Source: Cellulosimicrobium cellulans
GTDB lineage: Bacteria > Actinomycetota > Actinomycetes > Actinomycetales > Cellulomonadaceae
Length of the DNA: 64,000 nt
Reading direction: 5' to 3'
Assembly: GCF_016907755.1 (NCBI RefSeq)
Contig: NZ_JAFBCN010000001.1
Coordinates: 3,968,001-4,032,000 of the forward strand
Below are positions 1 through 64,000 of this stretch, piece after piece. The first letter of the stretch is position 1, and each line of letters starts with the position of its first letter. Below the pieces are notes generated by a model. The model searched no databases and had not been told where the DNA came from. It saw only the letters and a program-made list of their open reading frames with translations. The position numbers were made by a program, and so were the translations under genes.

Positions 1-65
1 ACGCGGCTCACCGTGGCCTCGCTGACACCGACCTTGGTGGCGACCTCCGCCAGACGTCTCGACAT
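1..65 (-). CDS. LacI-family transcriptional regulator, N-terminal fragment
   Basis: Only the first 21 residues are present; the gene continues beyond the left edge. They read MSRRLAEVATKVGVSEATVSR, minus the last letter a standard LacI helix-turn-helix (family form: DVAxxAGVSxATVSR). I chose the ATG at 65 because a TATAGT hexamer (73-78, minus strand) ends 7 nt before it, the leaderless arrangement common in actinobacteria. An in-frame ATG at 125 with a purine-rich upstream stretch is the alternative. The gene is divergent from the hexosaminidase operon and is its likely local regulator; that link is inferred from position and from the large palindrome between them. The ligand domain is outside the window. 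Confidence 0.75.
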   Translation of the reverse strand, partial: MSRRLAEVATKVGVSEATVSR

Positions 66-161
66 GCCGTCGACTATACGCGCCGCTGCAAGCCGCTTGC
101 GTGATTCCGGGCCGACCGAACGCATGCTTGCGTCGCCCCTCCCCTCCCCTCCCCGCCGAAC

Positions 162-206
162 ACGACATGGGTGTCGCTATGACGTTCATACCGACCCTCA
201 TGTCGT
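162..206. promoter_or_regulatory. 45-bp imperfect palindrome, candidate operator
   Basis: The 45-bp stretch is centred on base 184 and 18 of 22 base pairs match. It contains smaller dyads: CGACA-N4-TGTCG at 163-176 and TATGA-cgt-TCATA at 178-190. Immediately downstream, GTCGTTCTCGGC occurs at 202-213 and again at 224-235, a 22-bp spacing (two helical turns). It sits between the LacI-type gene and the hexosaminidase operon, so it is the obvious place for regulator binding. Binding itself is inferred. Confidence 0.55.
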
Positions 207-322
207 TCTCGGCACGGGTTGGCGTCGTTCTCGGCGCCGGGCAAGGGCGGGTGGGACGGGGCGAGGCCGGTCTCGCCCGGAGCAAGTGCGGAGTCGACGG
301 CGGTTGCGGCTAGGCTCGTTCG

Positions 323-2176
323 GTGTCCTTCCAAAAGGTGTCCACGTCACGCTCCGAGTCCACGACGGACCCCTCCGGGATCCTCCCCGCTCCGGTGGCG
401 CTGACGCCCGGGGATGGGACGACCGTCGTCGCCGACGGGACGCGGGTCGTCGCGGACCCGGCGCTGCGCCCCGCCGCGCGCTGGTGGCGCCGCGCGACGG
501 AGGACGCCTTCGGCATCGACCTCGTGCCCGTCGACCCCGCCGCGCACACCCCGGCGCCTCGCCCCGCCGACGCTTCTCCGGAGGTGCCCACGCGGGGGTC
601 CGGCGTCGGCCCGGCGACCGTGACGTTCGCGCTCGGCCGCGGCCTCCCACCGTCGGGATACCGCCTCACCGTCGATGCCACGGGTGTCCGCGTCGACGCC
701 GCCGACCTCGACGGCGCGCACGCCGCCGCCCAGACGCTCCGCCAGCTCGCCGGGCCCGCCGCGTTCCGCCGGGCGCCGGTCCCGGCCGCCACGCACGCGG
801 CAGCGGACGACCGCCACGGGCGGCTCACGCTCCCCCAGGTCGCGATCACCGACCACCCCCGGTTCGCGTGGCGCGGCGTGCTGCTCGACGTCGCGCGCCA
901 CTTCCTGCCCAAGGCCGACGTGCTGCGGTTCGTCGACCTCGCCGCGGCGCACCGGCTCAACGTGCTGCAGCTCCACCTCACCGACGACCAGGGCTGGCGC
1001 ATGGAGATCGCGCGCTACCCGCGGCTCACGGAGGTCGGGGCGTGGCGTCGCGAGTCGGGCGTCGGCACGTGGCGCGCCGGGGTCTTCGACGGTCGCCCGC
1101 ACGGCGGCTACTACACGCAGGACGACCTGCGCGAGATCGTCGCGTACGCGCGCGAGCGCGGGGTGACGGTCGTGCCGGAGATCGACGCGCCGGGGCACGT
1201 GGAGGCCGCCGTGGCCGCCTACCCCGAGCTCGGCACGCGCAAGCAGCCGCACGAGGTCCGCACGACGTGGGGCGTGAGCACCGAGGTGCTCGACCCGTCC
1301 GAGGAGTCGCTGACGTTCTTCCGGCACGTGCTCGACGAGGTCCTCGACGTGTTCGACGCACCGTTCGTGGCGATCGGCGGCGACGAGGTCCCGACGACGC
1401 TGTGGCGCGAGAACCCGGAGATCGTGGCGCGCGCGGAGGCGCTCGGGCTCGACGACGTCGGCGGGCTGCACGGGTGGTTCCTCGCCCGGCTCGCGGAGCA
1501 CGTCGCGTCCCGCGGGCGCCGCGCGGTCGTGTGGGACGAGGCGTTCGGCCCCGCGCTCCCCCGCGACGTGGTCGTGACGTCGTGGCGCGGCTGGGCCGTG
1601 GGGGCGGACGCGCTCGCCGCCGGGCACGACGTCGTCATGGCGCCGGAGCAGGTCGTCTACCTCGACCACCGCGGCGGCGACGCCCCGGACGAGCCGGTCC
1701 CCGTCGGGTTCCTCAGCACGCTCGACGATGTGTACGCGTTCGAGCCGTTCCCGTCAGGACTCGCGGGCCCGCAAGCGGACTCGGAGCCGAGCACGAACGG
1801 CGACCGACCGGGCGCGCTGCTCGGCGGCCAGGCCGAGCTCTGGTCCGAGCACCTCGACTCCGCGCGCCGATTCGACTACGCCGCGTTCCCTCGCCTCGCG
1901 GCGTTCGCGGAGGTCATGTGGTCGCCGGAGGCCGACCGCTCCCCCGGCTCGCCCGCGTCGCGCGCGTTCCGCGAGCGCGTGGTGACGCACCACCTGCCGC
2001 GCCTCGACGCGTACGGGGTCGAGTACCGCCCGCTCGACGGGCCGCACCCGTGGCAGACCCGGCCCGGCGTCGCGGGCTGGCCGCGCGACCGCGCGGCCGA
2101 GCTCGCCGCGGGCGGCCTGCGTGGCGTGGGCGGCTGGGTCGAGGGGCGCGACGAGGACGAGGGCGGCCCCGCGTGA
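323..2176 (+). CDS. Beta-N-acetylhexosaminidase, GH20 family
   Basis: 617 residues. This enzyme removes terminal beta-linked N-acetylglucosamine or N-acetylgalactosamine from glycans by substrate-assisted catalysis. An N-terminal GH20b-like domain (about residues 20-165) precedes the TIM-barrel catalytic domain, which begins near FAWRGVLLDVARHFLP. The catalytic Asp-Glu pair is D354-E355 in AIGGDEVPTTLW. No signal peptide is seen, so I expect a cytoplasmic enzyme acting on imported oligosaccharides or muropeptide sugars. The start is GTG at 323; there is no clear ribosome site, but TAGGCT at 311-316 ends 6 nt before it, suggesting a leaderless message. It is the first gene of a four-gene operon and overlaps the next gene by GTGA. 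Family is certain; the natural substrate is unknown. Confidence 0.88.
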   Translation: MSFQKVSTSRSESTTDPSGILPAPVALTPGDGTTVVADGTRVVADPALRPAARWWRRATEDAFGIDLVPVDPAAHTPAPRPADASPEVPTRGSGVGPATVTFALGRGLPPSGYRLTVDATGVRVDAADLDGAHAAAQTLRQLAGPAAFRRAPVPAATHAAADDRHGRLTLPQVAITDHPRFAWRGVLLDVARHFLPKADVLRFVDLAAAHRLNVLQLHLTDDQGWRMEIARYPRLTEVGAWRRESGVGTWRAGVFDGRPHGGYYTQDDLREIVAYARERGVTVVPEIDAPGHVEAAVAAYPELGTRKQPHEVRTTWGVSTEVLDPSEESLTFFRHVLDEVLDVFDAPFVAIGGDEVPTTLWRENPEIVARAEALGLDDVGGLHGWFLARLAEHVASRGRRAVVWDEAFGPALPRDVVVTSWRGWAVGADALAAGHDVVMAPEQVVYLDHRGGDAPDEPVPVGFLSTLDDVYAFEPFPSGLAGPQADSEPSTNGDRPGALLGGQAELWSEHLDSARRFDYAAFPRLAAFAEVMWSPEADRSPGSPASRAFRERVVTHHLPRLDAYGVEYRPLDGPHPWQTRPGVAGWPRDRAAELAAGGLRGVGGWVEGRDEDEGGPA

Positions 2177-3843
2177 GCGCGCTCGTGGTTCGTGGTGCCC
2201 GGCTCGTCGAGCCCGACGGCGGTGCGTCCGCTCCCGTGGACGTGACGGTCCGCGGGGGCCTGGTCGAGAGCATCGACCCCTCGGCAGGGGCAGGGGCGCC
2301 GCCCGGCGACGTCGCGGTCGTCGAGGCGGACGGACGTCTGCTGCTGCCCGGGTTCGTGGACGCGCACGTGCACGGCGAGGCCGCGGTGCTGGACGAGGAC
2401 GTGCAGCTCGCGATGCTGCGCCAGGGCGTGACGAGCGTCGTCGTGGGGCAGGACGGGGTGTCCTACGCGCCCTCGCCCGCCCCGGGCGAGCAGCACGCCC
2501 GGGGCGACGAGACGGCGTCGGGCCTGCACGACGCCGCCACCTGGGCGGCCGGGTACTTCGCCGCGATCAACGGCACCCACCCCACGTTCCGCGGCGGGTC
2601 GGTCGCCGACCTCCTCGCGACCTACGACCGCACCACGCGGGTCAACGTCGGCTACCTCGCCCCGCACGGCACGATCCGGTACGCGGTCCTGGGCGCCGCC
2701 GCCCGCGCCGCGACGCCCGCTGAGACCGACCGCATGCGCGCCCTGCTCACCGCCGCGCTCGACGACGGCGCCCTGGGGATGTCGACCGGCCTGGAGTACG
2801 TCCCGGCCACCTACGCCGACGAGACCGAGCTCGTCGCCCTCACCAGCGTCCTCGCCGCGCGCGGGCTCCCCCACGTGTCGCACATGCGCGGCTACGAGGA
2901 CAAGGCCGGCCCGGCGTTCGCCGAGCTCGTGCGCGTCGCGCGCACCTCCGGCGTCGCGACCCACGTCTCGCACTACCACGGGCCCGCCGCCGAGCTGCTG
3001 GGGTACGTCGACGACGCCCACGCCCAGGGCCTGGACGTCACCTTCGACTCCTACCCCTACCTGCGCGGCTGCTCCATCCTGTCCATGGTGTCGCTACCGA
3101 CGTGGCTGCCCATCGCCGACGTCGACGCGACCGTGGCCGCCCTGGCGGACCCGGCCGTCCTGGAGCGCCTGCACCGCGAGCACTTCCCCACCCTGACCGA
3201 CCTGTGGCCCCGCGTCACGATGGCCGCAGTCCCTACCGGGGCGTCGGCAGGCGCACCGGCCGGCGAGCCCGCCGAGGACCTGACCTGGACCGAGGGCATG
3301 ACCCTGCCCGACGTCGCCGCACGCCTGGGCCTGACCCCCGCCGACACCGCGGTGCGCCTGCTCGTCGCGACGCGGCTGCGCGCCTCGTGCGTGTTCGCCC
3401 AGCCCCCGACCAACTCGCCGGAGTCCGTACGTGCCCTGCTGCGCCACCCGGCGCACGTCGGCGGGTCCGACGCGATCTACGCGCCCGTCGGAGGTGGCGG
3501 CCGCCCCCACCCGCGCGGGTGGGGCGCCTTCGCGCGCTTCTGCGCCGAGCACGTGCGTACGCTCGGGGACTGGACGTGGCACGACGCCGTCACGCACCTG
3601 TCCACGCGGCCCGCCGAGCGGTTCGCGCTCCCCGGGCGCGGCACGGTGGCGCCCGGCGCGGTCGCGGACCTCGCGCTCGTCGACCCCGACCAGATCCGCG
3701 ACGAGGCGACGTACGAGGACCCGCGTCGCCCGGCGTCGGGCGTGGACGACGTGCTCGTGGCGGGCGTCCCCGTCCTGCGCGACGGCCGGCTCACCGACGC
3801 CCTCCCGGGCCGGCCGCTGCGCCCCGACGCGACGCGGGCGTGA
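2173..3843 (+). CDS. N-acyl-D-amino-acid deacylase (D-aminoacylase family amidohydrolase)
   Basis: 556 residues. Family members hydrolyse N-acyl-D-amino acids to a free D-amino acid and a carboxylate, using one or two metal ions in a TIM barrel. The metal motif HVH (H65, H67) follows LLLPGFVDA. Later come LGMSTGLEYVPATYADETE, the His-containing strands VSHMRG and THVSHYHG, and GGSDAIYAPV followed by HPRGWG, all in the family order. The frame is open far upstream, but the real start is the GTG at 2173, which overlaps the hexosaminidase stop (GTGA, 2173-2176) and gives a normal N-terminus. Translational coupling is likely. It is followed after 52 nt by a D-amino-acid PLP enzyme, which fits a D-amino-acid product. 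A related dihydroorotase-like amidohydrolase cannot be excluded. Confidence 0.8.
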   Translation: MSALVVRGARLVEPDGGASAPVDVTVRGGLVESIDPSAGAGAPPGDVAVVEADGRLLLPGFVDAHVHGEAAVLDEDVQLAMLRQGVTSVVVGQDGVSYAPSPAPGEQHARGDETASGLHDAATWAAGYFAAINGTHPTFRGGSVADLLATYDRTTRVNVGYLAPHGTIRYAVLGAAARAATPAETDRMRALLTAALDDGALGMSTGLEYVPATYADETELVALTSVLAARGLPHVSHMRGYEDKAGPAFAELVRVARTSGVATHVSHYHGPAAELLGYVDDAHAQGLDVTFDSYPYLRGCSILSMVSLPTWLPIADVDATVAALADPAVLERLHREHFPTLTDLWPRVTMAAVPTGASAGAPAGEPAEDLTWTEGMTLPDVAARLGLTPADTAVRLLVATRLRASCVFAQPPTNSPESVRALLRHPAHVGGSDAIYAPVGGGGRPHPRGWGAFARFCAEHVRTLGDWTWHDAVTHLSTRPAERFALPGRGTVAPGAVADLALVDPDQIRDEATYEDPRRPASGVDDVLVAGVPVLRDGRLTDALPGRPLRPDATRA

Positions 3844-3895
3844 GCGGGGGCCCGCACCTGTCCCGCACGAGGGCACGACTCCCGAGGAGGACCGC

Positions 3896-5260
3896 ATGAC
3901 CGGCACGACGCACCACACCCTGGGTCCCGCACCTGACCGACCCTGGGCGGGCGACGGCGTCGGGCCCCGGACCAAGGGTCTGCGGCTCGACGCCCCCGCG
4001 ACCGTCGCGGACGTGCTCGCGGGCTCGCCGCGCGTCACGGACGCCGCGTTCTCCTGGCCGCTGCTCACGCTCGACGACGCGACGCTCGACCACAACGTCA
4101 GCGTGGTCGCGCGCGTGTGCGCGGAGCGCGGCGTCGAGCACGCGCCGCACGTGAAGACGACGATGTCGCGCGCGCTCTACGCGCGCCAGGCCGCGGCGGG
4201 CGCGTGGGGGGCGACGGTCGCGACGCCGTCGCAGCTGCGCACCGTGCGCGACTGGGGCGTGCCGCGCGTCCTGCTCGCGAACGAGCTGCTCGACCCGCGC
4301 GAGATCGCCTGGCTGCGCGACGACCTGACCGGTGTCGTCGACGGCTCCCCCGACGAGGTGTGGCTGTGCGTGGACTCGCCGCACGGCGTCGACCTCCTCG
4401 CGCGCGGGCTCGCCGACGCTCCGGCCGCCGTCCGGGCGCGCGTCGGCGTGCTCGTCGAGCTCGGCGTCCCCGGCGGGCGCACGGGGGTGCGCAGCACCGC
4501 GGCTGCCCTGGACCTCGCGCGCGCCGTCCGGGCGTCGGGCCTGCGCCTGCTCGGTGTCACGGGGTACGAGGGCTCGGTCGCGGGCGGCACGAGCGGCGAC
4601 GAGCTCGCCGCCGTCGGCGCGTGGTGCGACGGTCTGCGCGACCTCGGTTCCGCGTTCGTCCGCGAGGGCCTCGCGGGCGTCGACGAGCCGCTCGTGCTGT
4701 CCGCGGGTGGCAGCTCGTTCCTCGACGTCGTGCTGGCCGAGCTGCCCGGGCCGGTCCCGGGTGACGACCGGGGCGAGGTCGAGGTCCGCGTCGTCGTCCG
4801 CTCGGGCGCGTACGTCACGCACGACCACGGCTTCTACTCGCGCACCGACCCGTGGAGCCGCATCCCCGGCGCCGAGCCGCTGCGGGGCGCCGCGACGGTC
4901 TGGGGCCAGGTGCTGTCCGTCCCCGAGCCGGGCCTCGCGATCTGCGGCGTCGGGCGCCGCGACGTGTCGTTCGACATCGACCTGCCCGTCGCGCTCTGGC
5001 TGCGCTCGCAGTCCGACGACGGCTGGCTGCCCGCGCGCGAGCTCGCCGGGACGCGCGTCACGGCGCTCAACGACCAGCACCTCTACCTCGCGCTCGACGC
5101 GGGTGCCGGCCAGGTCACCGGCCCCGCGACCGCCCAGGTCCGCCCGGGCGACGTCGTCGGGTTCGGCATCTCGCACCCCTGCACGACGTTCGACCGTTGG
5201 CGCGTGGCCGCGGTCGTGCGCGGCGACGAGGTCGTCGACCTCGCGACCATCGACCTCTGA
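3896..5260 (+). CDS. Type III PLP enzyme, D-serine dehydratase / D-threonine aldolase-like
   Basis: 454 residues. The fold is the alanine-racemase N-terminal barrel plus a C-terminal metal-binding domain. The PLP lysine is expected at K87 in HVKTTMSRALYARQ. The C-terminal signature HPCTTFDRW (H427, C429) supplies the metal ligands seen in eukaryotic-type D-serine dehydratase and D-threonine aldolase. Members convert D-serine to pyruvate and ammonia via 2-aminoacrylate, or cleave D-3-hydroxyamino acids. The start ATG at 3896 has GAGGAG 7 nt upstream. The upstream gene would provide D-amino acids; the downstream RidA protein hydrolyses the reactive aminoacrylate intermediate, which favours dehydratase activity. 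Which of the two activities it has cannot be read from sequence alone. Confidence 0.78.
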   Translation: MTGTTHHTLGPAPDRPWAGDGVGPRTKGLRLDAPATVADVLAGSPRVTDAAFSWPLLTLDDATLDHNVSVVARVCAERGVEHAPHVKTTMSRALYARQAAAGAWGATVATPSQLRTVRDWGVPRVLLANELLDPREIAWLRDDLTGVVDGSPDEVWLCVDSPHGVDLLARGLADAPAAVRARVGVLVELGVPGGRTGVRSTAAALDLARAVRASGLRLLGVTGYEGSVAGGTSGDELAAVGAWCDGLRDLGSAFVREGLAGVDEPLVLSAGGSSFLDVVLAELPGPVPGDDRGEVEVRVVVRSGAYVTHDHGFYSRTDPWSRIPGAEPLRGAATVWGQVLSVPEPGLAICGVGRRDVSFDIDLPVALWLRSQSDDGWLPARELAGTRVTALNDQHLYLALDAGAGQVTGPATAQVRPGDVVGFGISHPCTTFDRWRVAAVVRGDEVVDLATIDL

Positions 5261-5300
5261 CCCCGTTCACCCCGCGACCACGAACAACCGAGAGGACACC

Positions 5301-5708
5301 ATGACCAGCGAGAAGACCGCGATCTCGACCCCCGACGCCCCGGCGCCCGCGCACACGTTCCACCAGGGCGTGCGCAAGGGCCCGTTCGTCCAGGTCTCCG
5401 GCCAGGGCCCCGTCGACCCCGCGACGAACGAGTACCTCTACCCCGGCGACGTCGCCGCGCAGACCACGCGCACGCTCGAGAACGTGCGCGCGATCGTCGA
5501 GGCGTCCGGCGCGACGTTCGACGACGTCGTCATGCTGCGCGTCTACCTCACGAAGCGTGAGGACTTCCCGATCATGAACGACGCGTACGGCGCGTTCGTC
5601 GCGCAGCACACCACGAAGGGCGTGCTCCCGAGCCGCACCACCGTGTTCACCGGCCTGCCGCGCGAGGAGATGCTCGTCGAGATCGACGCCTTCGCGATCA
5701 CGGACTGA
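5301..5708 (+). CDS. RidA/YjgF/UK114 family protein
   Basis: 135 residues, the usual family length. RidA hydrolyses enamine/imine intermediates such as 2-aminoacrylate made by PLP dehydratases and so protects other PLP enzymes. The arginine that holds the substrate carboxylate is present as R112 in LPSRTTVFTGLP, and the C-terminal VEIDAFA strand is typical. The start ATG at 5301 has an AGAGGA ribosome site. It is the last gene of the operon, 40 nt after the PLP enzyme, and a strong hairpin follows. The pairing with a D-serine dehydratase-like gene gives an obvious role, inferred from context. Confidence 0.88.
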   Translation: MTSEKTAISTPDAPAPAHTFHQGVRKGPFVQVSGQGPVDPATNEYLYPGDVAAQTTRTLENVRAIVEASGATFDDVVMLRVYLTKREDFPIMNDAYGAFVAQHTTKGVLPSRTTVFTGLPREEMLVEIDAFAITD

Positions 5709-5720
5709 TCCCCGCCCCGC

Positions 5721-5782
5721 GCTGTGGGCGTGAATTGGGCCCGGTTCTCGGTCGAGAACCGGGCCCAATTCACGCCCACAGC
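5721..5782. terminator. Perfect 30-bp hairpin between convergent genes
   Basis: Two 30-nt arms are exact reverse complements around a 2-nt centre. The inner part is GGGCCCGGTTCTCG facing CGAGAACCGGGCCC. There is no T tract; the position between the ends of ridA and mntP suggests a bidirectional terminator. The same core returns at 36964-37019. Confidence 0.75.
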
Positions 5783-5793
5783 GGGTCGGCGGG

Positions 5794-6444
5794 TCAGAGC
5801 AGGATGCGCAGGCCGAGCAGGATCAGCACGGCGCCGCCCGCGACGGTCGCCCAGCGGCCCAGGCGCTCGCCCGCGCGGGCACCGAGGCGCACCCCGAGGC
5901 CGGACAGCACGAGCGTCACGACGCCCACGAGGACGACCGCGGGCAGGATCGGCACGCCGAGCACCGCGAACGTCACGCCCGACGCCGCGGCGTCGATCGA
6001 CGTCGCGATCGCCAGCGGGAGCAGCACCCGGTAGGCCACGCGGGGGCGCCGGGTGACGGGCGGCGCGAGCGTCGCGACGGCAGCCGCTTGGCCGGGCGTC
6101 CCGGCTCCCGCGACGACGGTGACCCTGTCGTCCGCCGGCCCCTCCACGTGCTCGACGGCGTGCTCCGCCTCGTGCTGGAGGCCCTCCTTGACCATGTGCG
6201 CTCCGACGAACGCGAGCATCCCGCAGGCGATCCACGGCGCGACGCCGGACACCGCGTCGGCGAACCACGTGGACAGCGCCCAGCCGGCGAGCGGCATGAG
6301 CGCCTGGAAGAGGCCGAAGAGGACCGCGACGCGCGCGGTCTCGCGCCACGTCGGGCGCCGCATCCGGGTGCCCTGCGCGAGCGCCACGGCGAACGCGTCC
6401 GCCGCGAGCGCGACGGCGATCACCACGAGCTCGAGAATTCCCAC
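5794..6444 (-). CDS. mntP: Manganese efflux pump MntP (YebN family)
   Basis: 216 residues, six predicted membrane helices. MntP exports Mn2+ and protects from manganese overload. The protein opens with VVIAVALAADAFAVALAQG, the family signature in which the buried Asp belongs to the transport path; the second half repeats it as LAIATSIDAAASGVTFAV. A long cytoplasmic loop (about residues 85-130) lies between helices 3 and 4. The GTG start at 6444 has TAGGCT (6453-6458, minus strand) 8 nt before it. I found no yybP-ykoY Mn riboswitch in the leader. The upstream DNA carries four 22-bp-phased repeats (6509-6596) that may regulate it, the divergent ATPase, or both. Confidence 0.85.
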   Translation of the reverse strand: MGILELVVIAVALAADAFAVALAQGTRMRRPTWRETARVAVLFGLFQALMPLAGWALSTWFADAVSGVAPWIACGMLAFVGAHMVKEGLQHEAEHAVEHVEGPADDRVTVVAGAGTPGQAAAVATLAPPVTRRPRVAYRVLLPLAIATSIDAAASGVTFAVLGVPILPAVVLVGVVTLVLSGLGVRLGARAGERLGRWATVAGGAVLILLGLRILL

Positions 6445-6508
6445 GAGAAAGCAGCCTAGAAAGCGCCGGACGAAGGCGTCCAGGTGCGTCGTGGTGACGC
6501 TGGTCTCG

Positions 6509-6596
6509 GCATTTCCGGACGTGGCTCCCAGCATTCCTGGACGCGTTTTCCCGCATTCTCGGATACGGGTGTCCGCAACCTCGGGTGCGGACGTCC
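6509..6596. repeat. Four 22-bp direct repeats in a divergent promoter region
   Basis: Units start at 6509, 6531, 6553 and 6575, exactly 22 bp apart. Each begins GCA and continues as GCATTTCCGGACG, GCATTCCTGGACG, GCATTCTCGGATACG and GCAACCTCGGGTGCG; the fourth is the weakest. An exact two-turn spacing places all units on one face of the helix, the pattern of cooperative activator binding (OmpR-like and SARP regulators are known to use 11- or 22-bp spaced repeats). The function is inferred. Confidence 0.6.
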
Positions 6597-6655
6597 GCGG
6601 CCCGCGAGGAGGCGCGTGGGAGGCGCCGCGTAGCGTGCGCGGCAGGAGGTGACGG

Positions 6656-7867
6656 ATGCTCGCGACGATCGCCGTGGAGGGGTACCGGTCGCTGCGCGCC
6701 CTCGTGCTGCCGCTCGACCGGCTCACGGTCGTGACCGGGGCCAACGGGACCGGCAAGTCGAGCCTGTACCGCGCGCTGCGCCTGCTCGCCGGGTGCGCGC
6801 TCGGGGGCGCGGTCGGGGCGGTCGCGCGCGAGGGCGGGCTGCGGTCGACGCTGTGGGCCGGGCCGGAGCAGGGCGGCAGCCGGGCCGTGCGCGACGGCGG
6901 GCCCGTCCAGGGCACGCGGCGGACCGCGCCCGTCGCGCTGCGGCTGGGGTTCGCGGGCGCGGCTCCGGGCGACCTCGGCTACGCCGTCGACCTCGGGCTG
7001 CCGCAGCACCCCGGCTCGGCGTTCGGCCTCGACCCGGAGATCAAGGTCGAGACGATCTGGTCCGGACCGGCCGCGCGCCCGGCGACGCTCCAGGTCGAGC
7101 GACGCGGACCCGCGGTCCGCGTGCGGGACGACGCCGGAGGCTGGGCCTCCTCACCCGCCCGGCTCCGGTCGTTCGACAGCGTGCTCACCGAGCTCGTCGA
7201 CCCCGTGGGAGCGCCGGAGGTCGTCGCGGTGCGAGAGGCCCTGCGCTCGTGGCGGTTCTACGACCAGCTCCGTACCGACGCGGGGGCGCCGGCCCGCGCT
7301 CCGCAGGTCGGCACGCGCACGCCAGTCCTCGCGCACGACGGCGCGGACCTCGCTGCCGCGCTCGAGACCGTGCGCGACCTCGGTCGCGGCGACGAGCTCG
7401 ACGCCGCCGTCTCCCGCGCGTTCCCCGGCAGCCGCCTCGCGGTCCAGGCCGACGAGGGACGGTTCGAGCTCGCCCTCCACCAGCAAGGCCTGCTGCGACC
7501 GCTCACCGGCGCCGAGCTGAGCGACGGCACGCTGCGGTACCTGTTCCTCGTCGCCGCGCTGCTCTCGCCGCGCCCGCCCGAGCTCCTCGTGCTCAACGAG
7601 CCCGAGACGAGCCTGCACCCCGACCTGCTGCCCGCGCTCGGCACGCTCGTGCACGCCGCGGCCCGGGAGACGCAGGTCGTCGTGGTGACCCACGCGGCGC
7701 CGCTCGTCGCGGCGCTGCGGGACGCGACGACGTCGGGCACGGCCGACCTGCCGGGCCCCGGCGACCTCCTCGAGGTCGAGCTCGTCCGGTCGCCGTTCGG
7801 CGAGACGACGGTCGCCGGGTGTGAGGGTCTGCTCGACCAGCCACCCTGGACGTGGCCCCGGCGGTGA
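6656..7867 (+). CDS. AAA family ATPase (RecF/OLD-like, AAA_21 type)
   Basis: 403 residues. The Walker A motif is GANGTGKSS at residues 28-36, following an IAVEGYRSL start typical of RecF/SMC-like ATPases. The Walker B region reads ELLVLNEPETSLHPDLL, and the switch histidine region is VVVVTHAAPLV. The signature SDGTLRYLFL lies before Walker B. There is no coiled coil and no TOPRIM nuclease domain, so it is a compact ATPase of unknown partner, not a full OLD or RecN protein. ATG at 6656 is preceded by AGGAGGT. It is divergent from mntP. Some relatives work in phage defence, but no effector gene is adjacent here, so I make no such claim. Confidence 0.8.
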   Translation: MLATIAVEGYRSLRALVLPLDRLTVVTGANGTGKSSLYRALRLLAGCALGGAVGAVAREGGLRSTLWAGPEQGGSRAVRDGGPVQGTRRTAPVALRLGFAGAAPGDLGYAVDLGLPQHPGSAFGLDPEIKVETIWSGPAARPATLQVERRGPAVRVRDDAGGWASSPARLRSFDSVLTELVDPVGAPEVVAVREALRSWRFYDQLRTDAGAPARAPQVGTRTPVLAHDGADLAAALETVRDLGRGDELDAAVSRAFPGSRLAVQADEGRFELALHQQGLLRPLTGAELSDGTLRYLFLVAALLSPRPPELLVLNEPETSLHPDLLPALGTLVHAAARETQVVVVTHAAPLVAALRDATTSGTADLPGPGDLLEVELVRSPFGETTVAGCEGLLDQPPWTWPRR

Positions 7868-7916
7868 CATCGCGAGCCGGGGCCTCGTGGCTCGGCACCC
7901 GCCCTCGGGACGGCGG

Positions 7917-9116
7917 TCAGCGCCGCGAGGCGACGTGGAGGCTCGTGACGGTGGCGGCGAGGTCGGTCAGCCGGGAGGCCGTCCGGTCGAGGAGCTCGTC
8001 GAGCTCGATGGGGCCGGGGGCGATGCTGAACGCCGCAGCGATGCCGGCGTCGCGCGCCTGGTGCGCCGGCAGCAGGACGCGCCCCGCGAGCACGACGACC
8101 GGCGGACGGCGCGGTGCCTCGGCGGCGAGCGCGCCCATCGCGTCGGCGACCTTGCCGTTGACCGACTGCGAGTCGAACGACCCCTCGCCCGTGAAGACCA
8201 GGTCCGCGCGGCGGACCGCGTCCGGCAGCCCGACGGCCTCGGCGACGAGGCGCGCACCGGGCTCGAGCTCCGCGCCGAGGACGCCGACCATCGCCGCGGG
8301 CACGCCGCCCGCCGCGCCCGCGCCCGCGAGCTCGGACACGTCGAACCCGGCCTCCGCGACGAGCACGCCCGCCCAGCGGCGCAGGGCGTCGTCGAGGAAC
8401 GCGACGTCCGCCTCCTGGGCGCCCTTCTGCGGGCCGAACACGTGCGCCGCGCCCCGCTCGCCGTGCAGCGGGTTGGTCACGTCGACCGCGAGGCGCCAGC
8501 GCACGTCGCGGGCGCGCGGGTGCAGCCCGGACAGGTCGAGGCGCGCGACCCGCGCGAGCCCCTCGCCGCCGTCGGGCACCTGCGCGCCGCCGTCGTCCAG
8601 GAGCCGCGCGCCGAGACCGGTGAGGATGCCCGCGCCGCCGTCGGTCGACGCCGACCCCCCGAGGCACACGATCACCTCGTCCACCCCGGCGTCGAGCACG
8701 GCGGCGGCCGCGGCGCCCGTGCCGAGGGTGTGCGCGTGCAGGGGCTGCAGCGCGACGTCGCTCACCTGCGGCAGGCCGCTCGCCTCCGCGAGCTCCACGA
8801 CGCCCAGGCGCCCGTCGGCCGAGACCCCGAACCGCGCGGTGCGAGGGCGCCCGATCGCGTCGACCGTCGCGACCTCGCGCGCCGGCACGCCCCACACGGC
8901 GAGCAGCGCGTCGAGGGTGCCCTCGCCGCCGTCGGCCATGGGGAGCTCGACGACCTCGGCATCAGGGACGACGCTGCGCACCCCGGCGGAGACGGCGTGC
9001 GCGACGTCCGCGGCGCTCAGGCTGCCCTTGAACGAGTCGGGCGCGACGACGACGCGCAGCGGGCCGTCGGGGCGTTGCGGGGAACCGGTCTGGGTGGTGC
9101 TCGGCGTTGAGGACAC
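7917..9116 (-). CDS. Glycerate kinase (GarK/GlxK family)
   Basis: 399 residues. The enzyme phosphorylates D-glycerate to 2- or 3-phosphoglycerate and feeds glycolysis from glyoxylate or sugar-acid breakdown. Family marks: VVVAPDSFKGSLSAADVA near the N-terminus, ELPMADGGEGTLDALL, and VCLGGSASTDGGAGIL in the middle. I prefer the GTG at 9116 because TAGGAT (9122-9127, minus strand) ends 5 nt before it, consistent with a leaderless message; an ATG three codons upstream overlaps that hexamer. The downstream neighbour in the same direction is none; the MarR gene lies 79 nt upstream in the same orientation, so the two may be co-expressed. Confidence 0.87.
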   Translation of the reverse strand: MSSTPSTTQTGSPQRPDGPLRVVVAPDSFKGSLSAADVAHAVSAGVRSVVPDAEVVELPMADGGEGTLDALLAVWGVPAREVATVDAIGRPRTARFGVSADGRLGVVELAEASGLPQVSDVALQPLHAHTLGTGAAAAAVLDAGVDEVIVCLGGSASTDGGAGILTGLGARLLDDGGAQVPDGGEGLARVARLDLSGLHPRARDVRWRLAVDVTNPLHGERGAAHVFGPQKGAQEADVAFLDDALRRWAGVLVAEAGFDVSELAGAGAAGGVPAAMVGVLGAELEPGARLVAEAVGLPDAVRRADLVFTGEGSFDSQSVNGKVADAMGALAAEAPRRPPVVVLAGRVLLPAHQARDAGIAAAFSIAPGPIELDELLDRTASRLTDLAATVTSLHVASRR

Positions 9117-9194
9117 GCTTCGCATCCTAGGCAGCGGGACCCGCCCCGGTCCGCCCGGGAACGGACGGACCGGACGTGTTCCCCGCCACAGCGC

Positions 9195-9734
9195 TCAAGG
9201 GTGCGGCTCGCCCGCCCGCGTCTCGGGGGCCGCCGCACGGATCACGTCGGGGATCACCTGCTGGGCCGCGCGCAACCGCTCGAGGAGCTCGCCGAGCGTC
9301 GTGAGCTCGTCGTCGTCGAGCGCGCCTCCCACGTAGGTCGCGATGGCGCGGGCGTGCGCGCGGCCGGTCGCCCGCTGGAGGTCCCGGCCCGCCGGGGTGA
9401 GCCGGACGAGCGTGCCGCGCGCGTCGTCGGGCGCGGACGTGCGCTCGACCAGGCCGCGGGTCGCGAGCCGATCCACCATGCGGCTCAGCGACGGCTGGCT
9501 GAGCAGGATGTACACGTTGAGGTCGCGCAGGCGCATCCCCTCGTCGGGGCCCTTGGTGAGCGAGAACAGCACGTCGTACTCGCGCAGGGTGAGACCGTCC
9601 CAGACCGGGTCGGCCTGCAGCCGACGCATGACGGTGACCTGCGCCCGGAACAACGACTCCCAGGTCTCCACCGCGAGCCGCGGGCTCCCGTGGCCGGGCG
9701 CCGTCACGTGCTCGTCCTGGCCCTGCTCGGCCAT
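9195..9734 (-). CDS. MarR-family transcriptional regulator
   Basis: 179 residues. The winged helix-turn-helix spans about residues 55-120, with LTLREYDVLFSLTKGP, the recognition helix SQPSLSRMVDRLATRGLVER and the wing APDDARGTLVRLTPAGRD. MarR proteins bind DNA as dimers and release on binding phenolic ligands or on thiol oxidation; no cysteine is present, so ligand sensing is more likely. A perfect 18-bp palindrome lies just upstream (9755-9772), directly after a TAGGGT hexamer (9772-9777, minus strand), so autorepression is likely. Target genes beyond itself are not evident. Confidence 0.85.
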   Translation of the reverse strand: MAEQGQDEHVTAPGHGSPRLAVETWESLFRAQVTVMRRLQADPVWDGLTLREYDVLFSLTKGPDEGMRLRDLNVYILLSQPSLSRMVDRLATRGLVERTSAPDDARGTLVRLTPAGRDLQRATGRAHARAIATYVGGALDDDELTTLGELLERLRAAQQVIPDVIRAAAPETRAGEPHP

Positions 9735-9754
9735 GACACCCCCGGTCCCCTCGA

Positions 9755-9772
9755 TCGATGCGTTCGCATCGA
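9755..9772. promoter_or_regulatory. 18-bp perfect palindrome, likely MarR operator
   Basis: TCGATGCG-TT-CGCATCGA abuts the -10 hexamer TAGGGT (9772-9777, minus strand) of the MarR gene that starts at 9734. A dimer bound here would cover the transcription start. Confidence 0.6.
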
Positions 9773-9797
9773 CCCTACCGGGTGGCGGGCGGCGCGC

Positions 9798-10559
9798 TCA
9801 GCGGCCGAGGCGACGCTCGCGCTGGGAGTAGGCGCGCAGCGCGCGCAGGTAGTCCACGCGCCGGAAGTCCGGCCAGTAGGCCTCGCAGAAGTAGAACTCC
9901 GAGTGCGCGCTCTGCCAGAGCAGGAAGCCGCCGAGCCGCTGCTCGCCCGAGGTGCGGATGACGAGCTCCGGGTCCGGCTGTCCCTTGGTGTACAGGTGCT
10001 CCTCGATGTGCTCGACGTCGAGGTTCTCCGCGAGGTCCTGCAGCCGCGCGCCCGCGGCCGCCTGCTCGCGCAGGTACGAGCGCACGGCGTCGGCGATCTC
10101 GTGCCGGCCGCCGTAGCCGATCGCCACGTTCACCTGGAGCCCGTCGACCGAGGCCGTGCGCTGCTGCGCCTCGCGGAGCGCGCCCGCGAGGCGCTCGGGG
10201 AGCAGGTCGAGGCGGCCCATGACCCGCAGGCGCCAGCGACCGGAGTCGGCGAGGTCGCGCACCGCGTCCTCGATGATGTCGAGCAGCGCGGAGAGCTCCT
10301 CCTGCGAGCGCGAGAGGTTGTCGGTCGAGAGCATCCACAGCGTCACGACCTCGACGCCCTGGTCCTCGCTCCAGCCGAGGAACTCCGTGATCTTGTCGGC
10401 ACCCCGGCGGTGGCCGGTCGCCGTCGACTCGCCGAACGAGCGCGCCCACCGGCGGTTGCCGTCGAGGATGACGCCCACGTGGCGCGGCACGCTCTCGCGC
10501 GAGAGGGTCGCGGCGAGACGACGCTCGTAGAGTCCGTAGACAGGGCGGGGCAGGCGCAC
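9798..10559 (-). CDS. cis-Prenyltransferase (isoprenyl diphosphate synthase, UppS family)
   Basis: 253 residues. The enzyme condenses isopentenyl diphosphate onto an allylic diphosphate in Z configuration, making carrier lipid or its short precursor. The catalytic Asp is D33 in VGVILDGNRRWARSFG; the C-terminal substrate motif is RTSGEQRLGGFLLWQSAHSE. The GTG at 10559 has AGGA 6-7 nt upstream. It is divergent from a hemolysin III gene, as Rv1086 (Z,E-farnesyl diphosphate synthase) is next to Rv1085c in M. tuberculosis. That synteny favours the short-chain enzyme, but chain length is not decided by the motifs I can see. Confidence 0.85.
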   Translation of the reverse strand: MRLPRPVYGLYERRLAATLSRESVPRHVGVILDGNRRWARSFGESTATGHRRGADKITEFLGWSEDQGVEVVTLWMLSTDNLSRSQEELSALLDIIEDAVRDLADSGRWRLRVMGRLDLLPERLAGALREAQQRTASVDGLQVNVAIGYGGRHEIADAVRSYLREQAAAGARLQDLAENLDVEHIEEHLYTKGQPDPELVIRTSGEQRLGGFLLWQSAHSEFYFCEAYWPDFRRVDYLRALRAYSQRERRLGR

Positions 10560-10733
10560 GACGGTTCCTCGACGGTGGAAGGACGGGTGTCGCCCGGCGG
10601 GCTGGTCCCGGGTCGGGACGTGCGGGCCGAACCCGCACACGCTACCGCTCTGGAGCGTCCGGACGGCAGGGTGCCCGCGACCGCGCACGCCCCTGCCCAG
10701 GATCTTCACACCGCGGCGCGGCGACGGCTCGCA

Positions 10734-10768
10734 AACCTACGCTCGCGTAACTTACGATGGCGTAGGTT
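10734..10768. promoter_or_regulatory. 35-bp nested palindrome upstream of hemolysin III gene
   Basis: Outer arms AACCTACGC (10734-10742) and GCGTAGGTT (10760-10768) and inner CGTAA-C-TTACG (10746-10756) share one centre at 10751. Such double dyads are typical of TetR-type operators. No TetR gene is adjacent, so a distant regulator is implied. The rest of the 297-bp gap between the prenyltransferase and hemolysin III genes holds no other signal I can name. Confidence 0.55.
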
Positions 10769-10856
10769 CGACGGGACGGCATCGCACGCCGCTCGTCCGG
10801 CCACCCCGACGACCGACCCGACCGCGCCAGACCCTGCCCCACCCCGAGGAGACGCC

Positions 10857-11630
10857 GTGGACCGACCGACCGACCGCGACCGCACCCCGAGCGCGCCCAC
10901 CGCCGACGCCGGACACACCCTCGCGCCCGGCAGCGGCGCGCTGGAGAACGTCCGCGAGAGCGTGGGCGACGCCGTCGAGAAGGTCGCCGAGACGGTCAAG
11001 CCCCGACTCCGGGGCTGGATCCACGCGGGGACGTTCCCCTTCGTCCTCGTGGCGAGCATCGTCCTCGTCGTCGTCGCACCCCCGGTCGCGGGCAAGGTGT
11101 CGTGCGCGATCTTCGGGCTCAGCGCGTGCCTCCTCTTCGGCACGAGCGCGGTCTACCACCGCGGCACGTGGTCGCCGCGCGTCGCCGGGGTGCTCCGCCG
11201 CGCCGACCACTCGAACATCTTCCTCATCATCGCCGGCACCTACACGCCCCTCGCCGTGCTCCTGCTCCCCCAGCGGACCGCGACGATCCTGCTCGCGATC
11301 GTGTGGGGCGGCGCCGTCCTCGGCCTCCTCGCCCGGATCCTCTGGCTCGACGCCCCCCGCTGGGTGTACGTGCCCATCTACGTCGCCCTCGGGTGGGTCG
11401 CGGTGGGCTACATGCCGCAGTTCTGGACCACGACGAACGGGCCGGCGATCGTCTGGCTCGTCGCCGCGGGCGGCCTCGCCTACACCCTCGGCGCCGTCGT
11501 CTACGGCATCAAGAAGCCGAACCCCAGCCCCCGCTGGTTCGGGTTCCACGAGATCTTCCACGTGCTCACCGTCGTCGGCTTCACGTGCCACTACATCGCG
11601 ATCATGCTCGCGGCGGTCGCGGCGCGCTGA
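10857..11630 (+). CDS. Hemolysin III family membrane protein (PAQR/TrhA superfamily)
   Basis: 257 residues with seven predicted helices after an unusual N-terminal extension of about 55 residues that looks amphipathic (ENVRESVGDAVEKVAETVKP). Family motifs are SAVYHRGTW near helix 2, RADHSNIFLIIAGTYTPL, and the C-terminal GFHEIFHVLTVVGFTCHY; the conserved Ser, Asp and His residues form the metal-dependent hydrolase core of PAQR proteins. In bacteria related proteins influence membrane fluidity; lysis of blood cells is not implied. The GTG start at 10857 has GAGGA upstream. The gene is convergent with the nitrilase gene, 10 nt apart. Confidence 0.85.
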   Translation: MDRPTDRDRTPSAPTADAGHTLAPGSGALENVRESVGDAVEKVAETVKPRLRGWIHAGTFPFVLVASIVLVVVAPPVAGKVSCAIFGLSACLLFGTSAVYHRGTWSPRVAGVLRRADHSNIFLIIAGTYTPLAVLLLPQRTATILLAIVWGGAVLGLLARILWLDAPRWVYVPIYVALGWVAVGYMPQFWTTTNGPAIVWLVAAGGLAYTLGAVVYGIKKPNPSPRWFGFHEIFHVLTVVGFTCHYIAIMLAAVAAR

Positions 11631-11640
11631 GCGCCGCCGC

Positions 11641-12447
11641 TCAGTCCCGGGGGACGACGGCGTAGCGGCGGTTGGCGAGCGACGGGTTGCGCTCGCGCAC
11701 GCTCGCCAGGGCCGCGGGGTCGAGGTCGGCGCTGCGCAGCTCGGCACGCTCGCCCAGCTCGAGCCCCACCTGACCGTCGGGCCCCACGAGGAGCGAGCGG
11801 CCGGTCACGCCCTTGCCCGCCTGCCCGACCGCGAGCACGACGGCGGTGTTCTCGATCGCCCGCGCCCGGGCGAGGGTGCGCCACTGGTCCGCCTTGAGAT
11901 CGCCCGCCGCCCACGCCGCGGGCACGACGAGCACGTCCGCACCGGCGTCGACGAGACGCCGCGCGCTCTCGGGGAACCGCAGGTCGTAGCAGGTCATGAC
12001 GCCGAAGGTCAGGTCACCCACGGGCAGGACCAGCGGCGGTGCTGCCGGGTCGCCGGCGTCGAGCCGGTCGGACTCGCGGTGCCCGAACGCGTCGTAGAGG
12101 TGGACCTTGCGGTACGTGCCCACGAGCCCGCCGGACGCGTCGACGGCGACCACCACGTTGACCGCACGTCCCGCCGCGCTGCCGGGCACGAGGGTGCCTG
12201 CGATCGCGGCGACCCCCTGCTCGCGCGCGAGCCGGCACAGGGTCGTCACGAACGGCCCGTCGAGCGGCTCGGCGTGCTCGACGCCCGTGCCCCGGGGGTC
12301 GAACCCCGCCGCGTACTCGGGCAGCACGAGCAGGTCCGCGCGCACGCGCGCCGCCTCCCGGAACGCGGCACCGACCGTGACGAGGTTGGCCGCGTGGTCG
12401 GCGGAGACCTCGAGCTGGCCGATCGTGACCCGCGCCCCGGTGGCCAT
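11641..12447 (-). CDS. Carbon-nitrogen hydrolase (nitrilase superfamily)
   Basis: 268 residues, a single nitrilase domain. The catalytic triad is visible: E44 in LPEYAAGF, K114 in YRKVHLYDAFG and C153 in MTCYDLRFPE. The family cleaves amides; the DAFG and CYDLRFPE forms are common in Nit1/Nit2-like and deaminated-glutathione amidases. In an actinobacterium without glutathione the substrate is open, although its place in the mca operon makes a thiol-derived amide attractive (inference). The ATG at 12447 comes 2 nt after the stop of the small membrane protein, so it is the last gene of the mca operon. Confidence 0.82.
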   Translation of the reverse strand: MATGARVTIGQLEVSADHAANLVTVGAAFREAARVRADLLVLPEYAAGFDPRGTGVEHAEPLDGPFVTTLCRLAREQGVAAIAGTLVPGSAAGRAVNVVVAVDASGGLVGTYRKVHLYDAFGHRESDRLDAGDPAAPPLVLPVGDLTFGVMTCYDLRFPESARRLVDAGADVLVVPAAWAAGDLKADQWRTLARARAIENTAVVLAVGQAGKGVTGRSLLVGPDGQVGLELGERAELRSADLDPAALASVRERNPSLANRRYAVVPRD

Positions 12448-12449
12448 GG

Positions 12450-12851
12450 TCAGCCCTGCCGCGCGGGTCCGCCGCCGGTCGCACCGCCGGGAGCGCCGCT
12501 GCCGTCGCCCGGCGCGCCGTCGGACGGCTCGCCGTCGGAGGTCGCGCCGCCGTCGGCGTCGCCCGGCTCCAGCGGACCGTCCGCGCCGATGCCCTGCACC
12601 TCGGCGTTGTGCCGCATGCGCCGGAGCTGGCGCGACAGCGCGAAGAACAGGCCGACGGTCGCGAGCGCCACCGCGAAGATCGCGAGGAAGCCGACGAGGC
12701 CCGGCGACACGTCGTTCGGGTCGAGGTCCTCGCGCAGGGGGTCGTCCGAGGGGCTCGGCGTCGCGGTCTCGGCGACGACGTCGGCCGCCCAGCCCGGACC
12801 GCCCGCACCGGTCACCGTGAAGGAGTCCGCGAGGGACGTCGGCGTGGTCAC
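12450..12851 (-). CDS. Small single-pass membrane protein of the mca operon
   Basis: 133 residues. One strong membrane helix (VGFLAIFAVALATVGLFFAL) lies near residues 53-72 and is followed by a basic stop-transfer stretch (SRQLRRMRHN) and a Gly/Asp/Pro-rich, probably disordered cytoplasmic tail. The start GTG at 12851 overlaps the mca stop as GTGA, so translation is coupled. A small membrane protein next to mca is also found in mycobacteria (Rv1083 beside Rv1082). No catalytic motif is visible; the function is unknown. Confidence 0.75.
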   Translation of the reverse strand: MTTPTSLADSFTVTGAGGPGWAADVVAETATPSPSDDPLREDLDPNDVSPGLVGFLAIFAVALATVGLFFALSRQLRRMRHNAEVQGIGADGPLEPGDADGGATSDGEPSDGAPGDGSGAPGGATGGGPARQG

Positions 12852-13789
12852 GAGGCCGCCTCCTCGCTCGCGACGAGCTCGCGGACGCCGGCGAACAGGT
12901 CGTCCTCGGGCAGCTGCGTGGGCACGCGCGACTCGGCGAGCTCGAACTCCTCGAACGGCCACACGTCGACCTCGAGGTCGCGCGGGATCGCGAAGAAGAA
13001 GCCGTCCGGGTCGATCTGCGAGGCGTGCGCGATGAGCGCGGCGTCACGCTGCGCGTAGTAGCGCGCGACGTGGACGCGGGTCGTGACCTCGCGCTCCGGG
13101 ATCTCCCGCGCGGACCGCGACTCGACCCAGTCGCCGAACGGCGACTCGAGCCCCGCGCCCTGCATCGCCTCGTGCAGCGTGCGGATGCGGTTCATCGAGA
13201 AGTCGTGGTTGTAGTAGAGCTTGAGCGGCGACCAGGGAGCCGCCCCGCCCTCGCGGCGGTAGCGGTCGGGGTCGCCCGCGGCGTGGAACGCCTCGAACGC
13301 GACGCGGTGGCACATGACGTGGTCGGGGTGGGGGTACCCGCCCGACGGGTCGTACGTCGTCACGACGTGGGGCCGGAACTCCCGCACGAGCTCGACGAGC
13401 GGCGCGGCCGCCTCCTCGAGCGGGACCAGGCCGAACGAGCCCTCGGGCAGCGGGGGCAGCGGGTCGCCCTCCGGGAGCCCCGAGTCGACGAAGCCGAGCC
13501 ACTGCTGGCGGACGCCGAGCGCGCGCGCCGCCGACGCCATCTCGACGCGGCGCAGCGCGCGCATGCCCTCGATGCCCTCGGGCCCCTCGCCGAAGCTGGG
13601 GTTGAGGATGTCGCCGCGCTCGCCCCCGGTGCACGTCGCGACGAGCACGTCGACGCCCTCGGCCGCGTAGCGGGCGGCCGTCGCGGCGCCCTTGCTCGAC
13701 TCGTCGTCGGGGTGGGCGTGCACGGCCAGGAGACGGAGCGTCTCCGGCTGCGCGCGGTGGGTGGTCGATCCGGCCGCGGGTTCGGCCAC
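12848..13789 (-). CDS. mca: Mycothiol S-conjugate amidase
   Basis: 313 residues. Mca cleaves mycothiol S-conjugates of electrophiles and antibiotics to release a mercapturic acid for export and GlcN-Ins for mycothiol recycling. The zinc site is HAHPDDES (H26, D29) with a third ligand in GGYPHPDHVMCH. The long form with KLYYNHDFSMNRI and the C-terminal FFFAIPRDLEVDVWPFEEFEL distinguishes Mca from the shorter deacetylase MshB. The GTG at 13789 has GGAGG 5 nt upstream. It heads the mca, membrane protein, nitrilase operon and is divergent from the DUF4307 gene. Its presence indicates a mycothiol-using actinobacterium. Confidence 0.92.
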   Translation of the reverse strand: MAEPAAGSTTHRAQPETLRLLAVHAHPDDESSKGAATAARYAAEGVDVLVATCTGGERGDILNPSFGEGPEGIEGMRALRRVEMASAARALGVRQQWLGFVDSGLPEGDPLPPLPEGSFGLVPLEEAAAPLVELVREFRPHVVTTYDPSGGYPHPDHVMCHRVAFEAFHAAGDPDRYRREGGAAPWSPLKLYYNHDFSMNRIRTLHEAMQGAGLESPFGDWVESRSAREIPEREVTTRVHVARYYAQRDAALIAHASQIDPDGFFFAIPRDLEVDVWPFEEFELAESRVPTQLPEDDLFAGVRELVASEEAAS

Positions 13790-13984
13790 TGGTCCTCCCG
13801 GGTGCGTCGTACGTCTCCTCGCGGTGCCGGACCTGTCGTGGGTGCACGACGAGCGCCCGGGCTCTGCGAAGATGGGTCGAGGACATGATCCCCCACCGCG
13901 CCCACACCTGACGAACCGCCGGGACCACCGGCACGACGCCGGGCCTGCGACCGGGCGCGGCGGCACCGACCACGGGACCGCACC

Positions 13985-14419
13985 ATGACGAACGAGACCA
14001 CCGCCCCGCAGCCGACCCCGGGCGCACCCCTGCGACCGCCGGCGGGCCGCTACGGCCCCGAGCCGACGGAACGACGTCGGCGCCTGGCCGTCGTCGGGAT
14101 CGTCCTCGTCGCGATCGTCGGGCTCGCGATCACGCTCGTCATCGGGCTGCGGTACGCGAACGAGCCGGTGCGGTTCAAGGACTTCGGCTACACGGTCGTG
14201 AGCCCGGAGCGGGTCGACGTGACGTTCGAGGTCTACATGGACCCGGGGACCACGGCGACGTGCACGCTCGACGCCCTCGCGGAGAGCTTCGCCCAGGTCG
14301 GGACGGTCGACGTGACGGTCGGCCCGGTCGAGGTCGCGGAGTCCCGGTACACCGTGAGCGTGGCGACCTCCGAGCTCGCCACGACGGGCATCGTCCAGTC
14401 CTGCCGCGTCGCCCCCTGA
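13985..14419 (+). CDS. DUF4307 domain membrane protein
   Basis: 144 residues. A proline-rich N-terminus and a basic stretch (TERRRR) precede one membrane helix (about residues 35-58); the rest, with VRFKDFGYTVVSPERVDVTF, should lie outside the cell. The gene sits between mca and greA exactly as Rv1081c sits between Rv1082 and Rv1080c in M. tuberculosis, which is the main support for the DUF4307 call. Its biochemical role is unknown. ATG at 13985. Confidence 0.8.
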   Translation: MTNETTAPQPTPGAPLRPPAGRYGPEPTERRRRLAVVGIVLVAIVGLAITLVIGLRYANEPVRFKDFGYTVVSPERVDVTFEVYMDPGTTATCTLDALAESFAQVGTVDVTVGPVEVAESRYTVSVATSELATTGIVQSCRVAP

Positions 14420-14477
14420 GCCGCCCGCCTGCGCGCGCGCTGACCTGCGACGTCGCTGTCGGAGCCCCGTGCTTTGC

Positions 14478-14715
14478 TATCCTGAGGGATTCCCGCACCC
14501 GACCGTGCGGAGCCCGAGACAGCGTGCCGGTGACAGGCACGCGTCCTCCGGGCACCACGGCGACCGGTGGGAGACCAGTCCTACGCGCTGCCACCCGGCC
14601 AGCGTCACCGACCCGGGCAGGCAGGCGCACCGCGAACGCACGCGCCCCGGCTGCCCGTACCCGCACGGCCGTGCGACCGCTCCGGCCGTCGACCATGGAA
14701 AGGAAGGAGCGAACC
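14478..14715 (+). promoter_or_regulatory. greA promoter and long structured leader
   Basis: A plausible -10 box TATCCT lies at 14478-14483, leaving a leader of roughly 225 nt before greA. The leader contains short stem-loops, for example GACCGGT-GGGAG-ACCAGTC at about 14561-14579 with one mismatch, and a GTGCC...GGCAC pairing near 14523-14538. The start codon has a separate strong site AGGAAGGAG at 14701. I cannot assign the leader to a known riboswitch class. The 297-bp gap between DUF4307 and greA holds nothing else. Confidence 0.45.
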
Positions 14716-15198
14716 GTGACCGACACCACCGTCACCTGGCTGACCCAGGAGGCGCACGACAGGCTGCAGGCCGAGCTCGCCCACCTGTCCGGCGAGGGCC
14801 GCACCGAGATCGCGGAGCGCATCGCCGCCGCGCGTGACGAGGGCGACCTCAAGGAGAACGGCGGCTACCACGCCGCCCGCGAGGAGCAGGCCAAGAACGA
14901 GGCCCGCATCCGTGAGCTCACCGAGAAGCTGCGCAACGTGCAGATCGGCACGCCGCCCGACGACGGCATGGTCGAGCCCGGCATGGTCGTCACCGCGGTC
15001 GTCGCGGGCGACGAGATGACGTTCCTCCTCGGCTCGCGCGAGATCGCCGGCACGACCGACCTCGACGTGTACTCGCCGACGTCGCCGCTCGGTGCCGCGA
15101 TCAACGGCAAGACCGTCGGCGACGAGACGACCTTCACCGCGCCGAACGGCAACGAGATCGCCGTGAAGATCGTCACCGCCAAGCCCTTCGAGGGCTGA
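14716..15198 (+). CDS. greA: Transcription elongation factor GreA
   Basis: 160 residues, normal length. GreA enters the secondary channel of RNA polymerase and stimulates cleavage of backtracked RNA. The N-terminal coiled coil carries the acidic tip as AARDEGDLKENGGYHAAREE, with the catalytic Asp and Glu; the C-terminal FKBP-like domain includes EPGMVVTAVV, YSPTSPLGAAINGKTVGDE and the final VKIVTAKPFEG. The GTG at 14716 is preceded by AGGAAGGAG. A strong hairpin follows the gene. Confidence 0.95.
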   Translation: MTDTTVTWLTQEAHDRLQAELAHLSGEGRTEIAERIAAARDEGDLKENGGYHAAREEQAKNEARIRELTEKLRNVQIGTPPDDGMVEPGMVVTAVVAGDEMTFLLGSREIAGTTDLDVYSPTSPLGAAINGKTVGDETTFTAPNGNEIAVKIVTAKPFEG

Positions 15199-15233
15199 CG
15201 AGCGACCGGCGGCCGCGCCGCCGGGTGAGACGT

Positions 15234-15275
15234 GAGAAGTGGCCCCTCCGAGACCTCTCGGAGGGGCCATTTCTC
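15234..15275. terminator. greA terminator, 19-bp stem
   Basis: Arms GAGAAGTGGCCCCTCCGAG (15234-15252) and CTCGGAGGGGCCATTTCTC (15257-15275) pair with one mismatch. A near-copy of the same hairpin is at 16400-16441. Confidence 0.8.
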
Positions 15276-15360
15276 GCTTCTCGAACCCTCGCGCCCGGGT
15301 CGTCCACAGGTCCACGACGCTCGTCGGCGCGGCGACGGTGTTCTCCGCCAGACTCGCGCC

Positions 15361-16350
15361 ATGCCCGTCCCGGTCCCCGACCCGCCGTTCCTCGTCTCCG
15401 AGGCGCTGCACCTCGGTGTCACCCGCAAGCAGCTGCGCTCGCCGCGGCTCCACGCCCCGGTGCGGGGTGTCCGCATGGACGCCGCACGGCGGGAGGACCT
15501 GCGGTCGGTCGCGACCGCCGTCCGGCTCGCGCTCCCGCCGACGGCCGCCTTCTCCCACACGACGGCTGCTGCGCTGTGGGAGCTGCCGCTGCCCCGGGAC
15601 GTCTCGGGCCTCGCACCGTTGCACGTGTCGGGACCGTCCGGCACGCGGGCCCTCGACGCCACCGGTGTCGTGTCGCACGGTGGCCTGCCGGCGCGCGACG
15701 TCGTGGCCCGGCACGGGCTCGACGTGACCAGCCTCGACAGGACCGTCGCGGATCTCGCGGCCCTCGTCGCCGCGGGCGGACCCGGGCTCACGGAGACCGA
15801 CCTCGTGGTCGTCGTGGACTCGGTCCTCGGCGGCCGGGGGCGTGCCCGCCCGGTCCCGCCCGACCTGCTGGCCGACCGCCTGCGAGGGATGCGGGGTCGG
15901 CGCGGCGTCGTCCCGCTCGCGTCCGCCCTCGACCGGGCCCGGCGCTTCGTGGACTCACCCATGGAGACACGGCTGCGTCTGCGGCTGGTCGACTCCGGCT
16001 TCCCCTGCCCGGTCGTCGGCGCCGACGTCTTCGACGACGACGGGCGCTGGCTCGCGCGCCCGGACCTGTGCTGGCCGGACCTGCGGATCGCGCTGGAGTA
16101 CGACGGGCAGCACCACCTGACCTCCGCGCGCCAGCGCCTGAACGACGTCGCGCGGCAGGAGGAGCTGGAACGCCTGGGCTGGCGCGTGATCGTGCTCTTC
16201 GCGTACGACGTCCTCGGCCGCTGGCCGTCGACCGAGGGCCGGGTGCTGCAGGCGTTCCTCGACCGCGGCGTCCGCCCGGCGGAGGTCCCGGACGCGCCCG
16301 ACGCCGGCGCGCGCCCGCGCGTCGTCACCTCGGCACACCGGATCGGCTGA
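15361..16350 (+). CDS. DUF559 endonuclease-fold protein with AbiEi-like N-terminus
   Basis: 329 residues. The N-terminal part (LVSEALHLGVTRKQLRSPRL, then FSHTTAAALWELPLP) resembles the winged-helix region of AbiEi-type antitoxins. The C-terminal part is DUF559, a Vsr-like PD-(D/E)XK fold: SPMETRLRLRLVDSGFP, then ARPDLCWPDLRIALEYDG with QHH, and LERLGWRVIVLF. Such proteins are common as single genes in Micrococcales and lack a known partner toxin here. The start ATG at 15361 follows the greA terminator by 85 bp. Nuclease activity is inferred from the fold. The gene is flanked on both sides by related hairpins. Confidence 0.72.
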   Translation: MPVPVPDPPFLVSEALHLGVTRKQLRSPRLHAPVRGVRMDAARREDLRSVATAVRLALPPTAAFSHTTAAALWELPLPRDVSGLAPLHVSGPSGTRALDATGVVSHGGLPARDVVARHGLDVTSLDRTVADLAALVAAGGPGLTETDLVVVVDSVLGGRGRARPVPPDLLADRLRGMRGRRGVVPLASALDRARRFVDSPMETRLRLRLVDSGFPCPVVGADVFDDDGRWLARPDLCWPDLRIALEYDGQHHLTSARQRLNDVARQEELERLGWRVIVLFAYDVLGRWPSTEGRVLQAFLDRGVRPAEVPDAPDAGARPRVVTSAHRIG

Positions 16351-16399
16351 CCCGCCGTCGTCCTCCACGGACCCGTCCGGCCCGCGGGAGCCGAGACGT

Positions 16400-16441
16400 G
16401 AGAAGTGGCCCCTCCGAGACGTCCCGGGAGGGCCACTTCTC
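16400..16441. terminator. Hairpin between DUF559 gene and ilvA, related to greA terminator
   Basis: Stem GAGAAGTGGCCCCTCC facing GGAGGGCCACTTCTC with one bulged base. The first 20 nt match the greA terminator, so the two flank the DUF559 gene in the same orientation. Lies between convergent genes and probably serves both. Confidence 0.75.
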
Positions 16442-16449
16442 GCATCTCG

Positions 16450-17715
16450 TCAGAGGCCGGGCGAGCCGCCGTCGCTGCGCTCGACGCGGTAGCCCTCGGA
16501 GCGCAGGTGCGCGACGAGCTCGTCGCAGTGCTCCGGCCCCTTGGTCTCGACCTGCATGCGCACCCAGGCCTCGCCGATCGCGAGGCCCACGTCGGTGCGG
16601 TCGTGGTCGATGTGCATGATGTTGCCGCGCTTCGTCGCGATGACCTCGAGCATCCGCGCGAGGGCGCCGGGACGGTCGTCGAGCAGCACCTGGAGCTGGA
16701 TGTACCGGCCGGCGGCGGCGAGGCCGTGCCGCACGACCCGCAGCAGCACGAGGGGGTCGATGTTCCCCCCGGACAGCACGACGACGACCGGACCCTCGAC
16801 CGGGTCCGCCGCGCCCGCGTCGACGGCCGCCGTCCCGGAGAGGAGCGCGGCGACGCCGGTGGCCCCGGCAGGCTCGACGAGCAGCTTGGCGCGCTCGGCG
16901 ACCATGAGCAGCGACCGGGAGATCTCCTCCTCGGTCACCGTGCGCACCTCGACGCCGTGCTGCGCCAGGATCCCGAACGGCACCGCTCCCGGCGTGCCGA
17001 CGGCGATGCCGTCGGCCATCGTCGCGGCGAGCCGCGCCGTCGTCGGCGTCCCGGCGGAGAGCGAGCCCGGGTAGGCGGCGGCCCGCTCCGCCTGCACCCC
17101 GATCACCCGCACGTCCGGGGCGGCCTGCGCGAACGCCGCCGCGAGCCCCGCGACGAGCCCGCCGCCGCCGAGCGGCGCGATCACGGTCCGGACGTCGGGC
17201 ACCTGCTCGAGGATCTCCAGCGCGATCGTCGCCTGCCCGGCCACGACGTCGGGGTGGTCGAACGGGTGGATGAACACGGCGCCGGTGCGGTCGGCCTCGG
17301 CGCGCGCGGCGGCGAGCGTCTCGTCCACGTCCGCGCCGACGAGCCGGACCTCGGCGCCGTACTGGCGCGTCGCCGCGACCTTGGGCAGCGCGGCGTCCAC
17401 CGGCATGTAGACGACGGCACGGATGCCGAGCAGACCGGCCGCGAAAGCAACGCCCTGCGCGTGGTTGCCCGCGCTCGCCGCGACGACGCCGCGAGCCTTC
17501 TCCTCCTCGCTCAGTCGCGCCATGCGCACGTACGCGCCGCGCACCTTGAACGACCCTGCGCGCTGGAGGTTCTCGCACTTGAGCAGCACGCGGACGCCGG
17601 CGGCCTCGCTGATGGCGCGCGTCGTCTGGACCGGGGTGCGGTACGCGACGCCGTCGAGCAGGCGGGCGGCGTCGCGGACGTCGTCGAGCGTGACCGGTAC
17701 CGGCCCCGAGGTCAC
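16450..17715 (-). CDS. ilvA: Threonine ammonia-lyase with C-terminal ACT domain
   Basis: 421 residues. The PLP enzyme deaminates threonine to 2-oxobutyrate, the first step of isoleucine synthesis. The PLP lysine is K57 in ENLQRAGSFKVRGAYVR; SAGNHAQGVAFAA and the phosphate loop PLGGGGLVAGLA follow. A single ACT-like domain (about residues 340-415, beginning YIQLQVLLDDRPGALARML) could bind isoleucine or valine; biosynthetic E. coli IlvA has two such modules, so regulation may differ. The GTG start overlaps the permease stop (GTGA, 17712-17715), so the two genes are coupled. Methionine-pathway genes nearby also make 2-oxobutyrate. Confidence 0.9.
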   Translation of the reverse strand: MTSGPVPVTLDDVRDAARLLDGVAYRTPVQTTRAISEAAGVRVLLKCENLQRAGSFKVRGAYVRMARLSEEEKARGVVAASAGNHAQGVAFAAGLLGIRAVVYMPVDAALPKVAATRQYGAEVRLVGADVDETLAAARAEADRTGAVFIHPFDHPDVVAGQATIALEILEQVPDVRTVIAPLGGGGLVAGLAAAFAQAAPDVRVIGVQAERAAAYPGSLSAGTPTTARLAATMADGIAVGTPGAVPFGILAQHGVEVRTVTEEEISRSLLMVAERAKLLVEPAGATGVAALLSGTAAVDAGAADPVEGPVVVVLSGGNIDPLVLLRVVRHGLAAAGRYIQLQVLLDDRPGALARMLEVIATKRGNIMHIDHDRTDVGLAIGEAWVRMQVETKGPEHCDELVAHLRSEGYRVERSDGGSPGL

Positions 17716-19007
17716 CGAGTCTCCCCGGGCGAGTCCTCCACGGGGCCCGCGTCCTGCGGCTCGACGACGGCGGAGTCCTCACCGGCGCCCGCGCGGGACC
17801 GACGGCGCGCGCCGACGTCCTCGAGGTCCGCCTCCGCGCGCGCGATGACCGGCGGTTGCGGGCTCCCCCGCACCACGACGCGGTCGTCCGTCCCGAGCTC
17901 GGGGAACTTGTCGTGCCCGTGCAGGTAGAGGACGACGGTGTTGAGGACCGCCGCGATCGGGACCGCGAAGAGCGCGCCGACGATCCCCGCGGCGAAGCTG
18001 CCCGCCGCGACGACGAGCAGCACGGCGACCGGGTGCAGCGAGACCGCGTGGCCCATGAGGAACGGCTGGAGGATGTGGCCCTCGATCTGCTGCACGAGCA
18101 GCACGATGCCGAGCATGACGAGCGCCTGGACCCAGCCCTGTGCGACCAGCACGACGAGCACCGCGATCGAGCCGGTGACGATGGCACCGACGATCGGGAT
18201 GAACGACCCGACGAACACGAGGATGCCCAGCGGCAGCGCGAGCGACGGGACGAAGAACGCGGCGCCGACGCCGATGCCGACGGCGTCGACCGCGGCCACG
18301 AGGATCTGCGTGCGCGTGTACGCGGCGAGCGTCACGATGCCGCGGCGACCGGCCTGGTGGACGTTGTCGCGGGCACGCAGGGGCAGCAGCCCGACCACCC
18401 AGGACCAGATCGTGCGCCCGTCGAGCAGGAAGAAGAACGTGCAGAACAGCGCGATGAGGGCGCCGGCGACCACGTGGCCGATCGTCGTGGCCGCGCCCAG
18501 CGCGCCGGAGACGATCGAGTCCTGGTTCTCGGACACCGCGGTCCCGGCCTGGTCGAGCCAGTGCGAGATCGTCGTCGAGTCGAGCCCGAGCGGACCGTCG
18601 GCGAGCCACTCGGTGAACTGCTCGAACCCCTCGACGGCCTGGTCGCGCAGGTCCTGGAAGCCGCTGACGATCTGCTGCCCCGCGATGGCCACGAGCCCCG
18701 CGACGACGACGATGAGCGCGACGAGCGACGCGCCGGACGCGAGACCGCGCGACATGCGCAGGTGGCGCCGGAAGAAGCGCTGGACCGGCGTGAGCAGCAC
18801 CGTGAGCAGGAGCGCCACCGCGATGGGGACGACGATCACCTTGAGCTGCGTGACGAGCCAGAGGCCGGCCGCGATCGTCAGGCCGATGAGCAGGAGCCGC
18901 CACGACCAGGCGGCGGCCGAGCGCACCGAGTCGGGCACCGCCGTCGCGCCGGGGCGCCCGGGAGGAAGCGGGTCGGGGGTCCTGTGCTGGTCGGCCTGCG
19001 CGCTCAC
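17712..19007 (-). CDS. AI-2E family (PerM-type) transporter
   Basis: 431 residues, about eight predicted membrane helices. The family contains putative exporters of small solutes and, in some members, Na+/H+ antiporters; AI-2 transport is not established for most. Family marks include VVPIAVALLLTVLLTPVQRF, a long central loop with GFQDLRDQAVEGFEQF, and FVGSFIPIVGAIVTGSIAVL. The C-terminal 75 residues are charged and probably cytoplasmic. The GTG start at 19007 has TAGGGT 6 nt upstream, a leaderless arrangement. It is first in a two-gene operon with ilvA; whether the solute relates to isoleucine synthesis is unknown. Confidence 0.85.
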   Translation of the reverse strand: MSAQADQHRTPDPLPPGRPGATAVPDSVRSAAAWSWRLLLIGLTIAAGLWLVTQLKVIVVPIAVALLLTVLLTPVQRFFRRHLRMSRGLASGASLVALIVVVAGLVAIAGQQIVSGFQDLRDQAVEGFEQFTEWLADGPLGLDSTTISHWLDQAGTAVSENQDSIVSGALGAATTIGHVVAGALIALFCTFFFLLDGRTIWSWVVGLLPLRARDNVHQAGRRGIVTLAAYTRTQILVAAVDAVGIGVGAAFFVPSLALPLGILVFVGSFIPIVGAIVTGSIAVLVVLVAQGWVQALVMLGIVLLVQQIEGHILQPFLMGHAVSLHPVAVLLVVAAGSFAAGIVGALFAVPIAAVLNTVVLYLHGHDKFPELGTDDRVVVRGSPQPPVIARAEADLEDVGARRRSRAGAGEDSAVVEPQDAGPVEDSPGETR

Positions 19008-19111
19008 GCACTCACCCTAGGTGAGCGACCCTCCGCTCGCGGCGCTGAACGGCCGTGGCGCGCCCGGTGTGCGCAGGATCTCCCCACCGCCCGGCGGGAC
19101 CGGACCCCGGG

Positions 19112-20353
19112 CTACGCGAGCGCCCGGGTGAGGTCCGCGAGGAGGTCCTCGACGTCCTCGATGCCCACGGAGAGGCGGACGAGGTCGTCGGGGACCTCGA
19201 GCGCCGTCCCGGCGACGGAGCCGTGGGTCATGCGGCCCGGGTGCTCGACGAGCGACTCGACGCCGCCCAGCGACTCCGCGAGCGTGAAGACCTGGGTCCG
19301 CGCGCACACGTCGAGCGCCTTCGCCTCGCTGCCGAGGCGGAACGACACCATGCCGCCGAACCCGGACATCTGGCGCGCCGCGAGCTCGTGCTCGGGGTGC
19401 GACGCGAGGCCGGGGTAGATCACCTCGGTGACCGCGGGGTGGGCGACGAGGAAGTCGGCGACGGCGGCCGCGTTCGCCTGGTGGCGGTCCATGCGCACCG
19501 CGAGCGTCTTGAGGCCGCGGAGCGTGAGCCACGCGTCGAACGGCCCGGCGACGGCGCCCGACGCGTTCTGGTGGAACCCGACCGCGCCGGCGACGTCCGT
19601 CCCGCCCGCGGGCGACACGAGCCCGCCCGGGAGCTGGGCGCCCGTCGCCACGACGAGCGCTCCCCCGACGACGTCGCTGTGCCCGCCGACGTACTTGGTC
19701 GTCGAGTGCACGACGACGTCCGCGCCCAGCGCGAGCGGCTGCTGCAGGTACGGGGTCGCGAAGGTGTTGTCGACGACGAGCAGCGCCCCGGCGTCGTGCG
19801 CGACGCCCGCGAGCGCCGCGATGTCGCTGACCCCGAGCAGCGGGTTGGTCGGCGTCTCGACCCACACGGCGCGCGTCTCGGGGCGCACCGCGGCCCGGAC
19901 CGCCTCGACGTCCGTGAGGTCGACGGGCGTGTGCTCCACGCCCCACGGCCCGAACACCCGGGCGATGAGCCGGTACGTGCCGCCGTACGCGTCGTCGGGC
20001 ACGATCACGTGGTCCCCGGGTCGCACGACGGCGCGCAGCAGCGTGTCCTCCGCGGCCAGGCCTGACGCGAACGCGAACCCGCGCGCCGCGGGCGCACCGT
20101 CCGCCGTCGGGCCGAGGCCGCCGGACTCCGCGGCCGCGAGCGCCTCCTCGAGCGCGGTGCGCGTGGGGTTCGCGGAGCGCGAGTACTCGTAGCCACCGCG
20201 CAGGCCCCCGACGCCGTCCTGCTTGTACGTCGAGACCTGGTGGATGGGCGGCACGACGGCGCCGGTCGTCGCGTCCGGGTCCTGGCCCGCGTGGATCGCA
20301 CGCGTGGAGAAGCCGGTGGTGGTCCAGTCGGGGTGCTCGCTCGAGGTGGTCAC
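19112..20353 (-). CDS. metB: Cystathionine gamma-synthase / gamma-lyase (trans-sulfuration PLP enzyme)
   Basis: 413 residues. It belongs to the Cys/Met-metabolism PLP family: N-terminal GFSTRAIHAGQDPDA, YEYSRSANPTRTALE, and the PLP lysine K220 in VVHSTTKYVGGHSDVVGG. It makes cystathionine from an activated homoserine and cysteine, or cleaves cystathionine; sequence motifs do not separate the two well. The GTG at 20353 has TAGGGT 6 nt upstream (leaderless). In M. tuberculosis metB (Rv1079) lies next to greA and close to cbs (Rv1077); here metB is about 4 kb from greA and cbs about 14 kb further on. Confidence 0.88.
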   Translation of the reverse strand: MTTSSEHPDWTTTGFSTRAIHAGQDPDATTGAVVPPIHQVSTYKQDGVGGLRGGYEYSRSANPTRTALEEALAAAESGGLGPTADGAPAARGFAFASGLAAEDTLLRAVVRPGDHVIVPDDAYGGTYRLIARVFGPWGVEHTPVDLTDVEAVRAAVRPETRAVWVETPTNPLLGVSDIAALAGVAHDAGALLVVDNTFATPYLQQPLALGADVVVHSTTKYVGGHSDVVGGALVVATGAQLPGGLVSPAGGTDVAGAVGFHQNASGAVAGPFDAWLTLRGLKTLAVRMDRHQANAAAVADFLVAHPAVTEVIYPGLASHPEHELAARQMSGFGGMVSFRLGSEAKALDVCARTQVFTLAESLGGVESLVEHPGRMTHGSVAGTALEVPDDLVRLSVGIEDVEDLLADLTRALA

Positions 20354-20544
20354 CCGACCACCCTACGGCGCACCCCCGGCGCCGAGCAGGTGGTCGTGGT
20401 CCGTCCCGCTGCCCGGACGACCCGGGACCGCCTGCTCGGCCCGCGGGGAGCGCCTGCCCGGGGGCGCCGCGGTGGCGTCCGGGGTCGTCGCGGGGGACGG
20501 TGGGTGGGGCGGCGCGCGTCGCCGCCGGCGCGGAGGGAGCACGC

Positions 20545-21339
20545 ATGAAGATCGACCTCGGCGGGCGCAGGGCGCTCGTCACCGGCTCGGCGCAGGGCAT
20601 CGGCCTCGCGATCGCGCGCGCCCTCGCGGGGTGCGGTGCGGCGGTCGTCGTCAACGGGCGCTCGGAGGAGACGTCGCAGCGCGCGGCGGACGACGTGCGT
20701 GAGCACGTCCCGGGGGCGGACGTGCTCGGCGTGGCAGCCGACCTCGCGACCGACGCGGGCGCGGCGGCGGTGCTCGCCGCCGTGCCGCACGTCGACGTCC
20801 TGGTGAACAACCTCGGCATCTTCTCGAGCGAGGACCCGCTCGCGATCGACGACGCCACGTGGCGCCGCTACTTCGAGGTGAACGTCCTGGCGGGCGTGCG
20901 GCTCACGCGCGCGTACCTGCCGGGGATGATCGAGCGCGGGTGGGGCCGCGTGCAGTTCGTGGGCAGCGACTCGGCGGTCGTGATCCCGGCCGAGATGATC
21001 CACTACGGCGTGAGCAAGACGGCGCTGCTCGGCGTCTCGCGCGGGTTCGCCAAGGCGGCGGCCGGCACGGGCGTCACGGTGAACAGCGTGCTCGCCGGTC
21101 CCACGCACACGGGCGGGGTCGAGGCGTTCGCGCGCGAGCTCGTCGGCGACGACCTCCCCTGGGACGAGGCGCAGCGCGTGTTCATGCGCGAGCACCGCCC
21201 GCAGTCGCTGCTGCAGCGGCTCATCGAGCCGGAGGAGATTGCGCACCTGGTCGCCTATCTCGCCTCGCCGCTGGCGTCGGCGACGACGGGTGCGGCCGTG
21301 CGCGTCGACGGCGGCTACATCGACTCGATCGTCCCGTGA
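20545..21339 (+). CDS. Short-chain dehydrogenase/reductase
   Basis: 264 residues, classical SDR. Cofactor motif VTGSAQGIGLAIA near residue 12, NNLG in the middle, and the active-site pair Y and K in HYGVSKTALLG, with a serine in FVGSDSAVV. The residue after the second strand is NGRSEE, suggesting NADP(H) preference. The ATG at 20545 has a GGAGGGA site. It stands between divergent metB and msrA and has no pathway partner, so the substrate is unknown. The 190-bp gap upstream has no clear operator. Confidence 0.85.
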   Translation: MKIDLGGRRALVTGSAQGIGLAIARALAGCGAAVVVNGRSEETSQRAADDVREHVPGADVLGVAADLATDAGAAAVLAAVPHVDVLVNNLGIFSSEDPLAIDDATWRRYFEVNVLAGVRLTRAYLPGMIERGWGRVQFVGSDSAVVIPAEMIHYGVSKTALLGVSRGFAKAAAGTGVTVNSVLAGPTHTGGVEAFARELVGDDLPWDEAQRVFMREHRPQSLLQRLIEPEEIAHLVAYLASPLASATTGAAVRVDGGYIDSIVP

Positions 21340-21485
21340 GAGGCTCGGGCGGTGCGCCCGCCCGGGCTCGTCGGGCTCCGGCGCCGGCCCGGAACACCCG
21401 CCGCCCCCGCGGCGTTCTACCCCGTGCCAGGACGATGCGTCGTGGGCCAGCGCCCCGGTCGTCCGGGTACTTCAGGAGGTAAGCG

Positions 21486-22160
21486 ATGAACTCGATCTTC
21501 GACGCGATCTTCGGCTCGTCCGGCAAGACGACGATGATCGCCCCCGAGGACGCGCTGCCCGGGCGCCAGTCGCCCGTGCTGCAGACCCCGCGTCCCCACA
21601 CCGTGCTCGGCACCTCGATCACCGGCCCGTGGCCGGAGGGCACGCGCGTGCTCTACCTGGCGATGGGCTGCTTCTGGGGCGCCGAGGAGATCTTCTGGCA
21701 GGTGCCCGGGGTGGTGAGCACCGCCGTCGGCTACATGGGCGGCACGACGCCGAACCCGACCTACGAGGAGGCGTGCACCGCGCGCACGGGCCACACCGAG
21801 ACGGCGCTCGTCGCGTACGACCCCGCGAGGGTCACCGAGGAGGAGCTGCTCAAGATCTTCTGGGAGCGCCACGACCCGACGCAGGGCTACCGTCAGGGCA
21901 ACGACGTCGGCACGCAGTACCGGTCCGCCGTCTACTGGACGACACCGGAGCAGGAGCAGGCGGTCCGCGAGACGGCCGCGCGCTACTCCGCGGTGCTCGA
22001 GGCCAAGGGCTACGACCCCGTGACGACCGAGATGCGCCCCGCGGCCGAGGCCGGCCCGTTCTTCTACGCCGAGGACTATCACCAGCAGTACCTCGACAAG
22101 AACCCGAACGGCTACCGCTGCCACGCGACGACGGGCGTCCCGTTCCCGAGCGCCGCGTAG
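21486..22160 (+). CDS. msrA: Peptide methionine sulfoxide reductase MsrA
   Basis: 224 residues. MsrA reduces the S-epimer of methionine sulfoxide in proteins and repairs oxidative damage. The catalytic cysteine is C62 in [34 protein letters not shown] and the C-terminal [18 protein letters not shown] with a resolving Cys complete the family pattern. The N-terminal extension of about 45 residues is typical of the actinobacterial form. ATG at 21486, with AGGAGGT 7 nt upstream. A hairpin follows. Confidence 0.93.
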
Positions 22161-22175
22161 CACCCGCCGAAGAGT

Positions 22176-22217
22176 GAGCCGTGGCCCCTGATCCCCGTGG
22201 ATCGGGGGCCACGTCTC
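22176..22217. terminator. msrA terminator, 14-bp stem
   Basis: GTGGCCCCTGATCC (22181-22194) faces GGATCGGGGGCCAC (22199-22212) with one G-T pair, extended by GAG/CTC. The outer bases and the trailing CTCGCATCTC match the hairpin at 16400, so this is a third member of that family. Confidence 0.78.
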
Positions 22218-22292
22218 GCATCTCGCCCGCGAGGTCCCGGCGCCCGGTCCGCCGGGGTGCGTGCCGCACCGGCCCCGACGCAGGATGGGCCC

Positions 22293-23129
22293 ATGACGAT
22301 CCCCACCCTCAGCACCCCGGACGGCACGACGATCCCCGCGATCGGCTTCGGCACGTACAGGCTGGGCGGAGAGGAGGGTGCGGACTCGATCGCGCGTGCG
22401 ATCGACGCGGGCTACCGGTTGGTCGACTCCGCGTTCAGCTACGAGAACGAGGGCGCCGTGGGTGCTGCCGTCCGCCGCGCGGACGTCCCGCGCGACGACG
22501 TGATCGTCACGTCCAAGCTCCCCGGCCGCCACCAGGCCCACGACGACGCCGTCCGCACCGTCGAGGAGTCGCTGTTCCGCACCGGTCTCGACCGCATCGA
22601 CCTGTACCTGATCCACTGGCCGAACCCGCGCGTCGGGAGGTACGTCGAGGCGTACGAGGCGCTCGTCGAGTGCCGTGAGCGCGGGCTGATCCGTCACGTG
22701 GGCGTCTCGAACTTCCTGCCCGAGCACCTCGACGCGGTGATCGCGGCGACGGGCGTGACGCCGCTCGTGAACCAGGTCGAGCTGCACCCGTACTTCCCGC
22801 AGGCCGCGCAGCGGGCCGCCGACGCCGAGCGCGGGGTCGTCACCGAGGCGTGGAGCCCGGTCGGCCGCGCGAGCGACCTGCTGCGCGACCCGGTCGTCAC
22901 CGCGGTCGCCGCGGCCCACGGCGTCTCCCCCGTCCAGGCGATCCTGCGCTGGCACGTGCAGCTCGGCGTCGTCCCGCTGCCCAAGGCGTCGTCGCCCGAG
23001 CGCCAGCGCGAGAACCTCGACGTGTTCTCCTTCGAGCTCACGACCCACGAGATGAACGCGCTCACGGGCCTCGCCCGGACCGACGGGCGCACGAACGACC
23101 AGGACCCGGCGGTGTACGAGGAGCTCTGA
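22293..23129 (+). CDS. Aldo/keto reductase
   Basis: 278 residues, the usual length of AKR5-type 2,5-diketo-gluconate reductases. Motifs: IGFGTYRLGG, the catalytic Asp and Tyr in RLVDSAFSYENE, the catalytic Lys in VIVTSKLPG, the His in YLIHWPNP, HVGVSNFLPEHL, and VVPLPKASSPERQRENLDVF, which holds the NADPH adenine-phosphate site. The expected role is NADPH-dependent reduction of aldehydes or ketones. The substrate is unknown. ATG at 22293; transcribed alone after the msrA terminator. Confidence 0.88.
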   Translation: MTIPTLSTPDGTTIPAIGFGTYRLGGEEGADSIARAIDAGYRLVDSAFSYENEGAVGAAVRRADVPRDDVIVTSKLPGRHQAHDDAVRTVEESLFRTGLDRIDLYLIHWPNPRVGRYVEAYEALVECRERGLIRHVGVSNFLPEHLDAVIAATGVTPLVNQVELHPYFPQAAQRAADAERGVVTEAWSPVGRASDLLRDPVVTAVAAAHGVSPVQAILRWHVQLGVVPLPKASSPERQRENLDVFSFELTTHEMNALTGLARTDGRTNDQDPAVYEEL

Positions 23130-23183
23130 CCTCCCCGGCGCGCGGCACGTGCCGCGCGCCGCCGGCCGTGGCACCGTGTGCGG

Positions 23184-24035
23184 GTGACGTCCCCCGCCCT
23201 CGCCCCGGTGCCCGACGCCGCCCGGCCGCCCTGGGCGGTCGGCTCGCCGCTGCGGCTGCTCGCCGCGGTGCTCGTCTCCGGCGCCGCGGTGCTGCTGTTC
23301 GCGGTGCACGTGCGCCCGCTCGGGTACGTGCCGCTCGTGCTCGGCGTGGCGCTGGGGCTCGCCGTGGACCGCCGCCTCGGACGCGACCTCGCGCTGGTCG
23401 GCACCGGCATGGCGATCATCTCGACGATCTCGCTCGAGGCGGACCTGTCGGACGCGGGGATGGTGCGCTTCGCCGTCGTGCTGTCGCTCGCCGTGCTCGT
23501 GCCGTGGGCGCTCTCGCGGTTCGCGTTCCACGAGGACGTCGTCCGGTTCCCCGTGGCGACCGGGCGGCGCTGGACCCGGGGGCAGATCGTCTACCTCGTC
23601 GTGGTCGTCGCGGCCGGGTACCTGATCCTGCCGTTCTACTTCATCGGCTCTGGCGCGTACCTCAACTGGCCGGAGATCACGGGCGGGCAGGAGATCGCGC
23701 GGCTGTTCGTCGGCGTCAACGCGGTGGGGATCTGGGACGAGCTGTTCTTCGTGTGCGTCGTGTTCGCGCTGTACCGCGAGCACTTCGGCCTGTGGACGGC
23801 GAACCTCCTGCAGGCGACGGTCTTCGTGTCGTTCCTGTGGGAGCTCGGGTACCGCGAGTGGGGCCCGCTCCTCACCGTCCCGTTCGCCCTGGTCCAGGGC
23901 TGGATCTTCTCGTGGAGCAAGTCGCTCACGTACGTCGTCGCGGTGCACCTGCTGTTCGACGTCGTGGTGTTCGCGGTGCTCGTGCACGCCCACCACCCGG
24001 AGCTGTTCGACGTGTTCGTCACCGCGCCGCGCTGA
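23184..24035 (+). CDS. CPBP-like intramembrane protease family protein
   Basis: 283 residues, about eight predicted helices. Relatedness to CPBP (CAAX-type) glutamic intramembrane proteases rests on NAVGIWDELFFVCVVFALYR, which resembles the EExxxR motif with only one Glu, and on VAVHLLFDVVVF, which matches the His-containing last motif. The first Glu of the pair is Asp here, so proteolytic activity is uncertain. GTG at 23184; another GTG at 23178 is in frame. The neighbour 50 nt downstream is a small membrane protein and they may be co-expressed. Confidence 0.6.
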   Translation: MTSPALAPVPDAARPPWAVGSPLRLLAAVLVSGAAVLLFAVHVRPLGYVPLVLGVALGLAVDRRLGRDLALVGTGMAIISTISLEADLSDAGMVRFAVVLSLAVLVPWALSRFAFHEDVVRFPVATGRRWTRGQIVYLVVVVAAGYLILPFYFIGSGAYLNWPEITGGQEIARLFVGVNAVGIWDELFFVCVVFALYREHFGLWTANLLQATVFVSFLWELGYREWGPLLTVPFALVQGWIFSWSKSLTYVVAVHLLFDVVVFAVLVHAHHPELFDVFVTAPR

Positions 24036-24084
24036 CGGCGCCGCCCCGGCCGCGCCCGGTCTCGCGCCCCGGTACGGTGCCCGC

Positions 24085-24570
24085 ATGACCGCACGACGCG
24101 CGCGCCCGCGCCCGGGGCTCGTCCCCCTGCTGCTCGCGGGCGCGTGCCTGCTGGGCGTGCTGTGGCTGTGGGTGCTCCCGGGCTTCCGGGTCCAGGGCGC
24201 GACCCCGTTCGGCGAGACGGCGCGCGTCGAGCTCGCCGCCGGCGACCACACCGTCTACGCCGACTCGCCCGCGGCCTGGGGCGAGGTCCGGTGCGAGGGC
24301 GTCGGACCCGGAGGCGAGGACGTCGTGCTCCGCGTGTCGATGTCGCAGCAGGACCTCCGCGTGCCGCGGCACTGGCGCGCGCAGTCCTCGTTCGCGAGCG
24401 ACGCAGGCACCGTGCGCCTCACGTGCCGGTCGGAGGGCACGACGACGGCCGGCACGTTCGCCGTCGGCCCGTCGGTCGACCTGCTGCAGTCCGCGCTCGG
24501 CACCGTGCTGCTGGTCGCCGCGGTGGTCCTGGGGGTCGTGGGGACCGCCCGCGTCCGACGCCGCCCCTGA
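24085..24570 (+). CDS. Hypothetical two-helix membrane protein
   Basis: 161 residues. A helix near residues 13-31 (LVPLLLAGACLLGVLWLWVL) and another near 133-154 enclose an extracytoplasmic domain of about 100 residues with two cysteines (VRCEG and LTCRS), perhaps disulfide-bonded into a beta-sandwich. No family recognised. The ATG at 24085 is 6 nt after TACGGT (24073-24078), so it is likely leaderless and has its own promoter. It is convergent with the PAP2 gene, 6 nt apart. Confidence 0.65.
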   Translation: MTARRARPRPGLVPLLLAGACLLGVLWLWVLPGFRVQGATPFGETARVELAAGDHTVYADSPAAWGEVRCEGVGPGGEDVVLRVSMSQQDLRVPRHWRAQSSFASDAGTVRLTCRSEGTTTAGTFAVGPSVDLLQSALGTVLLVAAVVLGVVGTARVRRRP

Positions 24571-24576
24571 GGCTCG

Positions 24577-25428
24577 TCAGGCAGGCCGCGCCAGCAGGAC
24601 ACGGCGGACGCCGTCCACGCGGCACGCCGCGGTGACCGCGGCCGTCGCGGGGCCGACGAGGACCGTCACCGTCGCGACGACCACGGCGACCCCGACGGCC
24701 GCGCCCGCGACGACGTCGTGCGGGAAGTGCACGCCCTCGGCGACCCGCGCCGCGGCGACCGCGACGGCCAGCACCACGGGCAGCACGACCCACAGCGCGA
24801 CGTCACGCAGCGGAGACCGGTAGGCGTGCCGCGCGGGCACCGCCCCGGGGACGCGCACGGCGGGCGCGCCCGCCAGGACGACCGCCGTCGCGAGGGCGAA
24901 CGCGATGGCGGTGTGGTTGCTGGGGAACGACCAGTCCCCCGCGGCCGGGCAGTGCGCGACCTCGACGAGCTCCCAGCACCCTCGCGGCTGGCGGACGAGC
25001 GACTTCACGGCCTCGCTCGCCGCGTAGGCGACGACGGCGCCCACCCCGACGACGAGCGTCGTCGCGACGGCGGACGCACCCGCACGACGCGACCGCCACG
25101 CGACGAGCGCGCACAGCCCGAGGAGCACGAGGACCCCGCCCTCCGCGACGAGGCCCGACCCCGGGAGATCGGCGGTCCGCGCCGTGATCGCGAGGTACAG
25201 CGCCTCGCTCGGCCCACGCAGGAGTCGCGCGACCAGCACCACGAGCGCCGCCCCGACCAGCCACGACACCGCGACGAGGACCTGGCCTGCGGCCCGGGAC
25301 GACGCGTCCGCGAGCGGCTCCGGCAGCGGGCGCGACGCCGCGTCGGGCACCTCGTCGGACGGGGTGCCGAGGGACGTGGCAGGACGGTCGAGCAGGGTCG
25401 AGGCACGGGACGAATCGGGCGGGGTCAT
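24577..25428 (-). CDS. PAP2-family phosphatase (membrane)
   Basis: 283 residues, about six helices after a 45-residue hydrophilic N-terminus. The three active-site motifs are present: KSLVRQPRG, FPSNHTAIAF and RVAEGVHFPHDVVAG. Such enzymes dephosphorylate phosphatidic acid, undecaprenyl diphosphate or related lipid phosphates at the outer membrane face. Substrate not resolved. The ATG at 25428 lies 6 nt after TACCCT (25435-25440, minus strand), indicating a leaderless message. Confidence 0.85.
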   Translation of the reverse strand: MTPPDSSRASTLLDRPATSLGTPSDEVPDAASRPLPEPLADASSRAAGQVLVAVSWLVGAALVVLVARLLRGPSEALYLAITARTADLPGSGLVAEGGVLVLLGLCALVAWRSRRAGASAVATTLVVGVGAVVAYAASEAVKSLVRQPRGCWELVEVAHCPAAGDWSFPSNHTAIAFALATAVVLAGAPAVRVPGAVPARHAYRSPLRDVALWVVLPVVLAVAVAAARVAEGVHFPHDVVAGAAVGVAVVVATVTVLVGPATAAVTAACRVDGVRRVLLARPA

Positions 25429-25591
25429 CGCACGAGGGTATGCCGGGTGAACGGCAGGTGAACATCCGCCCCACGGGGGACGTGCGCCGCCAGGCCTCCC
25501 CCCGGGGCGGGACACCGCGCGACGCCGCCGAGACGCGGTCGCACGAGCGCGAGGCGCGATCACGACCGGCTGCGCGCGCCGGCGACCCGGT

Positions 25592-26248
25592 TCAGCTCGG
25601 CTCGGAGGCGTCGTCCGCGGGGACGTAGAACGCCGTCGTGGCGGCGACGCGCGCGGCGACGTCGTCCACGCTCAGGCCGTCCGCGGCCGCGAGCGCCGCG
25701 CCCCACGCCTCGCTGCTCGCGGTGTTGAACACCCGCAGCTCGGGGCTCGCGAGGACCTGCTCGGGGTCGAGCGGCCCGGCGCCGTCGAGGTGCAGCGCGA
25801 GGCCCAGCAGCGCGCCGTCCCAGCCGACGCCGACGGCACCCGGGCCGTACACGTCCCACATCTCCGGCGGCACGACGGCGGTGTGCTCGAGCGTGAGGGT
25901 CGTGCCGCCGCCGGGTGCGGGCGCGAGGCGGACCTCGACGACGGAGGAGTCCTCCGGCGTCGGCGGGCCCATGACCCAGGTGAGCCGGAGGAGGGTCGGT
26001 GCGTCGCACGCACGGATCTCGCCGCCCGCGTTCCCCTCGACCTGGTAGGTGCCGCCGACCCGGAAGTCGCCCGTGACGGGCAGGAACCAGCGCGGGATGC
26101 GCTCGGGGTCGGTGACGGCGTCCCACACGTCCTCGACGACGGCCGGGTAGGTCCGCTCGATCGTGAGGACGCGGGCGTCGCCCGCGGGGAGCGCTCCCGT
26201 CCCGACGGAGCGCCGGGCGGCCTCGAGCTCGGTGATGAAGTCCTTCAT
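25592..26248 (-). CDS. SRPBCC / AHSA1-like protein
   Basis: 218 residues. The START-like fold is indicated by LTIERTYPAVVEDVWDAVTD, PERIPRWFLPVTGDFRVGG and the closing AWGAALAAADGL helix. These proteins bind small hydrophobic ligands or assist Hsp90-type folding; here the common ArsR/SRPBCC operon arrangement applies. The ATG at 26248 overlaps the ArsR stop by ATGA, so translation is coupled. The C-terminal extension of about 40 residues is longer than the minimal domain. Ligand unknown. Confidence 0.82.
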   Translation of the reverse strand: MKDFITELEAARRSVGTGALPAGDARVLTIERTYPAVVEDVWDAVTDPERIPRWFLPVTGDFRVGGTYQVEGNAGGEIRACDAPTLLRLTWVMGPPTPEDSSVVEVRLAPAPGGGTTLTLEHTAVVPPEMWDVYGPGAVGVGWDGALLGLALHLDGAGPLDPEQVLASPELRVFNTASSEAWGAALAAADGLSVDDVAARVAATTAFYVPADDASEPS

Positions 26249-26640
26249 GCTGTCCTCCTGGTGGTGTCGGTCGGGCGTCCGGCGTCCTCGTCGGCGGCCG
26301 CGGCACGGCGCCGCTCGCGGGCACCGCGAGCGAGCTCGGTCCCGAGCGCGTCGAGCCGCTGCTCCCAGAACCGGCGCAGGCCCGCGGCCCAGTCCTCGAC
26401 CTCGTCGAGCGCCGCGGGGTCGAGCGCGTAGAGCCGCCGGGTCCCTTCGGGCCGCACGGTCGCGAAGCCGCTCGTCCGCAGCACCCTGAGGTGCTGGGAC
26501 ACGGCCGGCTGGCTGATCCCGAACTCCTCGCCCACGAGCGCGGCGAGCTCCCCCGCCGGCTGCTCGCCCCGGGCGAGGTGCTCGAGGAGCCGACGCCGGA
26601 CGGGGTCGCCGAGGACGTCGAACGCTTCCATGGAACCCAT
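26245..26640 (-). CDS. ArsR-family transcriptional regulator
   Basis: 131 residues. The winged helix is MEAFDVLGDPVRRRLLEHLA, then ISQPAVSQHLRVLRTSGFA and VRPEGTRRLYALDP. No metal-binding cysteines are present, as expected for the SRPBCC-linked subgroup that is not a metal sensor. Two starts are possible, ATG at 26640 or 26631; the second gives the usual short N-terminus. A perfect AT-rich palindrome lies 14 nt upstream and suggests autorepression. Operon with the SRPBCC gene. Confidence 0.85.
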   Translation of the reverse strand: MGSMEAFDVLGDPVRRRLLEHLARGEQPAGELAALVGEEFGISQPAVSQHLRVLRTSGFATVRPEGTRRLYALDPAALDEVEDWAAGLRRFWEQRLDALGTELARGARERRRAAAADEDAGRPTDTTRRTA

Positions 26641-26653
26641 GTTTCACCCGTCG

Positions 26654-26663
26654 CTTATATAAG
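26654..26663. promoter_or_regulatory. AT-rich palindrome upstream of the ArsR operon
   Basis: CTTATATAAG is a perfect 10-bp dyad in very GC-rich DNA, 14 nt before the ArsR start. It probably contains the -10 element and is a natural ArsR operator. Confidence 0.55.
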
Positions 26664-26731
26664 TCAAGGATGATCTACGCCCGCGCGACCGGGCTCGGGG
26701 TGCCCCGGTCAGGTCGGCCCCGGGCCGGTCC

Positions 26732-27658
26732 TCACCGGCGCTTCCCGCCCCGCCCGCGGGAGTCCCGCCCCTTCTGGCCGCCGCCGCGGCCCTGCTTCCC
26801 CCCGCTGGCACGCCCGCCCCCGGATCCCCCGCGCGCCGTCCCGCCGCGCGCTCCCCCGCGCGCCGACCCGCCGCGCCCGCCCTCACGACCGTTCTGCCCA
26901 CCGGTCCCGCCGCGTCCCGCGCCGCGCGGCGCCTCGGGCTCCGCCGGGGCCGCCTCCGCGCGACGGCCGCGCGAGCTGTTGACCGTGCGGCCCCGCACGA
27001 TCCCGACCATCTCCTCGACCAGCTCGTCGTCCCGGTCGGCGACCCACGCGAGCGCCACCGGTGCGGCCGGCGCGTCGTCGAGGCGCCGGTACGTCACGTC
27101 CTTGCGGTGGTGCAGGCGCGCGAGCGACTGCGGCACGACCGCCACCCCGACGTTCGCCGCGACGAGCACGACGGCGTCGCCCGTCGTCGCCGGACGCTCG
27201 ACCGCCGGCCGTCCCGGGGGCGCCGGGGCGTCGTCCGCGGCGCCCGGCTCGCCGGCCCAGGGCACGACGTCGTCGAGCGGCCGGAGCAGCACGTCGTCCG
27301 CCAGGTCGGCCAGGGCGACCGGCTCCTCGGGCTCGAGCGCGGCGAGCAGGTGGTCGCGCGAGACGAGCACGACCGGCGCCTCCTCGTAGAGCCGGATCGC
27401 GCTGAGCACGTCACGGTCGACCGGCAGGCGGAGGATGGCGGCGTCCGCCTCGTCGTCGCGCAGCGCGCGCTCGGCGTCGCCCGCCTCGACGGCGACGAGG
27501 TCGAGCGGCACGTCGGCGAGGCGCTCGCGCCACGTGCGCACCCACTTCGCCGGCGTCGCGCCCGGCACGTACGCGAGCCGGAACCGCCGCACCGCACCGG
27601 GGTCGTCGGGGGTCGCGCCGTTCGTCACCTCGGGGGTCGTGCCCGCGTCGTCGTCCAC
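26732..27658 (-). CDS. LysR substrate-binding-domain protein without HTH, with RGG-rich tail
   Basis: 308 residues. Residues about 25-215 resemble a LysR effector domain (FRLAYVPGATPAKWVRTWRE, then ADAAILRLPVD, LVSRDHLLAAL and GVAVVPQSLARLHH), but no helix-turn-helix precedes it. The C-terminal 75 residues are almost only Gly, Arg, Ser, Lys and Gln in RGG/GRGG repeats, a composition typical of nucleic-acid-binding tails. The GTG at 27658 is 6 nt after TAGGCT (27665-27670, minus strand), so leaderless. It is divergent from the DUF5997 gene, an arrangement I recall in other actinobacteria. The function is unknown. Confidence 0.75.
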   Translation of the reverse strand: MDDDAGTTPEVTNGATPDDPGAVRRFRLAYVPGATPAKWVRTWRERLADVPLDLVAVEAGDAERALRDDEADAAILRLPVDRDVLSAIRLYEEAPVVLVSRDHLLAALEPEEPVALADLADDVLLRPLDDVVPWAGEPGAADDAPAPPGRPAVERPATTGDAVVLVAANVGVAVVPQSLARLHHRKDVTYRRLDDAPAAPVALAWVADRDDELVEEMVGIVRGRTVNSSRGRRAEAAPAEPEAPRGAGRGGTGGQNGREGGRGGSARGGARGGTARGGSGGGRASGGKQGRGGGQKGRDSRGRGGKRR

Positions 27659-27748
27659 CCGACCAGCCTAGGCGCGCCGCCGGACGCGCTCCCGTCGGCG
27701 CCAGGACGCGGGCCGCCGATGCCCGACCGGCCGACTACCCTGGAGCCC

Positions 27749-28129
27749 ATGACCCCCAAGCAGTCCGCGCAGACCATGAAGCCCGCCACCGCGGCGAAGA
27801 AGCTCGGGGTGTACCTGCCCGCCACGCCGCAGGAGTTCCAGGAGGGCACCGTCACGCGGGCCCAGCTCGAGGAGCTCGAGAAGAACCCGCCGGAGTGGCT
27901 CGCGGACCTGCGCCGCAACGGCCCTCACCCGCGCCCCGTCGTCGCGGGACGCCTCGGCGTCTCCATCTCGGGCCTCACGCGCGGCGGCCTCACCGAGCCG
28001 CTGACGACGGAGGAGATCGACGCGCTGCGCCAGGACCCGCCCGCGTGGCTCGCGACCGAGCGGGAGGTGCAGAAGAAGGTCCGCGCCGAGGAGGAGCGGC
28101 TCGCCGCCGCCCGCACCAAGAAGGGCTGA
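27749..28129 (+). CDS. DUF5997 family protein
   Basis: 126 residues, soluble and charged. It begins with KPATAAKKLGVYLPATP and has a repeated short pattern (ELEKNPPEWLADLRRNGPHP and ALRQDPPAWLATER), then a helix rich in Lys and Glu. The DUF assignment is from memory. ATG at 27749 follows TACCCT (27736-27741) by 7 nt, a leaderless start. It is divergent from the LysR-like gene. No enzymatic motif; the basic C-terminus could touch nucleic acid (inference). Confidence 0.7.
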   Translation: MTPKQSAQTMKPATAAKKLGVYLPATPQEFQEGTVTRAQLEELEKNPPEWLADLRRNGPHPRPVVAGRLGVSISGLTRGGLTEPLTTEEIDALRQDPPAWLATEREVQKKVRAEEERLAAARTKKG

Positions 28130-28172
28130 GCGCACGCCGCCAGCGGCGGGCCCGGTGGTCTAGCCTGCCGGG

Positions 28173-28553
28173 ATGCTGCGCATCTCCGACGTCACCTTCC
28201 TCGTCCGCGACCTCGACGAGGCGATCGCGTTCTTCGTCGACGCGATCGGGTTCGCCGTCCGCCAGGACGAGGTCGTCGGCGGGTCGTGGCGGCGGGTCGT
28301 CGTCGGGCCGACCGACGGGGGCACCGGGCTCGTCCTCGCCCCCACGACGGGTGACGTCCTGGGACGGCAGGCCGGCGGCGACGTCGCGCTGTTCCTGGAG
28401 ACGGACGACTTCGCCGCGCAGCACGCGCGCATGCTCGCGCACGGTGTCGTGTTCCGCGAGGAGCCGCGGCACGAGCCCTACGGCACGGTCGCGGTGTTCG
28501 AGGACCTGCACGGTATGCCGTGGGACCTCATCGAGCCACCGGCCGGCGCCTGA
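28173..28553 (+). CDS. VOC / glyoxalase-like protein
   Basis: 126 residues, one vicinal-oxygen-chelate domain of two beta-alpha-beta-beta-beta units: ISDVTFLVRDLDEAIAFFVD, then VALFLETDDFAAQHARMLA and YGTVAVFEDLHGMPWDLIEP. The final Glu is a usual metal ligand; the N-terminal metal His is replaced, so enzymatic or binding function is undecided (antibiotic-binding relatives exist). ATG at 28173 is 6 nt after TAGCCT (28161-28166), a leaderless start. Convergent with the SelW-like gene. Confidence 0.8.
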   Translation: MLRISDVTFLVRDLDEAIAFFVDAIGFAVRQDEVVGGSWRRVVVGPTDGGTGLVLAPTTGDVLGRQAGGDVALFLETDDFAAQHARMLAHGVVFREEPRHEPYGTVAVFEDLHGMPWDLIEPPAGA

Positions 28554-28565
28554 GCCGCCGGACCG

Positions 28566-28955
28566 TCACTCCGCGGACGCGGCCTCGCCCGCACCGGCGG
28601 ACCGGGCGGCAGCCCGGTCGGTGTGCCCGAGCGCGAGGTTCGGGGCGACGGCGTCGCGCACGCGCCGCTTGAGGTCGGGGATCTCGGGGAACCCGCCGTC
28701 GGCCTTGCGGTCCCACAGCAGGACGGGGCCGTCCCCGGCGTCGAGCGTGACGCGGAAGACGCCGTCCGTCCCCGGCACCAGGGCGACCTCGCCGAGCCGC
28801 GTGCGGAACGTCTGCAGCAGCTCCTGCGCGACCCACGCGGCGCGCAGCAGCCACCGGCACTGCGTGCAGTACTCGACCGCCACGCGCGCGGTCCCGCGCG
28901 GCGGGTCGGCGGGCGCGGGGGCCTCAGGTCCGGGCAGCCCGGCGTCGTCCGTCAT
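28566..28955 (-). CDS. Selenoprotein W-like (Rdx family) thioredoxin-fold protein
   Basis: 129 residues. The redox motif is CTQC (C30, C33) in VAVEYCTQCRWLLRAAWVAQ, the cysteine form of the CxxU of SelW. FPEIPDLKRRVRD matches the second half of the Rdx domain. An N-terminal proline-rich 22-residue lead and an alanine-rich tail are added. Likely a thiol oxidoreductase; partner unknown. ATG at 28955 follows TAGGCT by 7 nt (minus strand), consistent with leaderless translation. Confidence 0.82.
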   Translation of the reverse strand: MTDDAGLPGPEAPAPADPPRGTARVAVEYCTQCRWLLRAAWVAQELLQTFRTRLGEVALVPGTDGVFRVTLDAGDGPVLLWDRKADGGFPEIPDLKRRVRDAVAPNLALGHTDRAAARSAGAGEAASAE

Positions 28956-28985
28956 GGCGCCCAGCCTACGGGCGGGCCACCCGCC

Positions 28986-30380
28986 TCAGGCGTCCCGCTC
29001 GGCGGGCAGCCGCCCGCGCGCGACCGCGGCCTCCAGCGCGGCGTAGTCGCTCTCGACGACGTCCGCGTAGGCGCGCGACCAGCGCGCGATCGCGTCGTCG
29101 AAGGTGTCGGAGCGACCGAGGTACCCGGAGGCCACCCGCGTGCCCGGCGACTGGCTGTGCGCGCGGGCGAGCACGCGCCCGCACAGCTCGCCGTACCGCA
29201 CGAACTGGTTTGAGGAGAGCCGGCCGAGCTCGACCGAGCCCTTCATGTCGCGGAACTGCCGCCAGAAGAAGTCGACGCGGGGGCGACCCGTCCGCTCCGG
29301 CGCCTCGACCGTGGTCCAGCCGAGGAACGGGTCCGACTGCGCCTGGAGGATCCGCTGGGCGGCCACGACACGGCGCCCCTGCGCGGGCAGAGCACCGGCC
29401 GGGACCAGGCCCGACGGCAGCGCGTCGACCATCCCGCCGTAGGTCGCGAGGACCGACGTCGCCGCCTCCTTCACCTGGAGCACGAGCGGCTCTCCCGCAG
29501 GCCCCTCGAGCAGCACGATGTAGCAGCGGGTCCCCACGCTCCCCACCCCGACGACGCGCAGCACGTAGTCCACGACCGTGAACTGGCTCAGCAGCAGCCG
29601 GACGTCGGCGCGCAGCGGCTCGCGGTAGGTCTCGAACAGGGTCGTCAGCTCGTCGAGGGTCGCCGTGGTGACGTGCTGGGTGACGGGCGGCTGGTCGACG
29701 ATCCGCGTGCGCCCGTCCTCGGTCCGGCCCGTGATCTTCTCGACCACCTGCTCGGACGTGCGACGGCGGGCCCTCTTCACGGTGCGGCGCAGCTCCTGAC
29801 GACCCTCCTTGAGCAGCAGCGGCTCGATGAGCTCGGTGTCGATCTGGAACGAGTAGCGGTCGAGGGCGCTGCGCTCGAGCGCCTCGCCCAGCGTCTCCCG
29901 GTAGCCCCGCACCGCGCCACGCGCCGCGTCGGCACAGTCCGGCTCCGCCATGCCCTTGTCCCGTCCGCCGACGTACATGCTCGCGGCGAGGCGCTTGACG
30001 TCCCACTCCCACGGCGCGTCGGACGCCTCGTCGAAGTCGTTGAGGTCGAACAGGACCCGGCGCTCGGGCGACGCGAACAGGCCGAAGTTGGAGACGTGCG
30101 CGTCGCCGCACGCCACGACGTGCACGCCGGTGCGCGGACCGTCGCGCAGGTCGTGCGCCATCGTGGCCGCCGTGCCGCGGTAGAACGCGAACGGCGACTC
30201 GAGCATCCGCCCGATCCGCAGCGGGACGAGGTCCTGCAGCCGGTCGCGGTTCTGCTCCTCGATGATGGCGACCGGGTCGCGCTCGGGGAGCAGCAGCGCC
30301 CCCTGCGTGCGGCGCGGCACCCGGTCGCGCAGGGCGCGCCCCGCCGCGCGGGACTCTGCCAGGGTTCGTGGGACGTCCAC
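28986..30380 (-). CDS. DUF2252 family protein
   Basis: 464 residues, full length. DUF2252 proteins have a kinase-like fold and typical stretches seen here: ERDPVAIIEEQNRDRLQDLV, RIGRMLESPFAFYRGTAATM, VVACGDAHVSNFGLFASPER and LFDLNDFDEASDAPWEWDVK. The GDAHVSNFG and DLNDFDE motifs resemble the catalytic loop and metal-binding DFD of aminoglycoside-phosphotransferase-like kinases, but no substrate is known. The GTG at 30380 has GAGGAGG 7 nt upstream. Single gene, divergent from the methyltransferase gene. Confidence 0.85.
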   Translation of the reverse strand: MDVPRTLAESRAAGRALRDRVPRRTQGALLLPERDPVAIIEEQNRDRLQDLVPLRIGRMLESPFAFYRGTAATMAHDLRDGPRTGVHVVACGDAHVSNFGLFASPERRVLFDLNDFDEASDAPWEWDVKRLAASMYVGGRDKGMAEPDCADAARGAVRGYRETLGEALERSALDRYSFQIDTELIEPLLLKEGRQELRRTVKRARRRTSEQVVEKITGRTEDGRTRIVDQPPVTQHVTTATLDELTTLFETYREPLRADVRLLLSQFTVVDYVLRVVGVGSVGTRCYIVLLEGPAGEPLVLQVKEAATSVLATYGGMVDALPSGLVPAGALPAQGRRVVAAQRILQAQSDPFLGWTTVEAPERTGRPRVDFFWRQFRDMKGSVELGRLSSNQFVRYGELCGRVLARAHSQSPGTRVASGYLGRSDTFDDAIARWSRAYADVVESDYAALEAAVARGRLPAERDA

Positions 30381-30522
30381 GGGTGCCTCCTCGCTGTCCG
30401 GGAACCGCACACTAGCGCTCGCGGCGGTGCACGGCACGGCGACGCCGGGTGAGGTTCGGTGGAGGCGACGGCGCGGGCGCGCACCGCGCGGGGAGCGGCG
30501 TGCCGTCGGGGAGACTGGACCG

Positions 30523-31749
30523 GTGACGACCTCCCCGCCCGACCTCGCCGCGCTGCTCGCGCGCCTGCGCACCGACGACACCGGCTCGGCCCGCGAGGAC
30601 GCCCCGGTCGCCGTGGACCCCGCGGACCGCCTGCTGCTCGACCTCCTGCTCGACGAGGCCGCGCCGTGGCTCGCGAGCGCCGGCCCGGGCGCCCTGGCGG
30701 TCGTCGACGACCGGTACGGGGCCCTCACGCTCGGCGCCGCGCTGCTCGCCGCCACGGCGTCGACCGAGGCAGGCCCGGCGCCCCGAGACGCGAGGGTGCG
30801 CGTCCACCAGGACGCGTGCACCGCGGAGGCGGCCCTCGACGCGAACGCGGCGGCGCTCGGCCTGAGCGACGCGTACGCGCGCCACGGCCTCGGGGCCGGG
30901 CTCCTCGCGGGGGTGCGCGTCGTGCTGCTGCGCCTGCCCCGCGGCCTCGCGGCGCTGCGCGACGTCGCGGAGCACGTGGCGCGCGAGGCCGACCCCGGGG
31001 TGGTGCTCCTCGCGGGCGGGCGCGTCAAGCACATGACCCGCGCCATGAACGACGTCCTCGGCGAGTCGTTCGCGGACGTGCGCGCCAGCCTCGCGCGCGG
31101 GAAGTCGCGCGTGCTCGTCGCGTCGTCGCCGCGCCCCGCGCGCGGCGGGTTCACCTATCCCGCGACGGCCGACCTGCCCGACGTCGGGCTGCGGGTCGCC
31201 GCGTTCGGGGCAGCCTTCGCGGGGGCGGGGCTCGACCTCGGCACGCGGTTCCTGCTCGAACAGCTCGACGCGGCGGGCCCGGCCGGGTCGCCGCCCGGCG
31301 GGTCGGGCGCGGGGCCCCGCGACGTCGTCGACCTCGGCTGCGGGACGGGGCTGCTCGCCACGTGGGCGGCCCGGCGGTGGCCGGACGCGCAGGTCGTCGC
31401 CGCGGACCGCTCCGACGCGGCGGTGCGGTCGGCGGCGCTCACGGCGCGGGAGAACGGGGTCGGCGGCCGCGTGCGCACGGTGCGCGACGACGCGGGCGCG
31501 ACGCTGGCCGACGCGAGCGCCGACGTCGTGCTGCTCAACCCGCCGTTCCACGACGGCGCCGCCCTGCGCACCGACGCGGCGCACCGCATGTTCGCGACGG
31601 CGGGGCGGGTCCTGCGACCGGGCGGGGAGCTGTGGTGCGTGTGGAACGCGCACCTGCGCTACCGGCCGGCGCTGGAGCGCGCGGTCGGACCGACCACCCA
31701 GGTCGCGCGCGGCCCGCGCTTCACCGTGACCCGCTCGACGCGCCGCTGA
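30523..31749 (+). CDS. RsmC/RlmG-like rRNA guanine-N2 methyltransferase
   Basis: 408 residues. Two tandem Rossmann-like domains are evident, as in RsmC and RlmG: a degenerate N-terminal half and a catalytic C-terminal half with the SAM loop VVDLGCGTGLLATWAARRWP and the catalytic VLLNPPFHDGAAL. The NPPF motif is diagnostic for N-methylation of a base amino group; target guanine in 16S or 23S rRNA is inferred from the family. GTG at 30523, no strong ribosome site. A hairpin overlaps the stop codon. Confidence 0.82.
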   Translation: MTTSPPDLAALLARLRTDDTGSAREDAPVAVDPADRLLLDLLLDEAAPWLASAGPGALAVVDDRYGALTLGAALLAATASTEAGPAPRDARVRVHQDACTAEAALDANAAALGLSDAYARHGLGAGLLAGVRVVLLRLPRGLAALRDVAEHVAREADPGVVLLAGGRVKHMTRAMNDVLGESFADVRASLARGKSRVLVASSPRPARGGFTYPATADLPDVGLRVAAFGAAFAGAGLDLGTRFLLEQLDAAGPAGSPPGGSGAGPRDVVDLGCGTGLLATWAARRWPDAQVVAADRSDAAVRSAALTARENGVGGRVRTVRDDAGATLADASADVVLLNPPFHDGAALRTDAAHRMFATAGRVLRPGGELWCVWNAHLRYRPALERAVGPTTQVARGPRFTVTRSTRR

Positions 31750-31802
31750 GTGCTGGGCGTTCGTCGTCGGGACGGCTCCGCGGCGACGGATACCCAGCAC
31801 TC
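31748..31802. terminator. Long-loop hairpin between convergent genes
   Basis: GAGTGCTGGG (31748-31757) pairs with CCCAGCACTC (31793-31802); the 35-nt loop contains a second pairing CGTCG/CGACG. Position between the methyltransferase and FKBP genes fits a bidirectional terminator. Confidence 0.6.
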
Positions 31803-31814
31803 AACGGGGAGGTG

Positions 31815-32225
31815 TCACTGGACGTCGACGACGTCCACCACGAAGACGAGCGTGTCCGTGCCCGCGATGCCGGCCTGCGGCACGCCGCGCTCGCCGTAGC
31901 CGTGCTCCGGCGGGATCGAGAGCAGCACGCGCGAGCCGACGTTCTGGCCCACGAGGCCCTTGTCCCAGCCGCCGATCACGGCGCCGACGCCGATCGGGAA
32001 CGCGATCGTGTCGCCGCGGTCGTACGAGTTGTCGAACACGTGCCCGCCCCACGCCTGGCCGAGGTAGTGCACGACGATGTTGCGCCCCGACGTGACGGCC
32101 GGGCCGTCGCCCTCGCTGAGCACGACGACCTGCAGCCCGCTGGGCGCGTCCGTCTCCGGGAAGGTGAGCGTCGGCTTGTCGCCGAAGGATCCGGACGCGG
32201 TGGGAAGGGTGGGCTGGTCGGTCAC
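31815..32225 (-). CDS. FKBP-type peptidyl-prolyl cis-trans isomerase
   Basis: 136 residues, one FKBP domain and no signal peptide, so cytoplasmic. Motifs: NIVVHYLGQAWGGHVFDNSY, FPIGVGAVIGGWDKGLVGQN, VLLSIPPEHGYGERG and the closing TLVFVVDVVDV. The catalytic pocket residues (Tyr, Asp, Trp, Tyr) are conserved. It accelerates prolyl isomerisation during folding. The gene is alone between hairpins; GTG at 32225. Confidence 0.92.
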   Translation of the reverse strand: MTDQPTLPTASGSFGDKPTLTFPETDAPSGLQVVVLSEGDGPAVTSGRNIVVHYLGQAWGGHVFDNSYDRGDTIAFPIGVGAVIGGWDKGLVGQNVGSRVLLSIPPEHGYGERGVPQAGIAGTDTLVFVVDVVDVQ

Positions 32226-32339
32226 GAGGTTGCCTCTCGTCGGGTGCAGGAATCCCGCGCGGACGCGGGTCTCCCTACCCTACGCGGGTCGCTCCCGGGC
32301 GGCCGGGGGGTGTCCTCCACGCGGGCCCTTGCAAATCAC

Positions 32340-32357
32340 GGCTAATGCCATTAGCCT
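32340..32357 (+). promoter_or_regulatory. Operator overlapping a leaderless promoter
   Basis: GGCTAAT-gcc-ATTAGCC (32340-32356) is a perfect 17-bp dyad. Its right arm contains the -10 hexamer TAGCCT (32352-32357), which ends 7 nt before the hydrolase start at 32365. A bound repressor would block the promoter. The TetR gene of the same operon is the obvious candidate. Confidence 0.65.
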
Positions 32358-32364
32358 TGTGGCT

Positions 32365-33252
32365 ATGAACACGAGCCAGCAGTTCGTCGTGCACCACCTC
32401 GCCCGGGCCGAGGGGCGTCTCGCCTACACCGACGAGGGCACCGGCCCCCTCCTCGTCGCGTCGCCCGGCATGGGCGACCTGCGTGCCACCTACGACGACG
32501 TCGCCCCGCACCTCGTGGCCGCGGGCTACCGCGTGGTCGTCATGGACCTGCGCGGCCACGGCGACAGCGACACCACGTTCTCGACCCACGGCGACGAGGC
32601 GACCGCGTCCGACTACGTCGCGCTCGTCGAGCACCTGGACGCCGGTCCCGCGGTGCTGCTCGGGAGCTCCATGGCGGCGTCGGCCGCCGTGATCGCCGCG
32701 GCCGAGCGTCCCGACCTCGTGCGCGGGCTCGTCCTCCTCGACGGGTTCCTGCGCGAGCCGTCGTCGCCCGCGAAGCTCCGCGCGATGCGCGTGCTCTACC
32801 GCCTCGCGCTCGCGCGGCCCTGGGGCGCCCCGTTCTGGGCGTCGTTCTACGGGTCGCTGAACAAGGGCCGCACACCCGCACGCCTCGCCGACCACCAGGC
32901 CGCGATCCGCGCCCACCTCTCCGAGCCAGGGCGCCTGCGCTCCTTCCGGGACCTGACCCTCCAGCTCGACCACCGCGTCGTCGAGCCGCGCGTCGCGCAC
33001 GTCGAGGCGCCCGCGCTCGCGATCTTCGGCGCGCTCGACCCCGACTACGCCGACCCTGCCGCCGAGGCCGCGTGGGCGCAGGAGTCGCTCGGCGCGACGA
33101 CCCTCGTGCTGCCCGAGGTGGGCCACTACCCGCAGCTCCAGGCGCCCGAGGAGGTCGTGGCCGCGACGCTCGCGTTCCTCGCCGGCCTGCCGGACGACGC
33201 CGCGCGCCCGGCCGGCGCGCGCCGCGAGGGGTCGGAGGGCACCCGTGGCTAG
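32365..33252 (+). CDS. Alpha/beta hydrolase
   Basis: 295 residues. The nucleophile elbow is LLGSSMAASAAV (Ser), the oxyanion region VVVMDLRGHGDSD, the acid DPDY near residue 235 and the final His in LPEVGHYPQLQAPEEV. The core resembles haloperoxidase/esterase-type hydrolases; substrate unknown. It is translated from a leaderless message and overlaps the downstream TetR gene by 8 nt, so enzyme and regulator are made together. The last 20 residues are an unstructured extension that the overlap partly explains. Confidence 0.85.
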   Translation: MNTSQQFVVHHLARAEGRLAYTDEGTGPLLVASPGMGDLRATYDDVAPHLVAAGYRVVVMDLRGHGDSDTTFSTHGDEATASDYVALVEHLDAGPAVLLGSSMAASAAVIAAAERPDLVRGLVLLDGFLREPSSPAKLRAMRVLYRLALARPWGAPFWASFYGSLNKGRTPARLADHQAAIRAHLSEPGRLRSFRDLTLQLDHRVVEPRVAHVEAPALAIFGALDPDYADPAAEAAWAQESLGATTLVLPEVGHYPQLQAPEEVVAATLAFLAGLPDDAARPAGARREGSEGTRG

Positions 33253-33835
33253 GGCGGGGCTCTCGCACGCGGCGGTCGTGGGGATCGCCGTCGACCTGGT
33301 CGACGCGGGCGGCCCGACCGGGTTCGCCGACCTCACGCTCGCGAAGGTCGCCGCGCAGGCGGGCGTCGCGACGCCGAGCCTCTACAAGCACGTCGGGTCG
33401 CTCGCGGCCCTGCGGCGCGAGGTCGCGGTCGTCTCCGTCGAGGACTACACGCGCGCCCTGACCGACGCCACCGTCGGGCTCGCCGGGCCCGACGCCGTCG
33501 CGGCCCTCGCCCACGCGACGCGGCGGTACGCCCGCGCCCACCCGGGCCGGTACGCCGCGGTCCAGGTCGCGCCCGACCCCGACGACCCCGCCGACGCCGC
33601 GCTGTCCGCGGCGGCCGGGCGCAGCGTCCAGGTCGTCGCCGCCGTGCTGCGCGGCTTCGACCTCCCCGACGACCGCACGATCGACGCGATCCGGTCCGTG
33701 CGCGCGAGCCTGCACGGCTTCGTCGCGCTCGAGCTCGGCGGCGGCTTCCGGTTGCCGGACGACCTCGACCGGAGCTTCGAGATCCACGTCCGCGCCATGC
33801 TCGCAGGTCTCGCGTCGCTCACCGGCGGCGCCTGA
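33245..33835 (+). CDS. TetR-family transcriptional regulator
   Basis: 196 residues. The N-terminal HTH (residues about 8-50) contains DLTLAKVAAQAGVATPSLYKHVG; the C-terminal half, with the ASLHGFVALELGGGF motif, matches the WHG-type TetR ligand domain. GTG at 33245 inside the end of the hydrolase gene. I infer that it represses its own operon through the palindrome at 32340-32356; the hydrolase substrate or product may be the inducer. Confidence 0.85.
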   Translation: MARAGLSHAAVVGIAVDLVDAGGPTGFADLTLAKVAAQAGVATPSLYKHVGSLAALRREVAVVSVEDYTRALTDATVGLAGPDAVAALAHATRRYARAHPGRYAAVQVAPDPDDPADAALSAAAGRSVQVVAAVLRGFDLPDDRTIDAIRSVRASLHGFVALELGGGFRLPDDLDRSFEIHVRAMLAGLASLTGGA

Positions 33836-33916
33836 CCTCGCACGCCGGTCCCACGCCGCGCACCGACCCGGCAGGCACCACCGACCTGTCCCCGCGACCC
33901 ACCACCGGAGGCTCCC

Positions 33917-34609
33917 GTGAGCTCGACCACCACCGCAGCGCCCGCACCGACCACGTCGTCCACCGCGACCCGACGCCTGACCGCCGCCGCGCTCGTCGCG
34001 GCCGGCACGGGCTTCGTCCTGTTCCCCGTGCTGCGACCGTGGCCGGACGAGGCGCGCCCGACGGCCGAGCTCGCGGCGGCGTTCGCGTCCGACCGCTGGG
34101 TCGTCGCGCACCTGTGCGGCATCCTCGCGATCGGCCTGCTCGCCCCGGCGCTCCTGGGCCTGCGGTCATCGCTCGCCGCCCGGGCCCCGCGGCGCACCAC
34201 CGACCTGCTCGCCTCCGCGACCGGTCTGGTCTGGTCGGGTGGATTCCTCGCCGCGCTCTTCTTCGGCGCGGAGATGTTCGGCATCCAGGCGGTCGCCCGT
34301 GCCGCGACCACCGCGAGCGACCCTGCCGCGTCCGGGTTCCTCGACGTGGTGACGGACCTGCGCGAAGGACCGCTCGCCGTCACGCTCTTCGGCGCGGGGC
34401 TGATCCTCCTGGCGACGGGCGGACTGCTGACCGCCGTCGCGCTCCGGCGCGTCGCGCGCTGGTGGTTCACCCTGCCGTTCGCCCTCGGCCTGGTCCTGCT
34501 GCTGCCGCAGTTCTGGGGCGGCCCTGGCCTGAGGGTCGCGCACGGCGTCCTGCTCGGCGCCGGCTGCGTGCTCCTCGCGGTCGTGGCCCTCCGCCGCCCA
34601 CGACCCTGA
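33917..34609 (+). CDS. Hypothetical six-helix membrane protein
   Basis: 230 residues, six predicted helices after a Thr/Ala/Pro-rich N-terminus. Notable stretches are RWVVAHLCGILAIGLLAPAL, GFLAALFFGAEMFGIQAVAR and RRVARWWFTLPFALGLVLLL. No family recognised with certainty (DUF4386-like is possible). GTG at 33917 with CGGAGG upstream, 81 nt after the TetR gene; it may be part of that regulon. A hairpin follows. Confidence 0.65.
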   Translation: MSSTTTAAPAPTTSSTATRRLTAAALVAAGTGFVLFPVLRPWPDEARPTAELAAAFASDRWVVAHLCGILAIGLLAPALLGLRSSLAARAPRRTTDLLASATGLVWSGGFLAALFFGAEMFGIQAVARAATTASDPAASGFLDVVTDLREGPLAVTLFGAGLILLATGGLLTAVALRRVARWWFTLPFALGLVLLLPQFWGGPGLRVAHGVLLGAGCVLLAVVALRRPRP

Positions 34610-34638
34610 CGGCTCCCGAGAACGACCCTGATCGCTGT

Positions 34639-34693
34639 CGAGCACGACGTCGGTGTCGTTATCCCACGGATAACGACACCGACGTCATGCTCG
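34639..34693. terminator. 24-bp hairpin between convergent genes
   Basis: AGCACGACGTCGGTGTCG... pairs with its complement across a CAC loop (34665-34667); 23 of 24 pairs match and two further pairs extend it. It ends both the membrane-protein gene (+) and cbs (-). It is as large as the others but unrelated to them in sequence. Confidence 0.75.
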
Positions 34694-34711
34694 GCGGGGT
34701 GCCGCAGAAGG

Positions 34712-36121
34712 TCAGCGGGCGGCGACGAAGCCCAGGAGGTCGTGGCGGGTGAGGACGCCGACCGGGTCGCCGTCCTCGACGACGAGCAGCGCGTCGGCGT
34801 CGTGCAGCGCTGCCCGCACCGCCTCGACGCCCTCGCCCGCGCCGATGAGCGGGAACCGGGGCTCCATGTGCTGGTCCACGCGGTCGGCGAGCGACGCGCG
34901 GCCGGAGAACACGGCGTCGAGCAGCTCGCGCTCGCTCACCGACCCCGCGACCTCGCCGCTCTTGACCGGCGGCTCGGCGCCCACGACGGGCATCTGGGAG
35001 ACGCCGTACTCGCGCAGGATCTCGATCGCGTCGCGCACGGTCTCGCTCGGGTGCGTGTGCACGAGGTCGGGCAGGCGCCCGTCCTTGGCGCGCAGCACGT
35101 CGCCCGCGGTCACGCCCTCCTCGTCGGGCAGGAACCCGTACGACCGCATCCAGGCGTCGTTGAAGATCTTCGACAGGTAGCCGCGTCCGCTGTCGGGCAG
35201 GAGGACCACGATCACGGCGCGCGCCGCAGCCTCGGGGTCCTCTTCCTCCAGCCGGCGCGCGAGCCGCAGCGTCGCCTCGACCGCCATGCCGCACGACCCG
35301 CCGACGAGCAGCCCCTCCTCGCGCGCGAGGCGCCGCGTCATCGCGAACGAGTCGGCGTCGCTGACGGGGATGACCTCGTCGGGGACCGACGGGTCGTACG
35401 CGGCCGGCCAGAAGTCCTCGCCCACGCCCTCGACGAGGTACGGCCGACCGTCGCCGCCCGAGTACACCGAGCCCGCCGGGTCGGCGCCCACGACGCGCAC
35501 GCGGCCGCCGTCGGCCTCCGCGCGGTCGGCGGAGACGTCCTTGAGGTAGCGACCGGTGCCCGTGATGGTTCCGCCCGTGCCGACGCCCGCGACGAAGTGG
35601 GTCACCCGGCCGTCGGTGTCCGCCCAGACCTCCGGGCCGGTGGACTCGTAGTGCGACGCCGGGCCGTTCGGGTTCGCGTACTGGTTCGGCTTCCACGCCC
35701 CCGGGATCTCGCGGACCAGGCGGTCCGAGACGGAGTAGTAGGAGTCCGGGTGGTCCGGCGCGACGGCGGTCGGCGTCACGACGACGCGCGCGCCGTACGC
35801 GCGCAGCACGTCCCGCTTGTCCTGGCTCACCTTGTCCGGGCAGACGAACACGCAGTCGTACCCCTTGCGCTGCGCGACGAGCGCGAGGCCGACGCCGGTG
35901 TTGCCGGACGTGGGCTCGACGATCGTGCCGCCTGGCGCCAGCTCGCCGGACGCCTCCGCGGCCTCGACCATCTTCAGCGCGATGCGGTCCTTCACCGAGC
36001 CGCCGGGGTTCACGTACTCGACCTTGGCGAGGATCGTCGCGCTGAGGCCTTCGGTGACACGGGACAGCCGGACGAGCGGGGTACCGCCGACGAGCTCCGA
36101 CACGTGCTCTGCGTATCTCAT
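34712..36121 (-). CDS. cbs: Cystathionine beta-synthase
   Basis: 469 residues. The N-terminal PLP domain has K44 in NPGGSVKDRIAL, EPTSGNTGVGLALVA and the phosphate loop GVGTGGTITGTG. The C-terminal 130 residues form two CBS repeats (HPSETVRDAIEILREYGVSQ and AVRAALHDADALLVVEDGD). It condenses serine (or O-acetylserine) with homocysteine to cystathionine; the CBS pair suggests nucleotide or SAM control. Together with metB it completes transsulfuration. ATG at 36121; gene alone, flanked by hairpin. Confidence 0.93.
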   Translation of the reverse strand: MRYAEHVSELVGGTPLVRLSRVTEGLSATILAKVEYVNPGGSVKDRIALKMVEAAEASGELAPGGTIVEPTSGNTGVGLALVAQRKGYDCVFVCPDKVSQDKRDVLRAYGARVVVTPTAVAPDHPDSYYSVSDRLVREIPGAWKPNQYANPNGPASHYESTGPEVWADTDGRVTHFVAGVGTGGTITGTGRYLKDVSADRAEADGGRVRVVGADPAGSVYSGGDGRPYLVEGVGEDFWPAAYDPSVPDEVIPVSDADSFAMTRRLAREEGLLVGGSCGMAVEATLRLARRLEEEDPEAAARAVIVVLLPDSGRGYLSKIFNDAWMRSYGFLPDEEGVTAGDVLRAKDGRLPDLVHTHPSETVRDAIEILREYGVSQMPVVGAEPPVKSGEVAGSVSERELLDAVFSGRASLADRVDQHMEPRFPLIGAGEGVEAVRAALHDADALLVVEDGDPVGVLTRHDLLGFVAAR

Positions 36122-36247
36122 GCCCCGATCATCCCCGATCCACGCGGCGCGCGTGCGCCGTGGGACCCGTCGGCAGCACGACGGCGGGAATTTCCGTACG
36201 GTGTACTACGTTGAGTCCTCCGACTGCCCCCGACCGAGAGGTGACCT

Positions 36248-36949
36248 GTGCCCGAGACGACCGCCGCCGCCCCGCACCCGACCGCCCCCGGGACGACGCT
36301 CCCCGACCTGCCCGACGTCGTCGCCCAGGCCGAGCGCCTCGTCGCGCTCGGCGTCCACGAGATCGCCGGCCTGACGCCCGGCGCGCTCCGCGACGCCGCG
36401 GCCGACCTCGCCGCCACCGCACCCGCCGGTGCTCTGCTCGTCGTCGACCCCCGGCTCGCGCCGCCCTCTGCCCTGGCGTCCCTGCTGCGGCTCCCGGCAC
36501 GCGACGGCGAGAAGGAGGGCTTCGTCGTCGTCGACATGACGGACGTCGACCGGTTCGCGCCGATCGAGGGCGTCGAGGTCCCCGACGGCCCGCTCTACGT
36601 CGTCGCGGGTCCGGACCGCGGCGACGACCTGGCGAACTGGTCGCCGGACGAGGCGCTGCCCGAGCTCACGGCCCGCGGCCGCACGCCGATGCTGCTGCAC
36701 GAGGGCATCCACTGGGCGCTCCAGGCCCCGAGCGTGCTCACGCGCAACCACTGCTACATGACGATCGGCTCGCGCCTGCGCAAGCCCGACGGCCGCCTCG
36801 ACGCCCGCACCCCGGCGCTGTGGGTCTCGAACGGCACGGGCCGCGACGGGCGCGAGCGCCGCGGCGCCCCGAAGGTCGGCTGGTGCTGGGCCGGCAACCG
36901 CCACACGTGGCTCGGCTTCGCCTCGACGACGACCCGCCTCCCCGCCTGA
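36248..36949 (+). CDS. DUF5701 family protein
   Basis: 233 residues, soluble. Recognisable pieces are LVALGVHEIAGLTPGALRDA, RTPMLLHEGIHWALQAPSVL and APKVGWCWAGNRHTWLGFAS. The HEGIHWAL stretch has an HExxH-like spacing only superficially (HEGIH fits HExxH exactly), so a metal site is conceivable; a third ligand is not obvious. The DUF name is from memory. GTG at 36248, no known function. A strong hairpin follows. Confidence 0.65.
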   Translation: MPETTAAAPHPTAPGTTLPDLPDVVAQAERLVALGVHEIAGLTPGALRDAAADLAATAPAGALLVVDPRLAPPSALASLLRLPARDGEKEGFVVVDMTDVDRFAPIEGVEVPDGPLYVVAGPDRGDDLANWSPDEALPELTARGRTPMLLHEGIHWALQAPSVLTRNHCYMTIGSRLRKPDGRLDARTPALWVSNGTGRDGRERRGAPKVGWCWAGNRHTWLGFASTTTRLPA

Positions 36950-36963
36950 CGCAGCCTGCGCGA

Positions 36964-37019
36964 GTGGGCATGGAATGGGCCCGGTTCTCGACCGAGAACC
37001 GGGCCCCTTCCATGCCCAC
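36964..37019. terminator. 27-bp hairpin, same core as 5721-5782
   Basis: Arms of 27 nt pair with one mismatch around AC. The core GGGCCCGGTTCTCG / CGAGAACCGGGCCC is identical to that of the hairpin after ridA, 31 kb away. It lies between convergent genes. Confidence 0.75.
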
Positions 37020-37031
37020 AACGATCCGGGC

Positions 37032-37550
37032 TCAGCCGAAGAAGCCCAGGAGGGCGACGAGGACCACGACGACGCCGAGCACGACGACGAGGAGCGGCCG
37101 GTCGGAGGCCTCGCGCGCGGCGAGGCGACCGAGCCCGGCGCCGACCGCCGCGGTGACTCCGACGACGACGGCCGCGCCCGCGACGAGCGCGCCCCCTCCG
37201 CTCGCCCCGGCGTCGGCGAGCTGCGCCGCGAGGCCGCCGGCGAGCAGCGAACCCCACAGCGCGCCCGCGACGAGCCCGAGCGCGGCGAACACCAGCGCGG
37301 CCCGGCGCTCCGACGCGTCGCGCGTGATCCGGGTGCCCAGCCACGCCACCGCGGCGCCCGCCGTCGGCACGCTGAGGAGGATGAGGAGGGCCGCGAAGGC
37401 GAGCCACGCGGGCGGCGACCCCGAGACGACCATGTAGAGGACCTGGACGCCGAGCATCGCCGCCGCGGCGACGACCAGACCGGCGAGAAAGACCGGCACC
37501 CGCGGCGGGAGGTCCGCCGCGGGTGCCGGTTCACGGGTGCTGCGCGCCAC
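37032..37550 (-). CDS. Hypothetical membrane protein
   Basis: 172 residues, about five helices (VFLAGLVVAAAAMLGVQVLY, LAFAALLILLSVPTAGAAVAWL, AALVFAALGLVAGALWGSLL, ALVAGAAVVVGVTAAVGAGL, LLVVVLGVVVVLVALLGFFG). Rich in Ala, Gly and Val, no motif. The GTG at 37550 is 2 nt after the stop of the Bax-inhibitor-like gene, so they form an operon. Role unknown, perhaps linked to the partner. Confidence 0.65.
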   Translation of the reverse strand: MARSTREPAPAADLPPRVPVFLAGLVVAAAAMLGVQVLYMVVSGSPPAWLAFAALLILLSVPTAGAAVAWLGTRITRDASERRAALVFAALGLVAGALWGSLLAGGLAAQLADAGASGGGALVAGAAVVVGVTAAVGAGLGRLAAREASDRPLLVVVLGVVVVLVALLGFFG

Positions 37551-37552
37551 CG

Positions 37553-38446
37553 TCAGTCGCTGCTCTGCAGGATCGCGAAGAGGCGCAGGAACTCGAGGTA
37601 GAGCCAGATCAGCGTGACGAGCAGGCCGAACGCCGCCGACCACGCGAACTTGGCGGGGACGCCGCCCTCGACACCGCGCTTGATCGAGTCGAAGTCGACG
37701 ATGAGCGACGCGGCGGCCAGGCCGACCCCGAGGAGGCTGGCGATGATGCCCCAGCCGCTGTACAGGCCCCAGCCGCCCAGGACGCCCGTCATGATGAGGA
37801 CGACGTTCACCAGCGAGAAGACCAGGTAGCCGACCATCGCGATGAGCAGCCAGCGCATGAACTTCGGCGTGACGCGCACGCGGCCGGACTTGAACAGGAA
37901 CAGCGCGGCGGCGAACGTCGCGACCGTGGCCACGACGGCCGACGGCACGACGCCGTTCCACGCCGTCTCGTAGAAGCGGCTGATGCCGCCGAGGAACAGG
38001 CCCTGCGCGAGCGTGTACAGCACGATGAGCGCGGGGCTCGGGTTGCGCTTGAACGAGTTCACCAGGCCGAGCACGAGACCGACGACGGCGCCGACGATCC
38101 ACAGCGCCGGCATCTGCGGCGTGACCATCCACGAGCCCGCGCCGACGACCACGAGGAGGGCGAGCAGGCCGCCCGTCTTCATGATGACGTCGTCGTAGGT
38201 CAGTCGCTTCGTGTCGGCGGTCGTCGCCGACGGCGCGTTGTACATCGCGTCGAGCGACGCGGCGTCGGCGGTCTGGGCGCCGTACGCGCCCCACTGCGCC
38301 CCCTGCTGGGGCGGCGTACCGTACGCGGGGCCCTGCCCCTGCGGCGGCGGGCTCCCGTAGGCGGGCCCGGCCTGCGTGGCCGCCCCACCGCGCTGGTTCT
38401 TCGGCTCGCCGAAGACCGCGCTGTTGTTGAAGACGGGGTTGCTCAT
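37553..38446 (-). CDS. Bax inhibitor-1/YccA family membrane protein
   Basis: 297 residues. A 75-residue N-terminus rich in Gly, Pro, Gln and Tyr (PAYGSPPPQGQGPAYGTPP) precedes seven predicted helices. The family pattern includes RNPSPALIVLYTLAQGLFLGG and the last conserved Asp pair region VDFDSIKRGVEGG. Actinobacterial members are the YccA/BI-1 type with this low-complexity head. The function in bacteria is unsettled: calcium leak channel or protease control. TAGGAT near 38540 on the minus strand may be its -10 box. Confidence 0.88.
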   Translation of the reverse strand: MSNPVFNNSAVFGEPKNQRGGAATQAGPAYGSPPPQGQGPAYGTPPQQGAQWGAYGAQTADAASLDAMYNAPSATTADTKRLTYDDVIMKTGGLLALLVVVGAGSWMVTPQMPALWIVGAVVGLVLGLVNSFKRNPSPALIVLYTLAQGLFLGGISRFYETAWNGVVPSAVVATVATFAAALFLFKSGRVRVTPKFMRWLLIAMVGYLVFSLVNVVLIMTGVLGGWGLYSGWGIIASLLGVGLAAASLIVDFDSIKRGVEGGVPAKFAWSAAFGLLVTLIWLYLEFLRLFAILQSSD

Positions 38447-38822
38447 GAGCTCCTCCTGGTCGCGGCGTCCACTACCTCTCAGCGGGCCTCGTCATCGGCG
38501 TCTCGCCTCGAGTCGGGTGTCGCTGGCCTGTGTTCATCCTAGGGAACGTGCGAGCCGTGGCCACTGTTCCCACCGGTTTTTCGCCCCACGGGGGCAAAGT
38601 GCCGACCAGCGGACCATCCCACGCCGTGCCGTGTACGCCGCGCGGTGTACACCGCCCGGCCCGCACGCCGGGCAAGATACGTCGCACGGGGGCTGTCCGA
38701 CGTCGTGCACGTCCCTAGGCTCGTGACGTACCTCGCGGAGAGGACCCCGGTCCGACCGGTGCGACCCCCGCCCGCGAGCACCAGAACCATCCCGGACGAA
38801 CGACCCTCGGAGGGGCGAAGTC
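38447..38822. other. 376-bp divergent intergenic region
   Basis: It separates the Bax-inhibitor-like gene (-) from the ABC operon (+). Visible elements: TAGGAT (minus strand, about 38537-38542) as a possible -10 for the left gene; TAGGCT at 38715-38720 as a possible -10 for the right operon; two GTGTAC copies at about 38631 and 38645 inside CGTGTAC-gccgcgcg-GTGTACA, a candidate operator; and the short stem GCCGGGC/GCCCGGC near 38656-38672. I see no gene. Confidence 0.4.
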
Positions 38823-39812
38823 ATGATCGAAGCACGCGGCCTGACCAAGCGGTACGGGCCCAAGACCGCGGTGGACGGCATCTCGTTCACCGTGCGTCCC
38901 GGGACCGTCACCGGCTTCCTCGGCCCCAACGGCGCCGGCAAGTCCACGACCATGCGCATGATCATGGGTCTGGACCGCCCGACCGCGGGGACCGTCACCG
39001 TCAACGGGCGCCCGTACGCGCAGCACCGCTCCCCCCTCACCGAGGTGGGCGCGCTGCTCGACGCGAAGGCCGTCCACACCGGGCGCACCGCCTACAACCA
39101 CCTCCTCGCGATGGCCGCGACGCACGGCATCCCGACCAAGCGCGTCGACGAGGTCATCGACATGACCGGCCTGCAGTCGGTCGCGAAGAAGCGCGTCGGC
39201 GGCTTCTCGCTCGGCATGGGCCAGCGCCTGGGCATCGCGTCCGCGCTGCTCGGCGACCCCAAGACGCTCATCCTCGACGAGCCCGTCAACGGCCTCGACC
39301 CCGAGGGCGTCCTGTGGGTGCGCAACCTCGCCAAGTACCTCGCGTCCGAGGGCCGCACGGTCTTCCTGTCGAGCCACCTCATGAGCGAGGTCGCGCTCAC
39401 GGCCGACCACATCATCGTCATCGGCAAGGGCCGCATCATTGCGGACGCCCCGGTGAGCGACATCGTCAACGGCGCCCAGCAGCGCACGGTCCGCGTCCGC
39501 ACCCCGCACGCGACGCAGCTCGCCGAGATCCTCACGAGCGACGGCGCGACCGTCACGAGCGACGAGCCGAGCCTGCTGGTCGTCACCGGCGCGGACGCGC
39601 CCGGGATCGGCGAGCTCGCCGCCGCGAAGGGCTTCGTCCTGCACGAGCTCACGCCCGTCACGTCGACGCTCGAGGACGCCTACATGGCCCTCACGGCCGA
39701 CTCGGTCGAGTACCAGACCGAGTCCGCGCAGATCCACATCGGCCACGGCGCGGCGGGAGCGCCCGCGGACGCGCCGGTCCCCACCGACTCCCTCGAAGGA
39801 GCGCAGCGATGA
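38823..39812 (+). CDS. ABC transporter ATP-binding protein
   Basis: 329 residues. Nucleotide-binding domain with Walker A GPNGAGKSTTMRM, signature FSLGMGQRLGIASALLG (LGMGQ instead of LSGGQ, as usual in DrrA/BcrA-type exporters), Walker B LILDEPVNGLDPEG and the switch His in FLSSHLMSEV. The last 110 residues form the accessory domain of this group. It powers the next gene's permease, likely export of a drug, lantibiotic or lipid. ATG at 38823 with GGAGGGG upstream; overlaps the permease gene by ATGA. Confidence 0.9.
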   Translation: MIEARGLTKRYGPKTAVDGISFTVRPGTVTGFLGPNGAGKSTTMRMIMGLDRPTAGTVTVNGRPYAQHRSPLTEVGALLDAKAVHTGRTAYNHLLAMAATHGIPTKRVDEVIDMTGLQSVAKKRVGGFSLGMGQRLGIASALLGDPKTLILDEPVNGLDPEGVLWVRNLAKYLASEGRTVFLSSHLMSEVALTADHIIVIGKGRIIADAPVSDIVNGAQQRTVRVRTPHATQLAEILTSDGATVTSDEPSLLVVTGADAPGIGELAAAKGFVLHELTPVTSTLEDAYMALTADSVEYQTESAQIHIGHGAAGAPADAPVPTDSLEGAQR

Positions 39813-40681
39813 GCGCCACCACCCTCGCCCCCGGCGCCACCAGCCCGACGGCGTCCCGCACGACCCCCTACCGCCTCACGTTCGGCCACGTGCTGCGCTC
39901 GGAGTGGATCAAGTTCCGCTCGCTGCGCTCCACGTGGTGGACGCTCGGCATCACCATCGCGGTCATGGTGGGCTTCTCGCTCATGTTCGCCGCCGTCGTG
40001 TCGTCGATGGACTCGGCGGGCGTCTCGGCCGAGGAGGCCGGGATGGGGGCTTCCGACGGCGTCGGCGTCATGGTCATCACGGTCGGCTACTCGTTCGCCC
40101 AGCTCGCCGTCGCGGTGCTCGGCGCGCTCACCGTCACGGGCGAGTACTCCACCGGCATGATCCGCTCCACGCTCTCCGCCGTCCCGCGCCGCACGCCCGC
40201 GCTCGCCGCGAAGATGATCGTCGTCGGCGTCGTGACGGCCGTCTCGACCGTCGTCGCCGTCGGGCTGTCCTACCTCGTGACCTACCCGATCCTGTCGGGC
40301 AAGGACATGACGGTCGACTTCTCGTCCGCGGACGACCAGCGCGCCCTGATCGGCGTCGTGCTGTACCTCACGGCGGTCGCGCTGTTCTCCGTCGCGATCG
40401 GCGTCCTGCTCCGCAGCTCCGCGGGCGCGATCTTCACGCTCGTCGCCGTGTTCTTCGTCCTGTCGATGGTCCTCAACATCGTCATGGGCGTCACGGGGGC
40501 GGACTGGGTCCAGACGCTCATGAACTCGCTGCCCGCGTCCGCGGGCGAGCAGGTCGTGCTCGGTGGCGGGATGTCGTCCCCCGACGCCATCGGCCCGTGG
40601 CCCGGCTTCGCGGTGCTCGCCGGCTGGACCGCGGCACTCACCGCCGCCGCGGCGGTCGTGCTCAAGCGCCGGGACGCGTGA
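39809..40681 (+). CDS. ABC-2 type permease
   Basis: 290 residues, six helices. LRSEWIKFRSLRSTWWTLGI at the N-terminus is the typical elbow helix; GALTVTGEYSTGMIRSTLSAVPRR is the conserved ABC-2 motif that contacts the ATPase, and the last helix ends with KRRDA. Translated together with the ATPase (ATGA overlap) and with the histidine kinase (GTGA overlap at 40678-40681). Substrate unknown; the attached two-component system suggests that it senses or is induced by the exported compound. Confidence 0.88.
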   Translation: MSATTLAPGATSPTASRTTPYRLTFGHVLRSEWIKFRSLRSTWWTLGITIAVMVGFSLMFAAVVSSMDSAGVSAEEAGMGASDGVGVMVITVGYSFAQLAVAVLGALTVTGEYSTGMIRSTLSAVPRRTPALAAKMIVVGVVTAVSTVVAVGLSYLVTYPILSGKDMTVDFSSADDQRALIGVVLYLTAVALFSVAIGVLLRSSAGAIFTLVAVFFVLSMVLNIVMGVTGADWVQTLMNSLPASAGEQVVLGGGMSSPDAIGPWPGFAVLAGWTAALTAAAAVVLKRRDA

Positions 40682-42171
40682 CCACCCGGCCCACCACCCC
40701 GCCGACGCCGGACGAGCAGCCCGCTCGTCCGGCGTCGGCCGTGGCGCGCCCGGACGCCGCCGCTCCGAGCGCACCCGCGCCCCTGCCGATGCGGGCCGCG
40801 CCCGAGCCGTTCACCGAGCTCGACGCCCGGCGCCTCGGCCCGGTGCGCCGGTACTTCGCCCGGCACCCCGTCGTCATGGACTGGGTCGTCGTCGCGATCT
40901 TCGTCGTGCCGGGCGTCCTCTACTCGCTCTTCGCGGAGCAGCCCCACGGCTCCTCGCCGCTGTCGCTCGTGTTCTTCGTCCTCGGCGGGGCTCTCCTGTA
41001 CTGGCGCCGGCGGCGACCCGTCGCGGTCGCGCTCGGGCTCACCGCCCTCGGCGTCCTCGCGATCGCGGTCACCGGCGACACCGCCGGGTTCGAGGTCGCG
41101 GCCATGTTCGCGGTGTACGCCGTCGCGGCCTCGCGGCCGTCGCGCATCGCGTGGCCGGTCCTCGCCATCGTCGTCCTGGCCCTGTCCGCCGCGACGCTCC
41201 TCTGGTACGACGTCATCACCACCGCCGACGGCGAGGTCCTGCGCCAGAGCGTCGAGCCCGGTCGCGCGACCGTCGACCGCATCGTCGGCATCCTCGTCAC
41301 GACCGTCCTGTGCCTGATCGCCCTCGCGATCGGCACCAACGTGCGCGCCCGCCGTCAGCACGTCTCCGACCTCGTCGAGCGGGCCAACTCCATCGCGCGC
41401 GACCGCGACCAGCAGGCACAGCTCGCCGCCGCCGCCGAGCGCACGCGCATCGCCCGCGAGATGCACGACGTCGTCGCGCACTCCCTGACCGTCATGGTCG
41501 CCCTCGCGGACGGTGCCAAGGCCTCGGGCGCGAAGAACCCCGAGCTCGCGGGTCACGCCCTCGACGAGCTCACGGCGACCGGGAGGGCCGCGCTCGCCGA
41601 CATGCGCCGCGTGCTCGGCGTCCTCCGCGAGCCCGGCGGCGAGCAGACGGTGCCGCTCGCGCCCGCGCACGAGACGCCCGAGCTCGAGGAGATCGTCGAG
41701 CGCTTCCGCACCGCGGGCCTGCCCGTGCGCCTCGTCCGCTCCGGCCCCCAGCCGACGCCCGGGCCCGCGCTGCGCCAGACCGCGCACCGGATCGTCCAGG
41801 AGTCCCTGACGAACGTGCTGCGGTACGCCCCCCTGTCCCCCCTCGTGCTCGTCGAGGTCTCCCGCCGCGCCGAGCCCGGAGCGGACTGGCTCGAGCTGCG
41901 GGTCGTCAACCAGGCCGGCCGCCGTCCCGGCGAGGGCGCGAGCGCCGACGAGCGCGGGCTCCCGCCGTCCGTCGCGGAGCAGCACCCGCCCGGCGTCCCG
42001 ATCGGGACCGGCCGCGGGATCATCGGGATGCGCGAGAGGGCGGCCGTGTACGGCGGTACGGTGTCGGCGGGGCCGAGCGGCACCGGCTGGGAGGTGCGGG
42101 CGAGCCTGCGCCTCGACCTCGACCCCGGCCGGGAGACCGGCGGACGCGACGACGGACGGGAACACCCATGA
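40678..42171 (+). CDS. Sensor histidine kinase, NarL/DesK type
   Basis: 497 residues. A proline/alanine-rich head of 60 residues precedes four or five short-loop helices (about 65-215), so sensing is likely within the membrane. The HisKA_3 helix carries H263 in RTRIAREMHDVVAHSLTVMV; the ATPase has HRIVQESLTNVLRYAP (N box) and GTGRGIIGMRERAAVYGGTV (G boxes). No large outside sensor domain. GTG at 40678 overlaps the permease stop; it partners with the response regulator that follows (ATGA overlap). Confidence 0.9.
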   Translation: MTTRPTTPPTPDEQPARPASAVARPDAAAPSAPAPLPMRAAPEPFTELDARRLGPVRRYFARHPVVMDWVVVAIFVVPGVLYSLFAEQPHGSSPLSLVFFVLGGALLYWRRRRPVAVALGLTALGVLAIAVTGDTAGFEVAAMFAVYAVAASRPSRIAWPVLAIVVLALSAATLLWYDVITTADGEVLRQSVEPGRATVDRIVGILVTTVLCLIALAIGTNVRARRQHVSDLVERANSIARDRDQQAQLAAAAERTRIAREMHDVVAHSLTVMVALADGAKASGAKNPELAGHALDELTATGRAALADMRRVLGVLREPGGEQTVPLAPAHETPELEEIVERFRTAGLPVRLVRSGPQPTPGPALRQTAHRIVQESLTNVLRYAPLSPLVLVEVSRRAEPGADWLELRVVNQAGRRPGEGASADERGLPPSVAEQHPPGVPIGTGRGIIGMRERAAVYGGTVSAGPSGTGWEVRASLRLDLDPGRETGGRDDGREHP

Positions 42172-42869
42172 CGGACAGCGCGGCACCGACCCGGGTGCTG
42201 CTCGTCGACGACCAGGCCCTGCTGCGCATGGGCTTCCGCATGATCCTCGCCGCCGAGGACGACATCGAGGTCGTCGGCGAGGCCGGGGACGGCGAGACCG
42301 GGGTCGCGCAGGCCGCCGCGCTGCGGCCCGACGTCGTGCTCATGGACGTCCGCATGCCCGGCACCAACGGCATCGAGGCGACCGAGCGCATCGTCGCCGC
42401 CCAGCCCGAGTCGCGGGTGATCATCCTCACCACGTTCGACCTCGACGAGTACGCGTTCGCCGCGCTGCGCGCCGGCGCGAGCGGGTTCCTGCTCAAGGAC
42501 GCCAAGCCGGGCGAGCTCGTCGGGGCGATCCGCGCCGTCGCGAGCGGAGATGCCGCGGTGTCGCCACGCATCACACGCCGCATGCTCGAGATGTTCTCCG
42601 GACAGCTCCCCCAGGACGGCACCGTCGCCCCCGCCCCGAGCCAGACCGGCCTGCACGACCCCCGTCTCGCCGAGCTCACGGCGCGCGAGCTCGAGGTGTT
42701 CGAGGCACTCGGCGAGGGGCTGACGAACGCCGAGATCGCCGAGCGCTTCGTCCTGTCCGAGGCGACCGTCAAGACCCACGTCGGCCGCGTCCTCGGCAAG
42801 CTCGGCCTCCGCGACCGCGTCCAGGCCGTCGTCCTGGCCTACGAGACGGGCGTCGCCCGCCCCTCCTGA
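42168..42869 (+). CDS. Response regulator, NarL/LuxR type
   Basis: 233 residues. Receiver domain with D60 in VVLMDVRMPGTNGIEA, the acidic DD at VLLVDDQALLRMG and Lys in GFLLKDAKPGELV; then a linker and a LuxR HTH (LTARELEVFEALGEGLTNAE, followed by ATVKTHVGRVLGKL). It should bind DNA upstream of the ABC operon after phosphorylation. ATG at 42168; last gene of a four-gene coupled operon. The repeat block begins 14 bp after the stop. Confidence 0.92.
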   Translation: MTDSAAPTRVLLVDDQALLRMGFRMILAAEDDIEVVGEAGDGETGVAQAAALRPDVVLMDVRMPGTNGIEATERIVAAQPESRVIILTTFDLDEYAFAALRAGASGFLLKDAKPGELVGAIRAVASGDAAVSPRITRRMLEMFSGQLPQDGTVAPAPSQTGLHDPRLAELTARELEVFEALGEGLTNAEIAERFVLSEATVKTHVGRVLGKLGLRDRVQAVVLAYETGVARPS

Positions 42870-42882
42870 GCTCGTCCGCCCA

Positions 42883-42946
42883 CCGAGGTAGACCCCTGGT
42901 CCGCCGAAGTAGAGGCCTGGTCCGCCGAGGTAGAGGCGTGGTCTCG
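42883..42946. repeat. Three 21-bp tandem units, left cluster
   Basis: Units start at 42883, 42904 and 42925: CCGAGGTAGACCCCTGGTCCG, minus the last base, and two variants (CCGAAGTAGAGGCCTGGTCC, CCGAGGTAGAGGCGTGGTC). They are reverse complements of the units at 43228-43311, so the two clusters form an inverted pair. Confidence 0.8.
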
Positions 42947-42975
42947 TGGCCGACGGCGGTCTGGTCACCTTGGGT

Positions 42976-43072
42976 GGCGGGGTGGGTGGTGGTGCCGCGT
43001 CTACCATCCGCCGCTCGTTCCTCGCGGCTCCCGCCAGGCCCGCCACGACGCGGCACCACCACCCACCCCGCC
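42976..43072. repeat. 26-bp perfect inverted repeat with 45-nt spacer
   Basis: The arm at 42976-43001 (GGCGGGGTGGGTGGTGGTG plus CCGCGTC) is exactly complementary to 43047-43072. The stem is long enough to form a stable RNA hairpin or a cruciform. Confidence 0.8.
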
Positions 43073-43169
43073 GGCGTCGTCTCACCCTGGTCTTGCCGCA
43101 CCCCGGGCGACCGCCCGCGGTGTCGGTCCAGCCGGGGGTCGCCGCCGGCGCCTCCTGGGCGACCGGACC

Positions 43170-43196
43170 GTCGGCCGTCGGCCGTCGGCCGTCGGC
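43170..43196. repeat. GTCGGCC heptamer array
   Basis: GTCGGCC occurs at 43170, 43177 and 43184, and a partial unit at 43191-43196. Simple slippage-type tandem repeat inside the block. Confidence 0.7.
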
Positions 43197-43227
43197 GACG
43201 CTGCAGCGCAGGGCGAGCGGACGCCGT

Positions 43228-43311
43228 CGGACCAGGCCTCTGCCTCGACAGGCCACGGGTCTACCTCGGCGGACCACGGGTCTACCTCGGCGGACCACGG
43301 GTCTACCTCGG
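43228..43311. repeat. Four 21-bp tandem units, right cluster
   Basis: Units start at 43228 (degenerate), 43249, 43270 and 43291. The last two are identical over the 21 bp that begins CGGACCACGGGTCTACCTCG. They are inverted relative to the left cluster. Reading frames across them show a repeating heptapeptide (YLGGPRV), but I see no start signal or codon pattern to support a gene. Confidence 0.8.
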
Positions 43312-43356
43312 CGAGTTGGCCCGGGCGAGCCCGAGCCGCGGTGCGGCGACGGCCGA

Positions 43357-43471
43357 GCGGTGGGGGTGGGCTCGGATGCGAAAGGGCGTCAAAGCGGCGC
43401 TCCCAAAACCCACACCCGACAGACCACGGTGGCGGCGCCGCAGCCCCGAGCACCGAGCCCACCCCCACCGC
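43357..43471. repeat. 19-bp perfect inverted repeat with 77-nt spacer
   Basis: GCGGTGGGGGTGGGCTCGG (43357-43375) faces CCGAGCCCACCCCCACCGC (43453-43471). A single 17-bp unit of the 21-bp family (CCACGCCTCTACCTCGG) follows at 43501-43517, right before the stop of the RND gene. Confidence 0.78.
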
Positions 43472-43521
43472 GGACCCGACCACGCGGGCCCGAAACCCCA
43501 CCACGCCTCTACCTCGGCGGA

Positions 43522-46500
43522 CTACCCCTCCGCAACGGGCTGGGCGGCGGCCTTCTCGGTGTTCTCGGCCTTCTCGGCCTTGTCGGCCTCGGCCTGGGCG
43601 GCGGCCTCCTGCTTGGCCGCCTTCTTCGCCGCGCGCTTCTCGCCGCGGCGCTCGGCGAGCGTGTACAGCACCGGCACGACGACGAGCGTGAGCAGCGTCG
43701 AGCTGAGCAGGCCGCCGATGACGACGAGCGCGAGGGGCTGGGAGATGAACGCCCCGCCGCCGGTGATGCCGATCGCCATCGGGGTGAGCGCGAAGATCGT
43801 CGCCGCCGCCGTCATGACGATGGGGCGCAGGCGCTTGCGCGACCCCTCCATGACGGCGTCGTCGAGCGACCGGCCACGCTCGCGGTACTGGTTGATGAGG
43901 TCGATGAGCACGATCGCGTTCGACACGACGATCCCGACGAGCATGAGCAGGCCGATGAGGGCCGGCACGCCGAGCGGCGTCGCGGTGGCGAGCAGGAGGA
44001 GCAGCGCGCCCGTCGCGGCGAACGGGATCGACACGAGCAGGATGAACGGCTGCAGGAGGCTGCGGAACGTCGCGACCATGACGAGGTACACGATGAGGAT
44101 CGCGACGAGCAGCGCGAGCCCGAGGTCGGCGAACGCGTCGGCCTGGTCGGACGCGACACCGCCGATCTCGACGGTCGCCCCGCCCTCCAGCTCGAGACCG
44201 TCGATCGCGGTCGTGAGCTCGGTCGTGAGCGCACCGAGGTCCTGGCCCGCGGGCGTGACGGAGATCGTCGCGCTGCGCTCGCCGTCGACCCGGGTGATCG
44301 AGGTGGGGACCTCGACCTCCGCGACCTCGGCGACCTGCGTGAGGGGCACGGGCCCCGCCGCGGTGGGCAGCACGACCTGCTCGAGCTCGGCGACCGTCGC
44401 CGGCGCCTGACCTGCGAGGACGCGGACCTGGACCGGGCCGTCGCCGAGGTTCACCGTGCCGATCGGCGCCGGAGACATCGTCCCTGCGACCGTCCCGGCC
44501 ACCTGGGTCTCGGTGAGCCCGACGGCGGCGGCCGCGTCGCGGTCGACGGTCACCTGGACCGTGGACTGCGCGGAGGCGAGGTTGTTGGTCACCTGCGCCG
44601 CGCCGTCGGCGCCCTCGGCGAGCTCCTGCACGGCCGCCGCGGCGGCCGTGAGGGTCTCGGTGTCGGGGGCGCGGACGACGAGGTCCACCGTCGAGCTGCC
44701 GAACGCGGCGTCCGCCCCGGCGACCTCGATGCCCTCGCTCGACTCCCCGCCCAGCCCGGAGACGGCGTCGCGCACGTCCTCCTGGGCCGCGACGGCGTCG
44801 GCGTCTGCGTCGAGCGTGACGGCGAACGTCGCCGTCGGGGACCCGCCGCCGCCGAAGAACGCGGCCTCGGGCCCGCCCGCCGTACCGACGGTCGTCTGCA
44901 CGGTCGCCACGCCGTCGACGTCGAGGAGCGCCTGCTCGACGTCGCGCGCCGCGGCGTCCTGCGCCTCGAGCGACGTGCCGGGCGCGAACGACTCGGTGAC
45001 GGTGAGCGTGTCCTGTCCGGTGTCGCCGAGGAAGTTGGTCTCGAGCCGCGGCACGAGCGCGAGCGTGCCGGCGAGGATCGCGACGGACACGCCCAGGGTG
45101 ATCACGGGGTGGCGCAGCGCCGCGCGCAGCGTCGGGACGTACCCGCGCTGCCACGGCCCGCGGCGCTCCTTGGCCTCCGCCGTCGCACGGGCGCGCTCCC
45201 CGGCGAGGCGCGCGGCCTCGGGGTCGGCCGGGACGGGCGGGGACTTGATGAACCAGTACGCGAGGACCGGGACGATCGTCAGCGCGACGAACAGCGACGC
45301 GAGCATCGCGATCGCCACGGTGAGCGCGAAGGGCCGGAAGAGCTCGCCGACCATGCCGCCCACGAGCGCGATGGGCAGGAAGACGGCGACCGTCGCCACG
45401 GTCGAGGCGGTGATCGCGCCCGCGACCTCCTTGACGGCGCCGATGATGGCGCCCACCTTGGCCTCGCCGTACGACAGGTGCCGCTTGATGTTCTCGATGA
45501 CGACGATCGAGTCGTCGACGACGCGGCCGATCGCGACCGTCATGGCGCCGAGCGTGAGGATGTTCAGCGTGTAGCCCGTGGCGTTCATGACGATGAACGT
45601 CACGAACAGCGACAGCGGGATCGACACGGCCGAGACGAGCGTCGAGCGCAGCGACGCGAGGAACAGCAGGATCACGACGACGGCGAACAGGAGGCCGAGG
45701 AGACCCTCGGTCGCGAGGCCCTCGATCGACTCCTCGATGAACGGCGCCTGGTCGAACACGACCTCGACGCGCACGTCCTGCGCCTCGAGCACGCCGGAGA
45801 GGTCGTCGACGGCGTCCTGGACGGCGTGCGACACCTCGACCGTGTTGCCCGCGGGCGTCTTGGTGATCGCGACGGCGAGCGCGTTCTCGCCGTCGAGGCG
45901 CGAGTACGACGTCGCGGGCTCGGGGCCCGCGGTCACGGTCGCGACGTCGCCGAGCGCGACGGGCGCGGTGCCGGGGGCGGCCGTCGGGGACACGAGCGGC
46001 AGCGCGGCGAGCTCGTCGACGGTCGTCACGGCCGTGCCGACCTGCACGCTGAGGGTCCGGTCGCCGTCGGAGACGGTCCCGGCGGGGATCACGACGCCGT
46101 TGTCCTGGAGGATCGTGGCGACCTGCGCCGGGCTGAGCCCGGCGGCGGCGAGCGCAGCCGGGTCGAGGTCGACCGTGACCTGCTGGTCGGCGATGCCGCT
46201 CACCGCGACGCTGCGCACGCCCTCGACGTCCTCGAGCGCCGGGACGACGCTCGACGTGACGGTGTCGGCCAGCGCCGCGTCGTCGGCTCCGCCGGACACG
46301 GCGAGCTGGATCACGGGCAGGTCGTCCACCGATCCCGTGACGACCTGCGGCTCGACGTCCTCGGGGAGCTGGGACTGCAGGCGCGTGATCGCCGTCTGGA
46401 GCTGGGAGGCGGCGGCGTCCATGTCCGTGCCGTAGGCGAACTGCACGGTCGTCACGGACATGCCGGTCGACGACGTCGACGTGACGTCCTCCACGCCCTT

Positions 46501-46725
46501 GACGGCGCGCGCGGCCGTCTCGACGGGGACGGTCACCTGCTGCTCGACGATCGCCGGGGCGGAGCCCGGGTACACGCCGACGACGGCGGCGGTCGGGATC
46601 TGCAGGCTCGGGATGAGCTCCTGCTTGAGCGACCCCATGCTGATGACGCCGAAGATCGCGATCGCGACCGTGGCGAGCGCGACGAGCGCGCGGTTGGCCA
46701 GCGACAGCCGGGCGAGACGGGACAC
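43522..46725 (-). CDS. RND-family efflux transporter (AcrB/MmpL-like HAE1 type)
   Basis: 1067 residues, twelve helices in the RND layout with two large extracytoplasmic loops. Helix 1 starts RALVALATVAIAIFGVISM; helix 4 carries the proton-relay pair D404-D405 in AIGRVVDDSIVVIENIKRHL; the second half has a matching region VGIVVSNAIVLIDLINQYRERG. The cytoplasmic C-terminus is a Lys/Ala/Glu-rich coil (about 45 residues). No membrane-fusion or outer-membrane partner is nearby, as expected in a monoderm. GTG at 46725 with GGAGG upstream. Divergent from a MarR gene, which probably controls it. Likely expels drugs or lipophilic metabolites. Confidence 0.88.
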   Translation of the reverse strand: MSRLARLSLANRALVALATVAIAIFGVISMGSLKQELIPSLQIPTAAVVGVYPGSAPAIVEQQVTVPVETAARAVKGVEDVTSTSSTGMSVTTVQFAYGTDMDAAASQLQTAITRLQSQLPEDVEPQVVTGSVDDLPVIQLAVSGGADDAALADTVTSSVVPALEDVEGVRSVAVSGIADQQVTVDLDPAALAAAGLSPAQVATILQDNGVVIPAGTVSDGDRTLSVQVGTAVTTVDELAALPLVSPTAAPGTAPVALGDVATVTAGPEPATSYSRLDGENALAVAITKTPAGNTVEVSHAVQDAVDDLSGVLEAQDVRVEVVFDQAPFIEESIEGLATEGLLGLLFAVVVILLFLASLRSTLVSAVSIPLSLFVTFIVMNATGYTLNILTLGAMTVAIGRVVDDSIVVIENIKRHLSYGEAKVGAIIGAVKEVAGAITASTVATVAVFLPIALVGGMVGELFRPFALTVAIAMLASLFVALTIVPVLAYWFIKSPPVPADPEAARLAGERARATAEAKERRGPWQRGYVPTLRAALRHPVITLGVSVAILAGTLALVPRLETNFLGDTGQDTLTVTESFAPGTSLEAQDAAARDVEQALLDVDGVATVQTTVGTAGGPEAAFFGGGGSPTATFAVTLDADADAVAAQEDVRDAVSGLGGESSEGIEVAGADAAFGSSTVDLVVRAPDTETLTAAAAAVQELAEGADGAAQVTNNLASAQSTVQVTVDRDAAAAVGLTETQVAGTVAGTMSPAPIGTVNLGDGPVQVRVLAGQAPATVAELEQVVLPTAAGPVPLTQVAEVAEVEVPTSITRVDGERSATISVTPAGQDLGALTTELTTAIDGLELEGGATVEIGGVASDQADAFADLGLALLVAILIVYLVMVATFRSLLQPFILLVSIPFAATGALLLLLATATPLGVPALIGLLMLVGIVVSNAIVLIDLINQYRERGRSLDDAVMEGSRKRLRPIVMTAAATIFALTPMAIGITGGGAFISQPLALVVIGGLLSSTLLTLVVVPVLYTLAERRGEKRAAKKAAKQEAAAQAEADKAEKAENTEKAAAQPVAEG

Positions 46726-46778
46726 GGAGCCTCCAAGGGTTCCAGGTCGGGTGGGAGACGACGTCGGCGTCGCGATTT

Positions 46779-46791
46779 CGTTAGCGTAACG
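46779..46791. promoter_or_regulatory. 13-bp palindrome between RND and MarR genes
   Basis: CGTTA-gcg-TAACG is centred at 46785, 54 bp before the RND start and 48 bp before the MarR start. Placement between the divergent genes fits a shared MarR operator. Confidence 0.5.
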
Positions 46792-46838
46792 CGAAGCATC
46801 TCGGGATGGTTCCCGCTCCCACCGATAGAGTCTGCGCC

Positions 46839-47333
46839 GTGACCCACCCCGCCGACGACGAGCGCGCGGCGCTGGCGCGGCGCCTCGAGGACGCGCAGCG
46901 CCGCCTCGCCGAGCTGCTCCTCGCCCAACGGCTCGAGCCCTTGCTGCGCACGACCCTCACGGTCCCGCAGCTCCGGGCGCTCGCCGTCCTCCAGCTCGAC
47001 GGAGAGACGAGCTCGCACCGGCTCGCCGAGGTGCTCGGCATCTCCCCCGCGACGCTCTCCGGCATCGTGGACCGGCTGGAGGCGGCGGGGATGGCCGCGC
47101 GGCGCCCCGACCCGCAGGACGGTCGCGTACGCCTCGTCGCCGCGACCGCGCGGGGCGCGGCGGCCGTGCGGCGCGTCGCCGCGCAGGAGGACGAGCCGCT
47201 CACGGACCTGCTCGACCGGCTCGACGTCGCGGACCTGCGCGCGCTCACGATCGGGATCGAGGCGCTCACCCAGGTCGCGGAGACGTCGGCCGCGGACACC
47301 CCGACCGACACCTCGACCGCCCCGGAGGACTGA
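46839..47333 (+). CDS. MarR-family transcriptional regulator
   Basis: 164 residues. HTH with LTVPQLRALAVLQLDGETSS, the recognition helix SPATLSGIVDRLEAAGMAAR and the wing DPQDGRVRLVAATARG. GTG at 46839 follows TAGAGT (46826-46831) by 7 nt, so it is likely leaderless. It is divergent from the RND transporter. The usual inference is repression of both genes with release on binding a substrate of the pump. Convergent with the MFS gene, 50 bp apart. Confidence 0.85.
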   Translation: MTHPADDERAALARRLEDAQRRLAELLLAQRLEPLLRTTLTVPQLRALAVLQLDGETSSHRLAEVLGISPATLSGIVDRLEAAGMAARRPDPQDGRVRLVAATARGAAAVRRVAAQEDEPLTDLLDRLDVADLRALTIGIEALTQVAETSAADTPTDTSTAPED

Positions 47334-47383
47334 GGGCCCCGAGCCGCAGGCCCGGGACCCTCCGCTCCGCCGTCGTCGGTGGC

Positions 47384-48616
47384 TCAGACCTCGCCGAGAG
47401 CCTCCTCGGGCGTCCCCTCGACGGCGCGCGCCCGGCGGTTCCAGCGCGACCACAGCACGCGTTCACCGATGTCACCTGCCATGCGGTGCCCGAACGCGAC
47501 GAACACGACGACCCCCACGACGAGCACGCCCGCCCCGAGCCAGAACGGCGCGGTCGCGGAGACCGGGTGCAGCAGGCCCGCGATGACCGGTGCCGGGGCC
47601 GCGAAGCCCCAGCGCACGAGGTTGAACGCGCCGGTCGTCACGCGCCGGTCCGGGTCGCCGAGCGCGAGCGACAGGTCGGTGAGGTTCGCGTTCGCGATGC
47701 CCATGAAGACACCGGCACCCACGAGCACGACGACGGACCACGCCGTCCCGAGGTCGAGCGCCAGCAGCACCAGCGCGACGAGCACTCCCACGATCGCGAC
47801 GCCGAGCGTCTGGACCGCGCCCACGCGGTGGGCGAGCCGGTGCCCGACGACGAGGATCCCGACCGCGAGCCCCACGCCCCACGCGGTGAAGACGAGGCCC
47901 AGCGGCACGACGTCGAGCCCGAGGAAGACGGGCGTGTACCCGAGCACGATGAAGAAGCAGAAGTTGTACGCGGCGGTGACCGCGGCGAGCGCGAGGAAGC
48001 CGGGCTTGCGGAAGAGGCGGAACACCTGGCCGAGCCGCAGCGGCGCGGGCTTCTCGGCCGGGTCCTTGAGGCGGGTCACCGACACGAGCAGGGCGACGAG
48101 CATGAACACGCCGCACACGAAGAACGGCACGCGCCACGAGATGCCGCCCAGCAGGCCGCCGAGCAGCGGGCCGACGGCGAACCCGAGCCCGACGCACGTC
48201 TCGAAGAGCTCGACGACCCACTCGCGGTCGTTGGCGAGCGAGACGAGCAGGACCATCGCGGTCGCGAAGAACATCGCGTTGCCGAGGCCCCACAGACCGC
48301 GCAGCGCGGCGAGCTGGCCGATGCTCGTGCTGAGCGCTGCGAGCACCGCGGCCACGGCGACGAGGCTCACGCCGGTCGCGAGGATCTTCTTGTAGCCGAA
48401 GCGCCCTGTCGCCATGACGGCGGGGATCATGCCGAGCGCCATGACGGCGATGTAGGCCGTGAAGAGGAGCTCGATCTGCCAGGTCGACGCCCCGATCTCC
48501 TCGCCGATGACGGGGAGGATCGGGTCGACGACCGCGATGCCGGCGATCGCGAAGAACGCCGTGAGCGCGGTCGCGTAGATGGCGGTGCGGTTCGGTTCGT
48601 TGCGCGTGGAGGCCAC
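47384..48616 (-). CDS. MFS transporter
   Basis: 410 residues, twelve helices. The first helix region (AIYATALTAFFAIAGIAVVD, then PILPVIGEEIG) and the motif-A-like loop GRFGYKKILATG between helices 2 and 3 indicate a drug/H+ antiporter-like member. Motif C-like VGPLLGGLLGGISWRVPFFV follows in helix 5. GTG at 48616 with AGGAAG upstream. Divergent from a MarR gene (48719), which probably regulates it. Substrate unknown. Confidence 0.88.
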   Translation of the reverse strand: MASTRNEPNRTAIYATALTAFFAIAGIAVVDPILPVIGEEIGASTWQIELLFTAYIAVMALGMIPAVMATGRFGYKKILATGVSLVAVAAVLAALSTSIGQLAALRGLWGLGNAMFFATAMVLLVSLANDREWVVELFETCVGLGFAVGPLLGGLLGGISWRVPFFVCGVFMLVALLVSVTRLKDPAEKPAPLRLGQVFRLFRKPGFLALAAVTAAYNFCFFIVLGYTPVFLGLDVVPLGLVFTAWGVGLAVGILVVGHRLAHRVGAVQTLGVAIVGVLVALVLLALDLGTAWSVVVLVGAGVFMGIANANLTDLSLALGDPDRRVTTGAFNLVRWGFAAPAPVIAGLLHPVSATAPFWLGAGVLVVGVVVFVAFGHRMAGDIGERVLWSRWNRRARAVEGTPEEALGEV

Positions 48617-48679
48617 TGCGTTCGTACTTCCTGGTCGGGGGGGAGGGCCGCGCGGCCTGAGCGGGCTGGCGGCAGCATT

Positions 48680-48712
48680 TATCTGTATCTGACAGGTAAG
48701 TATCTGTAGAAT
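48680..48712 (+). promoter_or_regulatory. Divergent promoter with operator-like repeats
   Basis: TATCTGTA occurs at 48680-48687 and 48701-48708, 21 bp apart. Between them TATCTG-a-CAGGTA (48686-48698) is a 13-bp dyad with one mismatch. TAGAAT (48707-48712) is a -10 box 6 nt before the MarR start. The region is the most AT-rich of the window. Confidence 0.6.
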
Positions 48713-48718
48713 ACACCT

Positions 48719-49258
48719 ATGACGGTTGCCGAGGGAAACGATCGAGCGTCCGGTGTGCCGACCGGCGGGCCGTCGGCGCGCGACGACGCGACCGCGCACG
48801 ACGTGCTCGGCGCGATCGAGCTGGAGGTCGCACAGCTCCTGCGCCGCGCCGAGCGCACCCGCGCCTCCGGGACCCCGGGCACCTCGCGCCGCGGCGGGAC
48901 CCTCGACCGCTCCGGATACCTCCTCCTCCACACGCTCGGGACGCACGGCCCCCTGCACGTGAACGCGCTCGCGGAGCTGCTCGGCCTCGACGCGTCGACC
49001 GTGACGCGCCAGGTCGTCGCGCTCGAACGGGCCGGTCACGCCCGACGTGCGCGCGACCCCCTCGACGGCCGCGCGGTCGTCGTCGAGCCGACGGACGAGG
49101 GCCTCGACGAGCTCGCCGCGCACCGGGTCGCCCGGACGGAGCTGTACGCCGACGTCCTGGGCAACTGGTCACGCCTGGACCGCGCGCTGCTCGCCGAGCT
49201 GCTGGGCCGCCTCAACGGCGACCTCGACGCCTACCGGCGGCGACGCGACGCGCCATGA
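48719..49258 (+). CDS. MarR-family transcriptional regulator
   Basis: 179 residues. A 40-residue lead, then the winged helix: GTLDRSGYLLLHTLGTHGPL, the recognition helix LDASTVTRQVVALERAGHAR and the wing DPLDGRAVVVEPTDEG. ATG at 48719 follows TAGAAT by 6 nt, a leaderless start. Divergent from the MFS transporter, with operator-like repeats in the shared promoter. Ligand unknown. Confidence 0.85.
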   Translation: MTVAEGNDRASGVPTGGPSARDDATAHDVLGAIELEVAQLLRRAERTRASGTPGTSRRGGTLDRSGYLLLHTLGTHGPLHVNALAELLGLDASTVTRQVVALERAGHARRARDPLDGRAVVVEPTDEGLDELAAHRVARTELYADVLGNWSRLDRALLAELLGRLNGDLDAYRRRRDAP

Positions 49259-49292
49259 CCACCGGCCGTGAGCCCGCGCAGAGGGCGCGACC

Positions 49293-50138
49293 TCACGGCG
49301 CGGGGAGCGCCCAGCGGATCAGTCGCGTGACCGTGGCGCCGGCGGGCCGCGCCCACCGCGCCGGCAGGCCGCGCACCCGCGGCATCCCGGCGCGGGCCCA
49401 CGCGGGCAGCGACTCGCGCGCGGCGACGGCCAGCCCGGCGTACGCCGGGCGCACGGGCCACGGGAGCGGGGGCTCGACGAGCAGGAACCGCGCGGCGTCG
49501 AGCGCGGACGGCGTGAGCGAGAGCGTCGGCCGGTACTCCTCGACCGCCGCGTCCAGCTCCCGGCGGGTCAGGGGCGCGTCCACGACTCCCAGCGCGCGCC
49601 CGACGACGGCGGCCTGGGCGACGTACTCGTCGCACCCCTGCGCGTCGAGCGGGTGCCGACCGAACGTCTGGTGCGCGACGAGGAAGCTCTGGGTCTCGGC
49701 GACGTGGACCCAGCGCAGCAGCTCGGGGTCGCTCGCCCGGTAGGCGCGGCCGTCGGGCGCCCGACCCCGGACGCGCTCGTGGACCGCGCGAACCGCCGCG
49801 ACCGCGCGCTCCGCGTCGTCGGCCGTGCCGAACGTCGTCACGGCGATGAAGGTCGACGTGCGCTGGAGGCGGCCCCACGGGTCACCCCGGTAGCCCGAGT
49901 GCGCGGCGACGCCCGCCATGGCCAGCGGGTGCAGGCTCTGGAGCAGCAACGCCCGCAGCCCTCCGACGAACATCGACGCGTCCCCGTGCACCCGTTGGAC
50001 CGGAGACCCGCGCTCGAACCAGCGCGGCCCCGGCGTCTGGTGGATGCGCGCCCTCGTGGCGGTCGCGTCCGGACCGGCGACCCGGAGGAAGATCGCGCGC
50101 TCCGCCGCACCGCGTGCCCGCTCCACGACGTGCGTCAT
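49293..50138 (-). CDS. MpaB-family oxygenase (DUF2236)
   Basis: 281 residues. Recognised by FERGSPVQRVHGDASMFVGG, LLLQSLHPLAMAGVAAHSGY, RLQRTSTFIAVTTFGTADDA and LLRWVHVAETQSFLVAHQTF. Latex oxygenase (Lcp)-related haem enzymes belong to this superfamily and use conserved His for haem; the His in SLHP, in WVHVAE and elsewhere are present. Substrate in this organism unknown. ATG at 50138; the open frame extends upstream into the next promoter without a better start. Convergent with the MarR gene, 34 bp apart. Confidence 0.8.
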   Translation of the reverse strand: MTHVVERARGAAERAIFLRVAGPDATATRARIHQTPGPRWFERGSPVQRVHGDASMFVGGLRALLLQSLHPLAMAGVAAHSGYRGDPWGRLQRTSTFIAVTTFGTADDAERAVAAVRAVHERVRGRAPDGRAYRASDPELLRWVHVAETQSFLVAHQTFGRHPLDAQGCDEYVAQAAVVGRALGVVDAPLTRRELDAAVEEYRPTLSLTPSALDAARFLLVEPPLPWPVRPAYAGLAVAARESLPAWARAGMPRVRGLPARWARPAGATVTRLIRWALPAP

Positions 50139-50198
50139 GGCGTCGATGCTCGCACCCCGTCCCCCACCTCGCGCGTCCGTCGCCGACGGCTCCCGGGG

Positions 50199-50254
50199 TC
50201 CAAAGACTTCGTTGCAAAGAATCGCTTGCAAACATGTCTTTGGATCGGTAGCCT
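50199..50254 (+). promoter_or_regulatory. Leaderless promoter with flanking dyad
   Basis: -35 TTGCAA (50226-50231), a 17-bp spacer, and -10 TAGCCT (50249-50254) end 6 nt before the ATG at 50261. TCCAAAGAC (50199-50207) and GTCTTTGGA (50236-50244) are an exact inverted pair, and TTGCAAA is repeated at 50212 and 50226. The dyad overlaps the promoter, so autorepression is likely. Confidence 0.7.
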
Positions 50255-50260
50255 CGTCGC

Positions 50261-50878
50261 ATGAGCACCGACGGCGAGACCCCACCCCCGAGCGCCGAGC
50301 GCCACCCCGCGCTCGGCCCGGCCCAGCTCAAGGCGCTCGCGCACCCGCTGCGGGTCCAGATCCTCGACCTGCTCTCCACCCACGGCGCGCTCACGGCGAG
50401 CCGCCTCGCCGACCTCGTCGGCGAGTCCAGCGGGTCGACGAGCTACCACCTCCGCCAGCTCGCCCGCCACGGCTTCGTCCGCGAGGTCGCCGGCCGCGGT
50501 ACGGCCCGAGAGCGGTGGTGGGAGCGCCCACCGGGCGGGTTCACCGTGAGCATGCCCGACGACGAGACCGAGGACACCGCGGCCACGCTCGCCGGCGCGA
50601 TGGTGAGCCGGGAGTTCGAGAACGCCCGTGCCCGCAAGATCCAGGCGTTCCTGGAGCGTTCCTCCGAGCTGCCGACACGGTGGCTCGACGGCGCGCGCCT
50701 CACCACCGCCAGCATGTGGCTCACCGCCGAGCAGATGGTCGAGGTCGCGGACGCCTGGGACGCGCTCGACGCGACGCTGCACCGCTTCCAGGGTCAGGAG
50801 CAGACGCCCGGCGCGCGGCCCGTGCAGATCCACTTCAACGTCTTCCCCACGATCGACGGCAAGGAGAACCCCTCATGA
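50261..50878 (+). CDS. ArsR-like winged-helix regulator
   Basis: 205 residues. HTH: LGPAQLKALAHPLRVQILDL, SRLADLVGESSGSTSYHLRQ and VAGRGTARERWWE, as in the large helix-turn-helix ArsR subgroup with a C-terminal helical half. The second half (ASMWLTAEQMVEVADAWDAL) is a likely dimer or ligand part; no metal-binding Cys. Leaderless start. It overlaps by ATGA with a small downstream gene. Such regulators often control nearby transporters; here the divergent gene is MpaB. Confidence 0.82.
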   Translation: MSTDGETPPPSAERHPALGPAQLKALAHPLRVQILDLLSTHGALTASRLADLVGESSGSTSYHLRQLARHGFVREVAGRGTARERWWERPPGGFTVSMPDDETEDTAATLAGAMVSREFENARARKIQAFLERSSELPTRWLDGARLTTASMWLTAEQMVEVADAWDALDATLHRFQGQEQTPGARPVQIHFNVFPTIDGKENPS

Positions 50879-51120
50879 GCGCGTACTCCCCCACCCTGCC
50901 CCGCACCGTCGAGCCGCGCGGCGCCGACCGTCTGCTCGTCGTCGTCGGCTCGGCGCTGAGCGACCTTGGCCGCCGTCGTGCCGCGGCCCGTGCGCAGGCA
51001 CGAGGCGAGCGGATCGCCGTCGCGCCCGGTACGGCGGCACCCGCGACCGACCGGCTCCACGCGGCGACGGAGCACACCCTCGACCGCGCCGCGGTGTCGC
51101 GAGCGTCCCTTCTGCCCTGA
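50875..51120 (+). CDS. Small hypothetical protein coupled to ArsR-like gene
   Basis: 81 residues. It has a basic central part (LGRRRAAARAQARGE) and no membrane segment or motif. ATG at 50875 overlaps the regulator stop as ATGA, strong evidence that it is a translated gene despite its size. I recognise no family. It could modulate the regulator or be a small DNA- or RNA-binding protein (inference). Confidence 0.6.
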   Translation: MSAYSPTLPRTVEPRGADRLLVVVGSALSDLGRRRAAARAQARGERIAVAPGTAAPATDRLHAATEHTLDRAAVSRASLLP

Positions 51121-51141
51121 ACACCCAGAGATTCCACCCGC

Positions 51142-51159
51142 ATGGGGAGGGCTCCCCAT
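51142..51159. terminator. Short hairpin after the ArsR-like operon
   Basis: ATGGGGAG-gg-CTCCCCAT is an exact 8-bp stem. It may terminate the upstream operon or act as an operator. The remaining 180-bp gap carries TACCCT (51183-51188), a possible -10 for the giant gene. Confidence 0.5.
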
Positions 51160-51298
51160 ATCGGCGAACCCGACCGCTCGGTTACCCTCGACGGGGCGTT
51201 CTGTGGGCACAGACGCGCGTCTCCCCCCTCTCTCGCCATCCCGGCTCGACAGGATGACGCGGTCACGTGCGCCCCGACCACGTACTTAGGGAGCATTG

Positions 51299-54200
51299 GT
51301 GGGCCTTCTCTCGAGCATCCGCGAGCATCGTCGTACCGTCGCGTCGGTGAGCACCGTGTCGGTGTTCTCGACGGCGTTGGTGGGGCTGGCGCTGTTCTAC
51401 GAGGGCGAGGCCACGGCGGACGTGGACCTGAACGACTCGGGCGTGTGGGTGACGAAGTCGTCGGCCGGGTTGCTGGGGCGGTTCAACTACGAGTCGCAGG
51501 CGATGGACGGGACGTTGAACGCGGGCAGCGCGTCGTTCGACGTGCAGCAGGACGCGGGCCGGGTGCTGCTGGACGACGCCGGGACGAGCACCGCGTCTCC
51601 GGTGAGCGTGGCGCACCTGAAGCTGGACGGGCAGATCCGTCTCCCGGCAGGTGCTCAGGTGGTGACCGGTGGTGCGACGACGGCGATCCTCGACGGCGAG
51701 GAGGGGCTGCTGTGGGTGCTGCCGTTCGACGGCGCGACGTCGTTCGACGCGGAGAAGCTCGATCCTGTGGCCGAGGTCGGCGGTGAGGGTGCGCTGACCG
51801 TGTCGCAGGACGGCACGGTGTTCGCGGCGATCCCGTCGACGGGGACGTTGTGGACGGTGTCGACGACGTCCAAGGGCACGGTGGACGGCGAGGCCTCCTC
51901 GTCCGCGCTGCCCGTGGGCAAGGGTGCCGAGGTCGACGTGACCGCGGTCGGCGACCGCCCCGTCGTGCTCGACCGGTCCGCGTCCCACCTGATCCTGCCC
52001 GGCGGGAAGAGCGTGGCGATCGAGGGGGGTGGGGACGCCCGCCTCCAGCAGCCGTCGCAGTCCTCGGACGTGGTCGCGGTCGCCACGACGGACGCCCTCG
52101 TCTCCCAGCCGCTCAAGGGCGGGGACGCGCAGCGCCGTGCCGCCCAGGGCGTGCCGGCGGCGCCCGTCCAGCTCGGCGCGTGCACGTACGGGGCGTGGGC
52201 CTCGACGGGTCAGGTCATCCGTGACTGCGAGGGCACGGGTCGGGACGTCGACGAGCGGCTCGAGGGGCTGGACCCGCAGACCCGGCTCGAGTACCGGGTG
52301 AACCGGCACGTGATCGTGCTGAACGACCTCTCGGCGGGGACGTTGTGGATGGCGGCGGACGAGTACCAGAAGGTCGACGACTGGGACGTGCAGATGCCGG
52401 AGGAGGCCGAGGGCGAGGAGTCCGACGCCGAGCTGACGAACCCGGAGCAGGTGGACCAGTTCATCGCGGACCGTTCGCAGCCGAACAAGCCGCCGCAGCC
52501 GCAGGACGACACCTTCGGGGTGCGCCCGGGCAGGACGACGATCTTGCCGGTGCTGGGTAACGACGTGGACCCGGACGGGGACGTGATGACCGCGTCGCTC
52601 GTGGGGGACTCCCCGGCCAACGCGACGGTGCAGGCGATCATGGGTGGTGCCGCGCTGCAGGCGGTCGTGCCCGAGGACGCGCAGGGGACCGGTACGTTCC
52701 GGTACTCGGTGGCCGACGGGCGTGGTGGTGTGGCCGAGGCCGGCGTCACGCTCAAGGTGTCTCCGTGGGGGGAGAACGCGGCGCCGGAGCAGAAGGGTGA
52801 CCCGGTGCTGCGGGTGGCTCAGGGTGGTCGGGCCACGATCAAGGTGCTGCCGTACTTCAAGGACCCGGACGGGGACGACCTGTACCTCGCCTCGGCGGCC
52901 GCGACCGTGGCCGGGGACGACGTGCGTTCGCGCCCGGACGGCACGGTCGAGTTCCGCGACGGCGGCGGCTCCACCGGCCGCAAGATCGTGACCCTGCTGG
53001 TCTCCGACGGCGAGATGTCCTACGAGGGCAAGCTCCTGGTGGACGTGGTGCCCGGGCCGCAGCCGCCGATCGCGGTGAACGACCACGTGGTGGTCCCGGC
53101 GGGGCAGCCGGTGACGGTGGAGCCGTTGCGCAACGACACCGACCCGAACGACGACGAGCTGCGTCTGGCGTCGGTCTCGGAGTCGGCTCCTGCGGAGATC
53201 ACGCCGAACTATGACGCGGGCACGTTCACGTTCGTGTCGATGGAGCCGCGCTCCTACGACCTGACCTACCAGGTCACCGACGGCCCGAACGCGACGACAG
53301 GTCTGGTGCGGGTGGACGTGCTGCCCCCGTCGGAGGCCGCGGGTGCCCCGATCGTGGTGACCGACACCGCGCTGCTGCCCGCGGGCGGCAGCACGCTCGT
53401 GGACGTGCTGGCCAACGACACCGACCCCGCCGGCGGGGTCCTCGTCGTGCAGTCCGTGCGCGTCCCGGCCGACGCCGGTGTGTCGGTCGCGATCCTGGCG
53501 CACCAGATGCTGCGGGTCACCGAGATCCGGCGCCTGGACGCGCCGGTGACGGTGGAGTACACGGCCTCCAACGGGACCGAGACGGCGACCGGCCAGGTGC
53601 GCGTGATCCCCGTGCCGGCGCCGACGCGGTTGCAGCCGCCGCAGGCGGCGGCGGACGAGGTCACGGTGCACGCGGGGGACGTGGTGACGGTCCCCGTGCT
53701 GAAGAACGACACGCACCCCGACGGGCTGGAGCTGTTCCTGCAGCCCGAGCTCGAGCAGGACGTGGACCCGGCCCTGGGTGAGGCGTTCGTCTCGGAGGAC
53801 ACGCTGCGGTTCAAGGCCGGCCCCGAGGCCGGGACCGCGTACGCGATCTACCGGGTCCGTGACGTCAACGGGCAGGAGGACTCCGCCCAGGTCACGATCC
53901 GCATCCGCGACGGGGAGGACAACGCGCCCCCCCAGCCCCGCGAGATCGAGGCCCGGGTGCTGTCGGGGTCCAGCGTGCGCATCGCGGTGCCCCTGGACGG
54001 GATCGACCCCGACGGCGACTCCGTCCAGGTCACCGGCATCGCGACCCCCGCCGCCAAGGGCACCGCCCGGGTCGTGGACGGCCAGATCGAGTACGCGGCG
54101 TCCAAGAACGCCACCGGGCACGACACGTTCACCTACTCCGTGCTCGACGCCCGCGGCGCCACCGCCGTCGGGACGGTCCAGGTCGGCATCGCCCGGCCGG

Positions 54201-57200
54201 CCGAGACCAACCAGGCCCCGGTCGCGGTGGACGACGAGATCACGGTGCGCCCCGGGCGCACGGTCTCGGTCGCGGCCCTGGCCAACGACACCGACCCCGA
54301 CGGCGACCAGGTCGGCCTGGTCCCCGGCGGCATCGAGGACACCCACGACCTGGACGCCGAGGTCGTGACCGACCGCATCGTCCTGACCTCCCCCGCCGCC
54401 GACGGCGCCTACACCTTCTACTACCAGGTCCAGGACACCTACGGCGCCCGCGCCACCGGCGCCGTCACCGTCAACGTCGCCGCCGACGCACCCCTGCTGC
54501 CCCCCGTCGCCCGCGACGACACCGTCCCCGTCGAAGACATCCTCGGCAAGACCGAGATCACCGTCCCCGTCCTGGACAACGACGAAGACCCCGACGGCGC
54601 CGCGACCGAGCTCACCGTCACCACCGACGCGACCACCACCACCGTCACCGACACCGGCGAGCTCGTCATCACCCTGGCCGAGAACCGCCAGGTCGTGACC
54701 TACACCGTCACCGACATCGACGGCCTCACCGCCAAGGCCTTCGTCAAGGTCCCCGGCCTCACCGACCAGGCTCCGACCCTGCGTCCGGGCATCACCCCGC
54801 TGGAGGTCGTCAGCGGTGAGCCGCTGCCGATCGACATCACCGACTACGTGCTCGTCATCGAGGGCAAGACGCCGCGCCTGACGACCGAGGAGAAGGTCAC
54901 CGCGCTCGAGGGGACCCGCGAGGTGCCCTCGATCACCGAGATCGTCTACACCTCGAACGCCGACTACGTCGGTCCCGCCGCCGTCACGTTCGAGGTGACC
55001 GACGGCTCCGGCCCCGACGACCCCGACGGGCACACGGCGCTGCTCACGCTGCCGATCAGCGTGGTCCCGCCGGAGAACCTGCCGCCCGAGCTCTCGACCC
55101 CGACGCTCGACGTCGCGGCCGGCGAGGAGGCATCCATCGACCTCGCCCGCTTCGCGACCGACCCCGACGGCGACTCCCTGACCTTCAAGGCCACCGGCCA
55201 GGCCCAGGGCGTCACCGTGACCGTCGAGGGCAGCACCCTGCACGCCCAGGCGTCCCCGGACGTGCCCAAGGGTTCGGTCGTGCAGGTCCCGATCACCGTC
55301 ACCGACGGCGAGCACCCGCCAGTCGAGGGCACCGCGACCCTCACCGTCGTGGCCTCCACCCGGCCCCTCGCGCGCGCCAACCAGGACACCGTCGACGACG
55401 CCCACCAGGGCAAGGCCACCACGGTGAACGTCCTCGCCAACGACGCCAACCCGTTCCCCGACACGCCCCTGGAGATCGTGGGTGCCGGCGTCGAGACGGG
55501 TCAGGGCGACGTGACCTACGCCGGGGACGACGTGATCGTCACCCCGACCGAGGACTTCGTCGGCGTCATGGTCGTCACGTACCGCATCCAGGACGCGACG
55601 AAGGACGCCGACCGGATGGTCGAGGGCCGCGTCCAGGTCAAGGTGCTCGGCAAGCCCGAGGCTCCCGCGACCCCGCAGGTCGACGAGGTCCGCTCCAAGA
55701 CGGTCGTGCTGTCCTGGGACCCGCCGAACAACAACGGCGCCGACATCACCGGCTACACCGTGCGCTCCCAGAACGGCTACGAGAAGGCCTGCGGCACCAC
55801 CACCTGCACCCTCGACGGCCTCACCAACAACGTGAAGTACACCTTCACCGTCTACGCGACCAACGCCGTCGGCGACGGACCCGCCTCCCCGCCCTCGGCC
55901 GAGGCCCGACCCGACGAGAAGCCCGACCCGCCCGCCGCGCCCACCCTCGAGTTCGGCGACAAGTCCCTCACCGTCACCTGGACCAACAAGGCCTACACCG
56001 ACCGCTCCGCGATCGAGACCGTCGACCTCGAGATCTCCCCCGCGCCCCCGGGTGGAGCGGTCCAGGTGACCGCCCTCCCCGGCACGCAGCACGTCTGGAC
56101 GGGACTCGAGAACGGCAAGGCCTACACCGTGCGCGTCCGGGCGAACAACCTCGCGCCCGACCCCTCGGACTGGGGTGAGTACTCCACCGAGGAGATCCCG
56201 GCCGGGCTGCCCGACGTCCCGAAGACGCCGAGCGCGACCCGCGCGTCCGACTCCCCGCTCAACGGCGGGTCCATCGACGTGTCCTGGGAGCAGCCCTTCG
56301 AGAACGGCGACGCGATCAAGGCGTACAGCCTGCAGCGCTACAAGAACGGTGCGAGGGACGGCGCGCCGACCTCCCTCACGGGGACGAGCCACAAGGCGAC
56401 CGGGCTCGACAACGAGTCGTCCTACACGTTCACCGTGACGGCCGAGAACAAGGCGGGCGTGACCGCGGAGAGCCCGCAGTCCGCCGCGGTCGTGCCGTAC
56501 GGCCGCCCCGAGGCGCCGCCGAAGCCCAGCGTGCAGAACGTCGGGTCGTCCTCGCAGGACAGCGGCATCCCGCGTGTCTCCTGGGGAGCTGCCGACGCCA
56601 ACGGCAGCCCCGTCACGGGCTACACCGTGACCGCGTCGCCCGGAGGAACGAAGAAGGACGTCTCCGGCACGTCGGTCGACTTCACCGGCCTCCCCCCGGG
56701 GAACTACACCTTCACCGTCACCGCGTCGAACCTCGGCGGCACGTCGACGTCGAGCCCGGCGTCCGCGTCGATCAACGCGTACGAGAAGCCGGGCGCCCCG
56801 GGAGTCACCCCCAACAAGACCGGGCCGTCGTCGGGGACGTTCACCGTGACCGCGCCGTCGTCCAACGGTGGCAACACCATCACGCGGTACGAGTGGCAGC
56901 TGTCCGGCACGCAGAGCGGGTCCGGGACGGGGACCACGGTCAACATCAGCGGCTACGGACAGAACGTCACGCTCGTCGCCCGCGCGTGCAACGCTGCCGG
57001 GTGCGGGTCGTGGAGCACCTCGAAGTCGATCGTGACGGACGCCCCGCCGCCGCCACCGACGATCTGGGTCACGCGTGGCCCGCAGAAGAACACCGGCAGC
57101 TTTGGCGACTGCAACAGCTACATGTGCACGCAGTTCCGGGTCAACGCCAACGCGACGTTCCCCAGCGGGGACTACACCATGGAGTGCTTCGTCGACGGCC

Positions 57201-57373
57201 GGAGCGTCTCGGGCAACGCGTACACCCGGCGTCTCAACGCCGGCAGCTACGTGGACCTGCCGTGCATCCTCGGCAACCCCTACGGCACCCAGCGCGAGGG
57301 GACGGTCTGGGTGAGCATCTCTCCGGCTCCTTCCGGGATCGTGGTCGAGCACCGCTCCTGGCCGATCCTCTGA
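51299..57373 (+). CDS. Giant membrane-anchored surface protein with Ig-like and FN3 modules
   Basis: 2024 residues. A basic N-terminus and one helix (about 12-33, VSVFSTALVGLALFYEGEAT) anchor it. Residues 35-390 look like a beta-propeller-type region. About 11 Ig-like (cadherin/VCBS-like) modules run from about 400 to 1450, each with an NDTDPDGD-type turn that could bind Ca2+. Five FN3-like domains follow (about 1455-1910), then a C-terminal domain with several Cys (GDCNSYMCTQ, MECFVDG, DLPCILG). This is the architecture of the fn3 gene of the actinobacterial PFNA cluster. GTG at 51299 with AGGGAG upstream; TTG three bases earlier is an alternative. The usual MoxR, DUF58, transglutaminase and phosphatase neighbours are absent. 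Function: cell-surface or envelope role, inferred. Confidence 0.85.
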   Translation: MGLLSSIREHRRTVASVSTVSVFSTALVGLALFYEGEATADVDLNDSGVWVTKSSAGLLGRFNYESQAMDGTLNAGSASFDVQQDAGRVLLDDAGTSTASPVSVAHLKLDGQIRLPAGAQVVTGGATTAILDGEEGLLWVLPFDGATSFDAEKLDPVAEVGGEGALTVSQDGTVFAAIPSTGTLWTVSTTSKGTVDGEASSSALPVGKGAEVDVTAVGDRPVVLDRSASHLILPGGKSVAIEGGGDARLQQPSQSSDVVAVATTDALVSQPLKGGDAQRRAAQGVPAAPVQLGACTYGAWASTGQVIRDCEGTGRDVDERLEGLDPQTRLEYRVNRHVIVLNDLSAGTLWMAADEYQKVDDWDVQMPEEAEGEESDAELTNPEQVDQFIADRSQPNKPPQPQDDTFGVRPGRTTILPVLGNDVDPDGDVMTASLVGDSPANATVQAIMGGAALQAVVPEDAQGTGTFRYSVADGRGGVAEAGVTLKVSPWGENAAPEQKGDPVLRVAQGGRATIKVLPYFKDPDGDDLYLASAAATVAGDDVRSRPDGTVEFRDGGGSTGRKIVTLLVSDGEMSYEGKLLVDVVPGPQPPIAVNDHVVVPAGQPVTVEPLRNDTDPNDDELRLASVSESAPAEITPNYDAGTFTFVSMEPRSYDLTYQVTDGPNATTGLVRVDVLPPSEAAGAPIVVTDTALLPAGGSTLVDVLANDTDPAGGVLVVQSVRVPADAGVSVAILAHQMLRVTEIRRLDAPVTVEYTASNGTETATGQVRVIPVPAPTRLQPPQAAADEVTVHAGDVVTVPVLKNDTHPDGLELFLQPELEQDVDPALGEAFVSEDTLRFKAGPEAGTAYAIYRVRDVNGQEDSAQVTIRIRDGEDNAPPQPREIEARVLSGSSVRIAVPLDGIDPDGDSVQVTGIATPAAKGTARVVDGQIEYAASKNATGHDTFTYSVLDARGATAVGTVQVGIARPAETNQAPVAVDDEITVRPGRTVSVAALANDTDPDGDQVGLVPGGIEDTHDLDAEVVTDRIVLTSPAADGAYTFYYQVQDTYGARATGAVTVNVAADAPLLPPVARDDTVPVEDILGKTEITVPVLDNDEDPDGAATELTVTTDATTTTVTDTGELVITLAENRQVVTYTVTDIDGLTAKAFVKVPGLTDQAPTLRPGITPLEVVSGEPLPIDITDYVLVIEGKTPRLTTEEKVTALEGTREVPSITEIVYTSNADYVGPAAVTFEVTDGSGPDDPDGHTALLTLPISVVPPENLPPELSTPTLDVAAGEEASIDLARFATDPDGDSLTFKATGQAQGVTVTVEGSTLHAQASPDVPKGSVVQVPITVTDGEHPPVEGTATLTVVASTRPLARANQDTVDDAHQGKATTVNVLANDANPFPDTPLEIVGAGVETGQGDVTYAGDDVIVTPTEDFVGVMVVTYRIQDATKDADRMVEGRVQVKVLGKPEAPATPQVDEVRSKTVVLSWDPPNNNGADITGYTVRSQNGYEKACGTTTCTLDGLTNNVKYTFTVYATNAVGDGPASPPSAEARPDEKPDPPAAPTLEFGDKSLTVTWTNKAYTDRSAIETVDLEISPAPPGGAVQVTALPGTQHVWTGLENGKAYTVRVRANNLAPDPSDWGEYSTEEIPAGLPDVPKTPSATRASDSPLNGGSIDVSWEQPFENGDAIKAYSLQRYKNGARDGAPTSLTGTSHKATGLDNESSYTFTVTAENKAGVTAESPQSAAVVPYGRPEAPPKPSVQNVGSSSQDSGIPRVSWGAADANGSPVTGYTVTASPGGTKKDVSGTSVDFTGLPPGNYTFTVTASNLGGTSTSSPASASINAYEKPGAPGVTPNKTGPSSGTFTVTAPSSNGGNTITRYEWQLSGTQSGSGTGTTVNISGYGQNVTLVARACNAAGCGSWSTSKSIVTDAPPPPPTIWVTRGPQKNTGSFGDCNSYMCTQFRVNANATFPSGDYTMECFVDGRSVSGNAYTRRLNAGSYVDLPCILGNPYGTQREGTVWVSISPAPSGIVVEHRSWPIL

Positions 57374-57389
57374 CCGCACGAGAGCGGCG

Positions 57390-57427
57390 GTGATCTGCCG
57401 TCGGCGCATCCGCCGACGGCAGATCAC
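57390..57427. terminator. 17-bp perfect hairpin before clpP1
   Basis: GTGATCTGCCGTCGGCG (57390-57406), loop CATC, and exact complement (57411-57427). It ends the giant gene, and since it lies 38 bp before clpP1 it may also hold regulatory information for clpP1. Confidence 0.75.
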
Positions 57428-57464
57428 GCGCCCGCCTGGCCCCCGCTCGGGCGACGGTGGTCCC

Positions 57465-58103
57465 ATGACCACGCACACGTCACGCCCACCGCACGCGGAG
57501 GCCGCCGCCCCGGCGTCGTCGTCCTTCGACGACCAGCTCACGACGCGCCTGCTCCACCAGCGCATCGTCGTCCTCGGCACGGCCGTGGACGACGCCGTCG
57601 CGAACCGTCTGTGCGCGCAGCTCCTCCTGCTCTCGGCGGAGGACCCGCGCGCGGACGTCGCGCTGTACGTCAACTCTCCCGGCGGCTCGGTGAGCGCCGG
57701 GCTGGCGATCTACGACACGATGCGACTCATCCCCAACGACGTCTCGACGGTCGCGATGGGCTTCGCCGCGAGCATGGGGCAGTTCCTGCTGTGCGCGGGG
57801 ACGCCGGGCAAGCGGTACGCCCTGCCGCACGCGCGGATCATGATGCACCAGCCGTCGGCGGGCATCGGCGGCGCGGCGGTCGACATCGCGATCCAGGCCG
57901 AGAACCTCGTCTACACCAAGGGCCTCATGCATCGGCTGACCGCCGAGAGCACGGGGCAGAGCGTCGAGACCATCGCCGACGACTCCGACCGCGACCGCTG
58001 GTTCACGGCCGAGCAGGCGCTCGACTACGGGATGATCGACCGGATCGTCGAGTCCGTCGACGACGTCCGTCCCGCCCGCGCGGCCCGGAAGGTGGGACTG
58101 TGA
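57465..58103 (+). CDS. clpP: ATP-dependent Clp protease proteolytic subunit (ClpP1-like)
   Basis: 212 residues. Serine protease subunit that forms heptameric rings with ClpP2 and works with a Clp ATPase. The triad is S103 in [14 protein letters not shown]128 in [10 protein letters not shown] and D177 in [12 protein letters not shown]. The oxyanion region [17 protein letters not shown] is intact. ATG at 57465, no strong ribosome site. The N-terminal 25 residues are Ala/Ser-rich and may be processed. The gene overlaps clpP2. No clpX or trigger factor gene is adjacent. Confidence 0.93.
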
Positions 58104-58708
58104 TGGCGAGCTACACGATCCCGACCGTCGTCGAGAAGACCCCGCTCGGCGAGCGCGCGTTCGACGTCTTCTCCCGCCTGCTCTCGGAGCGCATCGTCTT
58201 CCTCGGCACGGAGATCGACGACGGCGTCGCGAACGTCGTCATGGCCCAGCTCCTGCACCTGGAGTCCGACGCCCCGGACCAGGAGATCGGCCTGTACATC
58301 AACTCCCCCGGCGGCTCCGCGACGGCACTCATGGCGATCTACGACACGATGCAGTTCGTCCGGTGCGACGTGTCGACGATCTGCATGGGTCAGGCGGCGT
58401 CGGCCGCGGCCGTGCTGCTCGCGGCGGGGACGCCAGGCAAACGGTTCGTGCTGGAGCACTCGCGCGTGCTGCTGCACCAGCCCTCGGGCGGCGGCGAGGG
58501 CACCATCTCCGACCTGTCGATCCAGGCGGAGGAGATCCTGCGCATCCGGTCCGAGACGGAGGAGGTCCTGTCCCGCCACACGGGGCAGACCGTCGAGCGC
58601 CTGCGCGCCGACACCGACCGGGACCTCGTGCTCACGGCGCGCCAGGCGGTCGAGTACGGCGTCGCGGACGCCGTCGTCACGTCGCGCAAGCTCGCCGCGG
58701 CCGCCTGA
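58103..58708 (+). CDS. clpP: ATP-dependent Clp protease proteolytic subunit (ClpP2-like)
   Basis: 201 residues. Triad S100 in [16 protein letters not shown]125 in [13 protein letters not shown] and D174 in [13 protein letters not shown]. The [18 protein letters not shown] handle helix matches ClpP2 types. ATG at 58103 shares its first base with the last base of the clpP1 stop (TGATG), so they are translated together and likely form a hetero-tetradecamer. A large hairpin follows. ClgR is encoded 1.1 kb downstream on the other strand. Confidence 0.93.
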
Positions 58709-58716
58709 ACCCGGGT

Positions 58717-58784
58717 CGAGCGCTGCGTCCGCGATCGACGGATGCGTCCCGGGACGCAGCTCTCAGCCGCAGACGCAGCGCTCG
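58717..58784. terminator. Nested hairpin after clpP2
   Basis: Outer 13-bp arms CGAGCGCTGCGTC (58717-58729) and GACGCAGCGCTCG (58772-58784) enclose the perfect 14-bp palindrome GCGTCCCGGGACGC (58744-58757). Lies between convergent genes. Confidence 0.65.
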
Positions 58785-58805
58785 CGGTGCGCCGCCGCGC
58801 GGGGG

Positions 58806-59759
58806 CTACCCGCGTCGCCGGAACCAGGAGCGTCGACGCGGCTCCTGCGCGGGCTCGGCCGCCGGGCCTGGTTCCTCCGTCACCGCGGGCTCTCCGGGTT
58901 CCGGCACCTCGGCAGTGTCCGCGTCGGGCACGTCGGCGGTGTCCGCGTCGGGCACGTCCGCGGAGTCCACGTCCGGGTCGACGGCGGTGTCCGCGCCGGG
59001 CGCGTGGGCGTCCGGAGCCGCTGCTCCCGGCTCGGGATCGCGCGCCGGCGCGGACACCGCGCGCGCCGTCGCCGCGATGCCGGCGATGCGGCCGCGCTCG
59101 TCGAACCGGACGACCACGCTCCCGTCAGGCAGCGTGAGCACGAGCGCGCCGTCGTCGTCCGACGTCTCGAGCCCGCGCGCGGCCGCGTAGGACGCGACCG
59201 CGCGGCGGTGGTCGACGACCGTGACGGACAGCAACCCCTCGCTCAGCACCCGCACGACGCGCGGCACGCTCGGCGCGGGCAGCGCGAGACCGTCGGCGTC
59301 GAGGAGGAACCACGCGCGCGTCCCCCCGCCGACGGGGGCGCTGTAGTGGGTCCAGGACCCGGTGACGGCCTTGGCCGCGAGCGCGAGGCGGTACGGGAGG
59401 TCGTCGGTGAGCGGCAGCTCGGACTCCGTCGCCTCGCGCAGTCCGGTCTCGCGGGTCTTCTCGGCGGCGCGCAGCACGTCGTCGGGAAAGTCGTTGACGT
59501 TGTTCCACGCCCACATCCAGCTCCCGGGGCCGGGCGCGGCCGTGCCGAGGAACTGGAGCCGGCACGTCGTCTCCTCACCGGTGGCGGAGGTGAAGGTGAA
59601 CGACCCCGTCGTCATCTCGGCGCCCCATGCGTCGTCGCCGTGGTGGTCGACGAGGTGGAGCTGGTGCTCGTGCGAGAGGAACGCGGCGTCGTCGACGAGC
59701 TCCTGGAGGGCCGGGGCGGTCAGTTCTGCCGTGCCGTGCGCGGTCTGCGGCTCCGTCAT
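58806..59759 (-). CDS. DUF6882 family protein with acidic repeat tail
   Basis: 317 residues. The core (about 10-160) has WGAEMTTGSFTFTS, CRLQFLGTAAPGPGSWMWAW and PLTDDLPYRLALAAKAV, matching the DUF6882 pattern as I remember it. The C-terminal 90 residues are Asp/Pro/Ala-rich with an 8-residue repeat (ADTADVPD), encoded by 24-nt tandem DNA units near 58904-58970, and end in a basic RRRSWFRRRG that could contact membrane or nucleic acid. Cytoplasmic; no enzymatic motif. ATG at 59759. Function unknown. Confidence 0.7.
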   Translation of the reverse strand: MTEPQTAHGTAELTAPALQELVDDAAFLSHEHQLHLVDHHGDDAWGAEMTTGSFTFTSATGEETTCRLQFLGTAAPGPGSWMWAWNNVNDFPDDVLRAAEKTRETGLREATESELPLTDDLPYRLALAAKAVTGSWTHYSAPVGGGTRAWFLLDADGLALPAPSVPRVVRVLSEGLLSVTVVDHRRAVASYAAARGLETSDDDGALVLTLPDGSVVVRFDERGRIAGIAATARAVSAPARDPEPGAAAPDAHAPGADTAVDPDVDSADVPDADTADVPDADTAEVPEPGEPAVTEEPGPAAEPAQEPRRRSWFRRRG

Positions 59760-59848
59760 GCCTCGACGGTAACGGCGTCCACCTCGCCGCACCGGGGCGC
59801 GACACGCGGTGCCGCCAGGAGCGCCAGGTGCTTGACGACGCGCGGGGC

Positions 59849-60325
59849 TCAGGCCGCGAGGAGCAGGACGTCGGCGGCGCGCGCGGTCGGGCGCGCCGCG
59901 AGCGTGGGAGTCGCGCGCGTGGAGCGCGCGACCGGGAGGTCGCGCACGGGCTCGCCGGCGGGGGCGGGGTGCCGCGGCGCGGAGAGCGCCCCGCGCTCCC
60001 GGACGGAGGAGAGCACGCGCACGGGGGCGACGGGGCGCAGCTCCTCCCCCGTGCGGGCCACGAGGTCCACGAGGCGCAGGCCGAGCGCGCCGCAGACGGC
60101 GGCCAGCACCTCGGAGGACGCCTCCTTGCGGCCGCGCTCCACCTCGGACAGGTAGGCGGTCGAGACGCGCGCGGAGGCCGCGACGTCGACCAGGGTGCGG
60201 CCCTGCGCGAGCCGGGCCCGCCGGAGGATCCCGCCGATGACGTGGCGCAGGAGCGGTTCCGGCCGCCCACCCTCTCGGGGCCGGGGGCTCGCCGTCATGC
60301 TCGGCACCGCGCTCGTCGCGTCCAT
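59849..60325 (-). CDS. clgR: ClgR-type XRE regulator of Clp genes
   Basis: 158 residues. The XRE HTH reads LLRHVIGGILRRARLAQGRT, then AASARVSTAYLSEVERGRKE and ASSEVLAAVCGALGLRLVDL, very close to ClgR of corynebacteria, mycobacteria and streptomycetes, which activates clpP1P2 and clpC. The protein ends in LLLAA. In Streptomyces ClgR a C-terminal Ala-Ala is a ClpP degradation signal, so feedback proteolysis by the adjacent clpP products is expected. ATG at 60325 follows TAGCGT (60332-60337, minus strand) by 6 nt. CGC-N5-GCG, the core of published ClgR boxes, occurs at 60333-60343 and overlaps that -10 hexamer. Confidence 0.82.
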   Translation of the reverse strand: MDATSAVPSMTASPRPREGGRPEPLLRHVIGGILRRARLAQGRTLVDVAASARVSTAYLSEVERGRKEASSEVLAAVCGALGLRLVDLVARTGEELRPVAPVRVLSSVRERGALSAPRHPAPAGEPVRDLPVARSTRATPTLAARPTARAADVLLLAA

Positions 60326-60344
60326 GCGGTCACGCTACCCGCGC

Positions 60345-60376
60345 CCTCGCCCGGGTGCCGAGGCACCCGGGCGAGG
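60345..60376. terminator. 15-bp perfect hairpin between tenA and clgR
   Basis: CCTCGCCCGGGTGCC-ga-GGCACCCGGGCGAGG. It lies downstream of tenA and immediately upstream of the clgR promoter on the same strand, so it may terminate tenA, serve as an operator for clgR, or both. Confidence 0.6.
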
Positions 60377-60427
60377 ATCTGCTGCTGGCGTAAGGCCCGA
60401 CGTCGGGCACTCACCGGTCCGGGAGGG

Positions 60428-61180
60428 TCACCACCGCTCGAGCGACCACGCCATCTGCCAGAACCGGATCTCGTGGCGGCAGCTCAGCTCGAACGCGCGC
60501 TCCATGCGGGCGCGCTCCGCCTCGCCCGCGTCGGCGGCGAGCGCGTCCAGGCGTGCCCGGAGGTCGGCCAGGACGCCCTCGGTGCGCTCGGCGGCGTAGA
60601 ACTCCCACCAGCCCGCGAGCGGGTGGTCGTCCCCGATCGCGCCGGGCGTCGTCTCGCGCTCGCCGAGCCAGAACCGCCGCGCCGACCAGATGTAGGTCCA
60701 CGGGCACGGCAGGAGCGCGGCGAGCAGCACGCCGAGGGAGTCGCGGCCCGCGGCGAGCATGTGGTCGACGTACGCCTGGGCGCTCGGGGCGAGGCGGTAC
60801 GTCTGCGCCTCCTCGTACGTCACGCCGAGGAAGTCGCACATCGCGTGGTGCGCGTGCGACTCGTCGTCGAGCAGGAACCCGGCCTTCTCGTGGAAGTACG
60901 CGGCCCACTCGCGGTCGGGAGCGAGGGCCATGCCGAGCCCGTAGCAGCGCAGGTAGGCCGTGAGGTATTGGTGGTCCTGGCCGACGTAGTGCCGCACCGC
61001 GGCCGGCTCGACGGACCCGTCGCGCAGGCCGGCGAGGAACGGGTGGTCGTAGAACTCGTCGAAGAGGTGCGCGTACCGGCGCGCGAGGTCGACCGTGAAG
61101 CCGGTCTCCCCCCGCCGGACGAGCGCGGTCGGGTCGTCCGTGCGGACGGGGTTCAAGGTGATGGCAGCAGGCGTCGTCAT
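60428..61180 (-). CDS. tenA: TenA family protein (thiaminase II / aminopyrimidine aminohydrolase)
   Basis: 250 residues. TenA hydrolyses aminopyrimidine breakdown products of thiamine for salvage. Family motifs: FYDHPFLAGLRDGSVEPAAV, HYVGQDHQYLTAYLRCYGLG, the Cys in LLAALLPCPWTYIW, and CRHEIRFWQMAWSLE at the end. The presumed nucleophile Cys and the acid Glu are present. ATG at 61180 has GGAGG 9 nt upstream; a GTG at 61186 would leave the ribosome site too close. Directly preceded by a TPP riboswitch, which confirms the thiamine link. Solitary gene; no thiC, thiD or thiM in the window. Confidence 0.9.
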   Translation of the reverse strand: MTTPAAITLNPVRTDDPTALVRRGETGFTVDLARRYAHLFDEFYDHPFLAGLRDGSVEPAAVRHYVGQDHQYLTAYLRCYGLGMALAPDREWAAYFHEKAGFLLDDESHAHHAMCDFLGVTYEEAQTYRLAPSAQAYVDHMLAAGRDSLGVLLAALLPCPWTYIWSARRFWLGERETTPGAIGDDHPLAGWWEFYAAERTEGVLADLRARLDALAADAGEAERARMERAFELSCRHEIRFWQMAWSLERW

Positions 61181-61186
61181 GCCCAC

Positions 61187-61290
61187 GTTCCTCCGCTCGT
61201 GCTAGCGAGATCAGGTTCGACGGGTCCGGGCGGCCGTACCGCTCGTCTCAGTCCCTCGGCCCGGCTGCCCGGGCGGGACGCCCCGCGTGG
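61187..61290 (-). promoter_or_regulatory. TPP riboswitch (THI element)
   Basis: On the minus strand the leader contains CTGAGA followed by GACCCGTCGAACCTGATCT and a GCTAGCAC/GAGCGGAGGA end, which are the conserved TPP-binding segments of the THI element. The P3-like arm GGGCGTCCCGCCCGGGC is upstream. The ribosome site GGAGGA lies at the 3' end, so translation control is likely: TPP binding would hide it. Confidence 0.88.
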
Positions 61291-61352
61291 TTCGTCGCGA
61301 CCCTAGCAAGGAAGCACCGCCCGTGTCGGGAGCATCCGGCGCGGTGTGGGAA

Positions 61353-61370
61353 TATAGTTGTAGCGACAAC
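61353..61370 (+). promoter_or_regulatory. Promoter with GTTGT-agcg-ACAAC dyad
   Basis: TATAGT (61353-61358) is a -10 box and overlaps the perfect dyad GTTGT-AGCG-ACAAC (61357-61370). A MarR- or DUF24-type repressor could bind here; none is adjacent. Confidence 0.55.
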
Positions 61371-61384
61371 AAGTTGGAGCAGAC

Positions 61385-62311
61385 ATGACCACGAGCACCC
61401 CGGGCGCGCCGACCGACCGCCTCCTGTCCCCGTCCACGAGCATGGACGCCGTCACGCTGCGCGTCGGCGACCTCGAGCAGATGACGTCCTACTACACGGG
61501 CGCGTTCGCGCTCGCGCCCCTCGAGGAGCGCTCGCGCGGCACCGAGGTGCACCGCGTCCTCGGCCGCGGCACGACGCCCATGCTGCGCCTCGTGCACACG
61601 CCCGGCCTGCCCGCCGTCGACCGACGCCAGGCCGGGCTGTTCCACACCGCGTTCCTGTTCGACGACGCGGCGAGCCTCGCCGCGACCGTCTACCGTGCCG
61701 CGCAGGACCGCCGGGGGTCGTTCGTCGGGTCGAGCGACCACCTCGTCAGCGAGGCGTTCTACTTCACCGACCCCGAGGGCAACGGCGTCGAGCTGTACAC
61801 CGACCGCCCGCGCGAGACGTGGGTGCGCGAGCGGGGGCAGATCCTCATGGCGACCGAGTACCTGGACCCCAACGCGTACCTGCGCGCGAACCTTTCCCAG
61901 GACGCGGTCGACGCCGGGCCCGCGCTCGCCGGGCGGGTGGGGCACGTCCACCTGCAGGTCGGCGACATCGCGACCGCGCGCGACTTCTACGTCGACGCCG
62001 TCGGGTTCGAGGCCACCGTCACCGAGTACAGCGGCGCCCTGTTCGCGTCTGCCGGCGGGTACCACCACCACGTCGCGATGAACGTCTGGAACAGCGCGGG
62101 CGCCGGCCCGCGCGCCGCGAGCCTCGGGCTCGGCGACGTCGCCGTCACCGTCCCGGGCCGCGACGACCTCGACGCCCTGGTCGCCCGCCTGAAGGCCCGC
62201 GGCCTGCAGCACGCCGACGACGGCCGCTCCGTCGTCGTGCACGACCCGTGGGGCACGCGCGTCACGCTCGCGGTGCCCGGAACGACGACCGACGAGCTGC
62301 TCGCGCGATGA
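61385..62311 (+). CDS. Ring-cleaving dioxygenase / VOC family (MhqO/MhqE-like)
   Basis: 308 residues, two tandem VOC domains. Half 1: MDAVTLRVGDLEQMTSYYTG to FYFTDPEGNGVELYTDRP; half 2: VGHVHLQVGDIATARDFYVD to HHHVAMNVWNSAGAG. Metal ligands are likely H in the second domain (VGHVHLQV, HHHVAMN) and E in VELYTDR. In Bacillus, MhqE/MhqO of this type help degrade hydroquinones. The start ATG at 61385 has GGAG upstream. It overlaps the next gene by ATGA (62308-62311). Confidence 0.85.
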   Translation: MTTSTPGAPTDRLLSPSTSMDAVTLRVGDLEQMTSYYTGAFALAPLEERSRGTEVHRVLGRGTTPMLRLVHTPGLPAVDRRQAGLFHTAFLFDDAASLAATVYRAAQDRRGSFVGSSDHLVSEAFYFTDPEGNGVELYTDRPRETWVRERGQILMATEYLDPNAYLRANLSQDAVDAGPALAGRVGHVHLQVGDIATARDFYVDAVGFEATVTEYSGALFASAGGYHHHVAMNVWNSAGAGPRAASLGLGDVAVTVPGRDDLDALVARLKARGLQHADDGRSVVVHDPWGTRVTLAVPGTTTDELLAR

Positions 62312-62952
62312 GCGCTCCCGCCGCCCTCGTCGCCGTCCGCTCCGACGCCGACCCGGCGGGTCCGCCCGCCGCGGGGCCCGCCGTCGTGCTGCTGCACGGG
62401 TTCGGCTCGCACGAGCACGACCTCGCGGGCCTCGGCCCGCACCTCGGCCCGCCCTGGGTCTCGCTCCGGGCCCCGCTCGCCCTCCCCCACGGCGGCTTCG
62501 CGTGGTTCCCGATCGTCACCCCCGGCGACCCCGAGCCGGAGCCCGTGGCGCGCGCGACCGAGGCCGTCTGGGCCTGGGTCGACGCCGAGCTCGGGCCCGA
62601 GCGGCAGGTCGCGCCCGTTGGGTTCTCCCAGGGCGGGCTCATGGCGACGCAGCTCCTGCGCACGCGACCCGAGCGCGTGGCGGCGACCGTCGTCCTCGGC
62701 GGGTTCGTCCAGGCCGCGGAGCAGCCCGCGGACGCCGTGCTCGCCGCGTCCCGGCCGCCCGTGTTCTGGGGCCGCGGGGCCGACGACCGCGTCATCGCGC
62801 CGCACGCGATCGACCGGACGGCCGCGTGGCTGCCGGGCCGCTCGACGCTCGTCGAGCGCGTCTACCCCGGCCTCGCGCACGGCATCGACGCGCGCGAGCT
62901 CGCCGACGTCCGGGCGTTCCTCGGCGACGCTCTGGGGCAGACCGCGGCCTGA
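62308..62952 (+). CDS. Phospholipase/carboxylesterase family alpha/beta hydrolase (MhqD-like)
   Basis: 214 residues. Nucleophile Ser in VGFSQGGLMATQLL, oxyanion region VVLLHGFGSHEHDLAGLG, acid D in GRGADDRVIAPHAI and final His in YPGLAHGIDARE. The short form and its coupling to the ring-cleaving dioxygenase match the Bacillus mhqNOP / mhqED pairs controlled by the quinone sensor MhqR. A role in quinone-adduct or electrophile detoxification is inferred. ATG at 62308. Confidence 0.85.
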   Translation: MSAPAALVAVRSDADPAGPPAAGPAVVLLHGFGSHEHDLAGLGPHLGPPWVSLRAPLALPHGGFAWFPIVTPGDPEPEPVARATEAVWAWVDAELGPERQVAPVGFSQGGLMATQLLRTRPERVAATVVLGGFVQAAEQPADAVLAASRPPVFWGRGADDRVIAPHAIDRTAAWLPGRSTLVERVYPGLAHGIDARELADVRAFLGDALGQTAA

Positions 62953-63070
62953 CCGCGGGTGCGGGCGGGCGACCCCGATGGCGGGGCGGGACCCGGCCCG
63001 GAGCGCGCACCCGGCGTCGGGCGCGCACGATGGGAGCACACCCAGCCGTGCGCACCGAGGAGCCAGGCCG

Positions 63071-63472
63071 ATGTTCCGCAGCCTCTTCCCGATCCTCTCC
63101 GTGGCCGACGTGGAGCGGTCGCTCGTCTTCTACCGCGACCTGCTGCGCGGGACCGTCACGTACGCGTTCCCCGACGACGGCCCGCCCGTGTACGTGAGCG
63201 TGCACGTCGGCGGGTCGCCGCTCGGGATCGGTCTCGACGACGGCACGATGCCCGCGGGCGTCGCGCGCACCGTGCTGTGGGTGTACGTCGACGACTGCGA
63301 CCGGGCCGTCGAGCACCTCGCCGCGGCGGGCGTCCCGGTGCTCCAGCCGCCCACGGACCAGCCGTGGGGCGAGCGCGTCGCGCGCGTGCAGGACCCGGAC
63401 GGCACCGTCGTGATCCTCGGTCAGGAAGCAGCGCCGCCGCCCGAGCCCGACGGCCCGACCGGGCTCTCCTGA
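63071..63472 (+). CDS. VOC / glyoxalase-like protein
   Basis: 133 residues, one VOC domain with a proline-rich tail: LFPILSVADVERSLVFYRDL, then VLWVYVDDCDRAVEHLAAAG and RVARVQDPDGTVVILGQE. The expected metal ligands are not all conserved (the N-terminal His is Pro), so binding or resistance function is possible instead of enzymatic. ATG at 63071, 118 nt after the carboxylesterase, possibly with its own promoter. Substrate unknown. Confidence 0.8.
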   Translation: MFRSLFPILSVADVERSLVFYRDLLRGTVTYAFPDDGPPVYVSVHVGGSPLGIGLDDGTMPAGVARTVLWVYVDDCDRAVEHLAAAGVPVLQPPTDQPWGERVARVQDPDGTVVILGQEAAPPPEPDGPTGLS

Positions 63473-63479
63473 CCTGAGT

Positions 63480-63552
63480 GCCCCCACCGGGACTCGAACC
63501 CGGAACACGCCGGGTTTAAGCCGGCCGCCTCTGCCAGTTGGGCCATGGGGGC
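63480..63552 (-). tRNA. tRNA with UAA anticodon (Leu by codon), short variable loop
   Basis: Minus strand. Acceptor GCCCCCA / TGGGGGC, D arm GCC / GGC, anticodon stem GCCGG / CCGGC with loop CTTAAAC (anticodon TAA), variable loop GTGTT, T stem CCGGG / CCCGG with TTCGAGT. The discriminator base at 63479 is A and CCA is not encoded. The cloverleaf is complete with no mismatched stem. A UAA anticodon reads TTA (Leu), but bacterial tRNA-Leu normally has a long variable arm; here it is only 5 nt. Assignment to Leu is therefore by anticodon, not by class. Confidence 0.88.
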
Positions 63553-63627
63553 GCGGCCCGAATCTACCGCGCCCACCTGCCCGTGGGCGCCGATGCGGCC
63601 TGGACCGGGCCGCAGAGTCACGGGACG

Positions 63628-63665
63628 CGACGAGGGGCGAGCCGCGCGCGGCTCGCCCCTCGTCG
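63628..63665. terminator. 38-bp perfect palindrome after ndh
   Basis: CGACGAGGGGCGAGCCGCG followed at once by its exact complement, centred between 63646 and 63647. It lies downstream of the NADH dehydrogenase gene on the minus strand. Palindrome without a loop base; strong hairpin or cruciform. Confidence 0.75.
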
Positions 63666-63702
63666 TCGGGCCTGGTCCGGGGTCGCCGACCCCGGACTCC
63701 GG

Positions 63703-64000
63703 TCAGGAGGCCTTGGCCGGGACCTTCGCGTCGGCGTCGGCGGAGACGCCCGCCTCGGCCGCGGCGGCGGAGCCCTGCGCGGTCTGCTTGATCGGCTCGC
63801 CGTCCTTCTTGGGCGGCACCGACGCGGCGCGGAACTCCGCGCGCGGGTCGTGCAGGGAGCCGAGCGACACGAGCTCGCGGCCCAGGAGGAACTGCCCGAT
63901 CCAGCCGATGAAGATGCGGATCTTGCGGTTGCCCGTGGGCATCGCCATGACGTGGTAGCTGCGGTGCATGAGCCACGCCAGCACACCGCGGAGCTTGAAG
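63703..64000 (-). CDS. ndh: Type II NADH dehydrogenase, C-terminal fragment
   Basis: 99 residues before the stop; the start lies beyond the right edge. The text VLAWLMHRSYHVMAMPTGNR, then FIGWIGQFLLGRELVSLGSL and HDPRAEFRAA is the C-terminal membrane-binding region of NDH-2, which transfers electrons from NADH to quinone without pumping protons. The tail adds about 30 residues rich in Ala, Asp, Lys that other family members also vary. The FAD- and NADH-binding parts are not in the window. Confidence 0.83.
   Translation of the reverse strand, partial: FKLRGVLAWLMHRSYHVMAMPTGNRKIRIFIGWIGQFLLGRELVSLGSLHDPRAEFRAASVPPKKDGEPIKQTAQGSAAAAEAGVSADADAKVPAKAS

What the first reader, a model, noticed from the sequence alone, without database searches (positions are those of the whole stretch)
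42883..43517. 640-bp noncoding block of 21-bp units arranged as an inverted pair around and beside two long perfect hairpins
Seen directly: three 21-bp units (42883-42946), four units in the opposite orientation (43228-43311) and one more at 43501-43517 give eight related copies. Inside are a perfect 26-bp inverted repeat (42976/43047), a GTCGGCC array (43170-43196) and, to the right, a perfect 19-bp inverted repeat (43357/43453). The block fills the space between two convergent genes. No transposase or target-site duplication is visible. It is much larger than a terminator needs to be. It may be a nonautonomous mobile element, a chromosome-organising site, or a structured RNA source.
Basis: partly seen in the sequence, partly recalled or inferred. 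Interest (0 to 1): 0.75.

Follow-up and report, generated by a model that had tools for sequence, protein, structure and literature searches.

The report
Dispersed DNA hairpin mosaic between genes
The block is a mosaic of three repeated, hairpin-forming DNA pieces that recur across the Cellulosimicrobium genome; one of them is an apparently undescribed palindromic element with a nearly fixed core and changing but matching arms, found in other actinomycetes and inside several DNA-repair genes.

Summary
The repeats and hairpins are real and not chance. The block is a mosaic of three dispersed families. U is the 21-bp unit: 35 strict copies here, none for the reversed control. A is the 26-bp hairpin: 23 copies here; 49 of 150 family genomes, 12 of 25 genera. 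B is the 19-bp hairpin: 16 of 17 genus genomes, 2 of 133 others.

A has a nearly fixed unpaired core, while its outer and inner stems change between copies and stay paired: 647 both-side changes, 0 of 500 shuffles as high. G-U is only 10 of 2,038 paired cells and not favoured among departures, which points to DNA rather than RNA. Copies favour convergent gene ends and also lie inside ORFs, including PcrA, HrpA, a RecB-like protein and LigD. Presence differs between related strains.

Best reading: a REP/RPE-like non-autonomous palindromic element nested in a 3'-end mosaic. It is not a RAYT-driven REPIN (no Y1 transposase in 17 of 17 genus genomes) and matches no Rfam family. The mobilising enzyme and any host function are unknown. 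Verdict: new variant of a known kind.

The parts
42883..42943 (+). three tandem 21-bp U units, reading CCGAGGTAGANNNNTGGTC on the + strand
   Evidence: 35 strict copies genome-wide, reversed control 0
42944..42975 (+). 5' flank of the A module, similar in close copies
   Evidence: alignment of own-genome copies by eye; BLAST hits start here
42976..43072 (+). hairpin A: outer arms 42976-43001/43047-43072; inner stem 43010-43014/43024-43028; conserved core strands CTACCATCC (43001-43009), TCGTTCCTC (43015-43023), TCCCGCCAGGCCCGCCACGA (43029-43048)
43073..43134 (+). 3' flank of the A module (CTCRCCCTGGTC and CGGGCGACYGCCCG stretches)
   Evidence: shared by close own-genome copies; kept in G011 where the hairpin is missing (L283)
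43168..43196 (.). 7-bp CCGTCGG array, 4.1 copies; in G000 among the fetched loci shared only with the second near-full copy (L071)
43228..43313 (-). four tandem U units in the opposite orientation
43357..43471 (+). hairpin B: outer arms 43357-43375/43453-43471, continued past bulged A 43376 by TGC/GCA (43377-43379/43450-43452); inner stem 43394-43400/43435-43441
43472..43499 (+). tail of the B module (GGACCCGACC-GCGGGC-GAAACCC type), repeated in tandem beside some other copies
43500..43520 (-). single U unit next to the transporter stop codon

Best explanation
The block is a 3'-end mosaic built from dispersed, non-autonomous palindromic elements of a REP/RPE-like kind. U units occur singly, in tandem and as inverted pairs at gene ends, often convergent ones; A and B hairpin modules sit inside or beside them. 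Shown: A's outer and inner stems vary widely between copies but stay Watson-Crick paired, while its core of about 40 nt is nearly fixed across copies and genera and in several reading frames. Shown: A and B modules are present at some sites and absent at the same sites in relatives, and one absence looks like a slippage deletion between 7-bp direct repeats. Inferred: A is recognised and spread as folded single-stranded or extruded DNA by an unidentified trans-acting enzyme that reads the core. Inferred: its arms are kept matching by template-switch correction of the palindrome, by selection, or both. At convergent gene ends the hairpins may serve secondarily as two-way 3' boundaries; that step is untested.
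For: Dispersed family. Fixed core with covarying stems. Little G-U: 10 G-U, 2,028 Watson-Crick and 115 other cells. Convergent bias: 8 of 15 intergenic A copies against 47 of 245 gaps without A, p=0.005. Intragenic copies in four of the six reading frames/orientations, in linkers of PcrA, HrpA, a RecB-like protein, biotin carboxylase and LigD. Both arms of the PcrA copy changed together in L201 and L196. Presence/absence: L226/L075, L219/L086 and L233/L066, L280/L061, 12 of 33 G011 loci without flank match in G000 A/U loci. Slippage-type loss L265/L283. The same gene pair carries A, B only, or another hairpin in different species.
Against: No mobilising gene was found: Y1_Tnp 0 of 17 genus genomes; IS110 absent from G000. 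No target-site duplication was established, and events were not polarised into gain or loss. Many copies are old and shared: 18 comparable loci between G011 and G000 and 30 between G016 and G011 in the same orientation, so movement is slow. With all 14 PcrA sequences the core is no more conserved at third positions than other windows. In one search two of five covariation measures are weaker (10/500 and 88/500 shuffles as high), and that alignment was fitted to the model. Hairpin B has more G-U, so the DNA argument is for A only. If G-U is counted without the six outermost pairs, its depletion against a 1/6 expectation is only p=0.05.
Confidence: 0.55

Rival explanations
1. The block is primarily a two-way transcription terminator or mRNA 3'-end protector for the convergent genes; the repeats spread and persist because hairpins at gene ends are useful.
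For: Convergent bias. In five relatives the same junction holds a different hairpin whose 25-bp arms have 0-2 mismatches. Within convergent gaps U units read away from the nearer gene in 21 of 25 cases (units of one array are not independent).
Against: No U-tract terminator was found in 42700-43700. A copies lie inside long ORFs. In tandem gaps U orientation is 10 sense to 15 antisense. Termination alone does not explain a nearly fixed loop core shared across genera. Two relatives seem to have almost no gap at this junction.
Confidence: 0.2
2. Hairpin A is a structured RNA (small RNA or cis element) with covarying stems, expressed from many loci.
For: Strong covariation and conserved unpaired nucleotides; very stable folds.
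Against: G-U is 10 of 2,038 paired cells and not favoured among departures. No Rfam match. Intragenic copies lie sense and antisense and in different frames. 0 sigma-70-like promoters in 42700-43700 by a simple scan that does not cover other promoter types.
Confidence: 0.12
3. A classic MITE: U units are terminal inverted repeats of a transposase-driven element and A/B are its passive filling.
For: Most close own-genome A copies are preceded by a U unit in one orientation (by eye); opposite U units flank the block here and the A copy of L226.
Against: U occurs at many sites without A. At this gene pair G003 and G014 have A and B but no GAGGTAGA in the locus. No target duplication was established. 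IS110 in G011 enters the middle of a U unit, using it as a target and not as an end.
Confidence: 0.08

Closest known systems
REP elements, GTAG and CGTC super-families (Di Nocera et al. 2013, PMC3733652; abstract, sections 6 and 15 and passages read)
   Same: Palindromic, dispersed, mainly in convergent and tandem intergenic gaps; intragenic copies fall partly in DNA replication/repair genes, UvrD/REP helicase, RecBCD and DNA ligase among them; CGTC REPs lack a dedicated transposase.
   Different: A is about 100 nt with a 26-bp outer stem, an asymmetric internal loop and an inner stem, against 20-40 bp REPs with short stems and an unpaired GTAG or CGTC end tag. The paper notes frequent G-T pairs in GTAG stems, here rare. 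Its text has no occurrence of 'actinobacteria' and its phylum lists name none.
Rickettsia palindromic elements (RPE; PMC10969869, passages read)
   Same: Palindromes of the order of 100-150 bp inserted in frame in unrelated genes and in intergenic DNA.
   Different: The review says RPEs encode a conserved peptide; here the frame and orientation differ between genes, and the DNA core rather than a peptide is shared.
REPIN/RAYT systems (search listing and passages of PMC3733652; otherwise recalled)
   Same: Non-autonomous hairpin DNA spread through a genome.
   Different: No Y1 transposase in 17 of 17 genus genomes.
REP targets of IS621/IS110 (PMC11208160, passages read)
   Same: An IS110-family element uses a dispersed repeat as its target: all five copies detected in G011 sit at the same point of a U unit.
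   Different: The target here is the 21-bp tandem unit; bridge RNA and its pairing were not analysed.
BIME-type mosaics (recalled)
   Same: Several repeat types combined in inverted order in one intergenic gap.
   Different: Units, sizes and hosts differ; no gyrase or IHF test was made.

Membership tests
REP (GTAG/CGTC super-families) | dispersed palindromes mainly at gene 3' ends, partly intragenic | tested here: met
REP (GTAG/CGTC super-families) | 20-40 bp unit with unpaired GTAG or CGTC tag at one end of a short stem | tested here: not met
   A spans about 100 nt with a 26-bp outer stem; its foot is fully paired and varies between copies
REPIN | RAYT (Y1/HUH) transposase in the genome | tested here: not met
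   PF01797: 0 of 17 genus genomes, 2 of 59 relatives; positive in 5 of 14 control genomes
RPE | palindrome inserted in frame in protein genes | tested here: met
   5 hosts in G000; PcrA of 12 of 17 genus genomes examined has no insert-free linker only in G012; insert in 15, half in G008, none in G012
RPE | conserved encoded peptide | tested here: not met
   different frames and both orientations in different hosts
MITE | terminal inverted repeats matching an autonomous element | tested here: inconclusive
   inverted U units often flank A, but A also occurs without U; no autonomous partner was found, and none was searched for beyond PF01797 and PF01548
MITE | target-site duplication | tested here: inconclusive
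   none evident in L226/L075 or L280/L061; a 7-bp repeat at L265/L283 fits slippage better
intrinsic terminator | short G+C hairpin followed by a T run | tested here: not met
   0 in 42700-43700
Rfam RNA family | match to a curated covariance model | tested here: not met
   0 matches to E 1 in 42600-43800; in 10 related loci 3 sub-threshold matches, the one over A being a miRNA model at 32.9 bits against a cut-off of 83
integron attC-like folded recombination site | recombination of the folded strand by a tyrosine recombinase | not tested
   considered from memory only; no integrase was searched for

The most novel reading that the evidence does not exclude
Hairpin A is a new class of structure-recognised DNA element of actinomycetes: a folded-strand site with a fixed bipartite core and wide freedom in its arms, kept at the DNA level even inside coding sequence, and functionally tied to enzymes that handle DNA hairpins and ends. 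It lies in linkers of PcrA, HrpA, a RecB-like protein and LigD, so those genes may carry a hairpin that reports on, or is processed by, their own products.
Probability: 0.12. Interest if true: 0.88.

Novelty: new variant of a known kind. Interest (0 to 1): 0.62.

Why it matters
The paper searches made here (listed in Tried and rejected) found no description of such a family in Cellulosimicrobium or related actinomycetes, and the REP survey read in part names no actinobacteria. Hairpin A separates what must be fixed (the core) from what may vary (the arms), which should make its unknown recogniser easier to find. Its presence at the same positions in repair and helicase genes of related species, and in gene classes that also carry unrelated REPs in other phyla, makes an open question testable: do palindromes in repair genes do something, or are those genes simply tolerant targets?

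Tried and rejected
Phage and plasmid collections: no match at E 1e-5. Viral contigs: 0 exact matches to a core pattern. Rfam: no family. RAYT/Y1 as mobiliser: rejected for this genus. IS110 as mobiliser of A: rejected for G000, which has none; in G011 it uses U as a target. Replichore-polar signal: orientations listed were compared by eye with chromosome halves in G000 and G011, assuming an origin near coordinate 1; no consistent bias; no formal test. Core inversion between the arms: 0 of 30 comparable G016/G011 loci and 0 of 18 G011/G000 loci flipped, so the opposite orientations in LigD are rare flips or separate insertions. A lead from memory: the loop GAGGAACGA (reverse strand) resembles loops of repeats that I recall from CGTC-REP-bearing genomes; a full-text search for such strings found nothing, so it stays a lead. 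Novelty searches (full text, CC-licensed PMC library). Searches returned no paper; of the others I opened passages of three (PMC3733652, PMC10969869, PMC11208160) and judged the rest by the listing.

Selections that matter; the 11-species third-position result (16 of 18 invariant; 0 of 537 other windows as high) leaves out three species with decayed copies (G007, G009, G010), a choice made after seeing the alignment; with them it is 9 of 18, and 274 of 534 windows are as high. G001 was left out by oversight (G009 also out); G008 (half insert) and G012 (no insert) could not be used; 72 loci were chosen by hand for diversity, not all copies; one of its 75 rows is the window hairpin on the opposite strand, and L148 and L280 gave two rows each. 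One search scored at most 27 candidates per genome and at most 10, with strict filters, so their counts are floors. The pattern used finds 21 of the 23 own-genome copies. The gene caller is a simple codon-usage script trained on this window, so contexts in other genera are weaker.

Full report
OBSERVATION. The 652-bp gap lies between two convergent genes, a response regulator (42195-42869, +) and an RND-type transporter (43522-46725, -). It contains three U units, hairpin A, a 7-bp array, four opposite U units, hairpin B and one more U. Each strand of 42870-43530 folds about 12 standard deviations below shuffled sequence (20 shuffles each).

HOST AND SPREAD. The window is G000:C1:3968001-4032000 of a 4.79-Mb genome. 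U: 35 strict copies here, 0 for the reversed control. The whole block has a second near-full copy (92%, query 17-663) and a looser third (74%, query 67-666). BLAST with the whole block hit 42 of 59 genomes, G000 included; the 16 other genus members have 10 to 49 matching pieces each, and most hits in other genera are weak.

HAIRPIN A. In 14 own-genome copies the loop strands are nearly invariant while the arms differ: 24 of 31 pairs have changes on both sides, 0 of 500 shuffles as high on any of five measures. A covariance model found 49 of 150 family genomes, that is 17 of 17 in the genus and 32 of 133 outside it, in 12 of 25 genera, and 10 of 394 class genomes, G000 included. Full counts in three genomes: 23 (G000), 34 (G011), 37 (G016). 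An exact core pattern also occurs in Luteimicrobium, Actinomyces and Oerskovia; in 13 such loci 11 to 20 of the 20 adjoining bases pair in an ungapped count, so the outer stem is perfect in some and poor in others. On 74 distinct rows from 72 hand-chosen loci, 94.7% of cells pair, with 647 both-side changes (0 of 500 shuffles); the number of pairs with a both-side change and the number of pair types are less exceptional (10 and 88 of 500). There are 10 G-U, 2,028 Watson-Crick and 115 other cells. If G-U were one of six equally likely single-step departures, 10 of 125 is fewer than expected (p=0.004; without the six outermost pairs p=0.05). I read this as a palindrome maintained at the DNA level. 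The alignment was fitted to the model, which favours pairing, but not Watson-Crick over wobble in particular. Hairpin B also covaries (11 of 29 pairs on both sides, 0/500), but it has more G-U pairs and is almost confined to the genus (16 of 17; 2 of 133 others), so the DNA argument is made for A only.

POSITION. The 21 A copies found by pattern in G000 fall into 8 convergent, 6 tandem, 1 divergent, 5 intragenic and 1 unresolved. Convergent gaps are over-represented: 8 of 15 against 47 of 245 gaps without A (p=0.005). G011 (34 copies): 15 convergent, 9 tandem, 3 divergent, 5 inside, 1 at an edge, 1 unresolved. G016 (37): 12 convergent, 15 tandem, 2 divergent, 7 inside, 1 unresolved. In convergent gaps U reads away from the nearer gene in 21 of 25 cases; in tandem gaps it is 10 sense to 15 antisense; 9 units lie inside predicted genes.

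INSIDE GENES. The five G000 hosts are PcrA, an RNase_H_2/AAA RecB-like protein, HrpA (DUF3418), a biotin carboxylase and LigD. Further hosts by Pfam: LigD and an NHL-thioredoxin protein in other species of the genus, and in other genera HrpA, the RecB-like protein, the NHL protein, ABC ATPases, a 2Fe-2S thioredoxin protein and a hydantoinase. Glycine dehydrogenase (L143) and a P-type ATPase (L144) rest on very weak model hits (E 0.003 and 0.04). A lies at the same alignment position in HrpA of two genera (L049, L277, L141), in the RecB-like protein of two genera (L048, L116) and in the NHL protein of three genomes; in LigD of two species it lies in the same linker but in opposite orientations; one HrpA copy (L121) is in another linker. 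In PcrA, by eye, the inserted peptide is recognisable in 15 of 17 genus members, half present in G008, absent from G012 and from the 7 other-genus proteins examined (24 of the 39 genomes). Orthologous PcrA copies changed both arms together, for example L201 and L196, while L197 has mismatches. In 11 species 16 of 18 core third positions are invariant and no other window of 537 reaches that; including three species with decayed copies removes the effect (9 of 18; 274 of 534 windows as high). So selection on the core inside PcrA is suggestive, not proven.

THE SAME GENE PAIR IN RELATIVES. The transporter is in 17 of 17 genus genomes, with the response regulator beside it in 16. In those 16, A is found by the model in 7 (G000, G003, G004, G006, G011, G014, G016). 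G001 has shortened arms joined without the core, G015 has B-like material without A, five (G002, G005, G007, G009, G010) have a short different hairpin whose 25-bp arms have 0-2 mismatches, and two (G008, G013) seem to have almost no gap.

GAIN AND LOSS. Of 33 G011 A loci, 12 have no flank match of 400 bp among the fetched G000 loci, which include all 23 A copies of G000; their empty sites were not seen. Eighteen are shared in the same orientation. In L226/L075, G011 has nine U units, A and an opposite U, where G000 has two U units and the opposite U. In L280/L061 two inverted A modules are absent while a hairpin between them is kept. L219/L086 and L233/L066 differ by B with its surroundings. 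L059 carries a nested insertion of about 53 nt in A's loop that L229 lacks. Between G016 and G011 every fetched G011 locus (33 of 33) has a match in the G016 set, and 3 of 35 G016 loci have none: a probable 7-bp slippage deletion (L265/L283), a G-rich disrupted copy (L266/L284) and a locus with a different right flank (L263/L282). None of these events was polarised with an outgroup.

IS110. G011 has five IS110-family copies (PF01548 and PF02371; the fifth gives two matches), all at the same point in a U unit beside an A locus; three were compared with the uninterrupted G016 allele. G000 has none. U is thus an IS110 target, as REP is for IS621 (PMC11208160, passages).

COMPARISON. Di Nocera et al. 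2013 (PMC3733652; abstract, sections 6 and 15 and passages) describe REPs with the same genomic habits, many intragenic ones lying in DNA synthesis and repair genes, and CGTC REPs without a transposase; a word search of the text finds no actinobacteria. A differs in size, core, rarity of G-U and lack of the end tag. It behaves like a REP/RPE but fails REP's size/tag criterion and RPE's peptide criterion, and the RAYT test fails for the genus.

JUDGEMENT. The block is a mosaic of dispersed palindromic elements. Hairpin A is a widespread element that the searches made here did not find described, probably acting as folded DNA. Mobility is likely but its enzyme is unknown; a role in 3'-end formation is possible and untested.

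Noticed in passing
L223:1329-2698, L230:1154-2531, L234 from 1362, L269, L270 (G011): IS110-family element of about 1.37 kb inserted at the same point of a 21-bp U unit in all five copies detected in G011; G000 and G016 have none.
   Followed up: partly
L059 near 3163-3217 (G000): A further hairpin-forming insertion of about 53 nt nested in the loop of hairpin A, absent from the orthologous copy L229.
   Followed up: partly
L174, L175, L177, L178, L179 (response regulator/transporter junction): A different short hairpin of the type GCCGAGCAGGTGGTTCYGG takes the place of A/B/U in five species; similar pieces are visible in L219 and L233.
   Followed up: partly
L280:2370-2440 (G011) and L061 (G000): Another hairpin (GAGATGCGAGTTGTTGCCCTCTCC...) between two inverted A copies, kept where the A copies are absent; similar strings are seen beside B copies in L069 and L082.
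   Followed up: no
L053:3165-3330 (G000): Beside the intragenic A copy in a biotin carboxylase gene the 3' arm with its flank is repeated in tandem in frame (DHDGAHTPRLLTSAVGSPA repeats).
   Followed up: no
L284 near 8970-9020 (G011): Where G016 has hairpin A, the G011 record reads a long run of G; this may be a sequencing or assembly fault at a hard hairpin.
   Followed up: no
window 58903-59010: A 24-bp tandem array of 4.5 copies (78% matches), the highest-scoring tandem repeat of the window.
   Followed up: no
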